Both the position numbers and the translations under genes were made by a program. From NCBI GenBank assembly GCA_024742735.1, contig JANSXV010000002.1, positions 124,001 through 188,000 on the forward strand: a stretch of 64,000 nt of DNA, written 5' to 3'. Positions within the stretch are counted from its first letter, which is position 1. Every line of letters starts with the position of its first letter. Shown piece by piece: positions 1 through 64,000 of the stretch. The notes beneath the pieces were generated by a model that was given only the letters and a program-made list of their open reading frames with translations, did no database searches and had not been told where the DNA came from. Source of the stretch: Alphaproteobacteria bacterium. GTDB taxonomy: Bacteria; Pseudomonadota; Alphaproteobacteria; Caulobacterales; Maricaulaceae.

Positions 1-462
1 GGCGGTCAGATTGCGAACCAGCTTCTGCGTGCCCGTATGGCAGAACGTGCAGGTCAGGGTGCAGCCCACCTGGCTGGACACGCACAGGGCGCCGGAGCGG
101 GCGACATCGGGGATGAAGACGGTCTCCACCTCGACACCTGGAGCGAAGCGGATGAGGTATTTGCGCGTGCCGTCGACGCTGACCAGGCGCTCCACGATTT
201 CGGCGCGGGCCAGCGTGAACTTCTCCTCCAGAACCTTGCGCAGGTCCTTGGAGATGTTGGTCATCTCGTCAAAGGACGTGACGCCGTAATGGTAGATCCA
301 GCGCCATAGCTGGTCGGCGCGCATCTTCGCCTTCTTCTCGTCCACACCGGCATGCTCGACCAGCACGTCGCGCAATTGCGCGCGCGTCAGGCCGGCGAGC
401 GGGATCGGTCCAGCCTCAACGGGCCGGTTGGAGAAGTCGAGATTGAGAGCGTGCGCGGTCAT
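1..462 (-). CDS. rlmN: RlmN: 23S rRNA (adenine-2503-C2) / tRNA methyltransferase, N-terminal part
   Basis: Radical-SAM enzyme that methylates C2 of A2503 in 23S rRNA and A37 of some tRNAs. Only the first 154 codons are present; the gene runs off the left edge. The N-terminal helical domain is followed by the radical-SAM cluster motif CTLTCTFC (CxxxCxxC), which would bind the 4Fe-4S cluster, and then by [12 protein letters not shown], highly characteristic of RlmN. The ATG at 462 is chosen because the ATG 11 bases upstream is out of frame and meets a stop after four codons. Identification is firm; the catalytic second half cannot be inspected. Confidence 0.95.
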
Positions 463-528
463 GGCCGCGTCATATAGGGGAAAAGGAGGCGCGGCGCGAG
501 GGGGTGAGCGCCGGTCCGCGTCAGCGGA

Positions 529-680
529 TGAAAGGGTCCGGGGGACCCTTTCAAGGCAGCGAACGGGCCGGCAGGCCCCGGAAGTGCGCAATCCTTCCTA
601 TCCCGGACGGCGAAGCCGATTCGGGACCCCGCTGAGGCTGATCGCCCAAAGGTCCCGGCGCTCGCTGTACCCGGCCGGGA
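529..680. repeat. Intergenic cluster of three hairpins between rlmN and the VOC gene
   Basis: The 224-base gap between the rlmN start and the VOC stop holds a perfect 10-bp inverted repeat with a 3-base loop (530-539 / 543-552), an imperfect palindrome at 601-626 (CGGC/GCCG core with CGGGA/TCCCG flanks), and a 7-bp stem TCCCGGC/GCCGGGA at 653-659 / 674-680. None has a T-tract, so they resemble REP/BIME-like palindromic elements more than intrinsic terminators. The third lies just downstream of the VOC stop and could limit transcription or stabilise the mRNA end. No protein-coding signal is evident here. Confidence 0.45.
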
Positions 681-686
681 GAGGGC

Positions 687-1070
687 TCATCCATAGCTCA
701 CCACCTCATACTCGATCCTGTCCTCATCGTGGAAATAGAAGCGGCTGCCGGGGTCATAGGTCTGGTGGCTGTGGGTCTTGATCCCCTGCTCCAGCACGCG
801 GGCTTCGGCGGCGGCGAGATCGTCTACGAGCACGCCGATATGGTTGACCGCCCCGGCGCGCGTCAGGCTGTCGCCGGGTCCGTCGACATCGGAGGCGGGG
901 CGGAAGAGCGCCACATAGCGTGCGTCGGTTCCCACATGGACGGTATAGCCGCCGCCCTTGGACGGTCCGCTCCAGCGGATGGTCCAGCCGAACACCGCGT
1001 TGAGCATCCTGGCGGTGCGGTCGGGGTCGCTGACGGTGAAATTGACGTGTTCGAGTAGGACGTCGGCCAT
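687..1070 (-). CDS. VOC (glyoxalase/bleomycin-resistance) superfamily protein, probable SoxR target
   Basis: A 127-residue protein with the paired beta-alpha-beta-beta-beta modules of the vicinal-oxygen-chelate fold: an N-terminal HVNFTVSD strand, VNHIGVLVDD starting the second module, and a terminal IEYEVVSYG carrying a plausible Glu metal ligand. Such proteins are glyoxalases, dioxygenases, or drug/quinone-binding resistance proteins; the substrate cannot be assigned. AGGAG lies 7 bases before the ATG. The gene is divergent from soxR, and a SoxR box in the shared intergenic region is oriented to drive this gene, so a role in detoxifying redox-cycling or electrophilic compounds is inferred. 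Confidence 0.85.
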   Translation of the reverse strand: MADVLLEHVNFTVSDPDRTARMLNAVFGWTIRWSGPSKGGGYTVHVGTDARYVALFRPASDVDGPGDSLTRAGAVNHIGVLVDDLAAAEARVLEQGIKTHSHQTYDPGSRFYFHDEDRIEYEVVSYG

Positions 1071-1128
1071 GGCGTCATCTCCTGTTTTGGCGCCGGCCTT
1101 CGCGGGCGCTTGCGTGGAAGGAGATGCG

Positions 1129-1159
1129 GGGATAATTCCTCAAGCTAACTCGAGGTCAA
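1129..1159 (-). promoter_or_regulatory. SoxR box in a MerR-type promoter directed at the VOC gene
   Basis: CCTCAAGCTAACTCGAGG at 1138-1155 differs at only two positions from the E. coli soxS operator CCTCAAGTTAACTTGAGG. Read on the minus strand, a -35 hexamer TTGACC (1159-1154) and a -10 hexamer TATCCC (1134-1129) flank it with a 19-bp spacer, the lengthened spacing typical of MerR-family activated promoters. The orientation drives the VOC gene (ATG at 1070), not soxR. Autoregulation of soxR by occupancy is possible but not shown. Confidence 0.85.
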
Positions 1160-1189
1160 GCGCTTTTCTGCGCGAGACGGGAGGCTATC

Positions 1190-1651
1190 ATGGCCGAGTT
1201 GAAACGAACCCTGTCCATCGGGGATGTGGCGGCGCGCACCGGCCTGTCGATCTCCGCCATCCGCTTCTACGAAGACAAGGGTCTGGTGACGCCGGAGCGC
1301 AACGCCGGCGGCCAGCGGCGCTATACCCGGGCCGATCTGCGCCGCCTGTCCTTCGTCATGGCGGCCCAGCGCCTGGGGCTGAGCCTTGTCGACATCGCCG
1401 CCGCGCTTCAGGCGCTGCCCGCCGATCGCGCGCCCAGCAAGGCGGACTGGAAACGGGTCGCCACCGGGATCGAGGCCCGGTTGGAGGCCCAGATCGCCAT
1501 GCTTCAAGCGCTGCGCGACAAGCTGGACGGCTGCATCGGCTGCGGCTGCCTCTCGTTGGAAAGCTGCGCGCTCTACAATCCCGAGGACCGGGCCGGGGCG
1601 ACGGGATCGGGCCCGCGCTTCGTCTTCGTGGATGAGACCAAGAGGTCCTGA
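1190..1651 (+). CDS. soxR: SoxR: redox-sensitive [2Fe-2S] MerR-family transcriptional activator
   Basis: A 153-residue MerR-family dimeric regulator. The winged helix-turn-helix covers about residues 8-75 (SIGDVAARTGLSISAIRFYE), followed by a dimerisation helix and the diagnostic SoxR cluster C-x2-C-x-C-x5-C at Cys115, 118, 120 and 126, each four positions before its E. coli SoxR counterpart. Oxidation of the [2Fe-2S] cluster by superoxide or redox-cycling drugs untwists the target promoter. No soxS is present; outside enterics SoxR normally acts directly on a few detoxification genes. The divergent VOC gene is the obvious target because the SoxR box sits in the shared region. Confidence 0.96.
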   Translation: MAELKRTLSIGDVAARTGLSISAIRFYEDKGLVTPERNAGGQRRYTRADLRRLSFVMAAQRLGLSLVDIAAALQALPADRAPSKADWKRVATGIEARLEAQIAMLQALRDKLDGCIGCGCLSLESCALYNPEDRAGATGSGPRFVFVDETKRS

Positions 1652-1692
1652 GGGCTTGCCGACACGCCCCGCTCCACGCTTTCCTCTCTCCC

Positions 1693-2463
1693 ATGAAACT
1701 GACCCTGCATCCCCTGTCCGATCGAGACCCGCCGATCCGCGCCGCGTCCGGCCGGCGCGACTGGATGGACGCCACGCCGGAAAGCTTCGCCTATCGCTGC
1801 CTGCCCCTGGCGGTCGCCAACCAGCATGGCTGGGAGGTGTTCACGCCCACCGGCGTTACGGCCCGCTGGAACGGAGGCGAGCGGGTGGAGGATGTCGAGG
1901 TGGCGCTCGATGACCCCATGCTGATGCACAAGCCAGGCAGCGCCATGGCCAATTTCGGCAGCGGCATTCTGACCTTCGAGATGGGCTTCCTGATGCGCAC
2001 GCCGCCGGGCTGGAACATCTGGGTGTCCGGGCCGGTGAACCAGCCCAAGGACGGCATCTCCGCCCTGTCCGGCGTCATCGAGACCGACTGGAGCCCCTAC
2101 AGCTTCACCATGAACTGGCGCTTCACCCGGCCGGGCGAAGTGCGGTTCGAGGCCGGTGAGGCGATCGCGCACCTGTTTCCGGTGCGCCGGGACCTGTTCG
2201 ACCGCATCACGCCGGAGATCAAATCCCTGCACACCGACCCCAAGGCGGTGAAACAGATGGAGATCTGGCGCCAGAGCCGGTCGGACTTCGCCGGACGGCT
2301 GAAGGGCGGCGACGAACTGGCCGCCGAGGAAAAGTGGCAGAAGGACTATTATCGCGGCCTGTGGCCGGACGGCGCCAAGGGCCCGGCCGATCACAAGACC
2401 AAGATCCGGGTCAAGGACTTCGCGCCGGCGCAGGACAAGCCATCAAAGAAGAGGCGGCGCTAG
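1693..2463 (+). CDS. DUF6065-like protein of unknown function
   Basis: A 256-residue soluble protein with no signal peptide or membrane segment. It is rich in aromatic residues, with blocks such as GWEVFTPTG, FGSGILTFEMGF and PPGWNIWVSGPVN, and ends in a lysine/arginine-rich tail (KPSKKRRR). The overall pattern resembles the DUF6065 family, for which I know no function; this assignment is from memory of family style and moderate. It starts 41 bases after soxR on the same strand and may be co-transcribed with it, but no SoxR box precedes it. Confidence 0.65.
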   Translation: MKLTLHPLSDRDPPIRAASGRRDWMDATPESFAYRCLPLAVANQHGWEVFTPTGVTARWNGGERVEDVEVALDDPMLMHKPGSAMANFGSGILTFEMGFLMRTPPGWNIWVSGPVNQPKDGISALSGVIETDWSPYSFTMNWRFTRPGEVRFEAGEAIAHLFPVRRDLFDRITPEIKSLHTDPKAVKQMEIWRQSRSDFAGRLKGGDELAAEEKWQKDYYRGLWPDGAKGPADHKTKIRVKDFAPAQDKPSKKRRR

Positions 2464-2585
2464 GGGAGGCCGCCATGCCGGTCCAGACTGACATATCGGT
2501 GGAGGCCTGTGGCGGGTTGCTGACCCTCACCGCACGGCCGGTTCCGGCCAGCTAGCCGCTGGGCGCCTCAAGGGGAGCACGATCC

Positions 2586-3125
2586 ATGAAGCCTCTATCC
2601 GCGCTAGTCCTCTCGGCCTCCGCTCTGCTGTCAGCAGGATGTGCGGGAACGCCCGGCGCAGAGCGGAGCGTGTTCGCCGAGCCGCTGCCGCTGTCTTCAT
2701 GCCCGGCGGAGAACGCCGTGGACTGGGAGGGCACGCTGTCCTGGGTCGATCTGGAGGGCGCGGCCCAGCGTCAGGCCGCGCGGGGGCGCACCTATGACGA
2801 CCTTTCCGGCGATGATGTCGCGGTGATCTTCTACGCCGGCCCCAGCCTGACCGTGGGCCGCACCAATCACAGCAGAATCGTGCGCCGCGACGGGAGCTGG
2901 TCCATGGAAACGGCTGAATCGCCGAACAGCCTGATTCCGCCGACACCGCCGCCGCCACCACCGCCGCCGGGCGCGCCGCCCGCGCCCGATCCGGTCGAGA
3001 CCTATGCCTGCACCGGGTATCACTACAAGGCTCAAGGCGAGCCCAGGCCTGCCGGGAGACCGCCGAGGAGCGCGGCTACGAGATCGACTACGATGACCCG
3101 TTCCAGTGGTGAGGGCGCGGCTTAG
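2586..3125 (+). CDS. Proline-rich lipoprotein, 3' end probably frameshifted
   Basis: A 179-codon frame opens with a lipoprotein signal (LLSAGC lipobox, Cys near residue 19), so the product should be anchored in the envelope. A middle region (VDWEGTLSWVDLEG, GDDVAVIFYAGPSL) is followed by a polyproline run and ETYACTGYHY. The last 25 or so codons of this frame are arginine-rich and atypical. In another frame the same DNA reads ACRETAEERGYEIDYDDPFQW and stops at 3110-3112, which looks like a genuine C-terminus. A single-base deletion near 3021-3045 would explain this, as natural mutation or assembly error. The family is not recognised. Confidence 0.65.
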   Translation: MKPLSALVLSASALLSAGCAGTPGAERSVFAEPLPLSSCPAENAVDWEGTLSWVDLEGAAQRQAARGRTYDDLSGDDVAVIFYAGPSLTVGRTNHSRIVRRDGSWSMETAESPNSLIPPTPPPPPPPPGAPPAPDPVETYACTGYHYKAQGEPRPAGRPPRSAATRSTTMTRSSGEGAA

Positions 3126-4861
3126 TCAGCGTCCTCAGAGGCGACAACGCTGTCGGCGTGCTCGAACGTGAAGGCGTGGGCCGCTCCGCCGCCGCCAAGC
3201 GTGGAGACGGTGTTGCGCTCTGACGCTCCAAACGTGTCGCGGCCGAAAGCGCGATAGACACGCACTGTCCCGCCCTGCGTACCGATGACGCCGGCGTGAA
3301 GGGCGGCCGTGCAGATATCAGACCCGGCGCGATACACGCCGTCTCCGACGACCTCGCCGCGTGGCCAGCCCTGCTCGCAGCCGCACTGCACGATCATCCA
3401 GCCCTGTCGCGGATCATATTGGCTGCAGCTGGCCGGTTCTGGCGCGTCGAGATCGGCGAGGGCGAAATAGACCGCGCCGCTATTGAAAAGGTGGGGACCC
3501 GGCGTGCGGTCCAATCCACCGGTATTCCGGTAAGGCGACAACCAGACTCCGTCGACGCGCAAGTTGATGTCGCGCAGATTCCGGTCGCCCCGCTCATGAT
3601 GGTAGCGGTCATTGGTGAAGCGGACCGACACCTCCTGCACGCCTCCTAAGATGGGGAACTCGAAGGTCTGAGGGCCCTCGACCTCCGTCTCAAGGACAAG
3701 GGTTCTGTCCAGGCGGACTTCCATGTTCGGCGCGCCCTCAAAGACATCGCCGTGGACCGAGAGGAGCGCGTGGCGGACCACCCCGTCTGCAATGGCGCTG
3801 ATTGATGGCTGAGAGGCCGGGGCTGAGGGCGAAGCGGCGGCGCCGGGGACCTGCTCTTCGGCGAGGCATTGATCGAGATCGCGCCCGACCGCCTCCATCT
3901 CCCAGACGAGGGCGTCGAACTCGGTCCGGCGCGCCGGGTATTGCAGACGCAACGCCATCACGCGCGCCCCGACCGGCCGGGCGTTCTCGATTGCCGCTTC
4001 GTGCAGGACTCGATGTTCGCGAACTATGGAGGCGATCATGGCCGCCGACGCTTCAGCCCGCCCGTGAAAGTCGGCGTGCTGCTCGAACAGGCTGGAGCAC
4101 GCGTCAGAGCCCGGCGGCTGTATGCGCGCCTGGGGGGCCTGGACGGATTGCAGGAGCCCCTCGGGATCGCCGGAGCTTGGTTGCGCAAGCCAGCTATAGT
4201 CCTGAACGCCGGAGGGCTCGCCGGTCTCGTCGAAGAACTCGATCATGTAGGGTCGGCCTTCCTCATTGATCGAGATCCGGCCGCGAACGACGCCATCTAC
4301 GATCACCTGAGCGCGGGCGATATAGCCGCGATAGGGGCCATAGCTGAGCGTTGTCTCGACATCGTCCCATTCGATTGAATTGAACGCGGTCTCGATGGCG
4401 CGGGCCGAGCGGTAGTAAGCCGTCTGCCGGAGCGGCCCTGCGCGGTCGAGGCCGACCTCCTGCGTGTATTCGATTTCGGAGCGCTCATTGACGTACCAGA
4501 CTTCGGCGCTCAGCGCGTAGGTATAGCTGTCGCCGACGAAATTGATGTCTTCGTTGATATGGCTGACCGGCGTCAGGTCCGTCCGGCCCTCAGCGCGCAC
4601 GGCGGTCGCGATGGCGGCCTCCATGCGTGTGCGCAGGGCCGCATTCTCCCGGCGCGCCCGGGCGATGATCGGCGCTGCGGCCGCCTCGGCCTGCTCGATC
4701 GCAGCCTCTTCGGCGGCCAGAACCGCCTCATATCCGACCTCGCCGCGATTGTACCGCTCCAGCGCGATCTCCACCGGGCTGGGTTCGCGGTCCGGCGCGG
4801 TGAGGGAGGGTTCGGGGACAGGCTGGGCGGCGAGCCACGAGGCCATCAACAGAGCAATCAC
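3122..4861 (-). CDS. Secreted protein with CBM60-like and LCCL domains
   Basis: A 579-residue exported protein. It has a short signal peptide (MIALLMASWLAAQ), an alanine/glutamate-rich helical region at about 30-95, an uncharacterised central region, and two recognisable C-terminal modules. At about residues 365-455, VRFTNDRY followed by DRNL and LRVDGV resembles calcium-dependent carbohydrate-binding modules of family 60/36. At about 480-570, GVYRAGSDICTAALHAG, GGTVRVY and NTVSTL match the LCCL domain, which is uncommon in bacteria. No catalytic domain was identified. A surface or secreted polysaccharide-binding role is inferred. Its stop is 9 bases past the likely true end of the convergent lipoprotein gene. 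Confidence 0.8.
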   Translation of the reverse strand: MIALLMASWLAAQPVPEPSLTAPDREPSPVEIALERYNRGEVGYEAVLAAEEAAIEQAEAAAAPIIARARRENAALRTRMEAAIATAVRAEGRTDLTPVSHINEDINFVGDSYTYALSAEVWYVNERSEIEYTQEVGLDRAGPLRQTAYYRSARAIETAFNSIEWDDVETTLSYGPYRGYIARAQVIVDGVVRGRISINEEGRPYMIEFFDETGEPSGVQDYSWLAQPSSGDPEGLLQSVQAPQARIQPPGSDACSSLFEQHADFHGRAEASAAMIASIVREHRVLHEAAIENARPVGARVMALRLQYPARRTEFDALVWEMEAVGRDLDQCLAEEQVPGAAASPSAPASQPSISAIADGVVRHALLSVHGDVFEGAPNMEVRLDRTLVLETEVEGPQTFEFPILGGVQEVSVRFTNDRYHHERGDRNLRDINLRVDGVWLSPYRNTGGLDRTPGPHLFNSGAVYFALADLDAPEPASCSQYDPRQGWMIVQCGCEQGWPRGEVVGDGVYRAGSDICTAALHAGVIGTQGGTVRVYRAFGRDTFGASERNTVSTLGGGGAAHAFTFEHADSVVASEDAD

Positions 4862-4908
4862 GCGGCGCCTCCGATCAAGGTGATCCCGGAAGCTCCATCA
4901 AACCGCGC

Positions 4909-5421
4909 CTAGCAGCGTTGATCAACGTCCCTTAGAGCTGCGGTGATGCCGGAGAGCGAGAACTCGTAGACCGTCGCCGTGCCACGCTCGCTCATGGCTT
5001 CCACGCGCATGGTCGATCCGCGGCGCATGGCGTCCACCAGGCGGTCTTCATCGCGGGCCTCTTCAATAAAGCCTTCGCGGTCAGACACGAACATGGCGAA
5101 GCGGTCCGAACCCACGCGGGCCAGGGGCGGACTCTCCGGACGCAGCGGGTAGCCGGCCATGAAGCTTGGCTGTTCATCAGCATCGCCATTGGCCCAGCTG
5201 GCCACCAGGAAGAACACATCTCCGTGATCGACATTGCGCGGCAGGGCCTCGCTCGGCGTCGACAGCACGTAGCAGACGCGCGCCTGACCCTCGCCGCGTG
5301 TGAAGACGCGCCAGTCGCCATGGGCGCCCTGGAACACCGGTTCGGCGCTGTCCTGGGCCGCCGCCGGCATGGCGAGGCCGAGCGTTGCGGCAAGGAGAAG
5401 GGCGGTCGAGCGGAACATCAT
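4909..5421 (-). CDS. Invasion-associated locus B (IalB)-like periplasmic protein
   Basis: About 170 residues with a clear Sec signal peptide (MMFRSTALLLAATLGLAMPAAAQ) and the IalB layout: GDWRVF near the mature N-terminus, a central ARVCYVLSTP segment and a Cys at the very C-terminus (RDVDQRC). IalB proteins are periplasmic proteins of alphaproteobacteria linked in Bartonella to host-cell invasion; in free-living species the role is unclear. A longer frame to 5541 exists, but the paired ATGs at 5421/5418 are preferred because the signal peptide begins there and AGGATC precedes them. Confidence 0.85.
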   Translation of the reverse strand: MMFRSTALLLAATLGLAMPAAAQDSAEPVFQGAHGDWRVFTRGEGQARVCYVLSTPSEALPRNVDHGDVFFLVASWANGDADEQPSFMAGYPLRPESPPLARVGSDRFAMFVSDREGFIEEARDEDRLVDAMRRGSTMRVEAMSERGTATVYEFSLSGITAALRDVDQRC

Positions 5422-5586
5422 GGTCGATCCTGAACACTGGGCGATTTGATCGGCGCGCTTCATGTCGCACTGGCACGGTGCATTTTCCAAGGCTAAAGCA
5501 CACGGCGTGGCGATTTCATGACGCGGGTTGATTAACCACATTCAGCCTGTGAGATTGTCCAGACGCGATTTGAAGGCGCATTCCTC

Positions 5587-6168
5587 TTGCCAGACGCACC
5601 GGTTGATACCGACACAGCCCCGGACCGGGCTGCGCTTGACGGGCTCGTCCAGGCGTGTGCGCAGCGTGACCGGGACGCGTTCGCGGCCCTGTTCAACTTC
5701 TATGCGCCGCGGGTGAAGGCCTATCTTTTGCGCCTGAACGCGCCGGACGCCCTGGCCGAGGAGCTGACCCAGGAGGTCATGCTGACGGTCTGGCGCAAGG
5801 CCGACAGCTTCGATCCGTCTCTGGCCTCGGCCTCGACCTGGATTTTCCGGATCGCGCGCAACCGGCGCATCGACGCGGCGCGCCGCGCCGCCAAGCCCGA
5901 GCTGGATGGCGAGGACCCCGCCCTTCAGCCCCCGGAGATGGAAGCGCCGGACGACGCCGCCCATTCCGCCGGGCGGGAAGCGTATGTGCGCGCCGCCCTG
6001 ACCGAATTGCCCGACGAGCAGGTGGCGCTTCTGCGGATGGCCTTCTTCGACGGCCTGTCCCATCGCGACATCGCCGACCGGATCGGCGTGCCGCTTGGTA
6101 CGGTGAAGTCACGCCTCAGGCTTGCATTCGAGAAGCTTCGCAAGGTGCTCGACCGCGACCTGATTTGA
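5587..6168 (+). CDS. ECF RNA polymerase sigma factor (RpoE/ECF11-like), partner of a ChrR-type anti-sigma
   Basis: A 193-residue sigma-70 family factor with region 2 (AFAALFNFYAPRVKAYLLRL, ELTQEVMLTVWR, STWIFRIARNRRIDAARR) and region 4 (LPDEQVALLRMAFF, HRDIADRIGVPLGTVKSRLRLA). The following gene is a ChrR-like cupin protein, which matches the Rhodobacter sphaeroides RpoE-ChrR singlet-oxygen system. The only plausible start is TTG at 5587: there is no in-frame ATG or GTG nearby upstream or before region 2, and GAAGG sits 10 bases upstream. The weak start may keep sigma levels low. Confidence 0.92.
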   Translation: MPDAPVDTDTAPDRAALDGLVQACAQRDRDAFAALFNFYAPRVKAYLLRLNAPDALAEELTQEVMLTVWRKADSFDPSLASASTWIFRIARNRRIDAARRAAKPELDGEDPALQPPEMEAPDDAAHSAGREAYVRAALTELPDEQVALLRMAFFDGLSHRDIADRIGVPLGTVKSRLRLAFEKLRKVLDRDLI

Positions 6169-6208
6169 AAAATTGACACAGGTATGCGGTAATTTTCTTT
6201 GACACCCT

Positions 6209-6236
6209 TGATCCGGCCTTTCTGCGGTGCATATCC
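6209..6236 (+). promoter_or_regulatory. Possible RpoE/ECF11-type promoter before the anti-sigma gene
   Basis: TGATCC at 6209-6214 and TATCC at 6232-6236, separated by 17 bases, resemble the R. sphaeroides RpoE promoter pattern (TGATCC, about 16-18 bases, TA-rich -10). The element lies between sigma and anti-sigma genes, about 43 bases before the anti-sigma ATG. The -35 half is a full match and the -10 half only partial, so this is tentative. Confidence 0.3.
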
Positions 6237-6277
6237 GCTCGCCTGACGCCAACTACGAAGACCGAGACATCCGCGCC

Positions 6278-6973
6278 ATGACGAACCATCCTCTTGGAGA
6301 CGAGCTGTACGCCGCCTACGCGTCCGGCGCTCTGTCCGGTCCCATGCGCCTTCTGATCGAGGCGCAGGCCGCCGTAGACGCCGGCGTCGAGAGCCAGCGG
6401 CGTGAAGCTGAAGCGGTTGCGGGCCTCATGCTCGAGGCGATTGAGCCTGCGCCCATGAGAGCCAGCGGGCTTGATGAGCTCTTCGCGGTTATCGACGCCG
6501 AAGAGGCAGGGCTTGGCGAAGCCGCTCTCCTGAAAGTCGGCGCCGGCGACGCCGCATCCCGGCGCGCCGCAGAAGCCGCCGGACAATCCATGCAGGAGCT
6601 GCTCGACCTGCCCGACGCGGTGCGGGACCAGGCGCTCGAGGCCGGTGCGGCCTGGCAGTTCGCCGGTCCGGGCGTGCGCTCCATGGAGCTGATGCGCGAA
6701 GGCTCGGCCAAGGCCGAGTTGATCCGCCTCGAACCGGGCCGGGGCGTGCCCCATCACGGCCATGACGGGCGCGAATTCACCCTGGTGCTCACCGGCGCCT
6801 TCCATGACGGACGGGCCCGCTATGCCCGCGGCGAGCTGTGCGCCGCAGATCCGTCCACCGAGCACAAGCCGGTCGCCGAAGAGGGCGAGGTCTGCATCGC
6901 GCTTGCGGTCACCGATGGTCCGCTCGCCTTCACCGGCCCGCTGGGCTGGGTGCAGCGCGCGCTGGGCGGATAG
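6278..6973 (+). CDS. ChrR-family anti-sigma factor with cupin domain and degenerate zinc site
   Basis: The start is the ATG at 6278 (MTNHPLGDELYAAYASG), as in R. sphaeroides ChrR; a GTG at 6227 would add 17 unrelated residues. The N-terminal sigma-binding domain aligns without gaps to ChrR from memory, but of the zinc ligands His6/His31/Cys35/Cys38 only the first His (His4 here) remains; the others are Gln30, Asp34 and Val37. The C-terminal cupin keeps its metal motif (HGHDGRE, then EHKP). ChrR holds RpoE inactive until singlet oxygen triggers release. This copy must bind sigma without the structural zinc, or may have become a metal-independent or constitutive regulator. Confidence 0.85.
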   Translation: MTNHPLGDELYAAYASGALSGPMRLLIEAQAAVDAGVESQRREAEAVAGLMLEAIEPAPMRASGLDELFAVIDAEEAGLGEAALLKVGAGDAASRRAAEAAGQSMQELLDLPDAVRDQALEAGAAWQFAGPGVRSMELMREGSAKAELIRLEPGRGVPHHGHDGREFTLVLTGAFHDGRARYARGELCAADPSTEHKPVAEEGEVCIALAVTDGPLAFTGPLGWVQRALGG

Positions 6974-6978
6974 CGAGA

Positions 6979-7002
6979 GCGCTGCGGCGCCGCGACGCTT
7001 TT
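6979..7002 (+). terminator. Likely intrinsic terminator after the sigma/anti-sigma operon
   Basis: A GC-rich imperfect hairpin (GCG outer pairs at 6979-6981 / 6996-6998 and GCGG/CCGC inner pairs) ends in TTTT at 6999-7002, beginning 5 bases after the anti-sigma stop. The stem contains one mismatch and one wobble pair. Confidence 0.5.
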
Positions 7003-7033
7003 CAGGCGCGCCCCACGCTCTATGCTCTCAGGC

Positions 7034-8305
7034 ATGAGCAAGGATCTTCTCTTCGACGGTGATGTCGCGATCGCCGGCGGCGGACTGGCGGGCCTGACGC
7101 TCGGCCTGGCGCTGCACAGGGCGGGCGTGTCGGTCTGCGTGGTCGACGCCCTGCCGCTGGATTCGCGCACCGCCCCGGCGTTCGACGGCCGGGCCTCGGC
7201 GCTCGCCTACACCAGCTGGCGGATGCTGAAATCGGTCGGCGCGGCCGCGCACATGGGCGAGCACGTCCAGCCCATCGAAGACATTCTGGTCGTCGACGGC
7301 CGGCCCTATGACGGGCTGAAGCCGGGCGGGCCGGGCCGCGAGCAGCTGCATTTCGACCGCCGGGAAATCTCTCCAGACGATGATGGCGAGGCGCTCGGCT
7401 ATATGGCCGAGAACCGGTGGACGCGCATTGCGCTCGCCAAGGCCGCCGAAGAGGCCGGCCTGCCGGTGTTCGCGCCGGAGCGCGTGGACCGCATGGAGGA
7501 AGACCGGCCTGGCCGCGCGAGCCTTCATCTGGAAAGCGGCAAGCGTATTGAAGCGCGCCTGATCGTGGCGTGCGACGGCAAGTTCTCGCGCCTGAGGGAG
7601 CAGGCCGGCATCCGCACCTGGGGACGCGAATACGCCCAGAAGGGTCTTGTGCTGACCGTCGCCCACGAGAAATCCCATGAGGGCGTGGCATATGAGTTCT
7701 TCATGCCGTCCGGGCCCTTTGCGATCCTCCCGCTGCCGGGCAACCGGTCCAGCCTTGTGTGGACCGAGCGCTCCGCCGCCGCAGACGCGCTCAAAGCCAT
7801 GGACGAGGACGGTTTCCAGGAGGCGCTGGAGGCCCGCTTCGGTGACTTCCTGGGCGCTGTGCGCCCCGACAGTCCGAAATGGACCTATCCGCTCGGCCTG
7901 AAAGCGGCCGAAACCTTCATTGCGCCGCGCCTGGCGCTGGTGGGCGATGCGGCGCGCGCCATCCACCCGATCGCCGGACAGGGCTTCAATCTGGGCGTTC
8001 GGGACGCCGCCGTGCTCGCCGAAACCATCGTGGAGGCCAAGCGCGCAGGGCTGGATCCCGGCTCCATGGCCCAGCTCCAGCCCTATGAGCGCTGGCGCAA
8101 GACCGATTCAGCAGCGCTGGGAATCGGCACCGACTTCTTCAACACGCTGTTCTCCAACGACCACGCCTCGATCCGGCTCGCGCGAGGGCTGGGCCTTGGG
8201 ATTGTCGACAAGATCCCCGCCGCCCGCCGCTTTTTCATGCGCACCGCCGGCGGGGAGACCGGCGACCTTCCGGCGCTTTTGAGAGGCGAGAGCCTGTCGC
8301 TCTAG
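7034..8305 (+). CDS. UbiH/UbiL-family FAD-dependent ubiquinone-biosynthesis monooxygenase
   Basis: About 423 residues of the class A flavoprotein hydroxylase family. It has an N-terminal FAD Rossmann motif (AIAGGGLAGLTLGLAL), a middle VACDGKFSRLRE segment (DG motif), and the C-terminal FAD-binding GDAARAIHPIAGQGFNLG. These enzymes hydroxylate the aromatic ring of ubiquinone precursors; alphaproteobacteria use UbiL, UbiM or UbiH-type homologues with different regiospecificity, so the exact ring position is not assigned. The ATG at 7034 places the Rossmann strand near the start; ATG 7022 adds four residues. The stop overlaps the convergent methyltransferase by four bases. Confidence 0.88.
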   Translation: MSKDLLFDGDVAIAGGGLAGLTLGLALHRAGVSVCVVDALPLDSRTAPAFDGRASALAYTSWRMLKSVGAAAHMGEHVQPIEDILVVDGRPYDGLKPGGPGREQLHFDRREISPDDDGEALGYMAENRWTRIALAKAAEEAGLPVFAPERVDRMEEDRPGRASLHLESGKRIEARLIVACDGKFSRLREQAGIRTWGREYAQKGLVLTVAHEKSHEGVAYEFFMPSGPFAILPLPGNRSSLVWTERSAAADALKAMDEDGFQEALEARFGDFLGAVRPDSPKWTYPLGLKAAETFIAPRLALVGDAARAIHPIAGQGFNLGVRDAAVLAETIVEAKRAGLDPGSMAQLQPYERWRKTDSAALGIGTDFFNTLFSNDHASIRLARGLGLGIVDKIPAARRFFMRTAGGETGDLPALLRGESLSL

Positions 8306-8823
8306 GTCCGCTTTTTCGGCGGACCCCAGACATGGGTCTTTTCCTCCAGCGGTCCGCCGGGGCGCACCGGCCTTTCTGGAAAACCGCCCAGATTGACTGT
8401 GCGGTCATACAGCGTGATCGCGCAGGCCACCGAAAGATTGACGCAGAATTTCGTCGGGATCTTCACCACATGGACGCAGCGCGCCAGCAGCTCCGGGGAC
8501 AGATCGCCCCGCTCACGCCCGAACACATAGGCGGCGGCGCGCGGGTGCCGGAAGCTGGGCAGCTCGATCGCCTCATCGGTCAATTCCACGCCGATGAGCT
8601 GGCAGCCGCGCGGCAGCGCCATCTCGTCCAGGCCTGACCAGTCATAATAGGGCAGGTTCAGCGCGGTCTTCGCCGTGTCGGTCTGGAACATCTCGCGCGC
8701 CTTGTTGGCCGCGCCGAGCGTGAACACGAAGCTGGCGCCGAAGGCATGGGCCGTGCGCATGACCGCGCCCAGATTGCGCGCCTTGGAGATCCCCTCAACG
8801 CCGACTGCGAAATAGCCTCTCAT
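8302..8823 (-). CDS. TrmH/SpoU-family RNA 2'-O-ribose methyltransferase
   Basis: About 173 residues of the SPOUT superfamily. The three SpoU motifs are visible: ISKARNLGAVMRTAHAF (motif 1, Asn and Arg), VFGRERGDLSPE (motif 2) and IPTKFCVNLSVACAITLYD (motif 3, with VNLSV where SLNVS is usual). The substrate RNA (tRNA or rRNA) cannot be decided, and there is no separate RNA-binding N-terminal domain. The ATG at 8823 is preferred to an upstream TTG at 8859 because homologues begin close to the RGYFAVGVEG strand. Confidence 0.88.
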   Translation of the reverse strand: MRGYFAVGVEGISKARNLGAVMRTAHAFGASFVFTLGAANKAREMFQTDTAKTALNLPYYDWSGLDEMALPRGCQLIGVELTDEAIELPSFRHPRAAAYVFGRERGDLSPELLARCVHVVKIPTKFCVNLSVACAITLYDRTVNLGGFPERPVRPGGPLEEKTHVWGPPKKRT

Positions 8824-8942
8824 GGGCGTCTGATAGCCAGCCTTCCTTGGGTTTAGCAAGCCGGCCCGGCCCTGAAACGCGCACGAAAAGCCCGCAGCGC
8901 AGGTCGCGCCGCGGGCCCGGGGTCGTGAAACGGAAAGGTCGC

Positions 8943-9179
8943 CTAGTGTACGCTCACCGGTTCGGCGCCGTGCTGGCGGGCCGCGCTGAAGGCGGCGCGG
9001 CGCTCCGAGAAGACCGCCATGCGGGTGCCATCTTCCAGGTGCACGGCGTAAAGCGTGTCGCCCGGTTCGATATCCGGACCGTCCTCGCCGATCTGATCAA
9101 GGATCTCCGCGCCGGAGACCGGACGGACATAGACCAGGCGGGCGGTTTCGATTTCGGAACTGGATTGCGTCTCGTCCAT
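8943..9179 (-). CDS. DUF1150 family protein
   Basis: A 78-residue soluble protein with the DUF1150 signature: VYVRPV near the N-terminus, LYAVHLEDGTRMAVF in the middle and the terminal block RQHGAEPVSVH. The family is small and largely restricted to alphaproteobacteria, often encoded next to a small heat-shock protein; no Hsp20 gene is adjacent here. Function is unknown. AGGTATCGTC precedes the ATG as a plausible ribosome-binding region. Confidence 0.9.
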   Translation of the reverse strand: MDETQSSSEIETARLVYVRPVSGAEILDQIGEDGPDIEPGDTLYAVHLEDGTRMAVFSERRAAFSAARQHGAEPVSVH

Positions 9180-9325
9180 GACGATACCTCCATCATCTCA
9201 TGGAGATGAAATGGGAGGCGGCCGCGGACTGTTCAAGGCGGAAGGCGCACGCCCCAGCCGCGTTGACGCCCGCCCCGGGGCCGATCACTCTTCACCTGTG
9301 GTTTAGACCGGATCCGGAGTCGCCC

Positions 9326-10357
9326 ATGCTCGCTTGTTTCGCCGCCGCCCTTCTCGCGCTCCAGTCGCCCGCTGAAGGCCTTGAACCGCCTCGCGCGGTC
9401 GGGCTTGCGCGTGAAGGCGTGGTGGACGGCGAAGCCTACGACGCCGCACTGGGCGACTTGCGCGCCCGGGCTGAAGCCGGCGACGCGGGCGCTCTGAGAT
9501 GGATGGGCGCGCTGATCGCGGGCGGCGCGGTTCCCGGTGAAACCGATCCCGAGGCCTGGTTCCGCCAGGCCATGGCGTCGGGCGGGTCAGATGAAAGTGC
9601 GCGAGCCGCTTTCGCCCTGGCCGGCTGGCTCGCCGGACAACCGGGCCGGCGTCCGGAGAGCCGGGCGCTCCTGCAATCGATCGAGGACGCACCTGAGGAT
9701 ATCCTGGCCGGGGTCCAGGGGTATCTGGGCGCGGACTATCTATTCGGCCTGGGCGGCGACATGCGCGAGATGGAGGGGCGGGCCCTGATCAACTCGGCCA
9801 TGCTGCGCGGGTTTTCCGATCCGGCGGTGCTGGAAGCCTATGGCGAGTACATGGCCGATGTGGACGCCTTGCGCGCCATCGACATCCTGCACCGCGCCGC
9901 CGAAGGCGGCAGCGCTCGCGCGGCCTGGATGATGGCCATGATCCAGCTGGAGATCGGCGGGGACGCCGCGGAAGCCTTCCGCTCTGTCGAATGGGCCGCA
10001 GAGCAGGGGTATGCGAATGCGATGATCTCGCGTGCGGTCATGCTCGCGACAGGCCAGGGAACGGCGCCGGATCCGGCCCGCGCCCGCCAGTCATACGCCC
10101 AGGCCGCCGCGGCCGGCAGCGCCCACGCCCTGCGCGGGCTCGCCGGCATGCATCTGGCCGGCGAGGGCGGCCCGGTCGATGCGGCGACCGGCTATGCACT
10201 TCTGGAGATCGCTGCGGCGGCGGGCGACCCGATCGCAAGGGACCTGATTGCGCAGCCCCATGACAGCTTCGCACCGCGCCCGAGTGACGCCGAGGTCGCG
10301 TCAGCCGGCGCCGCCTGGCTCGAAGCGCGCGGTCTGAGCACTGACGCGTTTCAGTGA
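9326..10357 (+). CDS. Exported Sel1-like repeat protein
   Basis: About 343 residues. The chosen ATG (9326) opens a signal peptide ([18 protein letters not shown]); the frame extends upstream to 9200 without a better start. The body is alpha-helical with tandem TPR-like SLR units, for example [42 protein letters not shown] and [27 protein letters not shown]. Sel1 repeats are scaffolds for protein-protein interaction, often in envelope stress or signalling. The gene is monocistronic, followed by a dispersed repeat and tRNA-Ala. Confidence 0.8.
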
Positions 10358-10438
10358 GCCGACCGGAAGCCCGCAGCGGTCGCGAGGAAGGGTCAGAGCC
10401 CCGAATCCGCAGGGGTTCGCAAGGCGAACAGCCGACGG

Positions 10439-10493
10439 CAGCGCGAGGCGAGCAGCGAGCCGGCAAGCGAGGACCGAGCGAGCGGACGCGAGG
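10439..10493 (+). repeat. tRNA-adjacent dispersed repeat, copy A
   Basis: A 55-base GC-rich segment starting CAGCGCGAGGCGAGC and ending GAGCGGACGCGAGG, 14 bases from the 3' end of tRNA-Ala. It matches 25300-25355 in inverted orientation with about six differences over 56 positions, and weaker similarity extends some 20 bases on the left. Both copies lie just beyond the 3' end of a tRNA gene, each on the same side relative to transcription. It is not coding and has no obvious terminator structure. Confidence 0.7.
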
Positions 10494-10507
10494 GAGGATC
10501 AGGAAAA

Positions 10508-10583
<76 letters not shown>

Positions 10584-10687
10584 GATCCGTGGGAGCGGAG
10601 GAGGTACGGCTGAGGCCCAGACTTGTCAAGCATGCGCGCCAGACCGGCCTGCTTGCCGCACCACGCGACGCATTCCATGCTCTGGAC

Positions 10688-11854
10688 ATGCTGGCGATGT
10701 CGCTCTCCGTTCACGGCTTCATGCCTCATGGCATGTGCTATCTCTGGCGCCCGGAGATTCTCTGGCTGCATGTGGGCTCCGACGCGGTGATCGCGCTGGC
10801 CTACTTCTCGATCCCTGTAGCCATGACGATCTTTGCCCGCCGGCGGCCGGACCTCGCCTACCGGCCTGTGGTCGGATTGTTCATCGCCTTCATCCTGCTG
10901 TGCGGGCTCACGCACCTTGCCTCCATCTGGACGGTCTGGACGCCGGACTATTTTCTTGAAGGCGCGCTGAAAGCGCTGACCGCGTTGGCGTCGGTGGCCA
11001 CCGCGATCGCCCTCTGGCCGCTTCTGCCGCGTGCTCTGGCCCTGCCGTCGCGCGACCGGCTGGAGGCCGCCAACGCTCAGCTGCGAGACGAGAACACGCG
11101 GCGGGCCGAGGCCGAAGATCAGCTCAGGAAGCTCGCAAGCACGCTGGAGCGGCGGGTGACAGAGCGCACGACCGAGCTGGAGCGCGCGAACGCAGCCCTG
11201 CGCCAGTTCTCAAGCGCGGCGTCCCATGATCTTCGCGCGCCGGCCCGCCACATGGGCGTGTTCGCAGAACTTCTCGAACGCGACGAATCCGATCGCCTGT
11301 CCGACCAGGGCCGCGAGATGCTCGGCCGGATCCGGCTGTCCGCCAGCCGGATGCAGACGCTGATCGACGGGCTTCTGGAGTACGCCCTTCTGGTCAACAC
11401 GCCGCCTAGTCCGGAGACGATCGACCTGACCGGCATCGCCGAGCGCGCCGCAGACACGCATGCGCCATCCATCGAAGCGGCAGGGGCCGCGGTGACAGTG
11501 GCGCCGCTACCCGACGCGCGTGCGGATGCGGTCCTGATCGAGCGGGTGTTCGATAATCTCATCTCCAACGCGCTCAAGCATGCCGGACCCGGCCCGGTGA
11601 TCACGATCAGCGGGAGGAACTGCGCCGACGGCCGGGTCGAAATCCAGGTGACTGATGACGGACCGGGCATTCCCGCCGACCAGGCCGACGCGGCTTTCAC
11701 CATGCTCAACCGCCTGTCCGCCGAAGCCGAAGGAATCGGCGCGGGTCTGGCCTTCTGCCGGACCATCATCGAAAGCCATGGCGGGGCTATCTGGCTGGAT
11801 ACCAGCCATCAAGGCGGGGCGCGCTTCGTGTTTACGTTGCCCGCTTCGGACTGA
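10688..11854 (+). CDS. Histidine kinase with ethylene-receptor-like transmembrane sensor domain
   Basis: From the ATG at 10688 the product is 388 residues. Residues about 24-115 form three membrane helices that align without gaps to the ethylene-binding domain of plant ETR1 (offset 7): Asp32, Tyr39 (AYFSIP), Cys72 and His76 (LCGLTHLASIW) equal ETR1 Asp25, Tyr32 and copper ligands Cys65 and His69. A coiled coil (125-170) leads to HisKA with His180 in ASHDLRAPARH, phytochrome-like in style, then a HATPase domain (FDNLISNALKHAG, DDGPGIP). There is no GAF domain. A GTG at 10589 could extend the N-terminus by 33 residues. The receiver gene begins 12 bases downstream. Ligand is unproven; related cyanobacterial SynEtr1 binds ethylene. 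Confidence 0.88.
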   Translation: MLAMSLSVHGFMPHGMCYLWRPEILWLHVGSDAVIALAYFSIPVAMTIFARRRPDLAYRPVVGLFIAFILLCGLTHLASIWTVWTPDYFLEGALKALTALASVATAIALWPLLPRALALPSRDRLEAANAQLRDENTRRAEAEDQLRKLASTLERRVTERTTELERANAALRQFSSAASHDLRAPARHMGVFAELLERDESDRLSDQGREMLGRIRLSASRMQTLIDGLLEYALLVNTPPSPETIDLTGIAERAADTHAPSIEAAGAAVTVAPLPDARADAVLIERVFDNLISNALKHAGPGPVITISGRNCADGRVEIQVTDDGPGIPADQADAAFTMLNRLSAEAEGIGAGLAFCRTIIESHGGAIWLDTSHQGGARFVFTLPASD

Positions 11855-11866
11855 TAGCCTTCACTC

Positions 11867-12262
11867 ATGGCGTTCAACGACAGCATCCTCCTTGTCGAAG
11901 ACGATCCCGCTGACGTCTTCATGTATCGCAAGGCTCTCGAGCCTCACATGAACGGGGCGATTCATTGCGAGGGCCGGGCGGCCGGCGTATCAGCAAGCTT
12001 GCAGACAGTGCGGCCCGCCTTTGTCGTCACCGACCTGAAGCTGCCGGGCGCTGACGGGACCAGCGTCGTGCGCATGGTCCGGGACATCGGCGCCCTGCCG
12101 GTCATTGTATGCTCGACATCAGACGATCCCGCGGACGTGAAGCGGTCCTATGCGGCCGGCGCCAACGCCTATGTGCGCAAGCCGCGCGATCTGGACGGCT
12201 GGTCGGAGCTGGCGCGCTGCCTGGTCTGCTTCTGGGGCCAACTGAACCTGCAGCCGCAATGA
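11867..12262 (+). CDS. Single-domain response regulator (Rcp1-like), partner of the upstream kinase
   Basis: A 131-residue receiver domain with no output domain. It has the acidic pair in ILLVEDDPADV, the phospho-acceptor Asp in VVTDLKLPG, the switch Ser/Thr in CSTSDDP and the conserved Lys in YVRKPRD. The EDDPADVFMYRKAL beginning recalls the Rcp1 class that works with phytochrome-type kinases, matching the kinase style of its neighbour. The 12-base gap implies one operon and direct phosphotransfer. Its downstream partner, perhaps a phosphotransferase or motility protein, is not evident here. Confidence 0.9.
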   Translation: MAFNDSILLVEDDPADVFMYRKALEPHMNGAIHCEGRAAGVSASLQTVRPAFVVTDLKLPGADGTSVVRMVRDIGALPVIVCSTSDDPADVKRSYAAGANAYVRKPRDLDGWSELARCLVCFWGQLNLQPQ

Positions 12263-12286
12263 TATGATGTCACGGCGATCGGGTGC

Positions 12287-12356
12287 GGCGGCGCCCTTCG
12301 CCTTGCCAGGTTTGACCCTGCGCGGATAGACAGGGACCAAATCACCGGGCGCCGCC
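12287..12356 (+). promoter_or_regulatory. Structured leader / inverted repeat before yggT
   Basis: A perfect 10-bp inverted repeat, GGCGGCGCCC (12287-12296) and GGGCGCCGCC (12347-12356), encloses a nested CCCTG/CAGGG pair and a TTTGACCCTG sequence that could be a -35. The right arm ends a few bases before the GGAG ribosome-binding site of yggT (ATG 12370). If transcribed, the RNA could form a long stem next to the ribosome site. No known riboswitch family is recognised. Confidence 0.35.
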
Positions 12357-12369
12357 CCTTGGAGCCGAC

Positions 12370-12690
12370 ATGACCTTTCCCCAGCTCGTCCTGACCTTCT
12401 TCTCCGACTACATCCTCAACCTGCTGATTTTCATTGTCTTCATCAGCGTGATCATGAGCTGGTTGATCGCGTTCAACGTCATTAACGCTCACAACCAGTT
12501 CGTCGCCATGGTCTGGCGCTTCACGACGGCGCTGACCGAGCCGATCCTGCGGCCGATCCGCAGCGTGTTGCCCAATCTGGGCGGGATCGACCTGTCGCCG
12601 TTGGTGCTTCTGCTGGCGATCTACTTCCTGCGCGCGGTCATAGACACCCAGCTGTGTCCGCTCGCCGGCCCCGTCCAGTATTGCTATTGA
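12370..12690 (+). CDS. YggT-family integral membrane protein
   Basis: A 106-residue protein with two hydrophobic segments (about 15-35 and 77-95) separated by the family block [27 protein letters not shown]. YggT proteins are small membrane proteins conserved across bacteria and linked to osmotic tolerance and to cell-division or cytochrome assembly functions; a precise role is not established. GGAG precedes the ATG. FolD follows 20 bases downstream and is likely co-transcribed. Confidence 0.93.
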
Positions 12691-12710
12691 GCCGCAATCC
12701 AGAGCCCGCC

Positions 12711-13640
12711 ATGAGCGAAATCCTCACGCCTCACGACTCCGGCGCCATGCTGATCGACGGCAAGGCCGGCGCAGCGGCGGTGGACGCCGCCGCGAGAGCT
12801 GCCGCCGCTGAGCTCGCCGGCGCTCTGGGCCGTCAGCCCGCGCTTGCGGTGGTGCTCGTCGGCGAGGATCCGGCCAGTCAGGTCTATGTGCGAAACAAGA
12901 TCCGCCGAACCGAGGCCGCCGGCATGCGCTCCATCGAGCATCGGCTCCCCGCGGAGACAACTGAGCACGATCTTCTGACACTGGTCGCAGCGTTGAACGC
13001 CGATGACGGCGTGGACGGTATTCTGGTGCAGCTGCCCCTGCCCGCCCATATCGACGCCCGGTTGGTCGTGGAAAGCATTGATCCGGCCAAGGACGTGGAC
13101 GGGCTGACGGCGCGCAGTGCAGGCGCGCTTGTTCAGGGCGCGCCGGGCCTTCGGCCTTGTACGCCGTCAGGCTGCGTCTGGCTGGCGCGCCAGGCCCTGG
13201 GCGACCTGACCGGTAAATCCGTCGTCGTGATCGGTCGCTCCATACTCGTTGGAAAGCCTGCAGCCCTGCTGTTTCTGGAGCAGAATTGCACCGTCACGCT
13301 CGCCCATTCGCGCACCGCCGATCTGGCCAAGGTCTGCGCGGGCGCCGATATCCTTGTCCCCGCCGTGGGCCGTCCGGAGATGGTGCGCGGCGACTGGATC
13401 AAGCCCGGCGCCACGGTGATCGACGTGGGCATCAATCGGGTCGAGGCGGACGGCAAGGCGCGCCTGGTCGGCGATGTCGCCTTTGATGAGGCGATCGAGA
13501 GCGCAGGTTTCATCACTCCGGTTCCCGGCGGGGTGGGGCCTATGACGATCGCCATGCTGCTGGTGAACACCTGCGCGGCGGCGGCCGCACGAGCCGGTCT
13601 CTCAACACCGAACGCCCTGTCTGACATCCTCGGCGGTTAA
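12711..13640 (+). CDS. folD: FolD: methylenetetrahydrofolate dehydrogenase / cyclohydrolase
   Basis: About 309 residues. This bifunctional enzyme oxidises 5,10-methylene-THF to methenyl-THF with NADP and hydrolyses it to 10-formyl-THF. Visible signatures are the catalytic Lys in QVYVRNK, the substrate block ILVQLPLP, the nucleotide-binding [13 protein letters not shown] (usually GRSNIVGKP; here SIL) and the C-terminal [17 protein letters not shown] 12711 is chosen over an upstream in-frame codon at 12654 that lies inside yggT. Confidence 0.96.
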
Positions 13641-13679
13641 CCCTCTGGAAATGATCAGGGCATAACCCTGTCCCAAGCA

Positions 13680-14117
13680 ATGAGGCCCGGCGATATGCAC
13701 CCCCTGCGCGTCCTTCACGTCGAAGATGACTTCGCTGACGCCATGCTGCTTCAGCATGCCCTTTGCGACGCGGGCGCCTATGATTTCGATCTTGAAGTGG
13801 TGCGGACCCTGCGTGACGCCCGCGCGAAGCTGTCCCGGAGCCGCTACGATCTGATCATTGCAGACCTGCGCTTGCCGGACTCAACGGATCCCAACGGCAC
13901 AGTGTCCCTGCTGGAACGGTGCTCCGCCGGCGCGCCGATCCTTGTTCTTACCGGGTCAGCGGGTGTCGACAGCGAGCGTATCGGCGCGTCGGTCACGGTG
14001 CTGGACAAGAATGCGTTCTTCCACAAGCGTGATGATCGAAAGAGCCGTGCGCTTCTGGCGCGCGTGCGCGAAGCCGTCGAGAGCAGCGGCGAAGGCGATG
14101 ACGCTTTGATCCTGTAA
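13680..14117 (+). CDS. Second single-domain response regulator
   Basis: A 145-residue receiver-only protein: the acidic pair is in VLHVEDDFADAMLLQHAL, the phospho-acceptor Asp in IIADLRLPD, the switch Thr in LVLTGSAG and the Lys in TVLDKNAFF. The N-terminus again resembles the Rcp1-like receivers, so it may compete for or extend phosphotransfer from the ethylene-receptor-like kinase 1.8 kb upstream, from which yggT and folD separate it. ATG 13680 lacks a clear ribosome site; ATG 13695, with GAGG before it, is an alternative start that removes five residues. Confidence 0.85.
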   Translation: MRPGDMHPLRVLHVEDDFADAMLLQHALCDAGAYDFDLEVVRTLRDARAKLSRSRYDLIIADLRLPDSTDPNGTVSLLERCSAGAPILVLTGSAGVDSERIGASVTVLDKNAFFHKRDDRKSRALLARVREAVESSGEGDDALIL

Positions 14118-14160
14118 AGCCGGTCTGGCCGCCGCGCCAGGTGAGCCTATCTGCCTTCCC

Positions 14161-14919
14161 ATGACAGATCTGCTTTCCTCTTTTCCCGCCGGGTATCGCG
14201 CCGTGGTGTTCGGCGCCACCGGCGCAATAGGCGGCGCCATGCTTCAGGCCCTGGCCGAGGATCCAAGGTGTGGCGCCCGGTTCGCGGCGTCACGGTCTGG
14301 ACGCGACGTCGCCGGCGCGCCCGGCCTGGCTTTCGACCTTGATGAAGACGGCAGCATTGACGCGGCCATGAAGGCCGCCTGCGCGGACGGGCCGGCGCAT
14401 CTCGTGGTCGCCGCAACGGGCGCGCTGCACTCGCAAGGGTCGCTGGAGCCTGAGAAGACCTGGCGGCATCTGGACGCTGGCCGGCTGGCTGATGCGTTCC
14501 GGGTCAATGCGATCCTGCCCGCCCTGATCGCGCGCGCCGCCCTGACGCACCTGGCGCGCGGCTCAGGGGAGGCGCCGGAGAAGGCCGTGTTTGCAGCCTT
14601 GTCCGCGCGCGTGGGCTCGATCTCCGACAATCGCCTGGGCGGCTGGCATGCCTACCGGGCCTCCAAGGCGGCCCTGAACCAGATCATCAGAACCTGCTCG
14701 ATCGAGCTGGCGCGCAAGGCCCCCGGCGCCCTGTGCATCGGGCTGCACCCCGGAACCGTGGACTCACCGCTCTCAGCGCCCTTTCAGCGCAACGTCCCGG
14801 AGGGCAAGCTGTTCACGCCGGACTATTCGGCGCGGCGGTTGCTGTCCGTGATCGACGGACTCGGCCCGGAACACTCCGGGCGTGTCTTCGACTGGGCGGG
14901 CGCCGAAGTGCCGGCCTGA
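14161..14919 (+). CDS. SDR-family NAD(P)-dependent oxidoreductase (C-factor-like)
   Basis: A 252-residue Rossmann-fold protein. It has the cofactor motif VVFGATGAIGGAML at the N-terminus, the VAATGALH strand, the catalytic Ser in FAALSARVGSI, and the YRASKAALN block containing the YxxxK pair. The pattern resembles short-chain dehydrogenases related to Myxococcus C-factor (CsgA) that are often annotated only as SDR oxidoreductase. The substrate is unknown. It starts 43 bases after the receiver gene on the same strand. Confidence 0.88.
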   Translation: MTDLLSSFPAGYRAVVFGATGAIGGAMLQALAEDPRCGARFAASRSGRDVAGAPGLAFDLDEDGSIDAAMKAACADGPAHLVVAATGALHSQGSLEPEKTWRHLDAGRLADAFRVNAILPALIARAALTHLARGSGEAPEKAVFAALSARVGSISDNRLGGWHAYRASKAALNQIIRTCSIELARKAPGALCIGLHPGTVDSPLSAPFQRNVPEGKLFTPDYSARRLLSVIDGLGPEHSGRVFDWAGAEVPA

Positions 14920-15002
14920 GGCGGGGCTGCACCTTCAGACTTGCCCGAAAGCCTCAGGCGCGGTCCCCTTGGGTGGAACCATCCAGTCCAGGGAGCGCCG
15001 CC

Positions 15003-15418
15003 ATGACCGGCCATATCGACCCCGAACGCGCCGCCTTCGAAGCCTTCAAGGCCTTGCCGCGCGATGAACCGATCCAGATGCTCAACCTGATCCGCCTGCA
15101 TGAGCGGGCGCAGTACGCCGACGGCCGCGAATCGACAGGGCGGGAGGCCTACGCCGCTTACGGCGCTAACTCCGGCCCCATCTTCAAGCGCGTCGGCGGG
15201 TCGATCCTGTGGCGTGGCCAGCCCGGGCTCACCCTTATCGGCCCGGCCGGCGAGGCCTGGGATCACGCCTTTATCGCCGCCTATCCGAGCGCGGCGGCCT
15301 TCCTGGAGATGGTCACCGATCCAGTCTACCAGCGTGAAGCGGTACCGCACCGACAGGCTGCGGTCCTGGACAGCCGCCTGATCCGCCACGCGCCTCTGAC
15401 GGGCGGGGACAGGTTCGG

Positions 15419-15422
<4 letters not shown>
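15003..15422 (+). CDS. DUF1330 family protein
   Basis: A 139-residue protein with the ferredoxin-like dimeric alpha/beta-barrel fold typical of DUF1330: PIQMLNLIRLHERAQYADG, then GREAYAAYG and the later block DHAFIAAYPSAAAFLEMVTDPVYQ, followed by HRQAAVLDSRLI. The family has no firmly assigned reaction. A GGGAGCG ribosome site lies just before the ATG at 15003. The stop overlaps the convergent hybrid kinase stop by four bases. Confidence 0.88.
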
Positions 15423-17455
<2,033 letters not shown>

Positions 17456-17528
17456 GAGCTTTGGTCCCTTAAGACTTTCCTCAGGGCTACTCTCTCAGGG
17501 TGAATATTGCGTAACTTCGACCCGGCGC

Positions 17529-18530
17529 TCAGGCGTCTTCGGACCGGAAGGGGCGCGCGAGGAGCGCGTCTATCGCGGCGTCGAGGCTGATCCGCCCGGC
17601 CAGAACCGCATCCATGGCCTCGCAGATGGGCATCTCCACGCCGTGACGGCGGGCCAGCTCGGCCAGGGCCGGGGCGGTGGCGACGCCTTCAGTGACCGCC
17701 GTGCGCGCGCCCAGGATCGCCTCAAGGCTTTCCCCGCGCCCCAGGGCCAGTCCGCAGGACATGTTGCGCGACTGCGGCGAGGAGCAGGTCAGGACCAGAT
17801 CGCCCAGTCCGCACAGGCCCGCCAGCGTCTCGCGCCGGCCGCCCAGCGCCTCGCCCAGCCGGGTCATCTCCGCGAATCCGCGCGCGATCAGGGCGGCATG
17901 GGCCGATTTGCCTAGCCCCTTGCCCTCCACAACGCCCGCCGCGATGGCGAGCACGTTCTTGACTGCGCCGCCGGCTTCAGCGCCGATCAAGTCATTGCTG
18001 TAATAGGGCCGGAAGGTGGGCGACCCCACCGCCGCCATGAGCGCCTGACCCAGCGCTTCGTCCGCACACGCCAGCGTCACCGCCGTCGGCAGGCCGCGCG
18101 CCACGTCGATGGCGAAGCTCGGGCCGGACAGGACGGCCGGGACCGCATGGGGGACGGTTTCAGCCAGAACTTCGGTCATGAGCGCCAGCGTGCCGCGCTC
18201 GAACCCTTTGGCGCATAGAAGCACCGGCGCGCCTTCACGGATCACCGCTGCGAATCGGGCAAGCGTCGCCCGGGCGTGCTGGGCGGGCGCAACCAGCAGG
18301 AACGCGTCGCACGCGGCCAGGTCTGCAGGGTCCGATGTCGCACACAGTCCGGGATGGAGCGTCACATCAGGCAGAAAAGCCGTGTTTACGTGGTTCGCGT
18401 TGATCGCCTCGACCACCTCCGGCTCGAACGCCCAGAGGGTCACGTCCCGCCCGGCCTGGGCGCAGGACTGGGCCAGCGCCGTGCCCCAGGCGCCCGCGCC
18501 GATGACGCCGATGGACTGAAAGCCGCTCAT
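17529..18530 (-). CDS. gpsA: GpsA: NAD(P)-dependent glycerol-3-phosphate dehydrogenase
   Basis: A 333-residue cytosolic enzyme that reduces dihydroxyacetone phosphate to sn-glycerol-3-phosphate for phospholipid synthesis. Signatures are the Rossmann motif [43 protein letters not shown] with the catalytic Lys, and [14 protein letters not shown]. It starts 9 bases after the tsaD stop, forming the tsaD-gpsA pair commonly seen in alphaproteobacteria next to the divergent hem genes. Confidence 0.97.
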
Positions 18531-18539
18531 AAGCCTCTC

Positions 18540-19694
18540 CTAAGCCTTCGGGCCCTTCCGCCCGCCGCCCGAGGCGGGCGCGGCCGCCGCCGCCTTCGCA
18601 TCCAGCGGCCAACGCGCCCGGGCAGGGGCGTCCAGGCCGTCGCGGATGCCGAGCGCAAGGCGTTCAGCACCGGCCAGCGCAATCATCGCCGCGTTATCGG
18701 TGCAGTATTTCAGCGGCGGTGCAAGCAGGCTGAAGCCTTCCGCCTGCGCGGTCTGTTTCAGCGCCTGGCGCACCGCGCCGTTGGCGGCGACCCCGCCGGC
18801 GGCGACGATCACAGGCGCTGTGACATCTGAGTGTTCGGACCGGAACTGCGCCATGGCGCGGCCCGCGCGTTCGGACAGGTGCGCCGCAATGGCGCGCTGA
18901 ACCGAAGCGGCGAGATCGGCGCGATCCTCATCGTCCGGCGCGTCAAGCCCATCCCAGGCCCGGCGCGCCGCGGTCTTCAGCCCGGCGAACGAGAAGTCAC
19001 AGGATTTGTCCCGCGCCAGCATGCGCGGCATGGGAAATCGGCCCGGGTCGCGCGCCTCTTTCGCAAAGCGCTCCACCGCCGGCCCGCCGGGAAAGCCCAG
19101 CCCCATGATCTTGGCGGTCTTGTCGAAGGCTTCGCCCGCCGCATCATCAAGCGTCGAGCCGTAACGGACCACCTCGCCCACTCCGTGAACAGCGGCGAGC
19201 TGAGTGTGCCCGCCGGAGACCAGAAGCAGCAGGTAGGGAAAGGCGAGCTGCTCGGTCAGGCGCGCCGACAGGGCATGGCCTTCCAGATGATTGACCGCGA
19301 TCAGCGAAATGCCCGCCCCCAGCGCAATTCCTTTGGCGGTCATGAGCGCCGCCATGACGCCGCCGATCAGCCCCGGCCCCGCCGTCGCCGCCACGCCGTC
19401 CAGCTCTGCGGCCGCCAGACCCGCATCGGCAAGCACCTGTGCAGCCAGCCCGTCGACCCGCTCGGCATGGGCGCGCGCGGCGATCTCCGGCACGACCCCG
19501 CCATAGGGGGCATGGGCGCTGTTCTGGCCTACGACCGCCTCCGCCAGCACATGGGCCGTGCCGTCCGGGTCCAGACGCAAGACGGCGGCGGCCGTGTCGT
19601 CACAGCTGGATTCAAGGCCCAGAACGGTCAGGGGGCGTCGCGGCTGCGGCGAAGCTGCGCCTTGCGGGCTTGCGGAGGTATGGTTTAACGCCAT
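18540..19694 (-). CDS. tsaD: TsaD: tRNA N6-adenosine threonylcarbamoyltransferase subunit
   Basis: A 384-residue ASKHA-fold protein that, with TsaB/TsaE, transfers threonylcarbamoyl from the AMP ester to A37 of ANN-decoding tRNAs. Seen are VLGLESSCDDTAAAVL, the metal-binding HLEGH, TAGPGLIGGVMA, LLLVSGGHTQL and, near the C-terminus, VAAGGVAANGAVRQAL and KYCTDNAAMIA. The extra C-terminal alanine/lysine-rich tail is longer than usual. The gene is divergent from hemC across an 81-base gap. Confidence 0.97.
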   Translation of the reverse strand: MALNHTSASPQGAASPQPRRPLTVLGLESSCDDTAAAVLRLDPDGTAHVLAEAVVGQNSAHAPYGGVVPEIAARAHAERVDGLAAQVLADAGLAAAELDGVAATAGPGLIGGVMAALMTAKGIALGAGISLIAVNHLEGHALSARLTEQLAFPYLLLLVSGGHTQLAAVHGVGEVVRYGSTLDDAAGEAFDKTAKIMGLGFPGGPAVERFAKEARDPGRFPMPRMLARDKSCDFSFAGLKTAARRAWDGLDAPDDEDRADLAASVQRAIAAHLSERAGRAMAQFRSEHSDVTAPVIVAAGGVAANGAVRQALKQTAQAEGFSLLAPPLKYCTDNAAMIALAGAERLALGIRDGLDAPARARWPLDAKAAAAAPASGGGRKGPKA

Positions 19695-19775
19695 GACTAT
19701 CCGTTAGCGGCGGCGCGCCGATCCGACAACCGCGCAGCGCCGTCATACTCTGCGACGTGCAACCAAGGCCTGCCC

Positions 19776-20738
19776 GTGTCCCACACTCCCATGCCCATCG
19801 CCACGCGGACCTCCCCGCTGGCCCTCGCCCAGGCCCATGACCTGCAGCGCCGCCTCGCCGAAGCCGCCGGCGCCGAAGACGCCGAGTCCGCCTTCCCGAT
19901 CCTGGGCATGAGCACCACCGGCGACCAGATCACCGACCGCGCGCTGCTGGCTGCGGGCGGAAAAGGCCTGTTCACCAAGGAGCTGGAGACCGCGCTGCTG
20001 GCCGGAACCGCGCGCTTCGCCGTGCATTCCATGAAGGACGTGCCCACGAGATTGCCGGACGGGCTGGAGATCTCGGCGATCCTTGAACGTGAAGATCCGC
20101 GCGACGTGCTCCTGACCGCTGGTGAAATCAGCCGGATTGAAGACCTGCCGGACGGCGCCGTGCTGGGCACGGCCTCGATCCGCCGGCAGGCCCAGGCCCT
20201 GGCCCTGCGTCCTGATCTGAAGATCACGCTCCTGCGCGGCAATGTGGATACGCGCCTGGACAAGGTGCGCTCCCGCGAGGTGGACGCCACCTTCCTGGCG
20301 CGCGCCGGCCTGCGCCGGCTGGGCCGGGCCGAAGCCGAACGCACGCCGCTGGAGACCTCCGCCATACTGCCCGCGCCCGCGCAGGGGTGTGTCGGGGTGG
20401 AGATCCGCACCGGCGACGCCGAGGCCGAAGCGATCCTGTCGAAGATCAATCACGCTGAAAGCCAGGTGCGCGCCTGGGCCGAGCGCGGCTTCCTGGAGGC
20501 CCTGGACGGGTCCTGCCGCACGCCCATCGCTGCCCACGCAGTGCTCGACGGCGCAGAGATTCACCTGCGCGGAGAGGCGCTGACGCCGGACGGGGCGAAG
20601 CGCTGGGCCAATGAGACCCGCGCGACCCTGCCGGAGCTGGATCCGGCCGCCGCCGCCGCGCTGGGACGGGAGCTGGGCCTTGAGGTCAAGCGCGCCGGCG
20701 GCGAGGCGCTCGCCCGGGTGGTCGCCGAGACCGGATGA
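19776..20738 (+). CDS. hemC: HemC: hydroxymethylbilane synthase (porphobilinogen deaminase)
   Basis: About 320 residues. Polymerises four porphobilinogen units into hydroxymethylbilane. Signatures are IATRTSPLALAQA at the N-terminus, VHSMKDVP, LGTASIRRQAQ, LRGNVDTRL and the dipyrromethane-cofactor Cys in LDGSCRTPIAAHA. A GTG at 19776 with AAGG six to eight bases upstream is taken as the start; an ATG at 19791 is possible. hemD overlaps by four bases (ATGA), indicating translational coupling. Confidence 0.96.
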   Translation: MSHTPMPIATRTSPLALAQAHDLQRRLAEAAGAEDAESAFPILGMSTTGDQITDRALLAAGGKGLFTKELETALLAGTARFAVHSMKDVPTRLPDGLEISAILEREDPRDVLLTAGEISRIEDLPDGAVLGTASIRRQAQALALRPDLKITLLRGNVDTRLDKVRSREVDATFLARAGLRRLGRAEAERTPLETSAILPAPAQGCVGVEIRTGDAEAEAILSKINHAESQVRAWAERGFLEALDGSCRTPIAAHAVLDGAEIHLRGEALTPDGAKRWANETRATLPELDPAAAAALGRELGLEVKRAGGEALARVVAETG

Positions 20739-21433
20739 GGCCCGTCCTCGTCACCCGCGCAGAACCCGGCGCCGCGCGCACGCTGGCGCGCCTGGAAGCG
20801 CTGGGCCACCGCACCGTCAACGCGGCCACGGCGCGCATTGTCTTTCGTGACGCCGCGCTTGATCTGGAGACCGGCGAGGCTTTGGCCCTCACGAGCCCCA
20901 ACGGCGCCGTTGCAGCCGCGCGCCTGACCGGGGACCGGGCGCTGCCGGTTTTCACGGTCGGCTCCGCTACGGCTGAAGCCGCCAGAGCACAGGGTTTCAC
21001 TGATATCGTCAGCGCAGACGGGGATGGCGCCGCGCTCGCCGCGCTGATCGTGGGTCGCGCCGGCGGGCCGGTCGTCCATGTCCACGGGCGCGATCAGAGC
21101 TTCGACCTGGTCAGCGCCCTGGAGACCTCCGGTTTCGCCGCCCGGGGCGTCACGGCCTACGCCGCCGAACCGGTCGAAGCGCTGAGTGAAGACGCGCTGA
21201 CGGCGCTCCACGCCGGCGGGGTGGTGCTGGTCCATTCGTCCAAGGGCGCGGAACGCTTTGTTGCGCTGGCTCGGAAGGCCGGCGTCCGTGAAACCCTCGC
21301 AACGACCCGCGCCGCGGCGATCTCAAGCGCCGCCGCAGCCCCCCTGAAGGCTGCGGGCGTCGAACAGATCATCGTCGCGGAGCGCCCCGATGAGGAAGCG
21401 TTGCTTGAGGCGCTGGACCGAGCCGTGCGCTGA
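20735..21433 (+). CDS. hemD: HemD: uroporphyrinogen-III synthase
   Basis: A 232-residue cytosolic enzyme that cyclises hydroxymethylbilane with inversion of ring D. HemD proteins are poorly conserved; support comes from PVLVTRAEPGAARTLARL at the N-terminus, LALTSPNGAVAA, the central VHVHGRDQSFDLV and the second-lobe pattern VVLVHSSKGAERFVALA, together with its position overlapping hemC and preceding the Mic60/HemY genes. Confidence 0.93.
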   Translation: MRPVLVTRAEPGAARTLARLEALGHRTVNAATARIVFRDAALDLETGEALALTSPNGAVAAARLTGDRALPVFTVGSATAEAARAQGFTDIVSADGDGAALAALIVGRAGGPVVHVHGRDQSFDLVSALETSGFAARGVTAYAAEPVEALSEDALTALHAGGVVLVHSSKGAERFVALARKAGVRETLATTRAAAISSAAAAPLKAAGVEQIIVAERPDEEALLEALDRAVR

Positions 21434-21516
21434 AGCCTGTGCAATGGTGGCGAGCCGCCGCGACGCGGCGTATGGTCGACGCAAAGCAGCGCTGAATCGC
21501 GAATTTCTGGACCGCC

Positions 21517-22890
21517 ATGAGCTCCTCGCAAACCGATCCGGACGAGACCGAAGCCGCCGAGCCGGTGGACGCCGAGTTTGAACCGGCGCCGGACGGCGCA
21601 CCCAAGCCTGCCGGCGGCGGCGAAACCGACACGCCAAAGCGCGGCGCCGGCTGGTTCAAGGTCAGCCTGTTCGTCATCGCCGCAGCCGCCATCGGCGGCG
21701 GATCGGGCTGGGTCGCAGGGCAGGTTCTGCACGCGCCGGTCTTCGGCGGCGGAGACAGCGATCTGGACGCGCGTATCACGGCCCTTGAGAGCGCCGATCC
21801 CGCCGTCACGCAGTCCGAGCTCGACGCGCTGCAGGTGCGCATCGGAGCGCTGGAAGAGGCCCAGAACGCCTCCGGACTGCGCGCCGACGCGGTGGAGCAG
21901 CTGGTCCGGGATGTGGCGAGCCTGCGCGACCGGGTCGAAGCGCTGGAGAACGCCCCGGTGCAGAGCGGAGCTGAAGCGGGCGAGACAGGCGCCGGTGGAG
22001 TCAGCGCCGAGGCCCTGACCGCGCTTGAAATGCGGATGGCCGAAGCTTTCGACGAAGCCGAGACGCGCCTTCGCAACGTGGAAGAGGCGGTGAACACCAC
22101 GCAGCGGGCCGCAGAAGAAGCGCGCAGCGCCGCCCAGCAGGCGTTGAACGCCGCCGGGGCCAGCGGCGCCGATCAGACCGCAAGCGGCGAAGGCCCGGAG
22201 GTCTCGGCCCTGCGCGCCGCGCTGACACAGCTGGAACAGCGTCAGCGGACCCTGGCCGAGGAAGTGGCGGGACTGGCCGGCCTGCCCGACCGGATCGCAG
22301 CCCTTGAGGATGGCGCGGCGGCCTCAGCCGAGCTTGAATCGCTGCGCGCGCGCGTCTCCAGCCTTGCAGCGGATCTCGACAGCCTTGAGCAGACGGCACG
22401 CAACGCCAGCGCCGCCTCTCGCGACCAGAGCAGCCTCGCCGTGCGGGCGCTGGCCTATGCGGCGCTGAGTGAAGCCGCCGCCGGGCCTGAAGCCTTCGCC
22501 GCCGAATACGCGGAGCTGAACCGCGTCTGGCCCCAGGCGCCGCGCCAGGCCGAAATCGCCCCGCTCGCCCGAACCGGCGCGCCGACTATCGAAGACCTCG
22601 CGGCCAGCTTTCCTGGCGATGCGCTGCGCGGTGTGAGCGGCGAAGCGCAAACCTATTTCGGCGTGCTGCGCATCCGGCGCGGCGAAGCGGACGGTCCCGC
22701 CGCCGCCATCGAAGCCGCGCTCGCCGCTGACGACCTCGAAGCCGCGCTGGAGATCGCGAACGGCCTTGAGGGCGAGGCTGCGGCGGCCGTCGCCGACTGG
22801 CGCGCCCAGGCCCAGGCCCGAATGAGGCTTGAAACAGCGTTGCAGGCCATGGTTCAGGCGCTGCGCGCCGAACAGGAGGGCGCCCCATGA
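21517..22890 (+). CDS. Mitofilin/Mic60-like inner-membrane protein
   Basis: 457 residues. An acidic N-terminal cytosolic tail precedes a single membrane helix at about 47-70 (VSLFVIAAAAIGGGSGWVAG), a long periplasmic coiled-coil region (about 85-300) with repeated ALEE/RVEALE heptads, and a conserved C-terminal mitofilin segment (SLAVRALAYAALSEAA, FAAEYAELNRVWP, IEDLAASFPGDALRG). Alphaproteobacterial Mic60 is homologous to mitochondrial cristae-junction protein Mic60 and is encoded beside hem genes, as here. It likely shapes or tethers membranes and may scaffold late haem or envelope functions. It overlaps hemY by four bases. Confidence 0.88.
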   Translation: MSSSQTDPDETEAAEPVDAEFEPAPDGAPKPAGGGETDTPKRGAGWFKVSLFVIAAAAIGGGSGWVAGQVLHAPVFGGGDSDLDARITALESADPAVTQSELDALQVRIGALEEAQNASGLRADAVEQLVRDVASLRDRVEALENAPVQSGAEAGETGAGGVSAEALTALEMRMAEAFDEAETRLRNVEEAVNTTQRAAEEARSAAQQALNAAGASGADQTASGEGPEVSALRAALTQLEQRQRTLAEEVAGLAGLPDRIAALEDGAAASAELESLRARVSSLAADLDSLEQTARNASAASRDQSSLAVRALAYAALSEAAAGPEAFAAEYAELNRVWPQAPRQAEIAPLARTGAPTIEDLAASFPGDALRGVSGEAQTYFGVLRIRRGEADGPAAAIEAALAADDLEAALEIANGLEGEAAAAVADWRAQAQARMRLETALQAMVQALRAEQEGAP

Positions 22891-24356
22891 TCCGCCTGAT
22901 CCTCACCGTCGCCCTGTGCGTGCTGACCGCCGCCCTTGCGGTCTTCCTGACGCTCAATCCCGGACAGGTGACCGTGTCCTTCCTGGGCGTGGAAGCCGAG
23001 GCGCCGTTCGCGCTGGCCGCCGGCGTGCTGATCCTGGCCACCTTCGTGCTGGCGGTGGCCTGGTGGCTGATCGCCAAGGTCTGGGGCGCGCCGGACGCCT
23101 TCCGCAAGTTCCGTAGCCGCCGCCGGCGCGAGCAGGGCTTCGATGCGCTGGAACGCGCGTTGATCGCCTCGGCCGCCGGACAGGGCCAGCTGGCGGTCCG
23201 TCAGGCCTCGCGCGCCGAGGCGCTGCTGGACCGGCCCGCCCTGTCGCGCCTGCTGGCGGCCCGCGCCGCGGAAGCCGCCGGTGATCTGGAAAGCGCACAG
23301 ATCCACTACGAGGCCATGCTGGAGGACGCCAAGACCCGGCTCGTGGCCCAGCGCGGCCTCGCCTCCATCGCCGAGGCGCGCGGCGAGGATCAGCTGGTCA
23401 TCACCCATGCCGGCGATGCATTCGAGCGCGGCGGCCAGGCCCGGTGGGCCTACGACGCCCTGTTCAACGCCCAGGTTCGCGGCGCGCACTGGGCGCAGGC
23501 TGAGCGCACGCTGGGCGACGGCGAACGGCGCGGCCACGTCGCACCGGCCATCGCCAAACGCATGCGCGCCGTCCTGCTGACCGCGCTGGCCAAGCGCACC
23601 GAAGGCGCCGATCCTGAGGAAGCCGCCCGCCTGGCTGAACGCGCCGCGGACAGCTCGCCCGGCTTCGCGCCGGCGGCCGAACTGGCTGGACGCCTGCTCG
23701 CCGACCAGCGCAAGCACCGCCGGGCCACGGAAATCCTGGAAGAGGCCTGGCGGCACGGGCCGCACCCGGCGCTGGCGCGCGCCTATGGAAGCCTCAGACG
23801 CTCGGACACCAAGGCCAAGCGCGCCGAGCGCCTGCGCCACCTCGCCTCGCTCAATCCTGACCATCGCGAAAGCCGGCTTCTGCTGGCAGACACGGCGCTG
23901 GAGCAAGCCAATCTGGAGGCCGCCCAGGCCGCTTTGGCGCCGCTGACCGCCCAGCCGCCGGTCTCCGCGCGAGTTTGCGCGCTCGCCGCCCGCCTGGCGC
24001 AGCTGGAGGGCGAGGAAGCGGCGGCCCGGCGCTGGATGGCCCGCGCGGCCCATGCGCCGGGAGAGGCCGACTGGTCGGACATTGACGAAGGCGGGCGGGC
24101 CTTCGACTTCACCGACGCGGACTGGCGGCGCATGGTCGACAGCTGGGGCCGGGACGCCCAGCTGATCCATCCGCGCCACGAACGCTACGAGATTCCCGCC
24201 GCAGCCGCCCCGGAAAGCGTCCTGATCGAGGGCCCGTCAAAGCCCGCCGCTTCGAAAATCGCAGAGCCGGGCGATGACAAGCCGGCTGCGTCCTTCTACG
24301 AACCCGACCGCGCGCCGGACGATCCCGGCGTGGACGAGGCGGACAAGACGCGCTGA
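22887..24356 (+). CDS. HemY-like TPR membrane protein of the hem operon
   Basis: 489 residues. Two N-terminal membrane helices (about 1-25 and 42-68: LILTVALCVLTAALAVFLTL and a second around VLILATFVLAVAWWLIAKV) define the HemY_N domain, followed by about seven TPR-like helical repeats (QGQLAVRQASRAEALL, ARAAEAAGDLESAQ, LLLADTALEQANLEAAQ). This is the alphaproteobacterial/enterobacterial HemY protein, not the Bacillus protoporphyrinogen oxidase of the same name. Its biochemical role is unsettled. The ATG overlaps the mic60 stop, so the two are coupled. Confidence 0.9.
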   Translation: MIRLILTVALCVLTAALAVFLTLNPGQVTVSFLGVEAEAPFALAAGVLILATFVLAVAWWLIAKVWGAPDAFRKFRSRRRREQGFDALERALIASAAGQGQLAVRQASRAEALLDRPALSRLLAARAAEAAGDLESAQIHYEAMLEDAKTRLVAQRGLASIAEARGEDQLVITHAGDAFERGGQARWAYDALFNAQVRGAHWAQAERTLGDGERRGHVAPAIAKRMRAVLLTALAKRTEGADPEEAARLAERAADSSPGFAPAAELAGRLLADQRKHRRATEILEEAWRHGPHPALARAYGSLRRSDTKAKRAERLRHLASLNPDHRESRLLLADTALEQANLEAAQAALAPLTAQPPVSARVCALAARLAQLEGEEAAARRWMARAAHAPGEADWSDIDEGGRAFDFTDADWRRMVDSWGRDAQLIHPRHERYEIPAAAAPESVLIEGPSKPAASKIAEPGDDKPAASFYEPDRAPDDPGVDEADKTR

Positions 24357-24388
24357 CGCGTCGGACGCGTCGGAGGCAGGGGTGAGCG

Positions 24389-25060
24389 ATGACGGGCGAG
24401 CGGCTTCTGATCGGGGTGAGCGGGGGATCAGCCTCCGGCAAGACCGAGATCGCGCGGGCGGCGGCGCGAGCTGCGTCGCCTCTGTCAGCGCTGGTCATCG
24501 CCGAGGACGATTACTACGGCGACCATGGAGCGCGGCCGGACTTTGACGCCGCCCTGTTCAATTTCGACCATCCCGGCAGCCGCGACCATGCCTTCATGGC
24601 CGAGCAGCTTCACGCGCTGAAATCCGGCGCGCCGGTGGAAGCCCCCATCTATGACTTCACGATTCACAGGCGGCGCAAGGACACCCGCACGCTGGCCTCG
24701 TGCGATGTGATCGTGGCCGAGGGCATCCACCTGTTCTGCGACGCCCATCTGCGCGACCTGTTCGATATCCGGGTCTTCGTGGAGGCGCCGGACGATGTGC
24801 GCCTGGCCCGCCGGCTCCTGCGCGACGTCAACGAACGTGGCCGCACCGCCCAGTCAGTCGTGGCGCAGTACCTGCGCACGGTCCGGCCCATGCACCATGA
24901 ATGGACCCAGCCGACCCGCGACCACGCCGATCTGGTGATCCGCAACGACGCCGCCGCCGCCCGGCCGGCGGACCATCTTGAAGCCTTCTTCGCCGAGCTC
25001 GCCCGGCCGCTGGCCGAGAAAATCACGGCGTTCAAGCAGGCGCGCGCAACGGCTTCATAA
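24389..25060 (+). CDS. Uridine kinase-family nucleoside kinase (Udk-like)
   Basis: 223 residues. The P-loop is near residue 11 (GVSGGSASGKTE), followed by an acidic IAEDDYY substrate motif, FNFDHPGS, IYDFTIHRR and VIVAEGIHLF, all matching uridine/cytidine kinase, which phosphorylates the nucleosides to UMP or CMP in pyrimidine salvage; later RRLLRDVNERGR is the lid-like element. The related phosphoribulokinase is less likely given the YDF/H motif and short length. It lies 32 bases downstream of hemY. Confidence 0.88.
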   Translation: MTGERLLIGVSGGSASGKTEIARAAARAASPLSALVIAEDDYYGDHGARPDFDAALFNFDHPGSRDHAFMAEQLHALKSGAPVEAPIYDFTIHRRRKDTRTLASCDVIVAEGIHLFCDAHLRDLFDIRVFVEAPDDVRLARRLLRDVNERGRTAQSVVAQYLRTVRPMHHEWTQPTRDHADLVIRNDAAAARPADHLEAFFAELARPLAEKITAFKQARATAS

Positions 25061-25131
25061 CCGTCTTGCCGTATCGGAATTCCAAGGGTAGGTTCCGCGC
25101 CCTGTCGGCGGGAGCGATCCCGGACCGCAGC

Positions 25132-25207
<76 letters not shown>

Positions 25208-25299
25208 TTCCTGCCGGTCATTCGAAGAATGAGACATAGATCCGGGGGATCGATTTCTGGCGCAGAATGCCCCGGCAGGAGCTCTCTCTTCTGTCCTTG

Positions 25300-25355
25300 C
25301 CTCGCGTCCGCTCAGTCGATCCTCGCTTGGCGGCTCGCACGCTCGCCTCGCGCTG
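25300..25355 (-). repeat. tRNA-adjacent dispersed repeat, copy B
   Basis: On the minus strand it begins CAGCGCGAGGCGAGC and ends GAGCGGACGCGAGG, about 89% identical to 10439-10493. It lies about 90 bases beyond the 3' end of tRNA-Thr in the 220-base gap before the acylase stop. The rest of that gap (25208-25427) shows no gene; the tRNA and the convergent acylase would both need termination here, but no strong T-tailed hairpin is visible. Confidence 0.7.
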
Positions 25356-25427
25356 CGGGCGGGCGGTCGCCCTTGCAGCGGCCAAGCCGCCGGGACCCCA
25401 TGTTCGCCCTTGAGAGCCGTTTCGGGT

Positions 25428-27857
25428 TCACTGCCCCTGCGGCGTCAGGCGCAGCTCGGATCGGGCGTTCGCAGCGATCGCCTCATCACTGAACCACCAA
25501 TAGGTTTGAGGGTCAGAGCTCGCCCAGTCCTGCGTCTGGTCGGCGAGGTTGGGATGGAAGGTGCGCCCCACGACGCCGCCGGGCAGGACGGCGCGAACCT
25601 TGTCGGTGTCGTTGAGGTCCGCCGTCATGCGCAGGGAGGCCGACCATTGGGGATCAAACGGCGCATCGAACGGGTAGAGCGCGCGCAGCAAGGTCTCGCC
25701 CGAGCCCGAGACCCCCACGCTTCGATTGCCGGTCAGGGCGCCGGCGAAGCCGTCCTGGCGCAGCGGCCCCTGAAATTCCATGCGGTGCACGGCGCCCCAG
25801 CGCCAGGCGTTCCGGTTCGCTCCATACTCCGCCGTCAGCCGGTCGAGCGCGGCGCGGCCCGCCCGGCGGATCAGGTCGTCCAGGGTTTCCACCTGCGGCG
25901 TCGCAACATCATCGAACCAGTTCGAGCGTCCGTCCTGGACCATGGCGTCGAAGCGCTGCTGCCAGACATACCAGTTTGACAGGTACGCAGCGGCCAATTC
26001 CGGGCCCATCTCGTCCTCGAAGGTCTGGCGCGCCAACTGGCGGATGGTTTCCTGAAACAGGGTCGGTTCGATCCGGTCAGCTTCATCACGATGGTCCCAG
26101 GCCGCCAGCTGCGCGCCCAGGTCCTGAAGGTCCGCGTCGTCCGCCCCCACCAGCGCCGCAGCCAGGATCGGCGCGACGCCCCGGGCGAAGACATTCACCG
26201 TGTCATACTGGGCGGCCCAGGCGTCGTCTGCGGTCACCTGGGGCGCGGAGAACAGCTCGCCCATGCGCCGGTAGCGGTAATCGGGCGAGGCGAAGCTGGT
26301 GTAGACGTAAGGAAAATCGGCCGGCGCCGTCATGTGATTGGCGCTGCCGGTCCAGCCGCGCTCGGGATCGACCTCGCCGGGCATTTCGCCCGGCGGGATC
26401 GGACCGGCCCAAGTGTCGACGCCATCGGTGACCGGGAAGGGCGCCATGCCGTCGCCGCGCAGGCGGAGGGGCGCCGCGCCGCTGGCCCGCCTGCCGATCC
26501 GGCCTGACGTGTCGCCGACGATGAAGTTCAGCGACACGATGCGGATCTGGTTGATCGCCTCCAACGCCTCATCGACGTCACGAGCCCGCAGCAGCGCGTC
26601 GATGCCCAGCGTCTCGCCCATGTAGTCCGCCGCAGCCCAGCGCAGGGTGAGGACCGCGTCGCCCTGGTCGCCATGGCCGTGATCGGTGATCACCGGGCCG
26701 CGCCGGGTGAACCGGATGGTGAGCGCTTCCTCGCGCATCCCGCTTTCCGCGCTGTCATCCTTGATCCGGATCGTCTCGGTCAGGGTCTCGAAGGCGATGG
26801 ACTGATCGCCCTCCATGTACCGGGACGGATCATCAGGATCGATGGTCTCCACATACAGATCCACCGCGTCGGCGTAGGCGTTGGTGACGCCGAGCGCGAT
26901 ATGCTCGCTGCGCCCGATGACGATGCCGGGCATGCCCGCGCTGACCCCGACCAGGCGAACCTCCGGCGTGATCAGGGCGACGGGATGCCAGGGACCGGGC
27001 AGAATCCGGCTGTCGAGATGGGGATCATTCGTGACGATGGCCGCCTCGGCTCCGGCCTTGGCGCCGCTCATCGCCCAGTTATTGCTGCCCCCGGCGCCGG
27101 CCGCGCTCGCCGTCAGCGCGGTCCAGCGCGCCAGCGGCGCCGTTGATCCGGACCAGCGGTTGCTGGCTTCCTCGATCGACCGGGACCCCACCGCCTCATC
27201 CCAGTCGGGATTGACGACGAGCGGCGCGATCTCGGCGAACACGTCCGGCCCGAGGGCCTGGATCAAACGATGAGCGATCAGCTCCGCCTCGAAATTCGCT
27301 GCGCTTTGCCAGCCCAGATAATACATCACCGCCAGCAGGTCGGCCTCGCTCCACGGCTCCGGTTCGAAGCCGGACAGGCGGAATTCCAGCGGATGGGTGT
27401 CGGGGCGCGTTTCGATATAGGCGTTCAGCCCCTCCAGATAGGACTGCAGGATCGTGCGTGATTGCGGGGCGAGAATTTGGGCCTGTCGTTCGCCGAGCCG
27501 ACGAAAGCCGATGACCCGCGCCTCTCGATCAAGCTCGAGGATCACGCCGTCAGGTCCTGCGCCGAACACTTCCGCCAGGCGTCCCGTGGCCGCACGCTTA
27601 GCGGCCTCCAGCTGGAACAGGCGGTCCTGACCGGCCACGAATCCTTGCGCGCGCAGGGCGTCCTCGAGCGACCGGGCGTAAATGTAGGGCGTGGCGCGGG
27701 AGTCGCGGACCACGCGCACCTCGGCGTCGAGAGCGGAGAGCGTCAGGGTTCCCGCAGCCTGCCGATCGTTCAGATAGGGCAGCAGGCCCCACAGAATCGC
27801 CATGCCGATGGCGAATGTCGCGGCCACGCCCAGCGCTACGGTAGCGATTCTCTTCAT
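25428..27857 (-). CDS. Penicillin acylase (Ntn-hydrolase) family protein
   Basis: About 809 residues. ATG 27857 is chosen because it opens a signal/anchor helix (MKRIATVALGVAATFAIGM) and follows AGGG at suitable spacing; longer starts add an arginine-rich tail. The alpha chain contains EVRVVRDSRATPYIYA and GFVAGQDRLFQLE; the autocatalytic cleavage site is AGAGG|SNNW with Ser258 the new N-terminal nucleophile, followed by TNDPHL and a beta chain with the NFIVGD and GWTGSANHM blocks. Family members hydrolyse beta-lactam side chains, N-acyl homoserine lactones or other amides; the substrate is not predictable. Transported to the periplasm and probably tethered. Confidence 0.93.
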   Translation of the reverse strand: MKRIATVALGVAATFAIGMAILWGLLPYLNDRQAAGTLTLSALDAEVRVVRDSRATPYIYARSLEDALRAQGFVAGQDRLFQLEAAKRAATGRLAEVFGAGPDGVILELDREARVIGFRRLGERQAQILAPQSRTILQSYLEGLNAYIETRPDTHPLEFRLSGFEPEPWSEADLLAVMYYLGWQSAANFEAELIAHRLIQALGPDVFAEIAPLVVNPDWDEAVGSRSIEEASNRWSGSTAPLARWTALTASAAGAGGSNNWAMSGAKAGAEAAIVTNDPHLDSRILPGPWHPVALITPEVRLVGVSAGMPGIVIGRSEHIALGVTNAYADAVDLYVETIDPDDPSRYMEGDQSIAFETLTETIRIKDDSAESGMREEALTIRFTRRGPVITDHGHGDQGDAVLTLRWAAADYMGETLGIDALLRARDVDEALEAINQIRIVSLNFIVGDTSGRIGRRASGAAPLRLRGDGMAPFPVTDGVDTWAGPIPPGEMPGEVDPERGWTGSANHMTAPADFPYVYTSFASPDYRYRRMGELFSAPQVTADDAWAAQYDTVNVFARGVAPILAAALVGADDADLQDLGAQLAAWDHRDEADRIEPTLFQETIRQLARQTFEDEMGPELAAAYLSNWYVWQQRFDAMVQDGRSNWFDDVATPQVETLDDLIRRAGRAALDRLTAEYGANRNAWRWGAVHRMEFQGPLRQDGFAGALTGNRSVGVSGSGETLLRALYPFDAPFDPQWSASLRMTADLNDTDKVRAVLPGGVVGRTFHPNLADQTQDWASSDPQTYWWFSDEAIAANARSELRLTPQGQ

Positions 27858-27946
27858 GTCCTGGACCCTGCCCGTCACCGCCATGCGACGCGAGCGTGGT
27901 CGGGCGCGGCGGTTTTGGCAAGCGCGGGCCGCCTCGCGGCTTCGGC

Positions 27947-28046
27947 CTAGTGGAGCCCCGCACCGCTCAGCCTGGCGCGGGCCCGGCTGACCCGGCTCTT
28001 GATGCTGCCCACTGCGCAATCGGCGAGGTCAACAGCTGCTGATCGC
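27947..28046 (-). pseudogene. 3' remnant of an ECF sigma factor gene (region 4)
   Basis: The minus strand encodes about 32 residues, AAVDLADCAVGSIKSRVSRA then RARLSGAGLH and a stop at 27947, which match the recognition-helix end of region 4.2 of EcfG-like sigma factors (compare the usual CAVGTIKSRVSRAR). Nothing upstream in any frame supplies region 2 or the start of region 4, and a terminator-like hairpin begins 23 bases away. I read it as the surviving 3' end of a deleted sigma gene. Confidence 0.7.
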
Positions 28047-28068
28047 GGTTCCAGCCCTTCCCCGGCGT

Positions 28069-28102
28069 GGCCCGGTGCGGTTAAACCCCACCGGGCCGTT
28101 TT
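28069..28102 (+). terminator. Strong terminator-like hairpin immediately upstream of yciI
   Basis: Stem GGCCCGGTG (28069-28077) with CACCGGGCC (28089-28097), extended inside by GGT/ACC pairs with a TAA loop, followed by GTTTT (28098-28102). The T-tract is on the plus strand, yet no plus-strand gene precedes it, and the ribosome site of yciI (AGGA, 28107) starts a few bases later. It may be a relic, a block on read-through, or an attenuator in the leader of the yciI-Rieske pair. Confidence 0.55.
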
Positions 28103-28118
28103 GATGAGGAATGACACC

Positions 28119-28412
28119 ATGCTGTTCGCCGTCACCTGCACCGACCGCGCCGATGCGGGCGCGCTGCGCGCCGAAACCCGGGAGGCGCATCTGGCCTGGG
28201 CCAACGCCGAAGGATCTCCGGTCAAGATGGGCGGGCCCCTTGTGGGTCCAGACGACAAGCCGGTCGGCTCGCTCCTGATCGTTCAGGCCGATGATCCCGA
28301 GCACCTGAAACGGGTGCTGGCCGAAGACCCTTACACCCGCGCCGGGCTGTTCGCCGATGTGATGAGCATGCCGTTCAAATGGACGCTGCACGCCCCGGAC
28401 GGCCTGTCTTGA
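28119..28412 (+). CDS. YciI-family protein
   Basis: A 97-residue protein of the ferredoxin-like YciI fold: MLFAVTCTDRADAG, ETREAHLAWANAEG with the conserved His, VKMGGPLVGPD, GSLLIVQADDPEHLKRVLAEDPY and the terminal MPFKWTLH. Family members are small dimeric proteins, a few with cis-enediol dehydrochlorinase-like activity; most have unknown function. AGGA lies eight bases before the ATG. Its TGA overlaps the putative TTG start of the Rieske gene. Confidence 0.9.
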   Translation: MLFAVTCTDRADAGALRAETREAHLAWANAEGSPVKMGGPLVGPDDKPVGSLLIVQADDPEHLKRVLAEDPYTRAGLFADVMSMPFKWTLHAPDGLS

Positions 28413-28753
28413 GCGCTTCTGACCTCGCCCCGCCGGCCGGCACAGCCCTCAAGGCGCTCGACGCCGTCCCCGATCCGGGCGGGGCGCCCGCCGATTATGA
28501 GGCTCTGCCGATCCTGATCGTTCGCTCGGGGCAGACCGTGAAGGCCTATATCAATGTCTGCCCCCACCAGGGTCGGCCGCTCTGCCTGCCGTCGGGCAAG
28601 ACGCTTGTGAGCGAAGGCCGGTTCGTCGTCTGCCCCTTCCATGGCGCGAGCTTCGACATTGAAAGCGGCGCGTGTGCGGGTGGCCCGGCCGGAAAAGCCG
28701 GTCTGAAACCGATCGCGGTCGAGGTCCGGGACGGCCAGGTGGTGGCGGTCTGA
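28409..28753 (+). CDS. Rieske [2Fe-2S] ferredoxin-like protein
   Basis: About 114 residues with the Rieske binding boxes CPHQGRP and CPFHGASFD (C-x-H and C-x2-H) in a short soluble protein, like ferredoxin components or NirD-type electron carriers. An oxygenase partner is not adjacent. The TTG at 28409 overlaps the yciI stop (TTGA), implying coupling; an ATG at 28379 would give a ten-residue longer form overlapping yciI by 34 bases. Electron-transfer partner unknown. Confidence 0.87.
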   Translation: MSASDLAPPAGTALKALDAVPDPGGAPADYEALPILIVRSGQTVKAYINVCPHQGRPLCLPSGKTLVSEGRFVVCPFHGASFDIESGACAGGPAGKAGLKPIAVEVRDGQVVAV

Positions 28754-28757
28754 GCGC

Positions 28758-29324
28758 CTACTCGGCAGGTTCAGCCAGCGCCGCCTCAGCGTCGCGCACG
28801 GCGGCCTGAAGTGCTTCGATCGCCTCAGCCTCGGTCTGGACCACGCAGAAGCGGCCGTCACGATGCCGATCCGCGCCGGTGATCCCCGTCCGGTCGACCC
28901 CGGCGGCGAGATTGCGGCGCATGAAGTCCGCCACGGCCCTGTCGAAGGCCATTCGCAGATCCTGTTCCAGGGACGGGGTGTAGATGATCGCCTGGTGCGT
29001 GCGGCCGTCCACGTTCCAGGCCGCGTGAACCCGCGCGTCCGGCCCCCGTGAGGCGAAGGCCGCGCCGGAAGGAAGCTCGGCGGCGAATCCTTCATCGCCA
29101 GCCGCGCAGGTGTTGCGGGCGGCGAGATCGAGCGGGTGCAGCGCGTCGCCGTCCTCGTCCGCGCCGCCGGCCGGCGCGGCGGCTTCGGGCTCGGCCGCTT
29201 CAGGTTCGCCGCCGGCGTAAGGGGAGGCCTCAGGGTCTTCCGTCGGCTCCCCACCACACGCCGCCAGGGTCAGGGCGGCGGCGAGCGCGGTCATGGACGT
29301 CAGCATCAAACGCAGATCGATCAT
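28758..29324 (-). CDS. Lipoprotein of unknown function
   Basis: 188 residues. The lipobox LTLAAC places the lipidated Cys at about residue 23. It is followed by a low-complexity acidic, alanine/proline-rich linker (EPEAAEPEAAAPAGGADED) and a globular domain with two cysteines (NTCAAGDEG, GRFCVVQ), and it ends in a helical EALQAAVRDAEAALAE tail. The family is not recognised. It converges on the Rieske gene with four bases between stops and stands alone on the minus strand, more than 130 bases from the creatininase gene. Confidence 0.75.
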   Translation of the reverse strand: MIDLRLMLTSMTALAAALTLAACGGEPTEDPEASPYAGGEPEAAEPEAAAPAGGADEDGDALHPLDLAARNTCAAGDEGFAAELPSGAAFASRGPDARVHAAWNVDGRTHQAIIYTPSLEQDLRMAFDRAVADFMRRNLAAGVDRTGITGADRHRDGRFCVVQTEAEAIEALQAAVRDAEAALAEPAE

Positions 29325-29456
29325 GGTGAAACCCTCAGCTGGTCAAACGGGCCGGCGCGTCAGCGCGCCGTCAGAGTATCCTGAGGCGGTCCTGTAGCGC
29401 CCTCATCGGCAGGGGAAAAGGGGGATCGGACCTGTGTCACGGAACGGTCACGGGCA

Positions 29457-30194
29457 TCACTCCCCGAAGAAGGCCTTCACGTCCTTGATGAGGGCCGACT
29501 TCGCCGCGGCCACGATGCGTTCGCCATGCTCCGGCGTCGCCTGGGAGGGGTCCGACCCGATCCGCCCGTCCGGGAACGTGGCGCGATAGTCGGCGGCGTC
29601 TGCGAAGCGGCCTTCGGGCGCGATCTTGGGGCTCATCTCGACGCTCTTCTGGTGATCGGGATAGGCGTAGTATGTGACAGAGACCTCGCTGGCGGTGGCG
29701 TGGCTGCCCTCGCCGACCGGAAAGATCGACCGGCATACATCCATGACGCCGGGCAGGGTGAACCAGTTCTCCGACTTCAGCCGGTAGGGGCAGGCGTCGC
29801 CGTCCATGGACCAGGCCGCGTAGCTTTCCGCGATGGCGGCCTGTATCGTGGCGATATTCCCGCCATGACCGTTGAGCCAGTAGATCTTGCGGAATCCATG
29901 GCGGGCCAGGGAATCGATCCAGTCATTCATGGCCGCGATCATGGTGGAGGGGCGCAGCGTCAGCGATCCGGGAAAACCCAGATGGTGCTGGGCCACGCCC
30001 ACGGAAAAGGTCGGCCCCACCAGGAAGCCCGCCTCGTCGCCGGCTTCGCGCGCGATGACTTCCGGACAGATGGCGTCGGTGCCGATCAGCCCGTTGGGCC
30101 CGTGCTGCTCCATGGAGCCGATCGGGATGACGATTCCCTTCGAGCGCTTGAGATAGGCCTCGACCTCGGGCCAGGCGGCGGTGTGGAGATTCAT
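29457..30194 (-). CDS. Creatininase-family amidohydrolase
   Basis: A 245-residue protein. Metal ligands of the family are visible: Glu29, His31 and Asp40 in GSMEQHGPNGLIGTD, the NGHGGN motif around residue 110 and a later Glu in SHATASEVS. Creatininase homologues hydrolyse cyclic amides (creatinine, 3-dehydro compounds, formamides in riboflavin or mycofactocin pathways), so the substrate is uncertain; no creatinase or mycofactocin gene is near. The ATG is followed directly by the typical N-terminal HTAAWPEVEAYL. Confidence 0.9.
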   Translation of the reverse strand: MNLHTAAWPEVEAYLKRSKGIVIPIGSMEQHGPNGLIGTDAICPEVIAREAGDEAGFLVGPTFSVGVAQHHLGFPGSLTLRPSTMIAAMNDWIDSLARHGFRKIYWLNGHGGNIATIQAAIAESYAAWSMDGDACPYRLKSENWFTLPGVMDVCRSIFPVGEGSHATASEVSVTYYAYPDHQKSVEMSPKIAPEGRFADAADYRATFPDGRIGSDPSQATPEHGERIVAAAKSALIKDVKAFFGE

Positions 30195-30277
30195 GGGGCG
30201 TGTGTCCTCACAGGTGAACCGCGCGTTTTACGCGCGCGAGAGGACACAAGCCGGGCCGGTTTGGCAAGCAGGGGTGC

Positions 30278-30808
30278 TCAGCGAAGACCGGTGCGCTCGG
30301 CGAATTTTCGGGTGTAATAGCGCGCCTGCTCGGCGCCCGGGCCCGCCACCGCGTCAGCCGTTTCGGTCATGACCGCCAGCAGGCTGGCGCACGCCTCGCG
30401 CCCGACCTCGCGCAACAGCCGGTCGGCCAGCTTGTTCACGGCGTTGATCGGATCATTGAGCGCGCCCATGTGCCAGGCGCCGCGCGCCAGAAACTCGCTC
30501 GCCTCGGCTTCGGGAAGTTCGAACAGTTCAGCCAGCCTGCGCGCCATCATCGCCTTGTCCTCGGGCCCGGGATCGCCCTTGGTTCGGGCCGCGCCATAAA
30601 CCAGGGCGGCGGCCGCCTCGCGCGGGTCGTCGATGACGTCCACGCCGCGCTTTCCAGCCTTGTGCCTGAAACGCATCTTGCGGGGCAGATTGGCGAACTC
30701 GCCGGCGGCGTCCACGATTTCGCGCGCCGCCTGCGAGGCGGCATGGATGCGCCAGATGACGACGCCGATCGCCCCGAGAACACTCAACAAGCCAAGGATG
30801 ATATGCAT
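30278..30808 (-). CDS. Membrane-anchored protein with possible TerB-like helical domain
   Basis: 176 residues. One N-terminal membrane helix (HIILGLLSVLGAIGVVIW) is followed by a cytosolic, mostly helical domain: DDPREAAAALVYGAARTKGD, then DKAMMARRLAELFELPEAEA and VNKLADRLLREVG. The helical pattern with an acidic AxxxxLaelf core recalls TerB-like domains, but I cannot confirm the metal residues. ATG 30808 is selected because it begins at the membrane helix with GGGAGG upstream; the longer frame runs into antisense of acs. Function unknown. Confidence 0.65.
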   Translation of the reverse strand: MHIILGLLSVLGAIGVVIWRIHAASQAAREIVDAAGEFANLPRKMRFRHKAGKRGVDVIDDPREAAAALVYGAARTKGDPGPEDKAMMARRLAELFELPEAEASEFLARGAWHMGALNDPINAVNKLADRLLREVGREACASLLAVMTETADAVAGPGAEQARYYTRKFAERTGLR

Positions 30809-30937
30809 GCGCGCCTCCCGTGACAGGAGTATGCGCACGAGAACGGTGTCGCGCAACGCCGCTCGCGCCCTTGCCCATGCGCCCTGTCCCGCGCCATGCT
30901 CCCCTCTCTTGCGATCAAGACCTTGAGGAGCCCCCGC

Positions 30938-32881
30938 ATGGCGTCCGAGTCCGTTCCCATCGCCTCCGGTTTCGAAAACGCCCGCATCACGCCGGAGCGC
31001 TACGCCGAGCTTTATCGGCGCTCCATCGAAGAGCCTGAAGGCTTCTGGGCCGAAGAGCTCAAGCGCATCGACTGGATGACGGCGCCGCTGAATATCTCGG
31101 ACGTCAGCTTCACCGAGGATGATCTGCACATTCGCTGGTTCGAGGACGGGGTTCTGAACGCCAGCTATAACTGCATCGACCGGCACTTGCCCGAGCGCGC
31201 CAACAAGGTCGCGATTCTGTGGGAGGGCGATAATCCGGCCTATCACCACGCCATCACCTATGCGCAGCTGCACAACCATGTGTGCCGCTTTGCGAACATG
31301 CTGAAGACAATAGGCGTGAAGAAGGGCGACCGGGTGACGCTCTACATGCCCATGATCCCGGATGCGGCCTACGCCATGCTGGCCTGTGCGCGGATCGGGG
31401 CGGTGCATTCAGTGGTGTTCGGCGGGTTTTCACCGGATGCGCTGGCGGGCCGGATTAATGACTGCGAAAGCGAGTTCGTCATCACCGCCGACCAGGGCGT
31501 TCGCGGCGGCAAGGGCGTGCCCCTGAAAGACAATGTGGACAAGGCGCTGGAGCAGGCGCCCGGCGTGAAGGCCGTCTTGTGCGTGCGCCATACCGGCGCG
31601 CCGGTGAGCTGGGTGGAGGGGCGCGACCACTGGGCGCATGAGCTGGCGCTTCAGGTCGATGCGAAATGCGACCCCGAGCCCATGAAGGCCGAAGACCCGC
31701 TCTTCATCCTCTATACGTCTGGCTCGACGGGTAAGCCCAAGGGCGTTCTGCATACGACCGGCGGCTACATGGTCTGGGCCTCCATGACCCATGAATACAC
31801 CTTCGACCATCGCGAGGATGACGTGTTCTGGTGCACCGCCGATGTCGGCTGGGTAACCGGGCACAGCTATATCGTCTATGGCCCGCTCGCCAACGGAGCC
31901 ACGACCCTGATGTTTGAAGGCGTGCCCACCTGGCCGGGACCCGACCGGTTCTGGCGCATCGTGGCGAAACACCGCGTCACAACGCTTTACACCGCGCCGA
32001 CGGCCATCCGCGCCCTGATGCGGCTCGGTGATGCGCCGGTGAAGAAACACGACCGGTCCTCATTGCGTCTGCTCGGCAGCGTGGGCGAGCCGATCAATCC
32101 GGAAGCCTGGCGCTGGTATCATGAGGTGGTGGGCGAGGGCCGCTGCCCGGTGGTGGACACCTGGTGGCAGACCGAGACCGGCGGCCACCTGATCACGCCG
32201 CTGCCCGGCGCGCATGCTCTCAAACCCGGCGCAGCGAGCTTTCCCATGTTCGGGGTGCAGCCGGCCCTGGTGGACAATGAGGGGAACCGCTTGCCCGATG
32301 AGGGCGCGCAGGAGGGCAATCTGGTCCTTCTGGGGTCCTGGCCGGGGCAGATGCGCACGGTCTATGGCGACCATCGCCGGTTTTTCGAGACCTATTTTTC
32401 GGCCTATCCGGGGATGTATTTCACCGGCGACGGCGCGAAGCGGGACGAAGACGGATACTGGTGGATCACCGGCCGCGTCGATGACGTTCTGAACGTCTCT
32501 GGCCATCGCCTCGGGACGGCGGAAGTGGAGAGCGCACTGGTCTCCCATGATCTCGTGGCCGAGGCGGCCGTCGTCGGCTATCCCCATGATGTGAAGGGCC
32601 AGGGCATTTACTGCTACGTGACGCTGGTCGCCGGACTCGAGCCCACCGAGGACACCCAGGCCCAGCTCAAGGCCCATGTCCGTTCGGAGATCGGACCGGT
32701 GGCGACGCCGGACGTGATCCAGTTCGCGCCCGGCCTGCCCAAGACACGATCCGGCAAAATCATGCGGCGAATTCTGCGCAAGATCGCGGAGAACGAATTC
32801 GGGTCCCTCGGCGACACCTCAACGCTTGCCGATCCCGGCGTCGTGGATGAGCTGATCGAGGGGCGCAAGGCGGCGGGGTAA
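30938..32881 (+). CDS. acs: Acs: acetyl-CoA synthetase (AMP-forming)
   Basis: 647 residues. It converts acetate, ATP and CoA to acetyl-CoA, supporting growth on acetate. Visible motifs are the adenylate-forming P-loop [31 protein letters not shown], the hinge [15 protein letters not shown] and the regulatory acetylation site [11 protein letters not shown] near the C-terminus. GAGGAG sits eight bases before the ATG at 30938. No pat/acuC gene is adjacent. Length and motifs fit acetate rather than propionate specificity, which I cannot prove. Confidence 0.96.
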
Positions 32882-32904
32882 ACCCCACTCTGCTTGCGAG
32901 TTAT

Positions 32905-32933
32905 TGCGCCGCAGCAGTTTTTGTTGCGGCGCA
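32905..32933. repeat. Hairpin downstream of acs
   Basis: A 9-bp inverted repeat TGCGCCGCA (32905-32913) / TGCGGCGCA (32925-32933) with a T-rich loop, 24 bases after the acs stop. It lacks a trailing T-tract, so it may act as an mRNA 3' stabiliser or a weak terminator before the next gene. Confidence 0.4.
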
Positions 32934-32980
32934 CAACATCACACCTATCTACGCCTCGTGTTTCAATTGCGAGGCTGGTC

Positions 32981-33646
32981 ATGCGTTACATTCCCTACGC
33001 CATCGGCGCCTTCATGCTGCTGCCCTTCTTCCTCTGGGCCGGCCTGTTCATGTTGTTTCCCGGGCCCAAGCCGGGCATCACCGATGCGCCGCTGACCGCC
33101 GCGCTGGTCGCCGTCTCGATCCCGCTGGTGCTGTTTCATTACATTGCGGGCCTCGCCTATGTGGCCAATTCCATGGCGGGGCAGGACGGGGTGGATCTTC
33201 CTGTGTGGCGCCCGGCCCGGATCGTCCAGCGCGCCATGGCGCCGCTGACGGCCGCCCTCTCCGTGGCCGCTTTCATCTGGCTGCAAAGCGCCGGTGAAAC
33301 GCTGACCGCCGCGCTCGCCGTCGCCGGGGCCGGCCTGTTCATGGCGGGTGTCATGGCCGTCGCCCGCCGCCCACGCCGCAGCGCCGCGCTGATGGCGGCG
33401 CCGGGGCGGCTGGGTCGGCTTGCTGCGGAATCGATCGGCCGCAGCGTCATGCGCCTGCCGCTGATCGGCGCCCTGCTGCGCGAGGTGGGGCGCGACCCCC
33501 ACCGCGCCGCCCCGATCATTGCGGCCAACACGGTTCTGGCCCTGGGGGTTCTGGTGGCCCTGTTCGGCTTCACCGCCCTGGTGGTCCCGGCCATGCTGCT
33601 CGTGCCGGTGATGTTCTATCTGCTGCTCAGCCTGGGCGCGGAGTAA
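32981..33646 (+). CDS. Multi-spanning membrane protein of unknown function
   Basis: 221 residues with about six hydrophobic segments: IGAFMLLPFFLWAGLFMLF, LVAVSIPLVLFHYIAGL, APLTAALSVAAFIWL, TAALAVAGAGLFMAGVMAV, and two near the C-terminus (LALGVLVALFGFTALVV, MLLVPVMFYLLLSLG). A soluble basic loop around RRPRRSAAL to REVGRDPHR separates the last pair. No family is recognised. ATG 32981 is chosen since the longer frame back to 32894 has no membrane content and lies in the hairpin region. Confidence 0.75.
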   Translation: MRYIPYAIGAFMLLPFFLWAGLFMLFPGPKPGITDAPLTAALVAVSIPLVLFHYIAGLAYVANSMAGQDGVDLPVWRPARIVQRAMAPLTAALSVAAFIWLQSAGETLTAALAVAGAGLFMAGVMAVARRPRRSAALMAAPGRLGRLAAESIGRSVMRLPLIGALLREVGRDPHRAAPIIAANTVLALGVLVALFGFTALVVPAMLLVPVMFYLLLSLGAE

Positions 33647-33748
33647 GGCCTCCCCCGCCTCGACAGGGTGAACGCTGTTCGCTTATCCTTTCCCTGACCG
33701 GCGCAGAGGGATAATCGCCCCGCGCCCTGAACCGGGGAGGAGGCGTCC

Positions 33749-34996
33749 ATGGACGTGTTGCGTTTCACCATCATCGCTGCGGCGGCAAGCGGTCTTGCGG
33801 CCTGCGGGAGCGAGCCGGAGTCGCGCGACGTGTCCGGCTTCGACCGGGACTATCAGACCACGCTGATGGAGCTCTTGCTCGACGCGGAACCCGGCCAGGT
33901 GATCGAAATCCCGGCCGGTCAGTTCATCATCGAGCGGGGCCTGTCTCTGGCCGACGTGGACGGAGTGACCATAAGGGGCGCTGGCGCGGACGAGACGATC
34001 CTGTCCTTCGCGGAGCAGCGCCAGGGCGCGGAAGGCCTGCTGGTCTCCGGCTCGGATGATTTCACCATCGAGAACCTCGCCATCGAGGACACGATCGGCG
34101 ATGCGCTGAAGATCACCGACGGCGAGAATATCGTCATCCGTGGCGTGCGGGTCGAATGGACCAACGGCCCGTCCACCGAGAACGGCGCCTATGCGATCTA
34201 TCCGGTGCAGAGCCGTAACGTGCTGATCGAGAACTCCATCGCCATCGGCGCGTCGGACGCCGGGATCTATGTGGGCCAGTCCGACGAGATCATCGTGCGC
34301 AACAATATCGCCGAGTACAATGTGGCCGGGATCGAGATCGAGAATTCCCGCAACGCCGATGTCTACGGCAATATCGCCCGGCACAATACCGGCGGCGTGC
34401 TGGTCTTCGACATGCCCCACCTGCCGCGCGCCGGATTCGGCACGCGAGTCTTCAATAACGAGATTTACGAGAACAACACCGACAATTTCGGCCATGCCGG
34501 CACCCCGGTGGCCAGCGTACCGGCGGGCACGGGGATGCTGATCAACGCCGGCGACGGCATTGAAGTGTTCGACAATGTCCTGCGCAACAACCGCACCGGC
34601 CACGTCATCATCTCCTCCTTCTTCTCCTCGGGCTGGTCGGATGTGGATACGACCTCGGACTATGACCCCTATCCGGAAAGCATCTGGATCGGCCCCAATG
34701 TCTATGAGGGCGGCGGCGGCAATCCTGACGGGCTGGAGCTTCAGGCCCTGCGCGTGGCCATGTTCGGGCCCACGGGGCGCTTCCCGCCGGTGATCTGGGA
34801 CGGCTATGCGGATTCAGCCAAGATGGTCGACGGCGCCATGCCGGAGCGGCTGCGCATCTGCGTGGAGGAGGTCGAGGTGCTCAACGCCGACCTGCCCAAT
34901 GACGCCAGTGAGGCGCGCCTCGACGGGGACAACCATCGCTGCACGCTGGACCGGCTGGCGCCGGTGGATCTGGGGCCGCTGGCGGGGGCGCGCTGA
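33749..34996 (+). CDS. Parallel beta-helix repeat lipoprotein, partner of the diheme cytochrome
   Basis: 415 residues. The lipobox LAAC puts the lipidated Cys at residue 19. The body is a right-handed parallel beta-helix with repeating units such as GVTIRGAGADETILSF, DFTIENLAIEDT, NIVIRGVRVEWT, NVLIENSIAIGASDAGIYVG and EIIVRNNIAEYNVAGIEIEN. This pattern matches the TIGR03805-type beta-helix protein that accompanies a TIGR03806-type cytochrome in Hyphomonas and Shewanella relatives. The ATG of the cytochrome overlaps its stop. A periplasmic or outer-membrane polysaccharide-related role is inferred; no lyase catalytic site was recognised. Confidence 0.85.
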   Translation: MDVLRFTIIAAAASGLAACGSEPESRDVSGFDRDYQTTLMELLLDAEPGQVIEIPAGQFIIERGLSLADVDGVTIRGAGADETILSFAEQRQGAEGLLVSGSDDFTIENLAIEDTIGDALKITDGENIVIRGVRVEWTNGPSTENGAYAIYPVQSRNVLIENSIAIGASDAGIYVGQSDEIIVRNNIAEYNVAGIEIENSRNADVYGNIARHNTGGVLVFDMPHLPRAGFGTRVFNNEIYENNTDNFGHAGTPVASVPAGTGMLINAGDGIEVFDNVLRNNRTGHVIISSFFSSGWSDVDTTSDYDPYPESIWIGPNVYEGGGGNPDGLELQALRVAMFGPTGRFPPVIWDGYADSAKMVDGAMPERLRICVEEVEVLNADLPNDASEARLDGDNHRCTLDRLAPVDLGPLAGAR

Positions 34997-36147
34997 TGCG
35001 GATCTGGCTTGCGGCCGCAGCCGCTGCGCTGCTGGCGGCCTGCACGGCGGAGGCCCCGCCGGACCCGCCTGCGCCGCGTGTGGTCGCCGAAGGCTGGCCG
35101 CAGGTCCTGTCGGCCTGGGGTCAGCTGGCCGCTGGCGGCGGTGAGCTGGTGCTGGGCGAGCAGGTCACGCCTTATGATCTGAACACCGCCCTGTTCTCCG
35201 ACTACGCCTTGAAATTGCGCACAGTCTGGATCCCGGACGGCGCCGGGGCGGCGCAGTATGACGAGACCGCGGCGTTCGACTTCCCGGTCGGCTCGGTGAT
35301 CACCAAGACCTTCTACTATCCTCGCGACGGCGGCGATCTGACCCGCGTACGCGCTGACGGCGCCTCCATGGAGCATTTCGACGGCCGGGCGCTGGACCTG
35401 ACCGAGGTGCGTCTGGTGGAGACGCGCATCCTGGTGCGCCGCGAGGACGGCTGGGATGCTGCGAGCTATCTGTGGAACGACGACCAGCGCGAGGCGCGTC
35501 TGGCGCGCACGGGCGCCTTCGTCGATCTGACGCTGGTGTCAGCGGGCGACGAGGCGCAGGGGCTGGATTATCTCGTGCCGAACACCAATCAGTGCGCCAA
35601 TTGTCATGTCACCGACACCACCGACGGTCGCGGTGTGCGCCCCATCGGACCCAAAGCGCGGCACCTGAACCGGGATTTTGAGTATTTCGGGCGAACGGCG
35701 AACCAGATCGCAGTCTGGACCGAGGCGGGTCTCCTGGAAGGCGCGCCGGCGCCGGAGGCCGCGCCGCAATCAGCTGCCTGGATCAGCGGGATTCCCATGG
35801 GCGCGCTGGAGCTGGAGGCGGCGGCCCGGTCCTATATCGACATCAATTGCGCCCATTGCCACTCGCGTACGGGCCAGGCTGACACCTCGGGCCTCTATCT
35901 GGAGCCGTGGGAGCCCTTCGGTCCCAATTTCGGGGTCTGCAAGCCGCCCATCGCAGCCGGGCGCGGCACGGGGAACCGGTCATTCGGCATCGTGCCGGGA
36001 AATGCAGACGCCTCCATCTTCGCCTTCCGCATGGCCTCGACCCGCGCCGACATCATGATGCCGGAGCTCGGCCGCGCCTCGACTCATGAGGAGGGCGCCG
36101 AGCTCATCTCCGCCTGGATCGACTCCATGGCGGGAGGATGCGGTTAA
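34996..36147 (+). CDS. Diheme c-type cytochrome lipoprotein (SO_2930/HNE_0200 family)
   Basis: 383 residues. A lipobox gives lipidated Cys16 (LLAAC). Two haem c attachment sites occur: CANCH (near residue 198) and CAHCH (near residue 286). The intervening sequence includes NTALFSDYALKLRTVWIP, FPVGSVITKTFYYP and GPKARHLNRDFEY, which fit the TIGR03806 family first noted in Hyphomonas neptunium. It is coupled by a one-base overlap to the beta-helix gene. A periplasmic redox partner or a lyase-like electron acceptor role is speculative. Confidence 0.87.
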   Translation: MRIWLAAAAAALLAACTAEAPPDPPAPRVVAEGWPQVLSAWGQLAAGGGELVLGEQVTPYDLNTALFSDYALKLRTVWIPDGAGAAQYDETAAFDFPVGSVITKTFYYPRDGGDLTRVRADGASMEHFDGRALDLTEVRLVETRILVRREDGWDAASYLWNDDQREARLARTGAFVDLTLVSAGDEAQGLDYLVPNTNQCANCHVTDTTDGRGVRPIGPKARHLNRDFEYFGRTANQIAVWTEAGLLEGAPAPEAAPQSAAWISGIPMGALELEAAARSYIDINCAHCHSRTGQADTSGLYLEPWEPFGPNFGVCKPPIAAGRGTGNRSFGIVPGNADASIFAFRMASTRADIMMPELGRASTHEEGAELISAWIDSMAGGCG

Positions 36148-36239
36148 GCACTTTCACAATTGCGCGGTTGGCCGCAGACGCACGCCGGGGCATGCTTCGG
36201 CCCGGGTCCCTTGAACCAAGCTTGGAGCTTCTGACCGAC

Positions 36240-36728
36240 ATGAACGCGCGTCTCGTCCTGGTGGCCGGCCTCGCCGGCCTGTCCGCCGCCTGCACCGCCA
36301 CCGCTGAACCGGAATGCCGTGAAGCGACCGCGTCCGAGCGCGCCCTGTTCGGCGCCATCGTCGCCCATAACGAGGACGGCGCTGCGGACATGATGGCCGA
36401 TACGGCCCAGGCCCGCCGCCTGCGCGCGCTGGATCCGGAGATCGAAGCCCAGGTGTTCGGCGCGCGCATGGGCGACCGCTCGGTCCGCACCGTCCTGATG
36501 CGTCCGCCGCTCTGCCTTTATGATGAAGCGCTGACCAATGAAGAGCGCGTCACATATGTCTTCCCGGCAGGCCGGTTCGAGCAGCTGCAGAATCCCGAGA
36601 TCCAAGGCGCAGAGCTGGGCGTGGCCGGGGTCGATCACGCCGCCTGCCGCTTTGTGGCTCAGAACGGCCAGTGGCGCCTGGCCGATGCGTGCCTCGCGAC
36701 GTTTGCGCCCGCCGCGCCCGCCAGCTGA
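36240..36728 (+). CDS. Lipoprotein of unknown function
   Basis: 162 residues. The lipobox GLSAAC (Cys near residue 17) follows a short hydrophobic signal. The mature part has cysteines (PECREAT, PPLCLYD, AACRFV, DACLATF) that could pair in the periplasm, and segments ALFGAIVAHNEDGAADMMAD and RVTYVFPAGRFEQLQNPEIQ. The family is not recognised. The ATG at 36240 is preferred over 36138, which lies inside the preceding cytochrome gene and is arginine-rich. It converges on the GNAT gene with a four-base gap. Confidence 0.75.
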   Translation: MNARLVLVAGLAGLSAACTATAEPECREATASERALFGAIVAHNEDGAADMMADTAQARRLRALDPEIEAQVFGARMGDRSVRTVLMRPPLCLYDEALTNEERVTYVFPAGRFEQLQNPEIQGAELGVAGVDHAACRFVAQNGQWRLADACLATFAPAAPAS

Positions 36729-36732
36729 CGCG

Positions 36733-37299
36733 TCAGCCCGTTTCGAAGCGGGCCGGCGTGGTGCGTGGGTCACGCCAGTCCATCCGGACAAAGCCGCGAT
36801 CCTCGCCGACCGGACTGAAGCCCAGCCTGGTGTGGAACGCGCACGCGCGCGCGTTCAGCGGGTGAACGCACAACGTCACCCGCTTTTGATCCAGCGACGC
36901 CTGCCTGCACAGGGCGCGCAGAATGATGCTTGCAATGCCCTTGCCGCGCGCTTGCGGCAGCAGGCCGATATCCAGCACCGCGATCTCCGTCTCGCGAAAG
37001 TCGCAATAGAGCCGACCGACGCCGATGCCGCACCATTCGATGACGGCGTATCGGGCGACATCGAAGTGCTCGAAATACTGGGACTGCTGGGCCTCAAACT
37101 GCTGCTTGAGGATCGCCTCATAGAGGCGCCGGTCGATCTTGTTCTCCAGCTGACCGAGATCCCAGTCCCGCGAGGCGTCGTGAACCCGCCGCAGAAAGGC
37201 TTCGTCACGGGCCGCAGCGGGGCGCAGCTGGATGTCCAGCGGATTGACCCCGGCCGAATTGACCTGGCCGAGGTCGGCCGTGGGACGAGAGACCGCCAC
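36733..37299 (-). CDS. GNAT-family N-acetyltransferase of the tail-collar operon
   Basis: 188 residues. The acyl-CoA-binding motif appears as IGLLPQARGKGIASIILRAL (Q/RxxGxG/A), preceded by EIAVLDIG and followed by VHPLNARACAFHTRLGFSPVG, the classic GNAT end. It is the last of three minus-strand genes, 16 bases after a DUF6916 gene and downstream of a tail-collar protein. GNAT genes are often found beside microcystin-dependent/tail-collar proteins, suggesting modification of the collar protein or of a ligand. Substrate unknown. Confidence 0.88.
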   Translation of the reverse strand: MAVSRPTADLGQVNSAGVNPLDIQLRPAAARDEAFLRRVHDASRDWDLGQLENKIDRRLYEAILKQQFEAQQSQYFEHFDVARYAVIEWCGIGVGRLYCDFRETEIAVLDIGLLPQARGKGIASIILRALCRQASLDQKRVTLCVHPLNARACAFHTRLGFSPVGEDRGFVRMDWRDPRTTPARFETG

Positions 37300-37315
37300 C
37301 GCGTCAGCTCAGGCG

Positions 37316-37606
37316 CTAGTTGAACAGGATCTGATAGACGGCCTCGTCCGCCCGCGACGCGATCCGGCTGACGAACAGTTCATGCTCGCCGATCGCCTCA
37401 TGGCTGACGGAAACCACCCGCGAGAAGGCCGGCGCGCCGGTCGGCTCTGCGGCCGCCAACGCGACCGAGAACGGCGCCGTGACAGGGCCGCCCTGCGCCT
37501 TGCCGTCGCTCACGGCCTCAACGGTCAACTCGACGCCGCCGACCGTGAGCGTGTCTCCGACCAGCGCTTCGAAGTCCGCCTTGCTCAAGTCTTGCGTGCT
37601 TTTCAT
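37316..37606 (-). CDS. DUF6916-like small protein
   Basis: 96 residues. The pattern LSKADFEALVGDTLTVGG, FSVALAAAEP, then VVSVSHEAIGEHELFVSRI and the terminal VYQILFN match the small beta-rich DUF6916 family, typically encoded between a tail-collar protein and a GNAT or similar enzyme. No signal peptide. Function unknown; a chaperone or an assembly-partner role for the collar protein is possible. Short spacing to both neighbours (27 and 16 bases) supports an operon. Confidence 0.8.
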   Translation of the reverse strand: MKSTQDLSKADFEALVGDTLTVGGVELTVEAVSDGKAQGGPVTAPFSVALAAAEPTGAPAFSRVVSVSHEAIGEHELFVSRIASRADEAVYQILFN

Positions 37607-37633
37607 GACGTCTTGTCCTTCCCAGCGTCGTTG

Positions 37634-38230
37634 CTATTGGCGCGGCGGCCAGGCGCCGTCGAGGCAGATCTGCCAGTTCACAGCCTGGTAAGGAGAGCGG
37701 TTTTCCAGCCCGGAGCCGACGCCCATCGGCTCAGTGGAACCCGTCGATGTGACGCCCGCCGCAGGAATCTCGACGGCTCCGAACGGCTTGGGCGAGGTGA
37801 GCGTGCTTGAGTAAACCGGATTCCCGGGCGGGAAGGTCGCCTGGAACGCCCCGTCCGGATCGTCCGTATCCGGGCCCGAGCTGGAGGCCTGCACATAGCT
37901 CACCGACGGTGTTGTCGTGCCCGAGGAGATGACGCTCAGGCTTTGCTGCGGCAGGTTGGCCCTGGAGATCTGGACCTCATCATAGCCGCCCCAATCACCG
38001 AGATTGTAGGGATAGCCACCAGGCCGCTGACCCCAGCCGATGGGTGCGCGTCCGCGCAGGTCCGGCAGGCCGAAATTGCTCGTTCCGTTCCCGCCGAAAC
38101 TGGTTCCAAGGAGAGCAAAGACCGCCTGGTACTGCACGACCGGAAGGAGCGCGCCCTGGCAAAGCGCCCAGTTCTGGATCGCATAATTGCATCCGAACGC
38201 CGTGATTTGACTGATATAGGGATCCGCCAT
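37634..38230 (-). CDS. Phage tail-collar domain protein (microcystin-dependent protein family)
   Basis: 198 residues. The tail-collar domain is unmistakable: ITAFGCNYAIQNWALCQGA, QYQAVFALLGTSFGGNGTS, FGLPDLRGRAPIGWG. The C-terminal part is a serine/threonine-rich variable region ending YQAVNWQICLDG. Such proteins are homologous to the short tail-fibre collar of phage T4 and to MdpB-type bacterial proteins; no phage baseplate, sheath or lysis genes are nearby, so it is not an obvious prophage. It may form a surface fibre or adhesin. A TATAAT box precedes it. Confidence 0.92.
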   Translation of the reverse strand: MADPYISQITAFGCNYAIQNWALCQGALLPVVQYQAVFALLGTSFGGNGTSNFGLPDLRGRAPIGWGQRPGGYPYNLGDWGGYDEVQISRANLPQQSLSVISSGTTTPSVSYVQASSSGPDTDDPDGAFQATFPPGNPVYSSTLTSPKPFGAVEIPAAGVTSTGSTEPMGVGSGLENRSPYQAVNWQICLDGAWPPRQ

Positions 38231-38271
38231 GCTGGCCTCCTCTTACCCGTTGAAGGGGAAGCCTATCTTAA

Positions 38272-38277
38272 ATTATA
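38272..38277 (-). promoter_or_regulatory. Consensus -10 element upstream of the tail-collar gene
   Basis: The minus strand carries TATAAT 41 bases before the tail-collar ATG, inside an AT-rich patch that stands out in this GC-rich region. The matching -35 (AGCGTC at 17-bp spacing) is poor, so recognition by the housekeeping sigma is uncertain. Confidence 0.35.
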
Positions 38278-38381
38278 GCGTGTGCGATTAGAATGACGCT
38301 ACCATCACGAGAAACTTGGGGAGAAGCCGGAAAAGCATTTCTCCTCCAACGCCATGATTGGCCTGTGACACTCGCAGTGGT

Positions 38382-39842
38382 TTAGGCCGCGGCGTCCAGA
38401 TCGCGCCGGAACCGCGCAAGCTCCTCGGACAGGCGCGCGGCGGCGTCGCCCAGTCCGTCGGCGGCGGTCCTGAAGCGGCCGGACGCCGCCTCCGCCCGCT
38501 CCGCCGCGCCCGTGACCGCCTCGGCTTCCTCGCCGACCTTCGCGGTCGATCCAGCCGCATCGGAGGCCAAGCGGGCGATTTCATCGGTGGCGCTGGACTG
38601 CTCCGCGAAGGCGCCGCGCGCGCCGGACGAGGCGCTGCGCACGTCGCCGATTGTTCCGGAGATCTGATCCAGCGCGCCGCCCGCCCGGTCGGCGGCCTTG
38701 CGCATGGCGTCGATCTTGGCGCGGATGTCTTCGGTCGCCTTGCCGGTCTGGTCGGCGAGTTCCTTGACCTCGCTGGCGACCACGGCGAAGCCCTTTCCGG
38801 CTTCACCGGCGCGAGCCGCCTCGATCGTGGCGTTCAGCGCCAGCAGGTTGGTCTGCTCGGCGATGGACGCGACGAGCGCAGCGATGTCCTCGATCTCACG
38901 CGCGGCGGTCTGAAGAGCGCCCATGGAGGCGCCGGCCTGACCGGCTTCCTGCTCGGCGCGCTCGGAGATTTCGTCGGCCTCACCCAGAGTGCGCGTCACT
39001 TCAGCAATGGACGCGGCCAATTCCTGCGCGGCCGATGCGACAGCCTCGACGTGACCGCTGGTCTCGCGAGCCTGGTCGGCGGCTGACCGCGCGCTGCCGC
39101 GCGTTGTGGCGGCGTCTTCGGCCAGCTCTCCAGACAGGCGTGTCAGCTCCTGCGCCGAGGTCTGGACGTCAGACAGGACGGCGCGCACCGCAGCTTCGAA
39201 CCGGTTGGCCAGGTCAGCGATATCGGTGCGGGCCTTTTCGGTGCGGGCCTGGTTGACCTTGTCGGCCTCGGCCAGCTGTTCAGCTTCGGCCTTGGCCGCA
39301 TTGGCCTCAACCAGGGCTGTATCGGCATCTGTAAGCGCCCGGGTCACGGCCTGGGCGAGCCAGATCAGAACCACGGTCTGCCCGACCACGACGACGGCGT
39401 GAAATACAACGCGCAGGAAATCTCCGCCGCCTGGGAACACCGCGAGCGGGTAGGCGAAGTTCAAGGTCAGGTGATGAACGGCCGCAGCCGCCGCCGCCGC
39501 GAGAAGGGCGCGCCAGTCGCACATGACGGTGACGGCCGCAAGACTTGCGAAGAACACCATGTGCATGTCGATCTGCCAAGCGCGTCCAGCCATCATGAAC
39601 GTCAGGCATGCCGGAAACGCCATCATGGCCGCGCCGATGATCATCCGTGTGGAAGCCTTCTCCGGTGCGGCGCGCCAGCTGGCGGCGGCGAGCGCGGTGA
39701 CCAGCGCCAGAATTGCGCTCCCAGCCAGCGCCTTCTCCGGGGCCGCGACCAGAGCCGCGACGCCATAGACCGGGACTAGGCCAGCCATGACGGCGATCAG
39801 TATTTTCTGGGCGTCTAGACGGACCTGATCAAGGCGCGACAT
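38382..39842 (-). CDS. Methyl-accepting chemotaxis protein with histidine-containing membrane sensor
   Basis: 486 residues. About six membrane helices fill residues 15-170 and include conserved polar residues: His94 in IDMHMVFF, Asp109-Trp110, His123-His124 (AVHHLTLNF) and His148. No periplasmic ligand domain is present. A cytoplasmic helical MCP signalling domain follows, with the hairpin tip [35 protein letters not shown]. The signal is unknown; intramembrane histidines suggest haem or metal or redox sensing. No HAMP domain is clear. A 14-base gap to the upstream small gene implies co-transcription. Confidence 0.92.
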
Positions 39843-39856
39843 GGGCGAATCCTTCT

Positions 39857-40171
39857 TTAAAGAGGCTGATCGGCGGCGCAGCCGCCAAGAATGACAGGGT
39901 TAAGGACGAGCCAGGCGCCCGCTCGGCGCAGGGCGGCGGGTCCGTCGTGAGGAAGGTCGACGACGACGACGCCCGGCGCTCCGCCGAAGCGCACAAGGTC
40001 GGCGCCGGATTCGGCCACCTGGGCGACCAGGGCGCTGCGCTCGAGCCAGGGATCGAACAGAACGGCGGCCTGCCCGCTCTGGGGAACGGACGACAGAGCC
40101 AATAGCGTCGGCGCTGCGGCCATCAGGCCGAAACTCCCGCTTATGCGCAGACTGTCGATGAGCGCAGGCAT
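39857..40171 (-). CDS. Hypothetical protein upstream of the chemoreceptor
   Basis: 104 residues with no signal peptide (the N-terminal [21 protein letters not shown] is only mildly hydrophobic). Contains [26 protein letters not shown] and [10 protein letters not shown], resembling an STAS- or Rossmann-like alternating strand/helix pattern; no family is recognised. It is 14 bases upstream of the MCP gene and should be in one transcript with it, so a role in the same chemosensory pathway is possible. Confidence 0.6.
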
Positions 40172-40297
40172 GAGGCCTCTCCGCAGGCTTGGCGTCGCGT
40201 TGTTCTGACCTGCGGATAGTTAAAAATAAGTGTCGTCAGTATTCGTGTTCAGTTTTCGCATACAGGCCGGCGGGAAGTCCCTGTTCGGGTTTAGATC

Positions 40298-41767
40298 CTA
40301 TGCGTCCGCGTCGCCTGACGGCGCGCCGCCGGGCAGGCTGTCCCCGGCGGGAACATCCGGCTCGAATCGCTGCGGCGCCGGGTCGAGGACATCAAACCCC
40401 CCACGCCGCACCGTATAGACCGCGAGGCCCCGTTCGATCGTGCCGTCGGCGCGGAAGCGGAACAGGCCGTCCACGCCGACGAAGCCGTCCGGGTCGGTCA
40501 GGCGAACATCGGAGAAATCGCCGCCCTCGGCGGAAAACAGGGCGGCGAGAGATGCCGCATCATAGCCCAGCCCGGCCAGTCGGGACGGCGCGGCGCCGAA
40601 GACCTCCTGATAGACCCGTTCGAATCGGGCCCGGGCGTCCGGGTCCGGTCCGGCGAACCAGCCATGGGACAAGGCCGGCTCGCGCGCTAGGCCGGGATCA
40701 CGCCACAAGCCGGTGCCCAAGAATTTCACCAGAAGCGGGTCGATATCCTCATACAGCAGCACCGGCGCCAGCATGCGCAGCTGGTCACCGCCTTCGGGCA
40801 GCAGGACGGCCTGAAAGGCGGACCCTTCGCTGGGCGCCCAGTTCGCGCCCGTCATCTGGGCGGCTTCTGCGGGATCAAGACGCTCCACTCCGGCCCGGGC
40901 CAGGCGCGCGGCGGCTTCGGTCATGGCCGACACGCCGCCGTCATAGAAGGCTTCGGCCACCAGTCCCTGTTCAAACGTGAAGGTCCGTTCCTCGGGCTCG
41001 GCGTCGTCCGGTGCGTCTTCGGGCGGTATGACCTCGACGGTGACCGTGACTGGTTCCGGATCCTCGCCCAGACGGGCGGTGATGGTGTCGGCGAAGGCGT
41101 CGCGTGCAATGCGGCCATAGGCGGTGGACGGTCCGGCGAAGGCCAGACGGGTCGCGCCCTGATCGATCACGTATTCGGTGACCCGGCGCACTTCTTCACC
41201 CGGCGGGAAGCTGAGCAGGTAGACCCCGTCTCCGGCCACGGTTTCGTCGGTGGAGAAGGCGATCACCGGCACGCCGGCTTCGCCGGCGACCTCGCCGGCG
41301 GCGGCCGCCGCAGCGGAGAAGAGCGGCCCCAGGATCACATCGGCGCCGTCCGCGATGGCGGAACCGGCCGCCTCTCTCGCGCCGGACGCGGTGCCGCCAG
41401 TATCGCGGGGCAAGAGGACGACCTCCTCGCCTGCGCGTTCGAACACCGCGAGTTCAGCTGCGCGCAAGATGTTCTGGGCCTCGCTGCGGGCCGCCGAAGC
41501 GCGCGCGCTGAACGGCAGCAGGATCGCGACCCGGGTGATCGGACGACCCTCGAGATGGCGCGGCGTATAGGCGGGATCCGCAATCATCACCGGCAGCGAA
41601 GCCGGCTCCGGCGGGGCGCCGACGACCGGGCTTTGCGGTGCGGTCTGGATCGGAGCGGTCGGTCCGGCCGTCTCGCAGGCGCTGAGGATCACAGCCGCAG
41701 CCGCAACCAGACCGAACACCGCCCGTCTTGGCGCAGCGAACAGGGTGCGCGAAACTTGTCCCGTCAT
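40298..41767 (-). CDS. Penicillin-binding protein activator (LpoA/YraM-like) lipoprotein
   Basis: 489 residues. The signal peptide ends in the lipobox VILSAC (Cys near residue 32). The body is a type I periplasmic-binding fold: ITRVAILLPFSARASAARSEAQNIL, DGADVILGPLFSAAAAA, VPVIAFSTDE and YDAASLAALFS. This is the LppC/LpoA C-terminal domain that stimulates class A PBPs; the N-terminal TPR domain of E. coli LpoA is absent, as in other alphaproteobacteria. The ATG at 41767 is chosen because it opens the signal peptide. It is divergent from yraN, matching the usual order. Confidence 0.9.
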   Translation of the reverse strand: MTGQVSRTLFAAPRRAVFGLVAAAAVILSACETAGPTAPIQTAPQSPVVGAPPEPASLPVMIADPAYTPRHLEGRPITRVAILLPFSARASAARSEAQNILRAAELAVFERAGEEVVLLPRDTGGTASGAREAAGSAIADGADVILGPLFSAAAAAAGEVAGEAGVPVIAFSTDETVAGDGVYLLSFPPGEEVRRVTEYVIDQGATRLAFAGPSTAYGRIARDAFADTITARLGEDPEPVTVTVEVIPPEDAPDDAEPEERTFTFEQGLVAEAFYDGGVSAMTEAAARLARAGVERLDPAEAAQMTGANWAPSEGSAFQAVLLPEGGDQLRMLAPVLLYEDIDPLLVKFLGTGLWRDPGLAREPALSHGWFAGPDPDARARFERVYQEVFGAAPSRLAGLGYDAASLAALFSAEGGDFSDVRLTDPDGFVGVDGLFRFRADGTIERGLAVYTVRRGGFDVLDPAPQRFEPDVPAGDSLPGGAPSGDADA

Positions 41768-41869
41768 GACTGGTCTTTCCTTCCCCTCAGGCCGCCCCGC
41801 CAAGGCCCCGGCGCGTTGTTCGCAAGCTAGCCTCGCGGGCGGGCGCGGGCAACCGCGAGAGGCCACGCC

Positions 41870-42262
41870 ATGAGGAAGGTCTCAGACCGCCGAGCCGCCG
41901 AACGACGCGGCCGGCGCGCCGAGGCTCTGGCTGAACTGCACTTGCGCCTGACAGGTTGGCGAATCCTTGACGCCCGGGCCCGCACCGGCGTTGGTGAGAT
42001 CGATCTGGTGGCCTGCAAGGGCGCGGTCCTGGCGTTCATCGAGGTGAAGCAGCGTGCAGACCTCAAGGGCGCCCGCGAAGCGTTGAGCCCGCGTCAGCGT
42101 CAGCGCCTGATCCGGGCCGGCGCAGTCTGGCGCGGTCGCCATGACCGTTTCGCCGATCACGAGATCCGGTTCGATCTGATGATCGTGGCGCCATGGCGCT
42201 GGCCGCGCCGCATCACGTCCGCCTTCACGGCCGAGGGGCGGGACGGGCGCGATCTAATCTGA
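41870..42262 (+). CDS. yraN: YraN/UPF0102 family nuclease-like protein
   Basis: 130 residues. Shows the restriction-endonuclease-like core of UPF0102: RRGRRAEALAELHLRLTGW, then GEIDLVACKGAVLAFIEVKQR (the D-xn-ExK pattern) and RQRQRLIRAGAVW, FDLMIV. Members are predicted Mg-dependent nucleases of unknown substrate. Its divergent position beside the LpoA-like gene is conserved in many proteobacteria, except that rsmI, usually in between, is not present in this window. Confidence 0.95.
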   Translation: MRKVSDRRAAERRGRRAEALAELHLRLTGWRILDARARTGVGEIDLVACKGAVLAFIEVKQRADLKGAREALSPRQRQRLIRAGAVWRGRHDRFADHEIRFDLMIVAPWRWPRRITSAFTAEGRDGRDLI

Positions 42263-42349
42263 TCTGAGCGGCGTCAGACAAGTGAACGCGGCGTTTACCA
42301 TGACGGCTTCAGGATCGCGCCTTGCGGGCCGGGATCCCTGGAGAGTGAC

Positions 42350-43018
42350 ATGACGCTGCTGCGTATCGCCTTGCTTCTCACATGTCTGAGCGCCGCCGGT
42401 TGCGCTGCGGTCCAGCCCGAACGGTCCGCCGGCCGCCAGCTGGACGACTTCAACGCGTCCCTGGCCATCAAGTCCGCCATGCTTCGCGCGGACGGCTATG
42501 TTCTGGAACGCATTGATGTGGAGGTGACGGAAGGCGTCGCCCTGCTGACCGGCTCCGCGCCGCGCGCGGAAGACCGGGTCTACGCCGAATGCGTCGCCTG
42601 GTCCGCCCCGTCTGTTCGATCCGTCAACAACACGATCGCGATCGGGGCCGGACGCAATGCAGGAGCGGTCGCGCGGGACGCCTGGATCACCCAGCAGGTG
42701 CGCGCGCGCCTCGCCTCGGACCTGTCTGTCCGCTCGGTCAATTACAATGTCGAGACCTATTCGGGCGCTGTTCACCTGCTCGGATTCGCACGCTCCGCGG
42801 CCGAACGCGACCGCGCCGCCGCCCATGCCGCCGAGGTCAGCGGCGTGGTCCGGGTGATCGATCTGGTCCGCATCGCCGGGGAGACCCCCGACCTGCCCGC
42901 CCGGGGCGCGCGTCAGGCGGCCGCCTGCGATCTTTCAGGCGGCGAGACTGGCGATGACGCGGCCCCGCTGGACACGCTCATGGATGAAACGTCGCCGGAA
43001 CTTTCCCCTGAGAGTTGA
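42350..43018 (+). CDS. BON-domain lipoprotein
   Basis: 222 residues. The lipobox LSAAGC gives the lipidated Cys at about 18. Two BON domains follow: DFNASLAIKSAMLRADGYVLERIDVEV... GVALLTGSAPR and TQQVRARLASDLSVRSVNYNVE... GAVHLLGFARS. BON proteins such as E. coli DolP/YraP and OsmY bind phospholipid and support envelope integrity. The C-terminal tail is acidic with no domain. Position next to yraN resembles the yraM-yraN-diaA-dolP context of enterobacteria, hence a DolP-like role is plausible. Confidence 0.9.
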   Translation: MTLLRIALLLTCLSAAGCAAVQPERSAGRQLDDFNASLAIKSAMLRADGYVLERIDVEVTEGVALLTGSAPRAEDRVYAECVAWSAPSVRSVNNTIAIGAGRNAGAVARDAWITQQVRARLASDLSVRSVNYNVETYSGAVHLLGFARSAAERDRAAAHAAEVSGVVRVIDLVRIAGETPDLPARGARQAAACDLSGGETGDDAAPLDTLMDETSPELSPES

Positions 43019-43137
43019 CTCCTAATCGCCCTTCGTACCATTCTTGTTCTGGGTTTGATCAACCAATCTGATCGGGGTGTGGATAACTCCTCACTTCTCT
43101 GAATGTTGGTGATCGTTTTCAGTGAATGGAGTCGGCC

Positions 43138-44673
43138 ATGAGTTTCCGCACCACGTCCGCCGCTTTTGAAGGGGCCGTGGCGCGCCGTGTCGATGTGCAG
43201 GTCCAGATCGCAGGCGGCACGCCCGCCTTCAATGTCGTGGGCCTGGCCGACAAGGCGGTCGCTGAAAGCCGGGAGCGGGTCCGGGCGGCCTTCGCCGCAA
43301 TCGGCCTCTCGCTGCCGGGCAAGCGGCTTATCGTGAACCTCGCCCCGGCCGACCGGCCCAAGGAGGGGACGCATTTCGACCTGCCCATCGCCATGGGGCT
43401 CCTGGCGGCTTTAGGTGTCCTGCCTCAGGACGTATTGAGCGAGCATCTCGCCATGGGCGAGCTGGGCCTGGACGGCTCGATCGCCCCGGCGCCGGGCGCG
43501 CTGCCCGCGGCCATGCTCGCCTCCGAGCTGGAGCTGGCGTTCATAGGACCGGAAGCCAGCGGGCCGGAAGCGGCCTGGGCGGGCGGCGACCTGCCGATTC
43601 TGGCGCCGGGCTCGCTCATCCAGCTGATCAATCATTTCAAGGGCGGTCAGGTCCTCACACGGCCTGCCCCGGGCGATCTCATGGACGGCGCGCCGGTGAA
43701 GGATCTGCGCGACGTGCGCGGCCAGGAGACCGCCAAGCGCGCGCTGGAAGTCGCCGCAGCAGGGGGTCACAACCTGCTCATGGTCGGCCCGCCGGGGGCG
43801 GGCAAGTCCATGCTGGCCGAGCGGGCGCCAGGGCTTCTGCCGCCGCTCGACGCCAAGGAACTGCTTGAAGTTTCCATGATCCAGTCCGTGGCGGGTCTCC
43901 TGGACAAGGGCCGGCTGTCGCGCACCCGCCCCTTCCGGGCGCCGCACCATTCAGCGTCCATGGCCGCCATGGTGGGCGGCGGGACGCGGGTGCGGCCGGG
44001 CGAAGCGTCTCTGGCTCACCATGGCGTCCTGTTTCTGGACGAACTGCCGGAATTCCATCCTCAGGTGCTCGACAGCCTGCGCCAGCCGCTGGAAACCGGG
44101 GAAATCGCCGTAGCCCGGGCCAATTCGCGCGTCACCTTCCCGGCCCGGTTCCAGCTGATCGCGGCCATGAACCCCTGCCGCTGCGGGTGGGCTGGCGAGA
44201 ATGGGGAGGCGTGTGCGCGCGGACCCAAATGCGCCCAGGGCTATCAGGCCCGCGTCTCCGGACCGATGATGGACCGGATCGATCTGCAGATCGACGTGCC
44301 ACCGGTCACGCCGGCCGATCTCGCCCTGCCGCCTGCGCCGGAAGGCACTGCGGAAGCTGCGGCCCGGGTGGCCCGCGCGCGCCAGACACAGGTGGACCGC
44401 GGCGGGCTGAACGCCCGGCTCTCCGGCGAAGCGCTGGACCGGATCGCTGCCCCCGACCCAGCCGGCCGCGAGCTGCTGGCCAAGGCCAGCGAAGCCATGG
44501 GCCTGACCGCGCGGGCCTATCACCGCATCCTCCGGGTCGCGCGCACGATCGCGGATCTTGACGGCGCGGACGGCGTGCGTCGCATCCACATCGCCGAAGC
44601 CTTGAGCGCCCGGCGCGCGCGGCCCCGGGGACAGGCTGCAGCAGCGCCGGGAAGGGTTTCGACCTTTCCTTAA
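43138..44673 (+). CDS. comM: YifB/ComM-family Mg-chelatase-like AAA ATPase
   Basis: 511 residues. Lon-like N-terminal domain (AFNVVGLADKAVAESRERVRAA, KRLIVNLAPADRPKEG) then the AAA core with Walker A GPPGAGKSML, Walker B GVLFLDELPEF, an Arg-finger region and the C-terminal Mg_chelatase_C. The zinc-like CRCGWAGENGEAC and CAQGYQARVSGPMMDRIDLQIDV are typical. ComM is a hexameric helicase that promotes branch migration during natural transformation. The ATG at 43138 has GGAG at its proper distance. It ends 24 bases before the hybrid kinase gene. Confidence 0.95.
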   Translation: MSFRTTSAAFEGAVARRVDVQVQIAGGTPAFNVVGLADKAVAESRERVRAAFAAIGLSLPGKRLIVNLAPADRPKEGTHFDLPIAMGLLAALGVLPQDVLSEHLAMGELGLDGSIAPAPGALPAAMLASELELAFIGPEASGPEAAWAGGDLPILAPGSLIQLINHFKGGQVLTRPAPGDLMDGAPVKDLRDVRGQETAKRALEVAAAGGHNLLMVGPPGAGKSMLAERAPGLLPPLDAKELLEVSMIQSVAGLLDKGRLSRTRPFRAPHHSASMAAMVGGGTRVRPGEASLAHHGVLFLDELPEFHPQVLDSLRQPLETGEIAVARANSRVTFPARFQLIAAMNPCRCGWAGENGEACARGPKCAQGYQARVSGPMMDRIDLQIDVPPVTPADLALPPAPEGTAEAAARVARARQTQVDRGGLNARLSGEALDRIAAPDPAGRELLAKASEAMGLTARAYHRILRVARTIADLDGADGVRRIHIAEALSARRARPRGQAAAAPGRVSTFP

Positions 44674-44697
44674 CGCTGGCGGCGGTATGCGAGAGGC

Positions 44698-46608
44698 ATG
44701 GATGAAGATTGCAATGATCCATACGCGTCGGCGACGGAGACCTTAAGCGATCCCGGCGCAGCGCTGGCCATGGACGCCATGGCCGAGTTGATCCTGGTGC
44801 GCGACGCCCAGGGCCGCATCCTGCATGTCAATGCAGCCTTCCTCACCGCCTTCGGGGGCGGCCGCGAAGACTGGGTCGGGCGCTGGTTCGCTGTCGCGCC
44901 GGTCCTGGCCGACCAGGGCGGGCCGCGCCGGTATGATGCGGCCATGTCCACGCGCGCCGGCCCGGTCTGGATCGAGTGGTCGGAGACCCGCGCCGAAGGC
45001 GGCGCAACCGTCGCCGTCGGTCGGGACGTCACCGAGGAACGACAGGCGCGCGCTGAAGAATCCGAAGCCGCCAAGGGCAAGTCCGTGTTTTTCGCGGCCG
45101 TAACCCACGAACTGCGCACGCCGCTGTCCGGCGCGCTCGGCGCAGCGTCCTTGCTGTCAGACACCCGGCTCGCGCCGGATCAACGCGCCTATCTGCACGC
45201 GGTGCGGGAAAGTGCAGGCCACGCCCTGTCGCTGATCGACGATATTCTCGACCTGACACGCCTTGAGGCCGGGCGACTCGAGCTCAATCCCGGTCCGGTC
45301 GATCTGCGGGCCCTGATCGAACAGGCCGGCGAAGTCCTGGCGCCGCGCGCCAACGAAAAGGGCCTGTCCTTTTCGCACGCCGTCGACGCTGAGGTGCCGG
45401 CGATGCTTGAAGCGGACGCGGCGCGCATCAAGCAGATCCTGTTCAACCTGGCCGGCAACGCGGTGAAGTTCACCGACACCGGCGGCGTTCTCATGACAGC
45501 AGAATACGCCGATGGACGCTTGCGCCTGGCCGTACGGGACACCGGGCCGGGCATCGCCAAGACCGACCAAGCCCGCCTGTTCCAGCATTTCGAGCGCGGC
45601 GCCGCTGAGAAATCCGGGGTGCCGGGCGCCGGGCTGGGTCTGGCCATGGTCAAGCGGCTGGCCGAAACCATGGACGGAGAGGTCGGGGTGCAATCCGAGC
45701 CCGGCGAGGGGACGCTGTTCTGGGCGACCCTGAGCCTGCCGGCTCTGGCGCCGCCGCCGTGCGAGGCCCCTCTTGAGGGACGCGCCGTGATTGTCGCCGC
45801 CGCCGACCGGCTTCAGCGCGAGGCGCTTGTGCGGCAGGCGCGCGCGCTGGGCGCGGACGCCATCGACGCCGGCGAGGCCGGCGCGGCGCTCGCCATCGCC
45901 GGGCGCCAGAGCGGGAAACGGCCCTGCACCGTCATACTCGACGCGAGCTGGGTGGAGGGGGCGGCCCGGGAAATCAAGCGGCTGGCGCCGGGATCGCGCC
46001 TGCTGGCGCTCGCCGAGCCGCGCACCAAGGATCGCTTCACTGGCGACGACCGGCCGGACGGCGTAGACGGCTGGCTGGTCGCCCCGGTCCGCCTCGCCTC
46101 GCTGGCCGCCTGGGCGGCAGGCCGGGAGGAGGCCGAACCCGCACAAACCGAGAAACAAATCCGCGCCGGGGACCGGCCGCTGGAGGGCCTCAATCTGCTT
46201 CTGGCCGAAGACGATCCGGTCAACGCCATGATCGCGCGGACCGTTCTGAGCCGGCTGGGCGCGCAGGTCACCCATGTGGACAATGGCCACGCCGCCGTGG
46301 AGGCCGCGTCCGGCGGCGATTTCGACGCCGCGCTACTGGACTTGCGCATGCCCGGCCTTGGCGGACTTGAGGCCGCAAGGACGATCCGCGCCCGGCCCCA
46401 TCTCGCTGGTATGGCCATTCTGGCGCTCACCGCCAACGCGACCGAGGCTGACCGGACCGACTGCCTGACCGCCGGCATGGACGATTTTCTGACCAAGCCC
46501 CTGGACCCTGAGCTCCTGGCCGACCGGCTCACCGCCTTGTGCGCGCCGCAGAAGCGCGCGAACGTGGGCCAGACACCCGTTCACGCAGTCCGAGACCCCT
46601 CGCCATGA
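44698..46608 (+). CDS. Cytoplasmic hybrid histidine kinase: PAS, HisKA, HATPase, degenerate receiver, receiver
   Basis: 636 residues and no membrane segment. A PAS-like domain spans about 25-115 (ELILVRDAQGRILHVNAAFL). His137 lies in THELRTPLSG; HATPase at about 240-350 has NLAGNAVKFT, DTGPGIA and GAGLGLAMV. Residues 360-475 look like a receiver fold that has lost its acidic triad (GRAVIVAAADR, VILDASW), and 495-615 is a complete receiver with Asp548 in LLDLRMPGLGG and Lys in FLTKPLD. The stop overlaps the AmpG-like gene (ATGA), so the kinase and transporter are translationally coupled. Confidence 0.93.
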   Translation: MDEDCNDPYASATETLSDPGAALAMDAMAELILVRDAQGRILHVNAAFLTAFGGGREDWVGRWFAVAPVLADQGGPRRYDAAMSTRAGPVWIEWSETRAEGGATVAVGRDVTEERQARAEESEAAKGKSVFFAAVTHELRTPLSGALGAASLLSDTRLAPDQRAYLHAVRESAGHALSLIDDILDLTRLEAGRLELNPGPVDLRALIEQAGEVLAPRANEKGLSFSHAVDAEVPAMLEADAARIKQILFNLAGNAVKFTDTGGVLMTAEYADGRLRLAVRDTGPGIAKTDQARLFQHFERGAAEKSGVPGAGLGLAMVKRLAETMDGEVGVQSEPGEGTLFWATLSLPALAPPPCEAPLEGRAVIVAAADRLQREALVRQARALGADAIDAGEAGAALAIAGRQSGKRPCTVILDASWVEGAAREIKRLAPGSRLLALAEPRTKDRFTGDDRPDGVDGWLVAPVRLASLAAWAAGREEAEPAQTEKQIRAGDRPLEGLNLLLAEDDPVNAMIARTVLSRLGAQVTHVDNGHAAVEAASGGDFDAALLDLRMPGLGGLEAARTIRARPHLAGMAILALTANATEADRTDCLTAGMDDFLTKPLDPELLADRLTALCAPQKRANVGQTPVHAVRDPSP

Positions 46609-47954
46609 CCGACGCACCGGCCGAGCGCCCCAGGCGCACCTGGAAGCAGACCGCCGCGATCTACGCCACCCCGGTCATGCTTTCGATGCTAGTGCTCGGC
46701 TTCGCCTCCGGCCTGCCGCTCTACATGGTGTTCCAGAAGCTCTCCTTCTGGCTGCGAGACGCCGGGATCGAGCGCTCGACCATCGGCTTTTTCTACTGGG
46801 TCACGCTGTCATACACCCTGAAATTCCTTTGGGCGCCGGTCGTGGACCGGGTGCGGATTCCATTCCTGTTCAAGCTTCTGGGCGCGCGGCGATCCTGGAT
46901 CGTGACCGCCGTTTCCGGAACCGTGATCGCGCTCCTGATCATTTCCCGGACCGATCCCGCCGACGGTCTGCTTCCTGTTGCGATCGGCGCGCTGCTGCTG
47001 GCCTATTCGGGCGCGACTCTGGACGTGGCCATCGACGCCTGGCGGATCGAGAGCGCGCCCAACGACATGCAGGCCAATATGGCCGCCGCCTATTCACTGG
47101 GATACCGCTTCGCCTACATGACCTCCGGGCTCGGGCTCGCCATTTCTGAATGGGCGGATTGGGGATGGTCGTTCAAGGCCATGGCGCTGGCCATGGCCAT
47201 CTCGGCGGCTCTGGTCTTTCTCATGAAAGAACCCGCTGCAGGGCTTAGGAAACGTGATCTCGACGGACCCTTCCCCATGAAGGTGGCGCGCGCCGTCATC
47301 GAGCCGTTCAAGCAGATTCTCGGCCGGCTGGGCCTGTGGTTCATTCCCGTGATCGCGTTGGTCGCGATCTACCGCCTCAGCGACTTCACCATGGGCGTCA
47401 TGGCCGCTCCGCTTTACTCCGACATCGGTTTCGCGCGCGATCTGGTCGGTGGAATCCAGGGCGGACCTGGTCTGGCGGCCACAATTTTCGGGCTGTTCGT
47501 CGGCGGCGTCGCCGCCTTCCGCTTCGGCTTGCCGAAGGCGCTCGTCATCGGGCTGGTGATCACCTTCGTGACCAACGGCGCCTATGCGTGGCTGGCCGCG
47601 ACGGCGGGTCCCGATGATGCAGGCAAGCTGCTGGTCGCCGTGGTCGGCGACAATATCGCGGGCGGTTTCGTCACGACCGTGTTCATCGCCTACCTCTCCA
47701 GTCTCGTCGATCCGGAGAACGCGGCGACGCAGTACGCGCTGCTCAGCTCGTTCTACGCCTTCTTCGCGAAGTTCCTGTCAGGTTTTTCCGGCGTGCTGGC
47801 CGACGCTGTCGGGTGGGTCTGGTTCTTCATCATCACGGCCGGCTGGACCGCTCCGGCGGCCTTGCTGCTGTTCGTCGTCATACGGTACGGGACCGACGCG
47901 GCGCGCGGCGCGGAGGTGTTCGACGAGCGAAAGACCGCCGACGCAAGCTCCTAA
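46605..47954 (+). CDS. AmpG-like MFS transporter (muropeptide permease family)
   Basis: 449 residues with about 12-13 membrane segments. The N-terminal block LVLGFASGLPLYMVFQKLSFWLRDAGIE and the following FFYWVTLSYTLKFLWAPVVDR are AmpG signatures; DVAIDAWRIE is the family helix. AmpG imports GlcNAc-anhydro-muropeptides for cell-wall recycling and can influence beta-lactamase induction. The start ATG 46605 overlaps the hybrid kinase stop, so this gene follows the kinase in one operon. A sensory link between wall turnover and the kinase is inferred. Confidence 0.93.
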   Translation: MTDAPAERPRRTWKQTAAIYATPVMLSMLVLGFASGLPLYMVFQKLSFWLRDAGIERSTIGFFYWVTLSYTLKFLWAPVVDRVRIPFLFKLLGARRSWIVTAVSGTVIALLIISRTDPADGLLPVAIGALLLAYSGATLDVAIDAWRIESAPNDMQANMAAAYSLGYRFAYMTSGLGLAISEWADWGWSFKAMALAMAISAALVFLMKEPAAGLRKRDLDGPFPMKVARAVIEPFKQILGRLGLWFIPVIALVAIYRLSDFTMGVMAAPLYSDIGFARDLVGGIQGGPGLAATIFGLFVGGVAAFRFGLPKALVIGLVITFVTNGAYAWLAATAGPDDAGKLLVAVVGDNIAGGFVTTVFIAYLSSLVDPENAATQYALLSSFYAFFAKFLSGFSGVLADAVGWVWFFIITAGWTAPAALLLFVVIRYGTDAARGAEVFDERKTADASS

Positions 47955-50233
47955 CCCTCGGCCTCCTCCGGCGACAGGTCGTGCGCAGCCAGGGCGGCGA
48001 GCGTCAGGATATCGCTGACCCCGGCGCCCAGGCGGGCGATCTGGACCGGCTTTTCAAGACCCAGCAGCATCGGACCCAGCACGGTCGCCCCGCCAGCCGC
48101 GCCCATGAGTTTGGTGGCGATGGAGGCGGAGTGGATGGCCGGCATGATCAGCACGTTGGCCGGGCCGGACAGCCGGGAGAACGGGTAGAGCCGGCGGTGA
48201 TCGGGATCGAGCGCCACATCGGCGTTCATCTCACCCTCGTACTCGAAATCGGTTTCGCGCCCGTCCAGCGCCTTCACCGCCGCCTGGATCGCATCGGCGC
48301 GATCGCCGGACGGGTTGCCGAACGTGGAATAGCTCAGGAACGCCACGCGCGGTTCCGCGCCGAAGCGCCGGGCCGCCGCCGCAGTCTCGCAGGCCATGTC
48401 GGCGAGAGCTTCAGGGGTTGGAAATTCCGTGACGTTGGTGTCGGCGATGAACAGGGTCCGCCCCCGGCTCAAGACCAGGCTCATGCCCATGACGCGCTCG
48501 CCCGGCGCGGGATCAAGGACCAGCTGCACGTCGCCCAGCGCCTGGGCGTAGTTGCGCGTGGTGCCGGTCACCATGCCGTGGGCGTGGCCCTTGGCGACCA
48601 TGCAGGCCGCGAAGACGTTGCGGTCATTGTTCACAAGGCGCTGCACGTCGCGGCGCAGATAGCCCCGGCGCTGCAGCCGCTCATACAGGAAATCGGCATA
48701 GTCCGCGTTGTAGTCCGACAGGCGCGCATTCACGATGGTGATGGCGTTTTCCGGCACGCCCAGAAGGCGCATGTTCGCCTGGGCGGTCTCCTCCCGGCCG
48801 ATCAGGATCGCATCGCCCAGGCCCTGGTTCTGGAAGGCGAAGGCGGCGCGGATGACGCTTGGCTCCTCGCCCTCTGCAAAGACGATGGTCTTTCTCGGCC
48901 CGGAGCGCACCTCGTCCTGCAGCGTTTGCAGAATCGCCGCCGTGGGATCGAGCCTGCGAGCCAGCGCGGCCTTGTAACCGGCCATGTCGGCGATCGGCTT
49001 GCGCGCCACGCCGGTATCCATGGCGGCCTGGGCGACATAAGGCGGCACATGGCTGATCAGACGCGGATCAAACGGAGCGGGAATGATGTAGTCCCGCCCG
49101 AAGCGCGGGCGCGCGCCGTGATAGGCTGCGGCGACCTCGTCAGGCACGTCTTCACGGGTCAGCTCCGCCAGCGCCCGGGCCGCCGCGATCTTCATCTCCT
49201 CATTAATGGTGCGGGCGCGCACATCCAGCGCGCCGCGGAAGATGTAGGGAAAACCCAGCACATTATTGACCTGATTGGGGTAATCAGACCGGCCGGTGGC
49301 CATGATGGCGTCCGAGCGCGCCTCGGCGACTTCCTCCGGCGTGATTTCCGGATCCGGATTGGCCATGGCGAAGATCAGCGGGTCGGCGGCCATGGATTTC
49401 ACCATGGCCTTGGTCACCGCGCCTTTCACTGACAACCCGATGAAGCAGTCCGACCCGTCCAGCGCCTCAGCCAGCGTGCGCGCCGGCGTATCGGCGGCGT
49501 GGGCGGACTTCCACTGGTTCATGCCCTCTTCACGGCCCTTGTAGATCGGACCCTTGGAGTCGCAAAGGATCGCGTTGTCGTGGGCGACGCCCATGGCTTT
49601 CAGAAGCTCCAGCACCGCGATGCCGGCCGCGCCTGCGCCGTTCACCACCACTTTCAGGTCCTTCACGTCCCGGCCCGTCAGCTCGCACGCGTTCAGAATG
49701 CCGGCGGCCGTGATGATCGCGGTGCCATGCTGGTCATCATGGAAGACCGGCACATCGAGGGCCTCACGCAGCCGCTCCTCGATGATGAAGCAGTCCGGGC
49801 CCTTGATGTCCTCCAGATTGATGCCGCCGAAGCTCGCCCCGAAACGGCGCACGCATTCGTAGAAGGCGTCGGGATCCTTTTCGTCGACCTCGATATCGAT
49901 GGCGTCCACATCGGCGAAGCGCTTGAACAGCACCGCCTTGCCTTCCATCACGGGCTTCGACGCCGCCGCGCCCAGGTCCCCGAGCCCCAGGATCGCGGTG
50001 CCGTTGGAGACCACGGCGACCATGTTGCCCTTGGAGGTGTAATCGTAAGCCGCGTCAGGATCTTCCGCGATCGCCTTGACCGGCGCGGCCACGCCCGGGG
50101 AGTAGGCGAGCGAGAGATCGCGCTGGGTCGCCATGGGCTTGGTGGCGTGCAGGGAAACCTTCCCCGGTGTCGGATAGCGGTGAAAGTTCAGCGCTTCCTC
50201 ATCATCGACGCGGGGCGGGCGGCGGTCGGTCAT
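47951..50233 (-). CDS. maeB: MaeB: NADP-dependent malic enzyme with phosphotransacetylase-like domain
   Basis: 760 residues, the length of two-domain MaeB. The N-terminal malic enzyme domain (about 15-420) shows [32 protein letters not shown] and the catalytic region around DCFIGLSV. The C-terminal PTA-like domain (about 440-750) has [17 protein letters not shown] and VFLSYSTFG-like blocks ([15 protein letters not shown]). It decarboxylates malate to pyruvate with NADPH production; the PTA domain is usually regulatory, binding acetyl-CoA. Its start is 116 bases from the divergent mutS. Confidence 0.96.
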
Positions 50234-50349
50234 TATCTGTGGTCCTGGGAGACGTTAAACGGCGGGTTCATGACAAGCCTAGCCGCTTCGACTGCCACGG
50301 CAAATCGCAAAGCCTTCCGCGCGCTGCAAGCCGCGTTTACCTTCGCGCC

Positions 50350-53040
50350 ATGACTCGCCCCGCCGACCCCGAAAGCCTGCAGGCGCGCGCCTTCCCCACG
50401 CCGGAAGGCGCGACGCCCATGATGGAGCAATTCCTGACCCTGCGCGCCGAGGCGCCGCTGGACGCGCTGCTCTTCTACCGCATGGGCGATTTCTACGAGC
50501 TGTTCTTCGACGATGCTGTCCGCGCCGCCGAAGCCCTGGACATCGCCCTGACCAGGCGCGGCGAACACCAGGGCGAGCCCATCCCCATGTGCGGCGTGCC
50601 GGTGCACAACGCGCAAACCTATCTGCAGCGCCTGATCAAGGCCGGCTTCAAGGTCGCCGTGGGCGAGCAGATGGAGGACCCGGCCGAAGCGAAGAAGCGC
50701 GGCTCGAAAGCCGTCGTGCGCCGGGCCATCACGCGCATCGTCACGCCGGGCACGCTGACCGAGGATGATCTGCTGGACGCGCGGGCGGCCAACCGGATCG
50801 CGGCCCTGGCCCAGCTGGCGACAGGTGAAACGGCGCTGGCGTGGGCTGATGTCTCCGACGGCGCATTCGGATCGATTGCGCTGACCGCCGACGGGGTTGA
50901 GGCCGAGCTGGCGGCGCTGAATCCGTCGGAACTTCTGTGTCTTGATGACTCAGCCAAGGCCGCCGAGGCCCTGGCGCCCAACGCCGTGGTCACCCCGCGC
51001 GCAAAAGCGAAGTTCGACGCAAGCGCCGCCGAACGACGCCTGAAACAAAGATTCGAGGTTCAGAGCCTGGACGCCTTCGGGGCCTTCACGAAAGCCGAGC
51101 TGTCCGCCCTGGGCTGTCTGCTGGATTATCTGGAGCTGTCTCAGGCCGGAGCGCCCGCCCGCCTGCGCGCGCCGGTGAGCGAAGCGCCCGGCGCGGTCAT
51201 GGCCATCGACCCTGCAGCCCGCGCGAGCCTGGAGATCGAACGCACGCTGCAGGGCTCACGCAAGGGCTCGCTCATCGACGCCATCGACCGGACCGTCACC
51301 GCGCCGGGCGCCCGCCTGCTGGCCGAGCGCCTGTCCCGGCCGAGCCTGAACCTGGCGGAGATCTCGGCGCGCCTCGATCTGGCCGATGTCTTCCGCGGCG
51401 ACCGGTCCATGCGCGATGCGATCCGCGAGCGGCTCAAGTCCGCCGGCGATCCGGCGCGCGGCCTGACCCGGCTCCTGCTGGGCCGGGGCGGGCCTCGGGA
51501 TCTGGCCGCCCTCGTCCGGGCGCTGAAGGAGGGCGAAAAGCTGATCGCCGCCTTCGCCAGGACCCGCCTCGACCCGGCGCCGGATCGGCTGGGTCAGGCG
51601 CTGGACGCACTTTCGCTGGCGAGCCGGCCGTCGCTCGCCGCTCTGGTCGAAGATGCAGGCCGGGCGCTCACCGAGGAGCCGCCCTTGCTGGCCCGCGATG
51701 GCGGCTTCATCGCGCCGGGCTGGTCGGCGCCGCTGGATGAAAGCCGCAAGCTGCGTGATGAAAGCCGCCGCGTGGTCGCCGGCCTGCAGGCGCACTATGC
51801 TGAAAAGACCGGCGTCTCCAGCCTGAAGGTCAAGCACAACAATGTGCTGGGCTACTTCATCGAGGTCAGCGCGAAGAACGCCGATGCGCTGATGGCCGAC
51901 GACGCGTTCATCCACCGTCAGACCATGGCCAACGCCGTGCGCTTTTCAACGCCGGAGCTGGGCGAGCTGGAAGCGAAGATCGCCAAGGCCGGCGAGCGCG
52001 CCGTCGCGCTGGAGCTGGAGATGTTCGAGGACTTCCGCTCCCGGATCGAGGATGAAGCCGACGCGATCCGGCGCGCGGCCGCCGCGCTGGCCGAGCTGGA
52101 CCTGGCTTCAGCGTCCGCCCACTGGGCCGAGGAAACCGGCGCCTGCCGCCCGGTCGTGGATGACAGCCTGGCCTTCGAGATCGAGGCCGGGCGGCACCCG
52201 GTCGTTGAGACCGCTTTGAAGCGCACGGGCGAGGGCCGGTTCACGCCCAATGGCTGCACGCTGGACGGGGCGGGAGACGCTGCAGCCCGGCTGATGCTCG
52301 TCACCGGCCCGAACATGGCGGGTAAGTCCACCTTTCTGCGCCAGAATGCGCTCATGGCTATCCTGGCTCAGGCGGGCCTCTACACGCCGGCGCAATCGGT
52401 CCGGATCGGGCTCGTCGACCGGCTGTTCAGCCGGGTGGGCGCGGCTGATGATCTGGCGCGCGGGCGCTCCACCTTCATGGCGGAAATGATCGAGACCGCC
52501 GCCATCCTCAATCAGGCCGGCCCGCGCGCCCTTGTGATCCTGGACGAAATCGGCCGGGGCACGGCGACCTTCGACGGCCTGTCCATCGCCTGGGCCGCGG
52601 TGGAGCATCTCCACGAGGTCAATCGCTGCCGGGCCCTGTTCGCCACCCACTATCACGAGCTGACGCGCCTGGCCGATGAGCTGTCCGCCACTGGAAACCT
52701 GTCCCTGCGCGCCAAGGAGTGGAAAGGCGATCTGGTCTTCCTGCACGAGGTCCAGCCCGGCCCCGCCGACCGGTCCTACGGCGTTCAGGTGGCCAAGCGC
52801 GCGGGCCTTCCGCCCGCCGCCGTGGCGCGCGCCCGGGAGATCCTTGACCGTCTGGAAGCCGACGGCGCCCCGGCGGCGGCGCTGGCCGATCTCCCGCTGT
52901 TTTCCGCCGTGCAGCCTGACCGTGAGCCGGCCAAACCCAGCGCTGTCGAACAGCGCCTGAAGACCATCGACGTGGACGGCCTCAGCCCGCGCGAGGCGCT
53001 GGACGTGCTCTACAGCCTGAAAGGGCTGATGAGCGAGTAG
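50350..53040 (+). CDS. mutS: MutS: DNA mismatch-repair recognition ATPase
   Basis: 896 residues. The mismatch-binding domain carries LLFYRMGDFYELFFDDA with the Phe wedge (GDFYE), followed by the connector, lever and clamp domains (SSLKVKHNNVLGYFIEVS), and the ABC-type ATPase with Walker A GPNMAGKSTFLRQ, the Q/signature SRVGAADDLARGRSTFMAEM and Walker B VILDEIGRGT, plus a FATHYHEL H-loop. The longer frame begins inside the maeB promoter region; ATG 50350 matches the normal start. It heads the mutS-glnD-murJ-trpS run. Confidence 0.97.
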   Translation: MTRPADPESLQARAFPTPEGATPMMEQFLTLRAEAPLDALLFYRMGDFYELFFDDAVRAAEALDIALTRRGEHQGEPIPMCGVPVHNAQTYLQRLIKAGFKVAVGEQMEDPAEAKKRGSKAVVRRAITRIVTPGTLTEDDLLDARAANRIAALAQLATGETALAWADVSDGAFGSIALTADGVEAELAALNPSELLCLDDSAKAAEALAPNAVVTPRAKAKFDASAAERRLKQRFEVQSLDAFGAFTKAELSALGCLLDYLELSQAGAPARLRAPVSEAPGAVMAIDPAARASLEIERTLQGSRKGSLIDAIDRTVTAPGARLLAERLSRPSLNLAEISARLDLADVFRGDRSMRDAIRERLKSAGDPARGLTRLLLGRGGPRDLAALVRALKEGEKLIAAFARTRLDPAPDRLGQALDALSLASRPSLAALVEDAGRALTEEPPLLARDGGFIAPGWSAPLDESRKLRDESRRVVAGLQAHYAEKTGVSSLKVKHNNVLGYFIEVSAKNADALMADDAFIHRQTMANAVRFSTPELGELEAKIAKAGERAVALELEMFEDFRSRIEDEADAIRRAAAALAELDLASASAHWAEETGACRPVVDDSLAFEIEAGRHPVVETALKRTGEGRFTPNGCTLDGAGDAAARLMLVTGPNMAGKSTFLRQNALMAILAQAGLYTPAQSVRIGLVDRLFSRVGAADDLARGRSTFMAEMIETAAILNQAGPRALVILDEIGRGTATFDGLSIAWAAVEHLHEVNRCRALFATHYHELTRLADELSATGNLSLRAKEWKGDLVFLHEVQPGPADRSYGVQVAKRAGLPPAAVARAREILDRLEADGAPAAALADLPLFSAVQPDREPAKPSAVEQRLKTIDVDGLSPREALDVLYSLKGLMSE

Positions 53041-53086
53041 CGCCAGCCCCTGCCCAAGCCTTCGATAATCGCGTACATCTCGCCCC

Positions 53087-55912
53087 ATGAGACCGTCCTA
53101 TGTCCCCGGAAGCCTTGACGGGCTGCGCCTGCGCGCCGAGCTGGCCGCCGCCACGCGGTCGGGCTGGGACAAGCCGGCCGCACGTCAGGCGGGGCTGGGC
53201 CGGATGAAGGCCTATCTTGACCGGGGCCGGAAGCTCGCCGCCAGCCGGATCGAAGGCCGATCCGGCGGTCTGGACGCGGCGCGCACGCTGGCCGGCGTCA
53301 TGAACGCGGCGCTGCGCGCGCTTTATGATTCCATCGCGCTGGATCTGGTCGAAGACGGCGCGCGCATGCCGGGCCTGGCTCTGTGTGCGCTGGGCGGTTA
53401 CGGCGCCGGCGAACTGGCGCCGGGCTCGGATGTGGATCTACTGTTCCTCATCGATGACGACGCCCCCGAAGCGGCCCGGACCATCGTCGAGCGGACCGTC
53501 TACGCCCTGTGGGATTGTGGGCTGACGCTGGGCGGGGCGGCGACGCGGACCCTGGACGAGGCGATCGCGCTCGCCCGCGAAGACGTCAGCGAGCGCACCG
53601 CCCTGCTCGATCTGCGCACGATCACGGGCGATGAATCCCTGGAACGCCGCCTGGTGGAGCGTTACGAGGCCGAGTTGCTGGGCGAGGCCGCGCCGGATTT
53701 CGCCTCGTCCAAACTGGCCGAGCGTGATGCGCGCGTGGATCGCCAGGGCGACAGCCGCTACGCGGTCGAGCCCAACGTGAAGGACGGCAAGGGCGGCTTG
53801 CGCGATCTGCAGACCCTGCGCTGGCTGGCCCAGATTCTCTACGGCGCGGATGCGCTCGAGCGCTGGGTCGGTGACGGCCTGTTCGCGGTGGCCGATGTGG
53901 AGCGCTATCTGTCGGCGGCCGATTTTTTCTGGACCGTGCGCTTTCACCTGCACGATCTGGCCACCCGCAAGGACGACCGGCTGAGTTTCGATGTCCAGCC
54001 GGAGATCGCCGCCCGCATGGGCTATGCCGACAGCGAAAGCCAGCTCGGCGTCGAAGTCTTCATGCGCGACTATTTCAGGAAGGCCATCGATGTGGGCGCC
54101 CTGACCCGCCGGGTCTGCGCCAAGCTGGAAGCCGACGCTCTGAAGGATCCGCCCGGCGGGGGCCGCTACATGCCCGCCGACGGCGCCGCAGACGCCGACG
54201 TGGCCGGGGCGCTGGCCGAGGATGGTCTGATCCTGACCGCGGGCCGGCTGAACTTCGCCGACGCCGGGGCCATCGAAGCCGATCCCGTCATCATGCTGCG
54301 CCTGTTCGAGATCGCGGCGGCGAGGCACCTGGATCTGCATCCGGACGCCGTCGCGGCCATCAGCCAGTCCCTGCGCCTGGTCGATGACCGGTTTCGGGCC
54401 GATCCACGCGCGGCGCGCTGCTTCTTCGCCGTGCTTCTGGACGCCGATGATCCGCGCATGACCCTTCGCGCCATGACCGAGGCCGGGCTGCTCGGCGCGT
54501 ACATCCCTGAGTTCGGCGACATCGTCGCACGCACCCAGTTCAACATGTATCATCGGTTCACGGTGGACGAGCACACGCTCAACGCGCTGGGCATCCTGCG
54601 CGATATCGAGAACGGGCGCCTGTCCGCGGACCACCCGCTGGCGACACGGCTGGCGCCGCAGGTCCAGCACCGCCGGGCCCTGCATCTGGCGATCCTTCTG
54701 CACGACACCGGAAAGGGCAAAGGCGACCAGTGCGTGGAGGGCGCGGACAATGCCCGCATCGCCTGCCCGCGCCTGGGTCTGGGTGATGACGAGACCGAGC
54801 TTGTCGCCTGGCTGATCGCCCGCCATCTGGATATGAGCGACACCGCCCAGCGCCGCGACATCGCCGATCCGCGCACGGTTCTGGATTTCGCCGAGACCGT
54901 AGGGACGCTGGAGCGCCTGCGCCTGCTGACCATCCTGACCGTGTGCGATATCCGCGCGGTGGGTCCGGGCGTGTGGAACGGCTGGAAGGCCCAGCTCATA
55001 CGCGATCTCTATGCGGCGACCTCCACCGTGCTGAAGGATAGCGGCGCGCGGGACGAGGCCGGCGCCCGCGAGCGTCTGGGCGAGCGCGCCGAAGCCGCCC
55101 GCGAGCGCTTCCGCGCCGCCATGGAGCGCATCGACCCCGGCTTTGCGGCGCGCTGGACGGCTGAACTGGACGCGGCCTACTGGCTCGCCTTTTCCGAAAC
55201 CGACCGGCTGCGCCATGCCGCCTTCGTGCGGGCCGCCCTTGCGCGCGGCGCCGGGATCGCCGCCGGCGTGCGTCTGGACCGGCGCCGCTCCGCCACCGAG
55301 ATCATGGTGATCGCACCTGACCGGCACGCCCTGTTCGCCGACATCGCCGGCGCCATCGCCCGCCAGGGCGCGAACGTGGTCGGCGCGCAGGTCACCACCA
55401 CTGCAGACGGGCGCGCCTTTGACGTGTTCTACGTGCAGGAGACCGGCGGAAAGCCGTTCGGCTGGGCCGAGCCCGGCGCCCGGGACCGCCTAAAAGCCGC
55501 CGTCGAGGCCGCCGCGGCTGAAGCCACGCCGCCCGCCACGCCCGGCGCCGACGCCCCGGTGAGGCGGCGCGAGGCGGCCTTCACGGTCAAGCCCTATGTC
55601 AATCTCTACGACGAGGCCGCCGACACCGCGCTGGTGATCGAGGCCTCCGGCCGCGACCGGCCCGGCCTGCTCCATGATCTCGCCCGCGCCATCGCCGATC
55701 TGGGACTATCGCTGGAGGCGGCGCGCATCGACGGCTATGGCGAGCGCGCGGTGGACACGTTCTACGTCACCGAAAACGGGACCAAGCCGGCCCATCCGAA
55801 GCGCCTTGAGGCGGTGAAGTCGGCCTTGCTCTCAGTCCTGAACGAGGCCGAGAAAAGCCGCGATACAGGCATGGAGGGCCTGACCGCCGCCCCCATGAGC
55901 GCGGGGCGGTAG
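53087..55912 (+). CDS. glnD: GlnD: [protein-PII] uridylyltransferase / uridylyl-removing enzyme
   Basis: 941 residues. Nucleotidyltransferase core: ALGGYGAGELAPGSDVDLLF with the DxD metal pair; a GlnD UTase helical part; an HD phosphohydrolase domain with HDTGKGKG and HLDMSD; and two C-terminal ACT domains (VIAPDRHALFADIAGAIARQG and EASGRDRPGLLHDLARAIAD). It uridylylates PII under nitrogen limitation and deuridylylates it when glutamine is high. The mutS stop precedes it by 46 bases; murJ follows 3 bases downstream. Confidence 0.97.
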   Translation: MRPSYVPGSLDGLRLRAELAAATRSGWDKPAARQAGLGRMKAYLDRGRKLAASRIEGRSGGLDAARTLAGVMNAALRALYDSIALDLVEDGARMPGLALCALGGYGAGELAPGSDVDLLFLIDDDAPEAARTIVERTVYALWDCGLTLGGAATRTLDEAIALAREDVSERTALLDLRTITGDESLERRLVERYEAELLGEAAPDFASSKLAERDARVDRQGDSRYAVEPNVKDGKGGLRDLQTLRWLAQILYGADALERWVGDGLFAVADVERYLSAADFFWTVRFHLHDLATRKDDRLSFDVQPEIAARMGYADSESQLGVEVFMRDYFRKAIDVGALTRRVCAKLEADALKDPPGGGRYMPADGAADADVAGALAEDGLILTAGRLNFADAGAIEADPVIMLRLFEIAAARHLDLHPDAVAAISQSLRLVDDRFRADPRAARCFFAVLLDADDPRMTLRAMTEAGLLGAYIPEFGDIVARTQFNMYHRFTVDEHTLNALGILRDIENGRLSADHPLATRLAPQVQHRRALHLAILLHDTGKGKGDQCVEGADNARIACPRLGLGDDETELVAWLIARHLDMSDTAQRRDIADPRTVLDFAETVGTLERLRLLTILTVCDIRAVGPGVWNGWKAQLIRDLYAATSTVLKDSGARDEAGARERLGERAEAARERFRAAMERIDPGFAARWTAELDAAYWLAFSETDRLRHAAFVRAALARGAGIAAGVRLDRRRSATEIMVIAPDRHALFADIAGAIARQGANVVGAQVTTTADGRAFDVFYVQETGGKPFGWAEPGARDRLKAAVEAAAAEATPPATPGADAPVRRREAAFTVKPYVNLYDEAADTALVIEASGRDRPGLLHDLARAIADLGLSLEAARIDGYGERAVDTFYVTENGTKPAHPKRLEAVKSALLSVLNEAEKSRDTGMEGLTAAPMSAGR

Positions 55913-55915
55913 ATC

Positions 55916-57511
55916 ATGCGCCTTCTTCGAAACGCCGGGGTCGTCAGCGGCCTGACCTTGCTCTCGCGCCTCCTGGGCCTCGTGCGCGAGATGTTCACGG
56001 CCGCCTATCTGGGCGCCGGGCCCATCGCCGACACCTTCTTCCAGGCGCTGACCGTGCCCAACACCTTCCGCCGGGTGCTGGCTGAAGGCGCGTTCAACGC
56101 CGCCTTCGTGCCGCTCTATGCCGGCGAGCTTGAAAAGCACGGCAAGGCCGAAGCCGACGCTTTCATGCGCGAGGCCCTGTCCGGGCTTGTGGCGGTGACC
56201 TTGCTGATCGTCATTGCGTTTCAGGTCGCGGCGCCGTGGCTCGCCTATGTCTTCTTCCCGGGCGCTGCGGGCGATCCAGGTCTGATGGCGCTGTCGGCCC
56301 TGCTGCTGCAACTGACCATGCCCTATCTGCTGTGCATGGCGGTGACGGCGCTGCTGTCAGGGGCGCTGAATTCCCACGGCAAGTTCGCCGCCCCGACGGC
56401 GAGCCAGCTGCTGTTCTCCGTCGTGCTGATCGCGATCCTCGCCGCTGACTTCGCCGAGGGCGAGCGCCTCGCCTTCTGGCTGTCGGTCGGCGTCACGGCG
56501 TCAGGCGTGCTTCAAGCGGGATTCCTGTGGATCGCGGCGGCGCGCGGCGGGCTGAGGCCGTCCTTGCGCCTTCCCCGTCTGACCCCGCAGATCAAGCGCC
56601 TGCTGGAGCTGGGAATCCCCGGCGCCATCGCCGCGGGGACAATCCAGATCAATGTGCTGGTGACCTCCTCCATCGCCACGCTGGAGGCCGGGGCGCGCTC
56701 CTGGCTGAACTACGCCGAGCGGCTCTACCAGCTGCCGCTCGGCGTCATCGGCATCGCCATGGGTCTGGCCTTGCTGCCCGACCTGACCCGGCGCCTGCGC
56801 CGGGGGGATACGGCGGGCGGCGCCTTCGCCATGAACCGGGCCATCGAGGTCTCGCTCGCCTTCACGCTACCCGCTGTCGCCGCCTTCCTGCTGATCCCCG
56901 ACTTCCTCGTCTCAGGCCTCCTGGAGCGCGGCGCCTTCACCGCCGAGGACACCTCGGCCACCGCGCTGGTGCTGGTGATCTTCGCCGCCGGACTGCCCGC
57001 CTTCATCCTGGTGAAGGTTTTGAGCCCGGGCTTCTTCGCCCGTGAAGACACAAAAACGCCCATGCGGTTCTCGCTGGCCGCCGTAGCGGTGAATTTCATT
57101 CTCGCCGTGACGCTTTTCTTCGGCGGGCTCGGCTATGCGGGGCTCGCCATCGCGACGACGGCGGCGGGCTGGCTGCAGGCGGGATTGCTCGGGTTCACGC
57201 TGATGCGCCGGGGCGACTTCCGCATGGATGCACGCCTGATCGGGCGCCTGCCGCGCATCCTTCTCGCCTCTGCGGTCATGGGCGGCGCGGTCTGGGCGCT
57301 GGTTCGCTGGGAGAGTGCCTGGGCCGAGCCGCTGGCCGCGCTGACCGGGTCCATGGCGGCGCAGATCATCGCCCTGCTGGGCGTCATCGGGCTAGGTGGG
57401 TTCGTCTACGCGCTGGCGTGTTTCGCGACGGGCGCGCTGAAGCTTTCAGAGCTGCGCGATGCGCTTCGACCGCGCCGGGACGCAGCCTCCCGGATCGACG
57501 ACCTTGGCTAG
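55916..57511 (+). CDS. murJ: MurJ: lipid II flippase
   Basis: 531 residues with 14 predicted membrane helices. The N-terminus LLRNAGVVSGLTLLSRLLGLVRE and AYLGAGPIADTFFQALTVPNTFRRVLAEGAFNAAFVPLY are the MviN/MurJ signature; later YAERLYQLPLGVIGIAMG and SPGFFAREDTKTPM complete it. Translocates undecaprenyl-PP-linked disaccharide pentapeptide across the inner membrane and is essential for peptidoglycan synthesis. Only three bases separate it from glnD, implying one transcript. Confidence 0.96.
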   Translation: MRLLRNAGVVSGLTLLSRLLGLVREMFTAAYLGAGPIADTFFQALTVPNTFRRVLAEGAFNAAFVPLYAGELEKHGKAEADAFMREALSGLVAVTLLIVIAFQVAAPWLAYVFFPGAAGDPGLMALSALLLQLTMPYLLCMAVTALLSGALNSHGKFAAPTASQLLFSVVLIAILAADFAEGERLAFWLSVGVTASGVLQAGFLWIAAARGGLRPSLRLPRLTPQIKRLLELGIPGAIAAGTIQINVLVTSSIATLEAGARSWLNYAERLYQLPLGVIGIAMGLALLPDLTRRLRRGDTAGGAFAMNRAIEVSLAFTLPAVAAFLLIPDFLVSGLLERGAFTAEDTSATALVLVIFAAGLPAFILVKVLSPGFFAREDTKTPMRFSLAAVAVNFILAVTLFFGGLGYAGLAIATTAAGWLQAGLLGFTLMRRGDFRMDARLIGRLPRILLASAVMGGAVWALVRWESAWAEPLAALTGSMAAQIIALLGVIGLGGFVYALACFATGALKLSELRDALRPRRDAASRIDDLG

Positions 57512-57593
57512 GCTGCGCACGCCAGCGCTTGAGGCCTGGCCCTTGCGCGGCTAAGACGCCCCCACACGCCTGATCATCAAGGACTTCATCACC

Positions 57594-58637
57594 ATGAGCG
57601 ACGCCGCGCCCGCCTACGCCGGTCCCGACCGGATCCTGTCCGGCATGCAGCCCACGGGAGGCCTGCACCTGGGTAATTATCTGGGCGCGCTGAAAGGGTG
57701 GGTGGAGCTGCAGAATTCCGGCAGCGAGTGCTTCTACTGCGTGGTGGACATGCACGCCCTGACGGTCGCCCATGACCCGTCGCTGCTGCCCGGCCGGGTG
57801 CGGGCGGCGGCGGCCGCCTACATGGCCGCCGGCGTTGATCCGGACAGATCGGCCGTCTTCGCCCAGTCCGCCGTGCCCGCCCACGCCGAGCTCGCCTGGA
57901 TCTTCCAGTGCACGGCGCGTCTGGGCTGGCTGGAGCGCATGACCCAGTTCAAGGACAAGGCCGGCAAGGACGCGGAACGCGCGTCCGTGGGCCTGTTCAC
58001 CTATCCCGTCCTGCAGGCCGCCGACATCCTGGTCTACAAGGCCACCCACGTGCCCGTGGGCGAGGATCAGAAGCAGCATCTGGAGCTGAGCCGGGACATC
58101 GCCGCGCGATTCAACCGCGACTTCTGCGGCGGGGAGATGAAATTCCCGCTGCCCGAGCCGGTCATCCAGACCTCCGGCGCGCGGATCATGAGCCTGAAGG
58201 ACGGCACGGCGAAAATGTCCAAGTCCGACCCGAGCGACAATTCGCGGATCAATCTGGACGACGACGCCGACACCATCGCGCGCAAGATCAAGAAGGCCAA
58301 GACCGACCCCGAACCGCTGCCCAGCGAACTGGCCGGTCTCAACGACCGCCCCGAGGCGAAGAATCTGGTGGGCATCTACGCCGCGCTGACGAACGCGACC
58401 GCCGAACAGGTGCTCGCCGAGTATGGCGGTCAGGGCTTCGGCGCCTTCAAGCCCAGGCTCGCCGAGGCGGCTGTGGAGTTCATCGCGCCCATCAGCGAGG
58501 AATACGCCCGCCTGGTCGCTGACCCCGCCGAGATCGATCGCAAGCTCGCCAAAGGCGCCGAACGCGCCGCCGAGGTCGCCGCCCCGGTCATCGCCGAAGC
58601 GCGTGATCTGGTGGGCTACTGGAAGCCGGGCGCTTGA
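57594..58637 (+). CDS. trpS: TrpS: tryptophanyl-tRNA synthetase
   Basis: 347 residues of class I aminoacyl-tRNA synthetase. The HIGH-like motif is [12 protein letters not shown] near residue 25, and the KMSKS motif is AKMSKSD near 205, with the typical [13 protein letters not shown] and FPLPEPVI blocks between. Attaches Trp to tRNA-Trp. It follows murJ by 82 bases as in many alphaproteobacteria. Confidence 0.97.
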
Positions 58638-58780
58638 AGTCGTCTCAGGACCGGGCCGGCTGAAAAGCGCGCTGAATTCGACGCGTGCTGGCGGGTTCGC
58701 CTTGAAGGCGCGCGCCGCCTCGGCCAGATAAGGATGTGTCAGGCGCTCGCGCGCCGCCCCTCGCACGCTGGAGCTCCGCC

Positions 58781-59245
58781 ATGATCCGCCTCGCCGCCGC
58801 CATGACCTCTCTCGCCGCCCTCGTGCTCGCCTCCTGCGGCGAAGGGACCGCTCCGGGCTCCGAACCCATCGCCGAGGACGCGCAGATCACCGTGGACGGC
58901 GGCTGGGTGCGCATCCCGCCGGGCGGCCGCGACGTGACCGCCGGCTTCGTCACGGTGAACGCCAATTACAACACCCGCCTCGTCGCCGTGACCACGGACG
59001 AGGCCGAGCGAGTCGAGCTGCACACCATGGCCATGGACGGCGACGTCATGCGCATGCGCGAGGTGGACGGCTACGACATCCGCGCCGGCGAACCCTTCCG
59101 CCTGGCTTCCGGCGGCGACCACCTCATGATCTTCGGCCTTGCCGACGGCGCCCTCGACGACGGCGAAATGGCCGTGACGCTGGAGTTTGAGGATGGGGCG
59201 ACGGTGGAGGCGACCCTGCCGGCGAGCGTGACGCAGCCAGGGTAG
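58781..59245 (+). CDS. PCu(A)C-family periplasmic copper chaperone (lipoprotein)
   Basis: 154 residues. Signal peptide with LVLASC lipobox (lipidated Cys near 18). The copper site is spread over VELHTMAMDGDVMRMREV and the later GGDHLMIFGL, giving the H-x-M / M / H-x-M ligand pattern of PCu(A)C. These proteins deliver Cu(I) to cytochrome c oxidase CuA/CuB with ScoI. Neither cox nor sco genes are in the window. GGAG lies six bases before the ATG at 58781. The preceding 143-base gap holds no recognisable gene. Confidence 0.92.
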   Translation: MIRLAAAMTSLAALVLASCGEGTAPGSEPIAEDAQITVDGGWVRIPPGGRDVTAGFVTVNANYNTRLVAVTTDEAERVELHTMAMDGDVMRMREVDGYDIRAGEPFRLASGGDHLMIFGLADGALDDGEMAVTLEFEDGATVEATLPASVTQPG

Positions 59246-59331
59246 GGGCAGTTGCACGGAAAACTAGCGGCTGGACGTTCTGTGCGAAATTTGCCTGGAT
59301 AGCGAGCAGGTTAAGGCTCAGGTTGAGGTAA

Positions 59332-60225
59332 ATGCCCAAGGTTGTTTTGTCCCAGCGCGACGCCAGTGGGTACGACGACGTGCTGGGGTCACTCTATCAT
59401 TTCCCAAAACAATATCTCCCAGCCGCGCAGGCGGCGGTCGGTGATGCGTGCGTGTTCTATGAACCCAGACGAGGTGAGCGCGGGCGCGCTAGTGGGCGGC
59501 AAGCGTATTGGGCCGCCGCGACGATTCGATCAGTTTTCCCTGATCAAGACCGACCTGAGCACTTCTATCTTGAGCTTGCAGACTTCCTTCCCTTTGACGC
59601 GCCGGTTCCTTTCCGGCGCGCCGACGGCAGCTATTGGGAGGCGAAGCTCTCCCGCGGCGATGGCCAAGTAAGCAAGGGTGCAATGGGAGTCTCGATCCGG
59701 CGCATCCCAGACGACGAATTCACACTTATCTGCACATCAGGGTTCTCAAATTCGCTCATTAGCGATGAGGGGGCCGCGAATACAGCTTGGGGCGTCGAGG
59801 AGATTCAGCAGGAATTCGAACGCCCGATCGTCGAACAAATCACCAGCCGGAGATTCAGGGATCGGGTCTTCGCCCAGCAGGTTCGAGGCGCCTATGACTC
59901 TCGATGTGCCATTACTGGCCTCAGAATTATTAACGGTGGGGGTCGGGCCGAAATGGAGGCGGCACACATCCGACCAGTGGCGGAGAATGGCCCGGATACA
60001 GTTCGTAACGGCCTAGCGCTGTCGCGAACGGTACACTGGATGTTCGATAGGGGACTAATCAGCCTTGATGACGACTATCGTCTCCTTAAGGCGAAGGGCC
60101 GGATCCCAGAGGGTGTGGACAGGTTGTTCGATCCAAGCGGCTATGCACAGGTTCCCGAAGCCGCTCTCGCTCGGCCGAGCGCGAGCTTCCTACGCTGGCA
60201 TCGAGAGAACTGCTTCAAAGGGTAA
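59332..60225 (+). CDS. HNH endonuclease with probable PUA/EVE-like N-terminal sensor
   Basis: 297 residues. The C-terminal HNH nuclease is clear: YDSRCAITG, then EAAHIRPVAENG with His212, VRNGLAL (Asn226) and TVHWMFDRGLISLD with His235. The N-terminal half, GYDDVLGSLYHFPKQYLPAA, VGDACVFYEPRRG, RQAYWAAATIRSVFPD and FYLELADFLPFDAPVPF, has the strand order and phrasing of EVE/PUA-like modified-base readers. EVE-HNH enzymes such as VcaM4I cut DNA containing modified cytosine. Codon use and base composition are less GC-rich than in neighbours, suggesting transfer. A 63-residue gene follows 4 bases later. Confidence 0.8.
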   Translation: MPKVVLSQRDASGYDDVLGSLYHFPKQYLPAAQAAVGDACVFYEPRRGERGRASGRQAYWAAATIRSVFPDQDRPEHFYLELADFLPFDAPVPFRRADGSYWEAKLSRGDGQVSKGAMGVSIRRIPDDEFTLICTSGFSNSLISDEGAANTAWGVEEIQQEFERPIVEQITSRRFRDRVFAQQVRGAYDSRCAITGLRIINGGGRAEMEAAHIRPVAENGPDTVRNGLALSRTVHWMFDRGLISLDDDYRLLKAKGRIPEGVDRLFDPSGYAQVPEAALARPSASFLRWHRENCFKG

Positions 60226-60229
60226 AGCC

Positions 60230-60421
60230 ATGGAATTTGCTAAGTGGCTAGCCGCAGCCGACGATTACCTCAAGCAGAGCTACGCGATAAACTTCTCTGA
60301 CGCTGGCTTTGACGATGCATTCCTCAAGCAGGCATGGCGAAACGACGAAACGCCAAGCGAATTTGTCGAGCGCATAGCTTTGAAGTTCGACCTAGAGCCC
60401 GTGCCCCAAGGCCTCTTCTGA
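60230..60421 (+). CDS. Small acidic protein downstream of the HNH nuclease
   Basis: 63 residues: MEFAKWLAAADDYLKQSYAI begins the protein, followed by NFSDAGFDDAFLKQAWRND and EFVERIALKFDLEPVPQGLF. It is a small acidic helical protein with no signal peptide and no family that I can name. It begins four bases after the nuclease stop, shares its atypical composition, and ends six bases before the convergent lepA stop, so it looks like part of the same acquired unit, perhaps an accessory or inhibitor; this is inference. Confidence 0.7.
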   Translation: MEFAKWLAAADDYLKQSYAINFSDAGFDDAFLKQAWRNDETPSEFVERIALKFDLEPVPQGLF

Positions 60422-60427
60422 GCGCCC

Positions 60428-62236
<1,809 letters not shown>

Positions 62237-62384
62237 GGGGCGGGGAGTTAGCACCGGGCGGGCCTTGCGCCAAGCGGGATCGGCGGCGCAGACATCCACA
62301 TAGTCCCTTCACATTGTATGGGTTTTCTGCTGAGGTGAGGTTCGGGGCGCGTTGAGGTCCCGGTCCGGGGCGTCGCTTCGATCC

Positions 62385-62822
62385 ATGATCTACAGACTTC
62401 TTTATGTGAGCACGGCTGCGAATACACTCTCCGCGCCCGAGCTTGAGGCCATCCTCGAAACCGCAAAGACGCGGAACGCCGCCCTGGGTCTGACCGGGCT
62501 GCTCGTCTTCACAGGCCGCCATTTCATGCAGCTTCTGGAGGGCGAGCGTGACGCCGTGGAGGCGGTCTTCGCCGCGATTTGCGCCGATGACCGCCACTCC
62601 AGCGTCGCCAAGCTGATCGCCGAGCCGGCGCCGGACCGCGCCTGCCCCGAATGGGCCATGGCGCTGCAAACACCTGAGGGCGCCGAAGTCACGCCGGAAC
62701 AGGCCTTCGTGGCCAATGATGCGACGATCCGCGAGAGTCTGCCGGACACGATGCCCGGGGATCTGCGCCTGCTGTTCCAGAGCTTCAATTCCGTGATGGT
62801 CCCACGCGCGGCGTCAGCCTGA
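62385..62822 (+). CDS. BLUF-domain blue-light photoreceptor
   Basis: 145 residues, a stand-alone short BLUF protein. Starting at ATG 62385, the flavin-site residues line up with AppA at a constant offset of 14: Tyr7 (AppA Tyr21), Asn31 (Asn45), Gln49 in FMQLLEG (Gln63), Trp90 (Trp104) and Met92 (Met106), so the photocycle should be intact. The C-terminal 45 residues form the usual capping helices with no output domain, implying a protein partner such as a regulator. It is divergent from lepA. Confidence 0.93.
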   Translation: MIYRLLYVSTAANTLSAPELEAILETAKTRNAALGLTGLLVFTGRHFMQLLEGERDAVEAVFAAICADDRHSSVAKLIAEPAPDRACPEWAMALQTPEGAEVTPEQAFVANDATIRESLPDTMPGDLRLLFQSFNSVMVPRAASA

Positions 62823-62916
62823 GGGCGGGCCTGCTTAACCGGCTGGAAACCTTTCCGCCGCACCTCCGCCGCATTCACGCGTCAGCTTTGCGCCTTGACG
62901 CCAAGCGGAGGAATTC

Positions 62917-63537
62917 ATGTCGCTCGCCCGCCTCGCCGCCCTGATCTCGCCGGTAGCGCTCCTGGCCGCCTGCGCCACACAAAGCCCGCCGCCCGAACGC
63001 ACCGGCGCGGAGCCGGGCTACGGCCAGCCCAGCGCCTATCAGGATGATATCGACACCTACTCGCGCGAAGAGATCGTCGAAGCCACGGCCGATTTCTTCG
63101 GCGTGACAGCTGAAGCTGCGGCGAGCGCGCTGGAGCGGGTGTTCTCCGATCTCGGCCGCCCGGTCGGGTATATCGCAGGCGAGGAAGTCGCCGCCGCCGC
63201 CGGGGTGGGCCTGCGCTATGGCGAGGGATACCTGACCCTTAAAGGCGCGGAAGAGTCCCAGAAGGTCTACTGGACCGGGCCTTCCGTGGGCTTCGACGCC
63301 GGGGGCAACGCCAGCCGGGTCTTCACCCTGGTCTATGATCTTCGCGATACGGACAGGCTTTATCAGCGCTTCCCCGGCGTTGAAGGGTCGGCTTACTTCG
63401 TGGCCGGGCTCGGCGTCACCTACCAGCGCGCCGACGACGTCACGCTCGCGCCGATCCGCTCCGGCGTCGGCTTAAGGGCGGGCGCCAATGTGGGTTATGT
63501 GGCCTATTCGCGCCGCCGCAACTGGATTCCGTTCTGA
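62917..63537 (+). CDS. DUF1134 (EipA-like) envelope lipoprotein
   Basis: 206 residues. The lipobox LLAAC (Cys19) ends a signal peptide. The mature DUF1134 domain: YSREEIVEATADFFGVTAEAAASALE, RVFSDLGRPVGYIAGEE, the beta-barrel strands GLRYGEGYLTLKG and VYWTGPSVGFDAGGNASRVFTLVY, and the end SGVGLRAGANVGYVAYSRRR. Brucella EipA of this family maintains envelope integrity. AGCGGAGG is placed before the ATG. Confidence 0.93.
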   Translation: MSLARLAALISPVALLAACATQSPPPERTGAEPGYGQPSAYQDDIDTYSREEIVEATADFFGVTAEAAASALERVFSDLGRPVGYIAGEEVAAAAGVGLRYGEGYLTLKGAEESQKVYWTGPSVGFDAGGNASRVFTLVYDLRDTDRLYQRFPGVEGSAYFVAGLGVTYQRADDVTLAPIRSGVGLRAGANVGYVAYSRRRNWIPF

Positions 63538-63615
63538 ACCTCTCGCGCATACGCAGCGTCCATCCTAAGTTAACTTTGAGGGATGTTTGAACGCAGACGG
63601 CGAAAGCGAGGGTGA

Positions 63616-64000
63616 ATGGACCAGGTGCATGACAGCGCGGTTTTCCTGATCGGACTGGGCGCAGGCTTCGCCGTCGCCGGCCTTCTTTACCTTCTGCGCC
63701 GCAATCTCTGGCAGCTGTTCGGCGGAATCATCCGCGCCCTGCTCTGGCCGTTCCGCCTGATCCTTCGGCTCATAGGGCTGGGCCGCCGCGCCGCGCCGGA
63801 CAGCGTGGCGGACATGGGGCCGTCCTCCTGGGCGGCGGCGGCCGTGTCCGGGCACAAGACCCTGACCGACACCGCCCTTGGCGAAGACTACGAGCACGAA
63901 GAAAGCTTCATGCAGCGCCAGGGCGTGTTCTTCCGCTGGCTGGCGGTCCGTGTCGGCTTCATGCGCATGCCTGAAGAGCTGACCAAGGAGCTGGCGGACG
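63616..64000 (+). CDS. Membrane protein, 5' part (runs off the window)
   Basis: The first 128 codons are present. A membrane helix FLIGLGAGFAVAGLLYLL is followed by a basic amphipathic segment (WPFRLILRLIGLGRRAAP) and a soluble region (ESFMQRQGVFFRWLAVRVGF). GGTGA precedes the ATG at 63616. No family is recognised from this fragment. Confidence 0.7.
   Translation, partial: MDQVHDSAVFLIGLGAGFAVAGLLYLLRRNLWQLFGGIIRALLWPFRLILRLIGLGRRAAPDSVADMGPSSWAAAAVSGHKTLTDTALGEDYEHEESFMQRQGVFFRWLAVRVGFMRMPEELTKELAD

Follow-up and report, generated by a model that had tools for sequence, protein, structure and literature searches.

A bacterial histidine kinase with an ethylene-receptor-type copper domain and its stand-alone and phage-borne relatives

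Can a marine bacterium perceive ethylene through a small membrane kinase? The question is raised by an ORF in a 64,000-nucleotide stretch of alphaproteobacterial DNA, the whole of which is called the window here. The ORF (10688..11854, + strand) encodes a sensor histidine kinase of 388 aa with the order ETR1_N, long helix, HisKA and HATPase_c, in agreement with the main points of the original prediction.

The kinase, its gene neighbourhood and its sensor domain

The kinase starts with the ATG at 10688, and a second ATG at 10697 is a possible start. In the Pfam scan, ETR1_N covers residues 24–119 (E 1.2e-38, 131.7 bits versus a cut-off of 27). The histidine kinase core consists of the HisKA dimerisation domain (residues 170–233, 11195..11386, +; PF00512, E 2.2e-9) and the HATPase_c ATP-binding domain (residues 280–386, 11525..11845, +; PF02518, E 2.1e-24). 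The phospho-acceptor of HisKA is His180 (11225–11227, +), which is invariant in the 40 rows of alignment A4. Neither GAF nor PAS was matched in the scan of the 388-aa protein, so that the claimed absence of GAF holds, and with no GAF after the membrane domain the kinase falls outside the GAF-bearing ETR1/SynEtr1 type.

A tRNA-Ala gene lies upstream on the opposite strand (10508–10583, −). Downstream, the single-domain receiver RR1 (131 aa, 11867..12262, +; PF00072, E 1.5e-14), with Asp56 at the phospho-acceptor place, starts 12 nt past the kinase stop; the kinase thus has a co-encoded response regulator, a mark used for bacterial ethylene receptors. RR1 is followed by YggT (12370–12690, +), and the receiver-like RR2 lies beside folD (13680..14117, +; PF00072, 29.6 bits, below the cut-off of 30.2). 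The order YggT-folD-RR2 (12370–14919), often with an SDR gene, recurs in the family with or without a receptor kinase upstream; the names folD and SDR were assigned from ORFs rather than by family search. The window also encodes a hybrid kinase with GAF, HisKA, HATPase_c and receiver domains by Pfam (15419–17455, −).

Structure prediction, which the original prediction had proposed as a check, placed the ETR1_N residues in a confident three-helix membrane domain (10751..11041, +). AlphaFold2 gave helices 22–52, 59–84 and 88–118 with a mean pLDDT of 88.5 for the sensor domain, and 91.1 for the whole kinase, in which a long helix (122–199) runs into the kinase part. The first 20 residues were modelled with low confidence. 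The hydropathy peaks coincide with the three helices. The loop 51–59 is rich in arginine (four Arg), therefore by the positive-inside rule the N-terminus should face the periplasm. Asp32, Cys72, His76, Lys95 and Thr98 are located 7–12 residues from the outer helix ends, so that they would sit at roughly equal depth in the membrane's outer half. The search for a solved structure of the sensor domain gave no sequence match up to E 10, and none of the 89 fold matches reached E 0.001.

The domain was then compared with Arabidopsis ETR1, in which all nine residues checked fall on their numbers. Single-pair BLASTP aligned 96 residues at 41% identity and opened a single gap, three residues long (E 7e-20). 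A gapless alignment of residues 24–115 at an offset of seven had been claimed, and it fails in helix 3. At this offset 26 of 61 residues are identical for 24–84 and 4 of 31 for 85–115, and residues 88–115 fit best at an offset of four (10/28) after a three-residue gap before helix 3. The gapless alignment over helix 3 was therefore rejected, on the offset counts and on the BLASTP gap. The gap places Lys95 (10970..10972, +) on ETR1 Lys91 and Ser102 on Ser98.

The claimed equivalence of Asp32, Tyr39, Cys72 and His76 with ETR1 Asp25, Tyr32, Cys65 and His69 was borne out. All seven ethylene-binding positions of ETR1 are kept in the window kinase: Asp32 (10781..10783, +), Tyr39, Ile42, Pro43, Ile69, Cys72 (10901..10903, +) and His76 (10913..10915, +) correspond to Asp25, Tyr32, Ile35, Pro36, Ile62, Cys65 and His69, respectively, the last two of which are the copper ligands. 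D25 and Y32 presumably belong to the list of seven required residues. The available text of PMC11819568 gives seven as the number of residues required for ethylene binding in ETR1, and that of PMC6586836 names I35, P36, I62, C65 and H69 as essential. Exchange of Asp for Asn at the Asp25 place lowers the affinity about 100-fold, and the same Asp is salt-bridged to a conserved Lys, as stated in the accessible part of a review (PMC13012798). The window kinase has both members of this Asp-Lys pair, Asp32 and its likely salt-bridge partner Lys95.

Conservation, natural losses and the PHGxCxxW motif

The window genome has one ETR1_N match. The distribution of such matches is patchy: 28 of 137 family genomes (24 above the cut-off), 18 of 150 order genomes (17 above it), 28 of 385 class genomes and 29 of 398 phylum genomes (28 above it) have one, against 0/14 control genomes in each survey. 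Because only 28/137 family genomes have a match, the function is dispensable. Very weak ETR1_N matches of about 21–23 bits (L018, L156, L157, L158 and L169) occur in further family genomes and are possibly remnants or far relatives.

In 97 related rows, which are without L018 and include three duplicate pairs (L003/L020, L009/L022 and L016/L026), no row departs from Tyr39, Cys72 or His76. Ile is found at position 42 in 94 rows and at position 69 in 94, and Pro at position 43 in 90. The position of Asp32 is Asp in 78, Asn in 16, Glu in 2 and Gly in 1, and Lys95 is Lys in 78. The domain families of relatives were counted in alignment A2, whose 89 rows are the window and 88 of 98 loci; the window's own locus (L001), the duplicates L009, L016 and L020, the broken L018, L040 with unread bases, and the short or cut frames L089, L090, L095 and L098 were left out. 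Among the families listed (25 of 29), HisKA was matched in 71 of the 89, PAS_4 in 28, HWE_HK in 6 and HisKA_2 in 5. GAF is rare, since each of its three models matches 1/89, again among the families listed.

Natural losses of the copper site were found in three syntenic Oceanicaulis orthologues (G591, G593 and G600; L161:3724-4854, L162:3866-4996 and L163:4918-6030) with the order kinase-yggT-folD-RR2-SDR. Their sensor domain is degenerate: CGLTH has become AGLAH or AAIAH, Asp32 is His, Pro43 is Ala, Lys95 is lost, and there is no PHGxC motif. Two of these domains were scanned and still score 41.2 and 38.9 bits for ETR1_N. All three have an intact kinase frame and no RR1, so the kinase can persist without Cys72, Asp32, Pro43 and Lys95, that is, without the copper site. 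The original prediction had set loss of the Cys/His pair among close orthologues as its refuter. This was found in part: Cys72 is Ala in the three, but His76 is kept, and each genome has an intact receptor and receiver elsewhere. Because those species have a second intact copy and the window genome a single one, the claim is limited rather than refuted. The losses fit relaxed selection after the second receptor took over.

Directly before helix 1, residues 13–20 form a PHGMCYLW motif (10724..10747, +). His14, Cys17 and Trp20 are present in 97/97 related rows; one of the scan patterns used in locus finding covered the motif. The Pfam ETR1_N match begins after it, therefore loci found by Pfam are a fairer test of its conservation. 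Among 61 such rows, 51 have both His14/Cys17 and Cys72/His76, 2 have the copper pair only, 8 lack a complete pair of either kind, and there is no row with His14/Cys17 only. The association gave a Fisher value of 1.5e-8, or 6e-7 when the three degenerate Oceanicaulis orthologues count as a single row, and both values are rough because the rows are related and the alignment of the degenerate rows is uncertain. The 61 rows were counted by hand, without the re-fetched L161 and L194–L200, and the weak Pfam loci L018 and L156–L158, which had no profile match at this step, stayed uncounted. By these counts, the PHGxCxxW motif appears to track the copper ligands across relatives. The protein of the phage Molly keeps the copper pair without His14, which counts against the motif as a strict need. 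In the place of PHGxCxxW, ETR1 presumably has Cys4/Cys6. These cysteines form disulfides between the chains in a model described in the accessible part of PMC6586836. A literature search for 'PHGMC' returned a sole text match, on a restriction-modification topic.

Receivers, split receptors and phage-borne copies

The original prediction wired the kinase to Rcp1-like receivers in the plural, and this stands for the adjacent RR1 but not for RR2. A receiver directly follows the kinase in at least 32 of the 72 related loci in which 450 nt or more could be inspected; the count is a lower bound from six receiver queries at E 1e-4, and 80 loci were examined, of which 8 with too little DNA were dropped. 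RR1 is thus the likely cognate partner of the kinase. Since it has no output domain, it must act by protein contact. It is unlikely that RR2 or another receiver, and not RR1, accepts the phosphate. The conserved order kinase-(RR1)-yggT-folD-RR2 would agree with a role of RR2, as would two genomes (G601 and G636) that have an intact receptor and RR2 with no RR1 between kinase and yggT. However, in genomes without an ETR1_N match RR2 is kept beside folD at 13/13 inspected places, therefore it is not tied to the receptor, and its candidacy as a dedicated partner was weakened; the adjacency of RR1 and the common occurrence of a directly following receiver also stand against it. RR2 is probably a neighbour that is not dedicated to the window kinase.

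In some relatives the sensor domain and the kinase are separate proteins. In genus g7, all 8 genomes with a match over the cut-off have a stand-alone domain ORF directly followed by a separate histidine kinase (L099–L103, L170, L178 and L179). Five of the partner kinases were scanned with Pfam; all five have HisKA and HATPase_c, and none has a match to its N-terminal part. In L099 the stop of the domain and the start of the kinase overlap as ATGA; in some others the start codon of the kinase is unclear. Two other class-level genomes (L195 and L196) show the same arrangement, and the L196 kinase has a sub-threshold dCache_1 match (26.5 bits versus a cut-off of 45). The class sample also holds L194, a frame of 195 aa whose downstream kinase frame has no separate membrane part, which may be due to a frameshift, and a weak short ETR1_N frame of 159 aa (G153). 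In the phylum sample the shortest frame is 401 aa, apart from a 48-aa piece. When eight N-terminal parts were compared, those of L100 and L196 matched around the first membrane segment (E 4e-7), L195 matched L196 (5e-8), and L195 hardly matched L100 (0.07). In a tree with few columns and rough support, the g7 domains group with the L196 domain (97/81) and L195 is placed elsewhere. From this arrangement we infer that the stand-alone domain and the separate kinase make up a split receptor.

Just upstream of the stand-alone domain gene in L196 lies a SCO1/SenC gene (L196:3782-4348; PF02630, E 6.5e-41), which suggests copper supply. A copper-chaperone neighbourhood as a general feature was rejected, as one SCO1-like place (L124, which is the same as L196) came up when 200 partly overlapping loci were screened for motifs. 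The same screen gave one unverified P-type-ATPase-like frame, in L062.

The domain also occurs in phages. A tblastn search with it led to the Maribacter phages Molly and Colly in 8/8 matching records (Molly_1, L201:2935-3804, equal to MT732451.1 36990-37859; Colly_1, L202:1935-2804). Both are isolated marine phages, and the gene is located between tail-region genes and amidase/terminase genes. The 289-aa proteins score 60.9 and 59.9 bits for ETR1_N (cut-off 27). The Molly protein keeps CGIGH, has Asn for Asp and Ser for Pro, lacks PHG, and matched no PHROG family. Scans of IMG/VR, on whose assignment the viral nature of the other contigs rests, gave 15 contigs. Thirteen of them, in several sequence groups, carry a kinase-free domain protein, and two of these proteins (L213 and L214) are identical. 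The kinase-free proteins of L204–L209, L215–L217 and L220–L223 each have CxxxH at the copper-ligand place. L224 is Molly itself, and L225 has a kinase and may be host DNA. The Pfam cut-off was exceeded in 7/7 viral records searched, Molly included. Next to the domain gene, a tail family was confirmed in L204, as was a neck family in L205. In the tree, viral copies stand in several places, many of them without a resolved position. A role in a lysis cassette was considered because the Molly gene precedes an amidase gene, and was rejected as no lysis family was found among the chosen neighbours scanned in L204, L205, L209, L215, L216, L217, L220 and L221. A literature search, with subscription papers and preprints mostly outside its coverage, found no report of phage-borne ethylene receptors; judged by title, the papers returned deal with plants. 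The more novel leads are in the relatives, the split and phage forms.

It is quite possible, though we hold this tentatively, that the ethylene-type domain serves as a portable subunit for sensing Cu(I), and not just as the input end of a kinase. It would then be used in split receptors of Maricaulaceae and other alphaproteobacteria, where the separate kinase has a periplasmic domain of its own, and in phage copies, with PHGxCxxW acting in copper loading or in the site itself. If this is true of the phage copies, a phage could use them to bind copper or ethylene in the membrane of its host, or to report either.

Likely function and comparison with known receptors

The closest link to a measured function is AzoEtr1. 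We identified it as a 525-aa ORF starting with MFGGVEAF on plasmid ABSP7_p1 of A. brasilense Sp7, in agreement with the length and the cloning primer given in the accessible part of PMC11819568. The window domain is 54% identical to the first 130 residues of AzoEtr1 over 120 positions without a gap (single-pair BLASTP, 2e-47), and this match, like that to ETR1, far exceeds chance. In the same source, as far as it is accessible, residues 1–130 of AzoEtr1 bind 14C-ethylene in yeast, and disruption of the gene in the bacterium leaves little or no ethylene binding. The view of the window protein as a bacterial kinase with an ethylene-receptor-type copper domain is therefore supported by homology to a measured ethylene binder, together with the ETR1_N score and the seven residues. 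Every sequence mark of bacterial ethylene receptors that was examined is present in it. Judged from its sequence, it is most likely a receptor kinase of the AzoEtr1 kind that perceives ethylene in a Cu(I)-dependent way.

Such a receptor would be a dimer, and in each chain Cys72 and His76 of helix 2 would hold one Cu(I). This copper, placed in the membrane's outer half, would have Asp32 of helix 1 and Lys95 of helix 3 beside it, and ethylene would presumably be the ligand that binds it. The change may travel through helix 3 and the long helix 122–199 to the HisKA-HATPase core, where autophosphorylation of His180 would fall on ethylene binding. This sign is assumed by analogy with the AzoEtr1 authors, who predict that ethylene inhibits the kinase because disruption of AzoEtr1 gives constitutive ethylene responses (PMC11819568, available text). 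The phosphate would then pass to Asp56 of RR1 as the putative partner.

A doubtful but serious alternative accepts that the domain holds Cu(I) and takes copper itself, or another Cu(I) ligand such as CO, other alkenes or acetylene, or the redox state, as the signal, with ethylene merely a possible ligand. The copper ligands are indeed kept more widely than the affinity residue Asp32 (97/97 versus 78/97), many relatives come from marine-named records with no evident plant partner, and a copper-chaperone gene stands just upstream of the L196 domain. On the other hand, that chaperone is found at one place only among the 200 partly overlapping loci, and the window kinase keeps all seven positions including Asp32, while AzoEtr1 is reported to bind ethylene in the accessible part of PMC11819568. 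That the sensor domain is a structural or vestigial membrane anchor, which only places and dimerises the kinase, is very improbable. The Oceanicaulis orthologues, with their degenerate domain on an intact kinase, would fit an anchor, but each belongs to a species with a second, intact receptor, whereas the window protein keeps every ligand position in a genome without another copy.

Taken as an ethylene receptor kinase, the window protein is a compact marine member of its type close to a measured ethylene binder. Its natural variants, namely copper-Cys losses with the kinase kept, two-protein receptors and phage-borne copies, make the mechanism testable, and the sequences let one ask whether sea bacteria sense ethylene and whether phages use the domain.

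Bacterial receptors of the AzoEtr1/SynEtr1 kind are already in print, and the window kinase adds a member. Genes with a predicted domain of this type are present in many proteobacteria and cyanobacteria, according to the available text of a review (PMC7700396). Because of these reports, and because GAF is rare in the relatives, the novelty seen in the original prediction was overstated. AzoEtr1 and the window kinase share the N-terminal domain, the same seven residues and PHGxC followed by Trp. They also share, by the accessible account in PMC11819568, a histidine kinase domain and a single-domain receiver directly downstream. In contrast to the window kinase (388 aa, without PAS), AzoEtr1 (525 aa) has a PAS domain (PMC11819568, available text). 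The AzoEtr1 receiver gene overlaps the kinase stop, whereas RR1 starts past it, and RR1 is only distantly like that receiver, AzoRR-Etr1 (33 aligned residues, single-pair E 5e-6). The host of AzoEtr1 is a plant-associated soil bacterium, and the window host is marine. SynEtr1 (slr1212) of Synechocystis likewise joins an ethylene-binding domain to a histidine kinase, from which a phosphorelay leads to a response regulator (accessible parts of PMC11819568 and PMC7700396). Unlike the window kinase, it doubles as a light receptor and has a chromophore domain of the GAF type, and the two are set apart here by its description in the available text of PMC7700396. Arabidopsis ETR1 shares the Asp/Tyr/Ile/Pro/Ile/Cys/His positions and the Lys position with the window kinase. 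However, by the partial account at hand, ETR1 has a GAF domain and a fused receiver domain and signals mainly without histidine kinase activity, whereas the window protein combines the same positions with a kinase that has no GAF.
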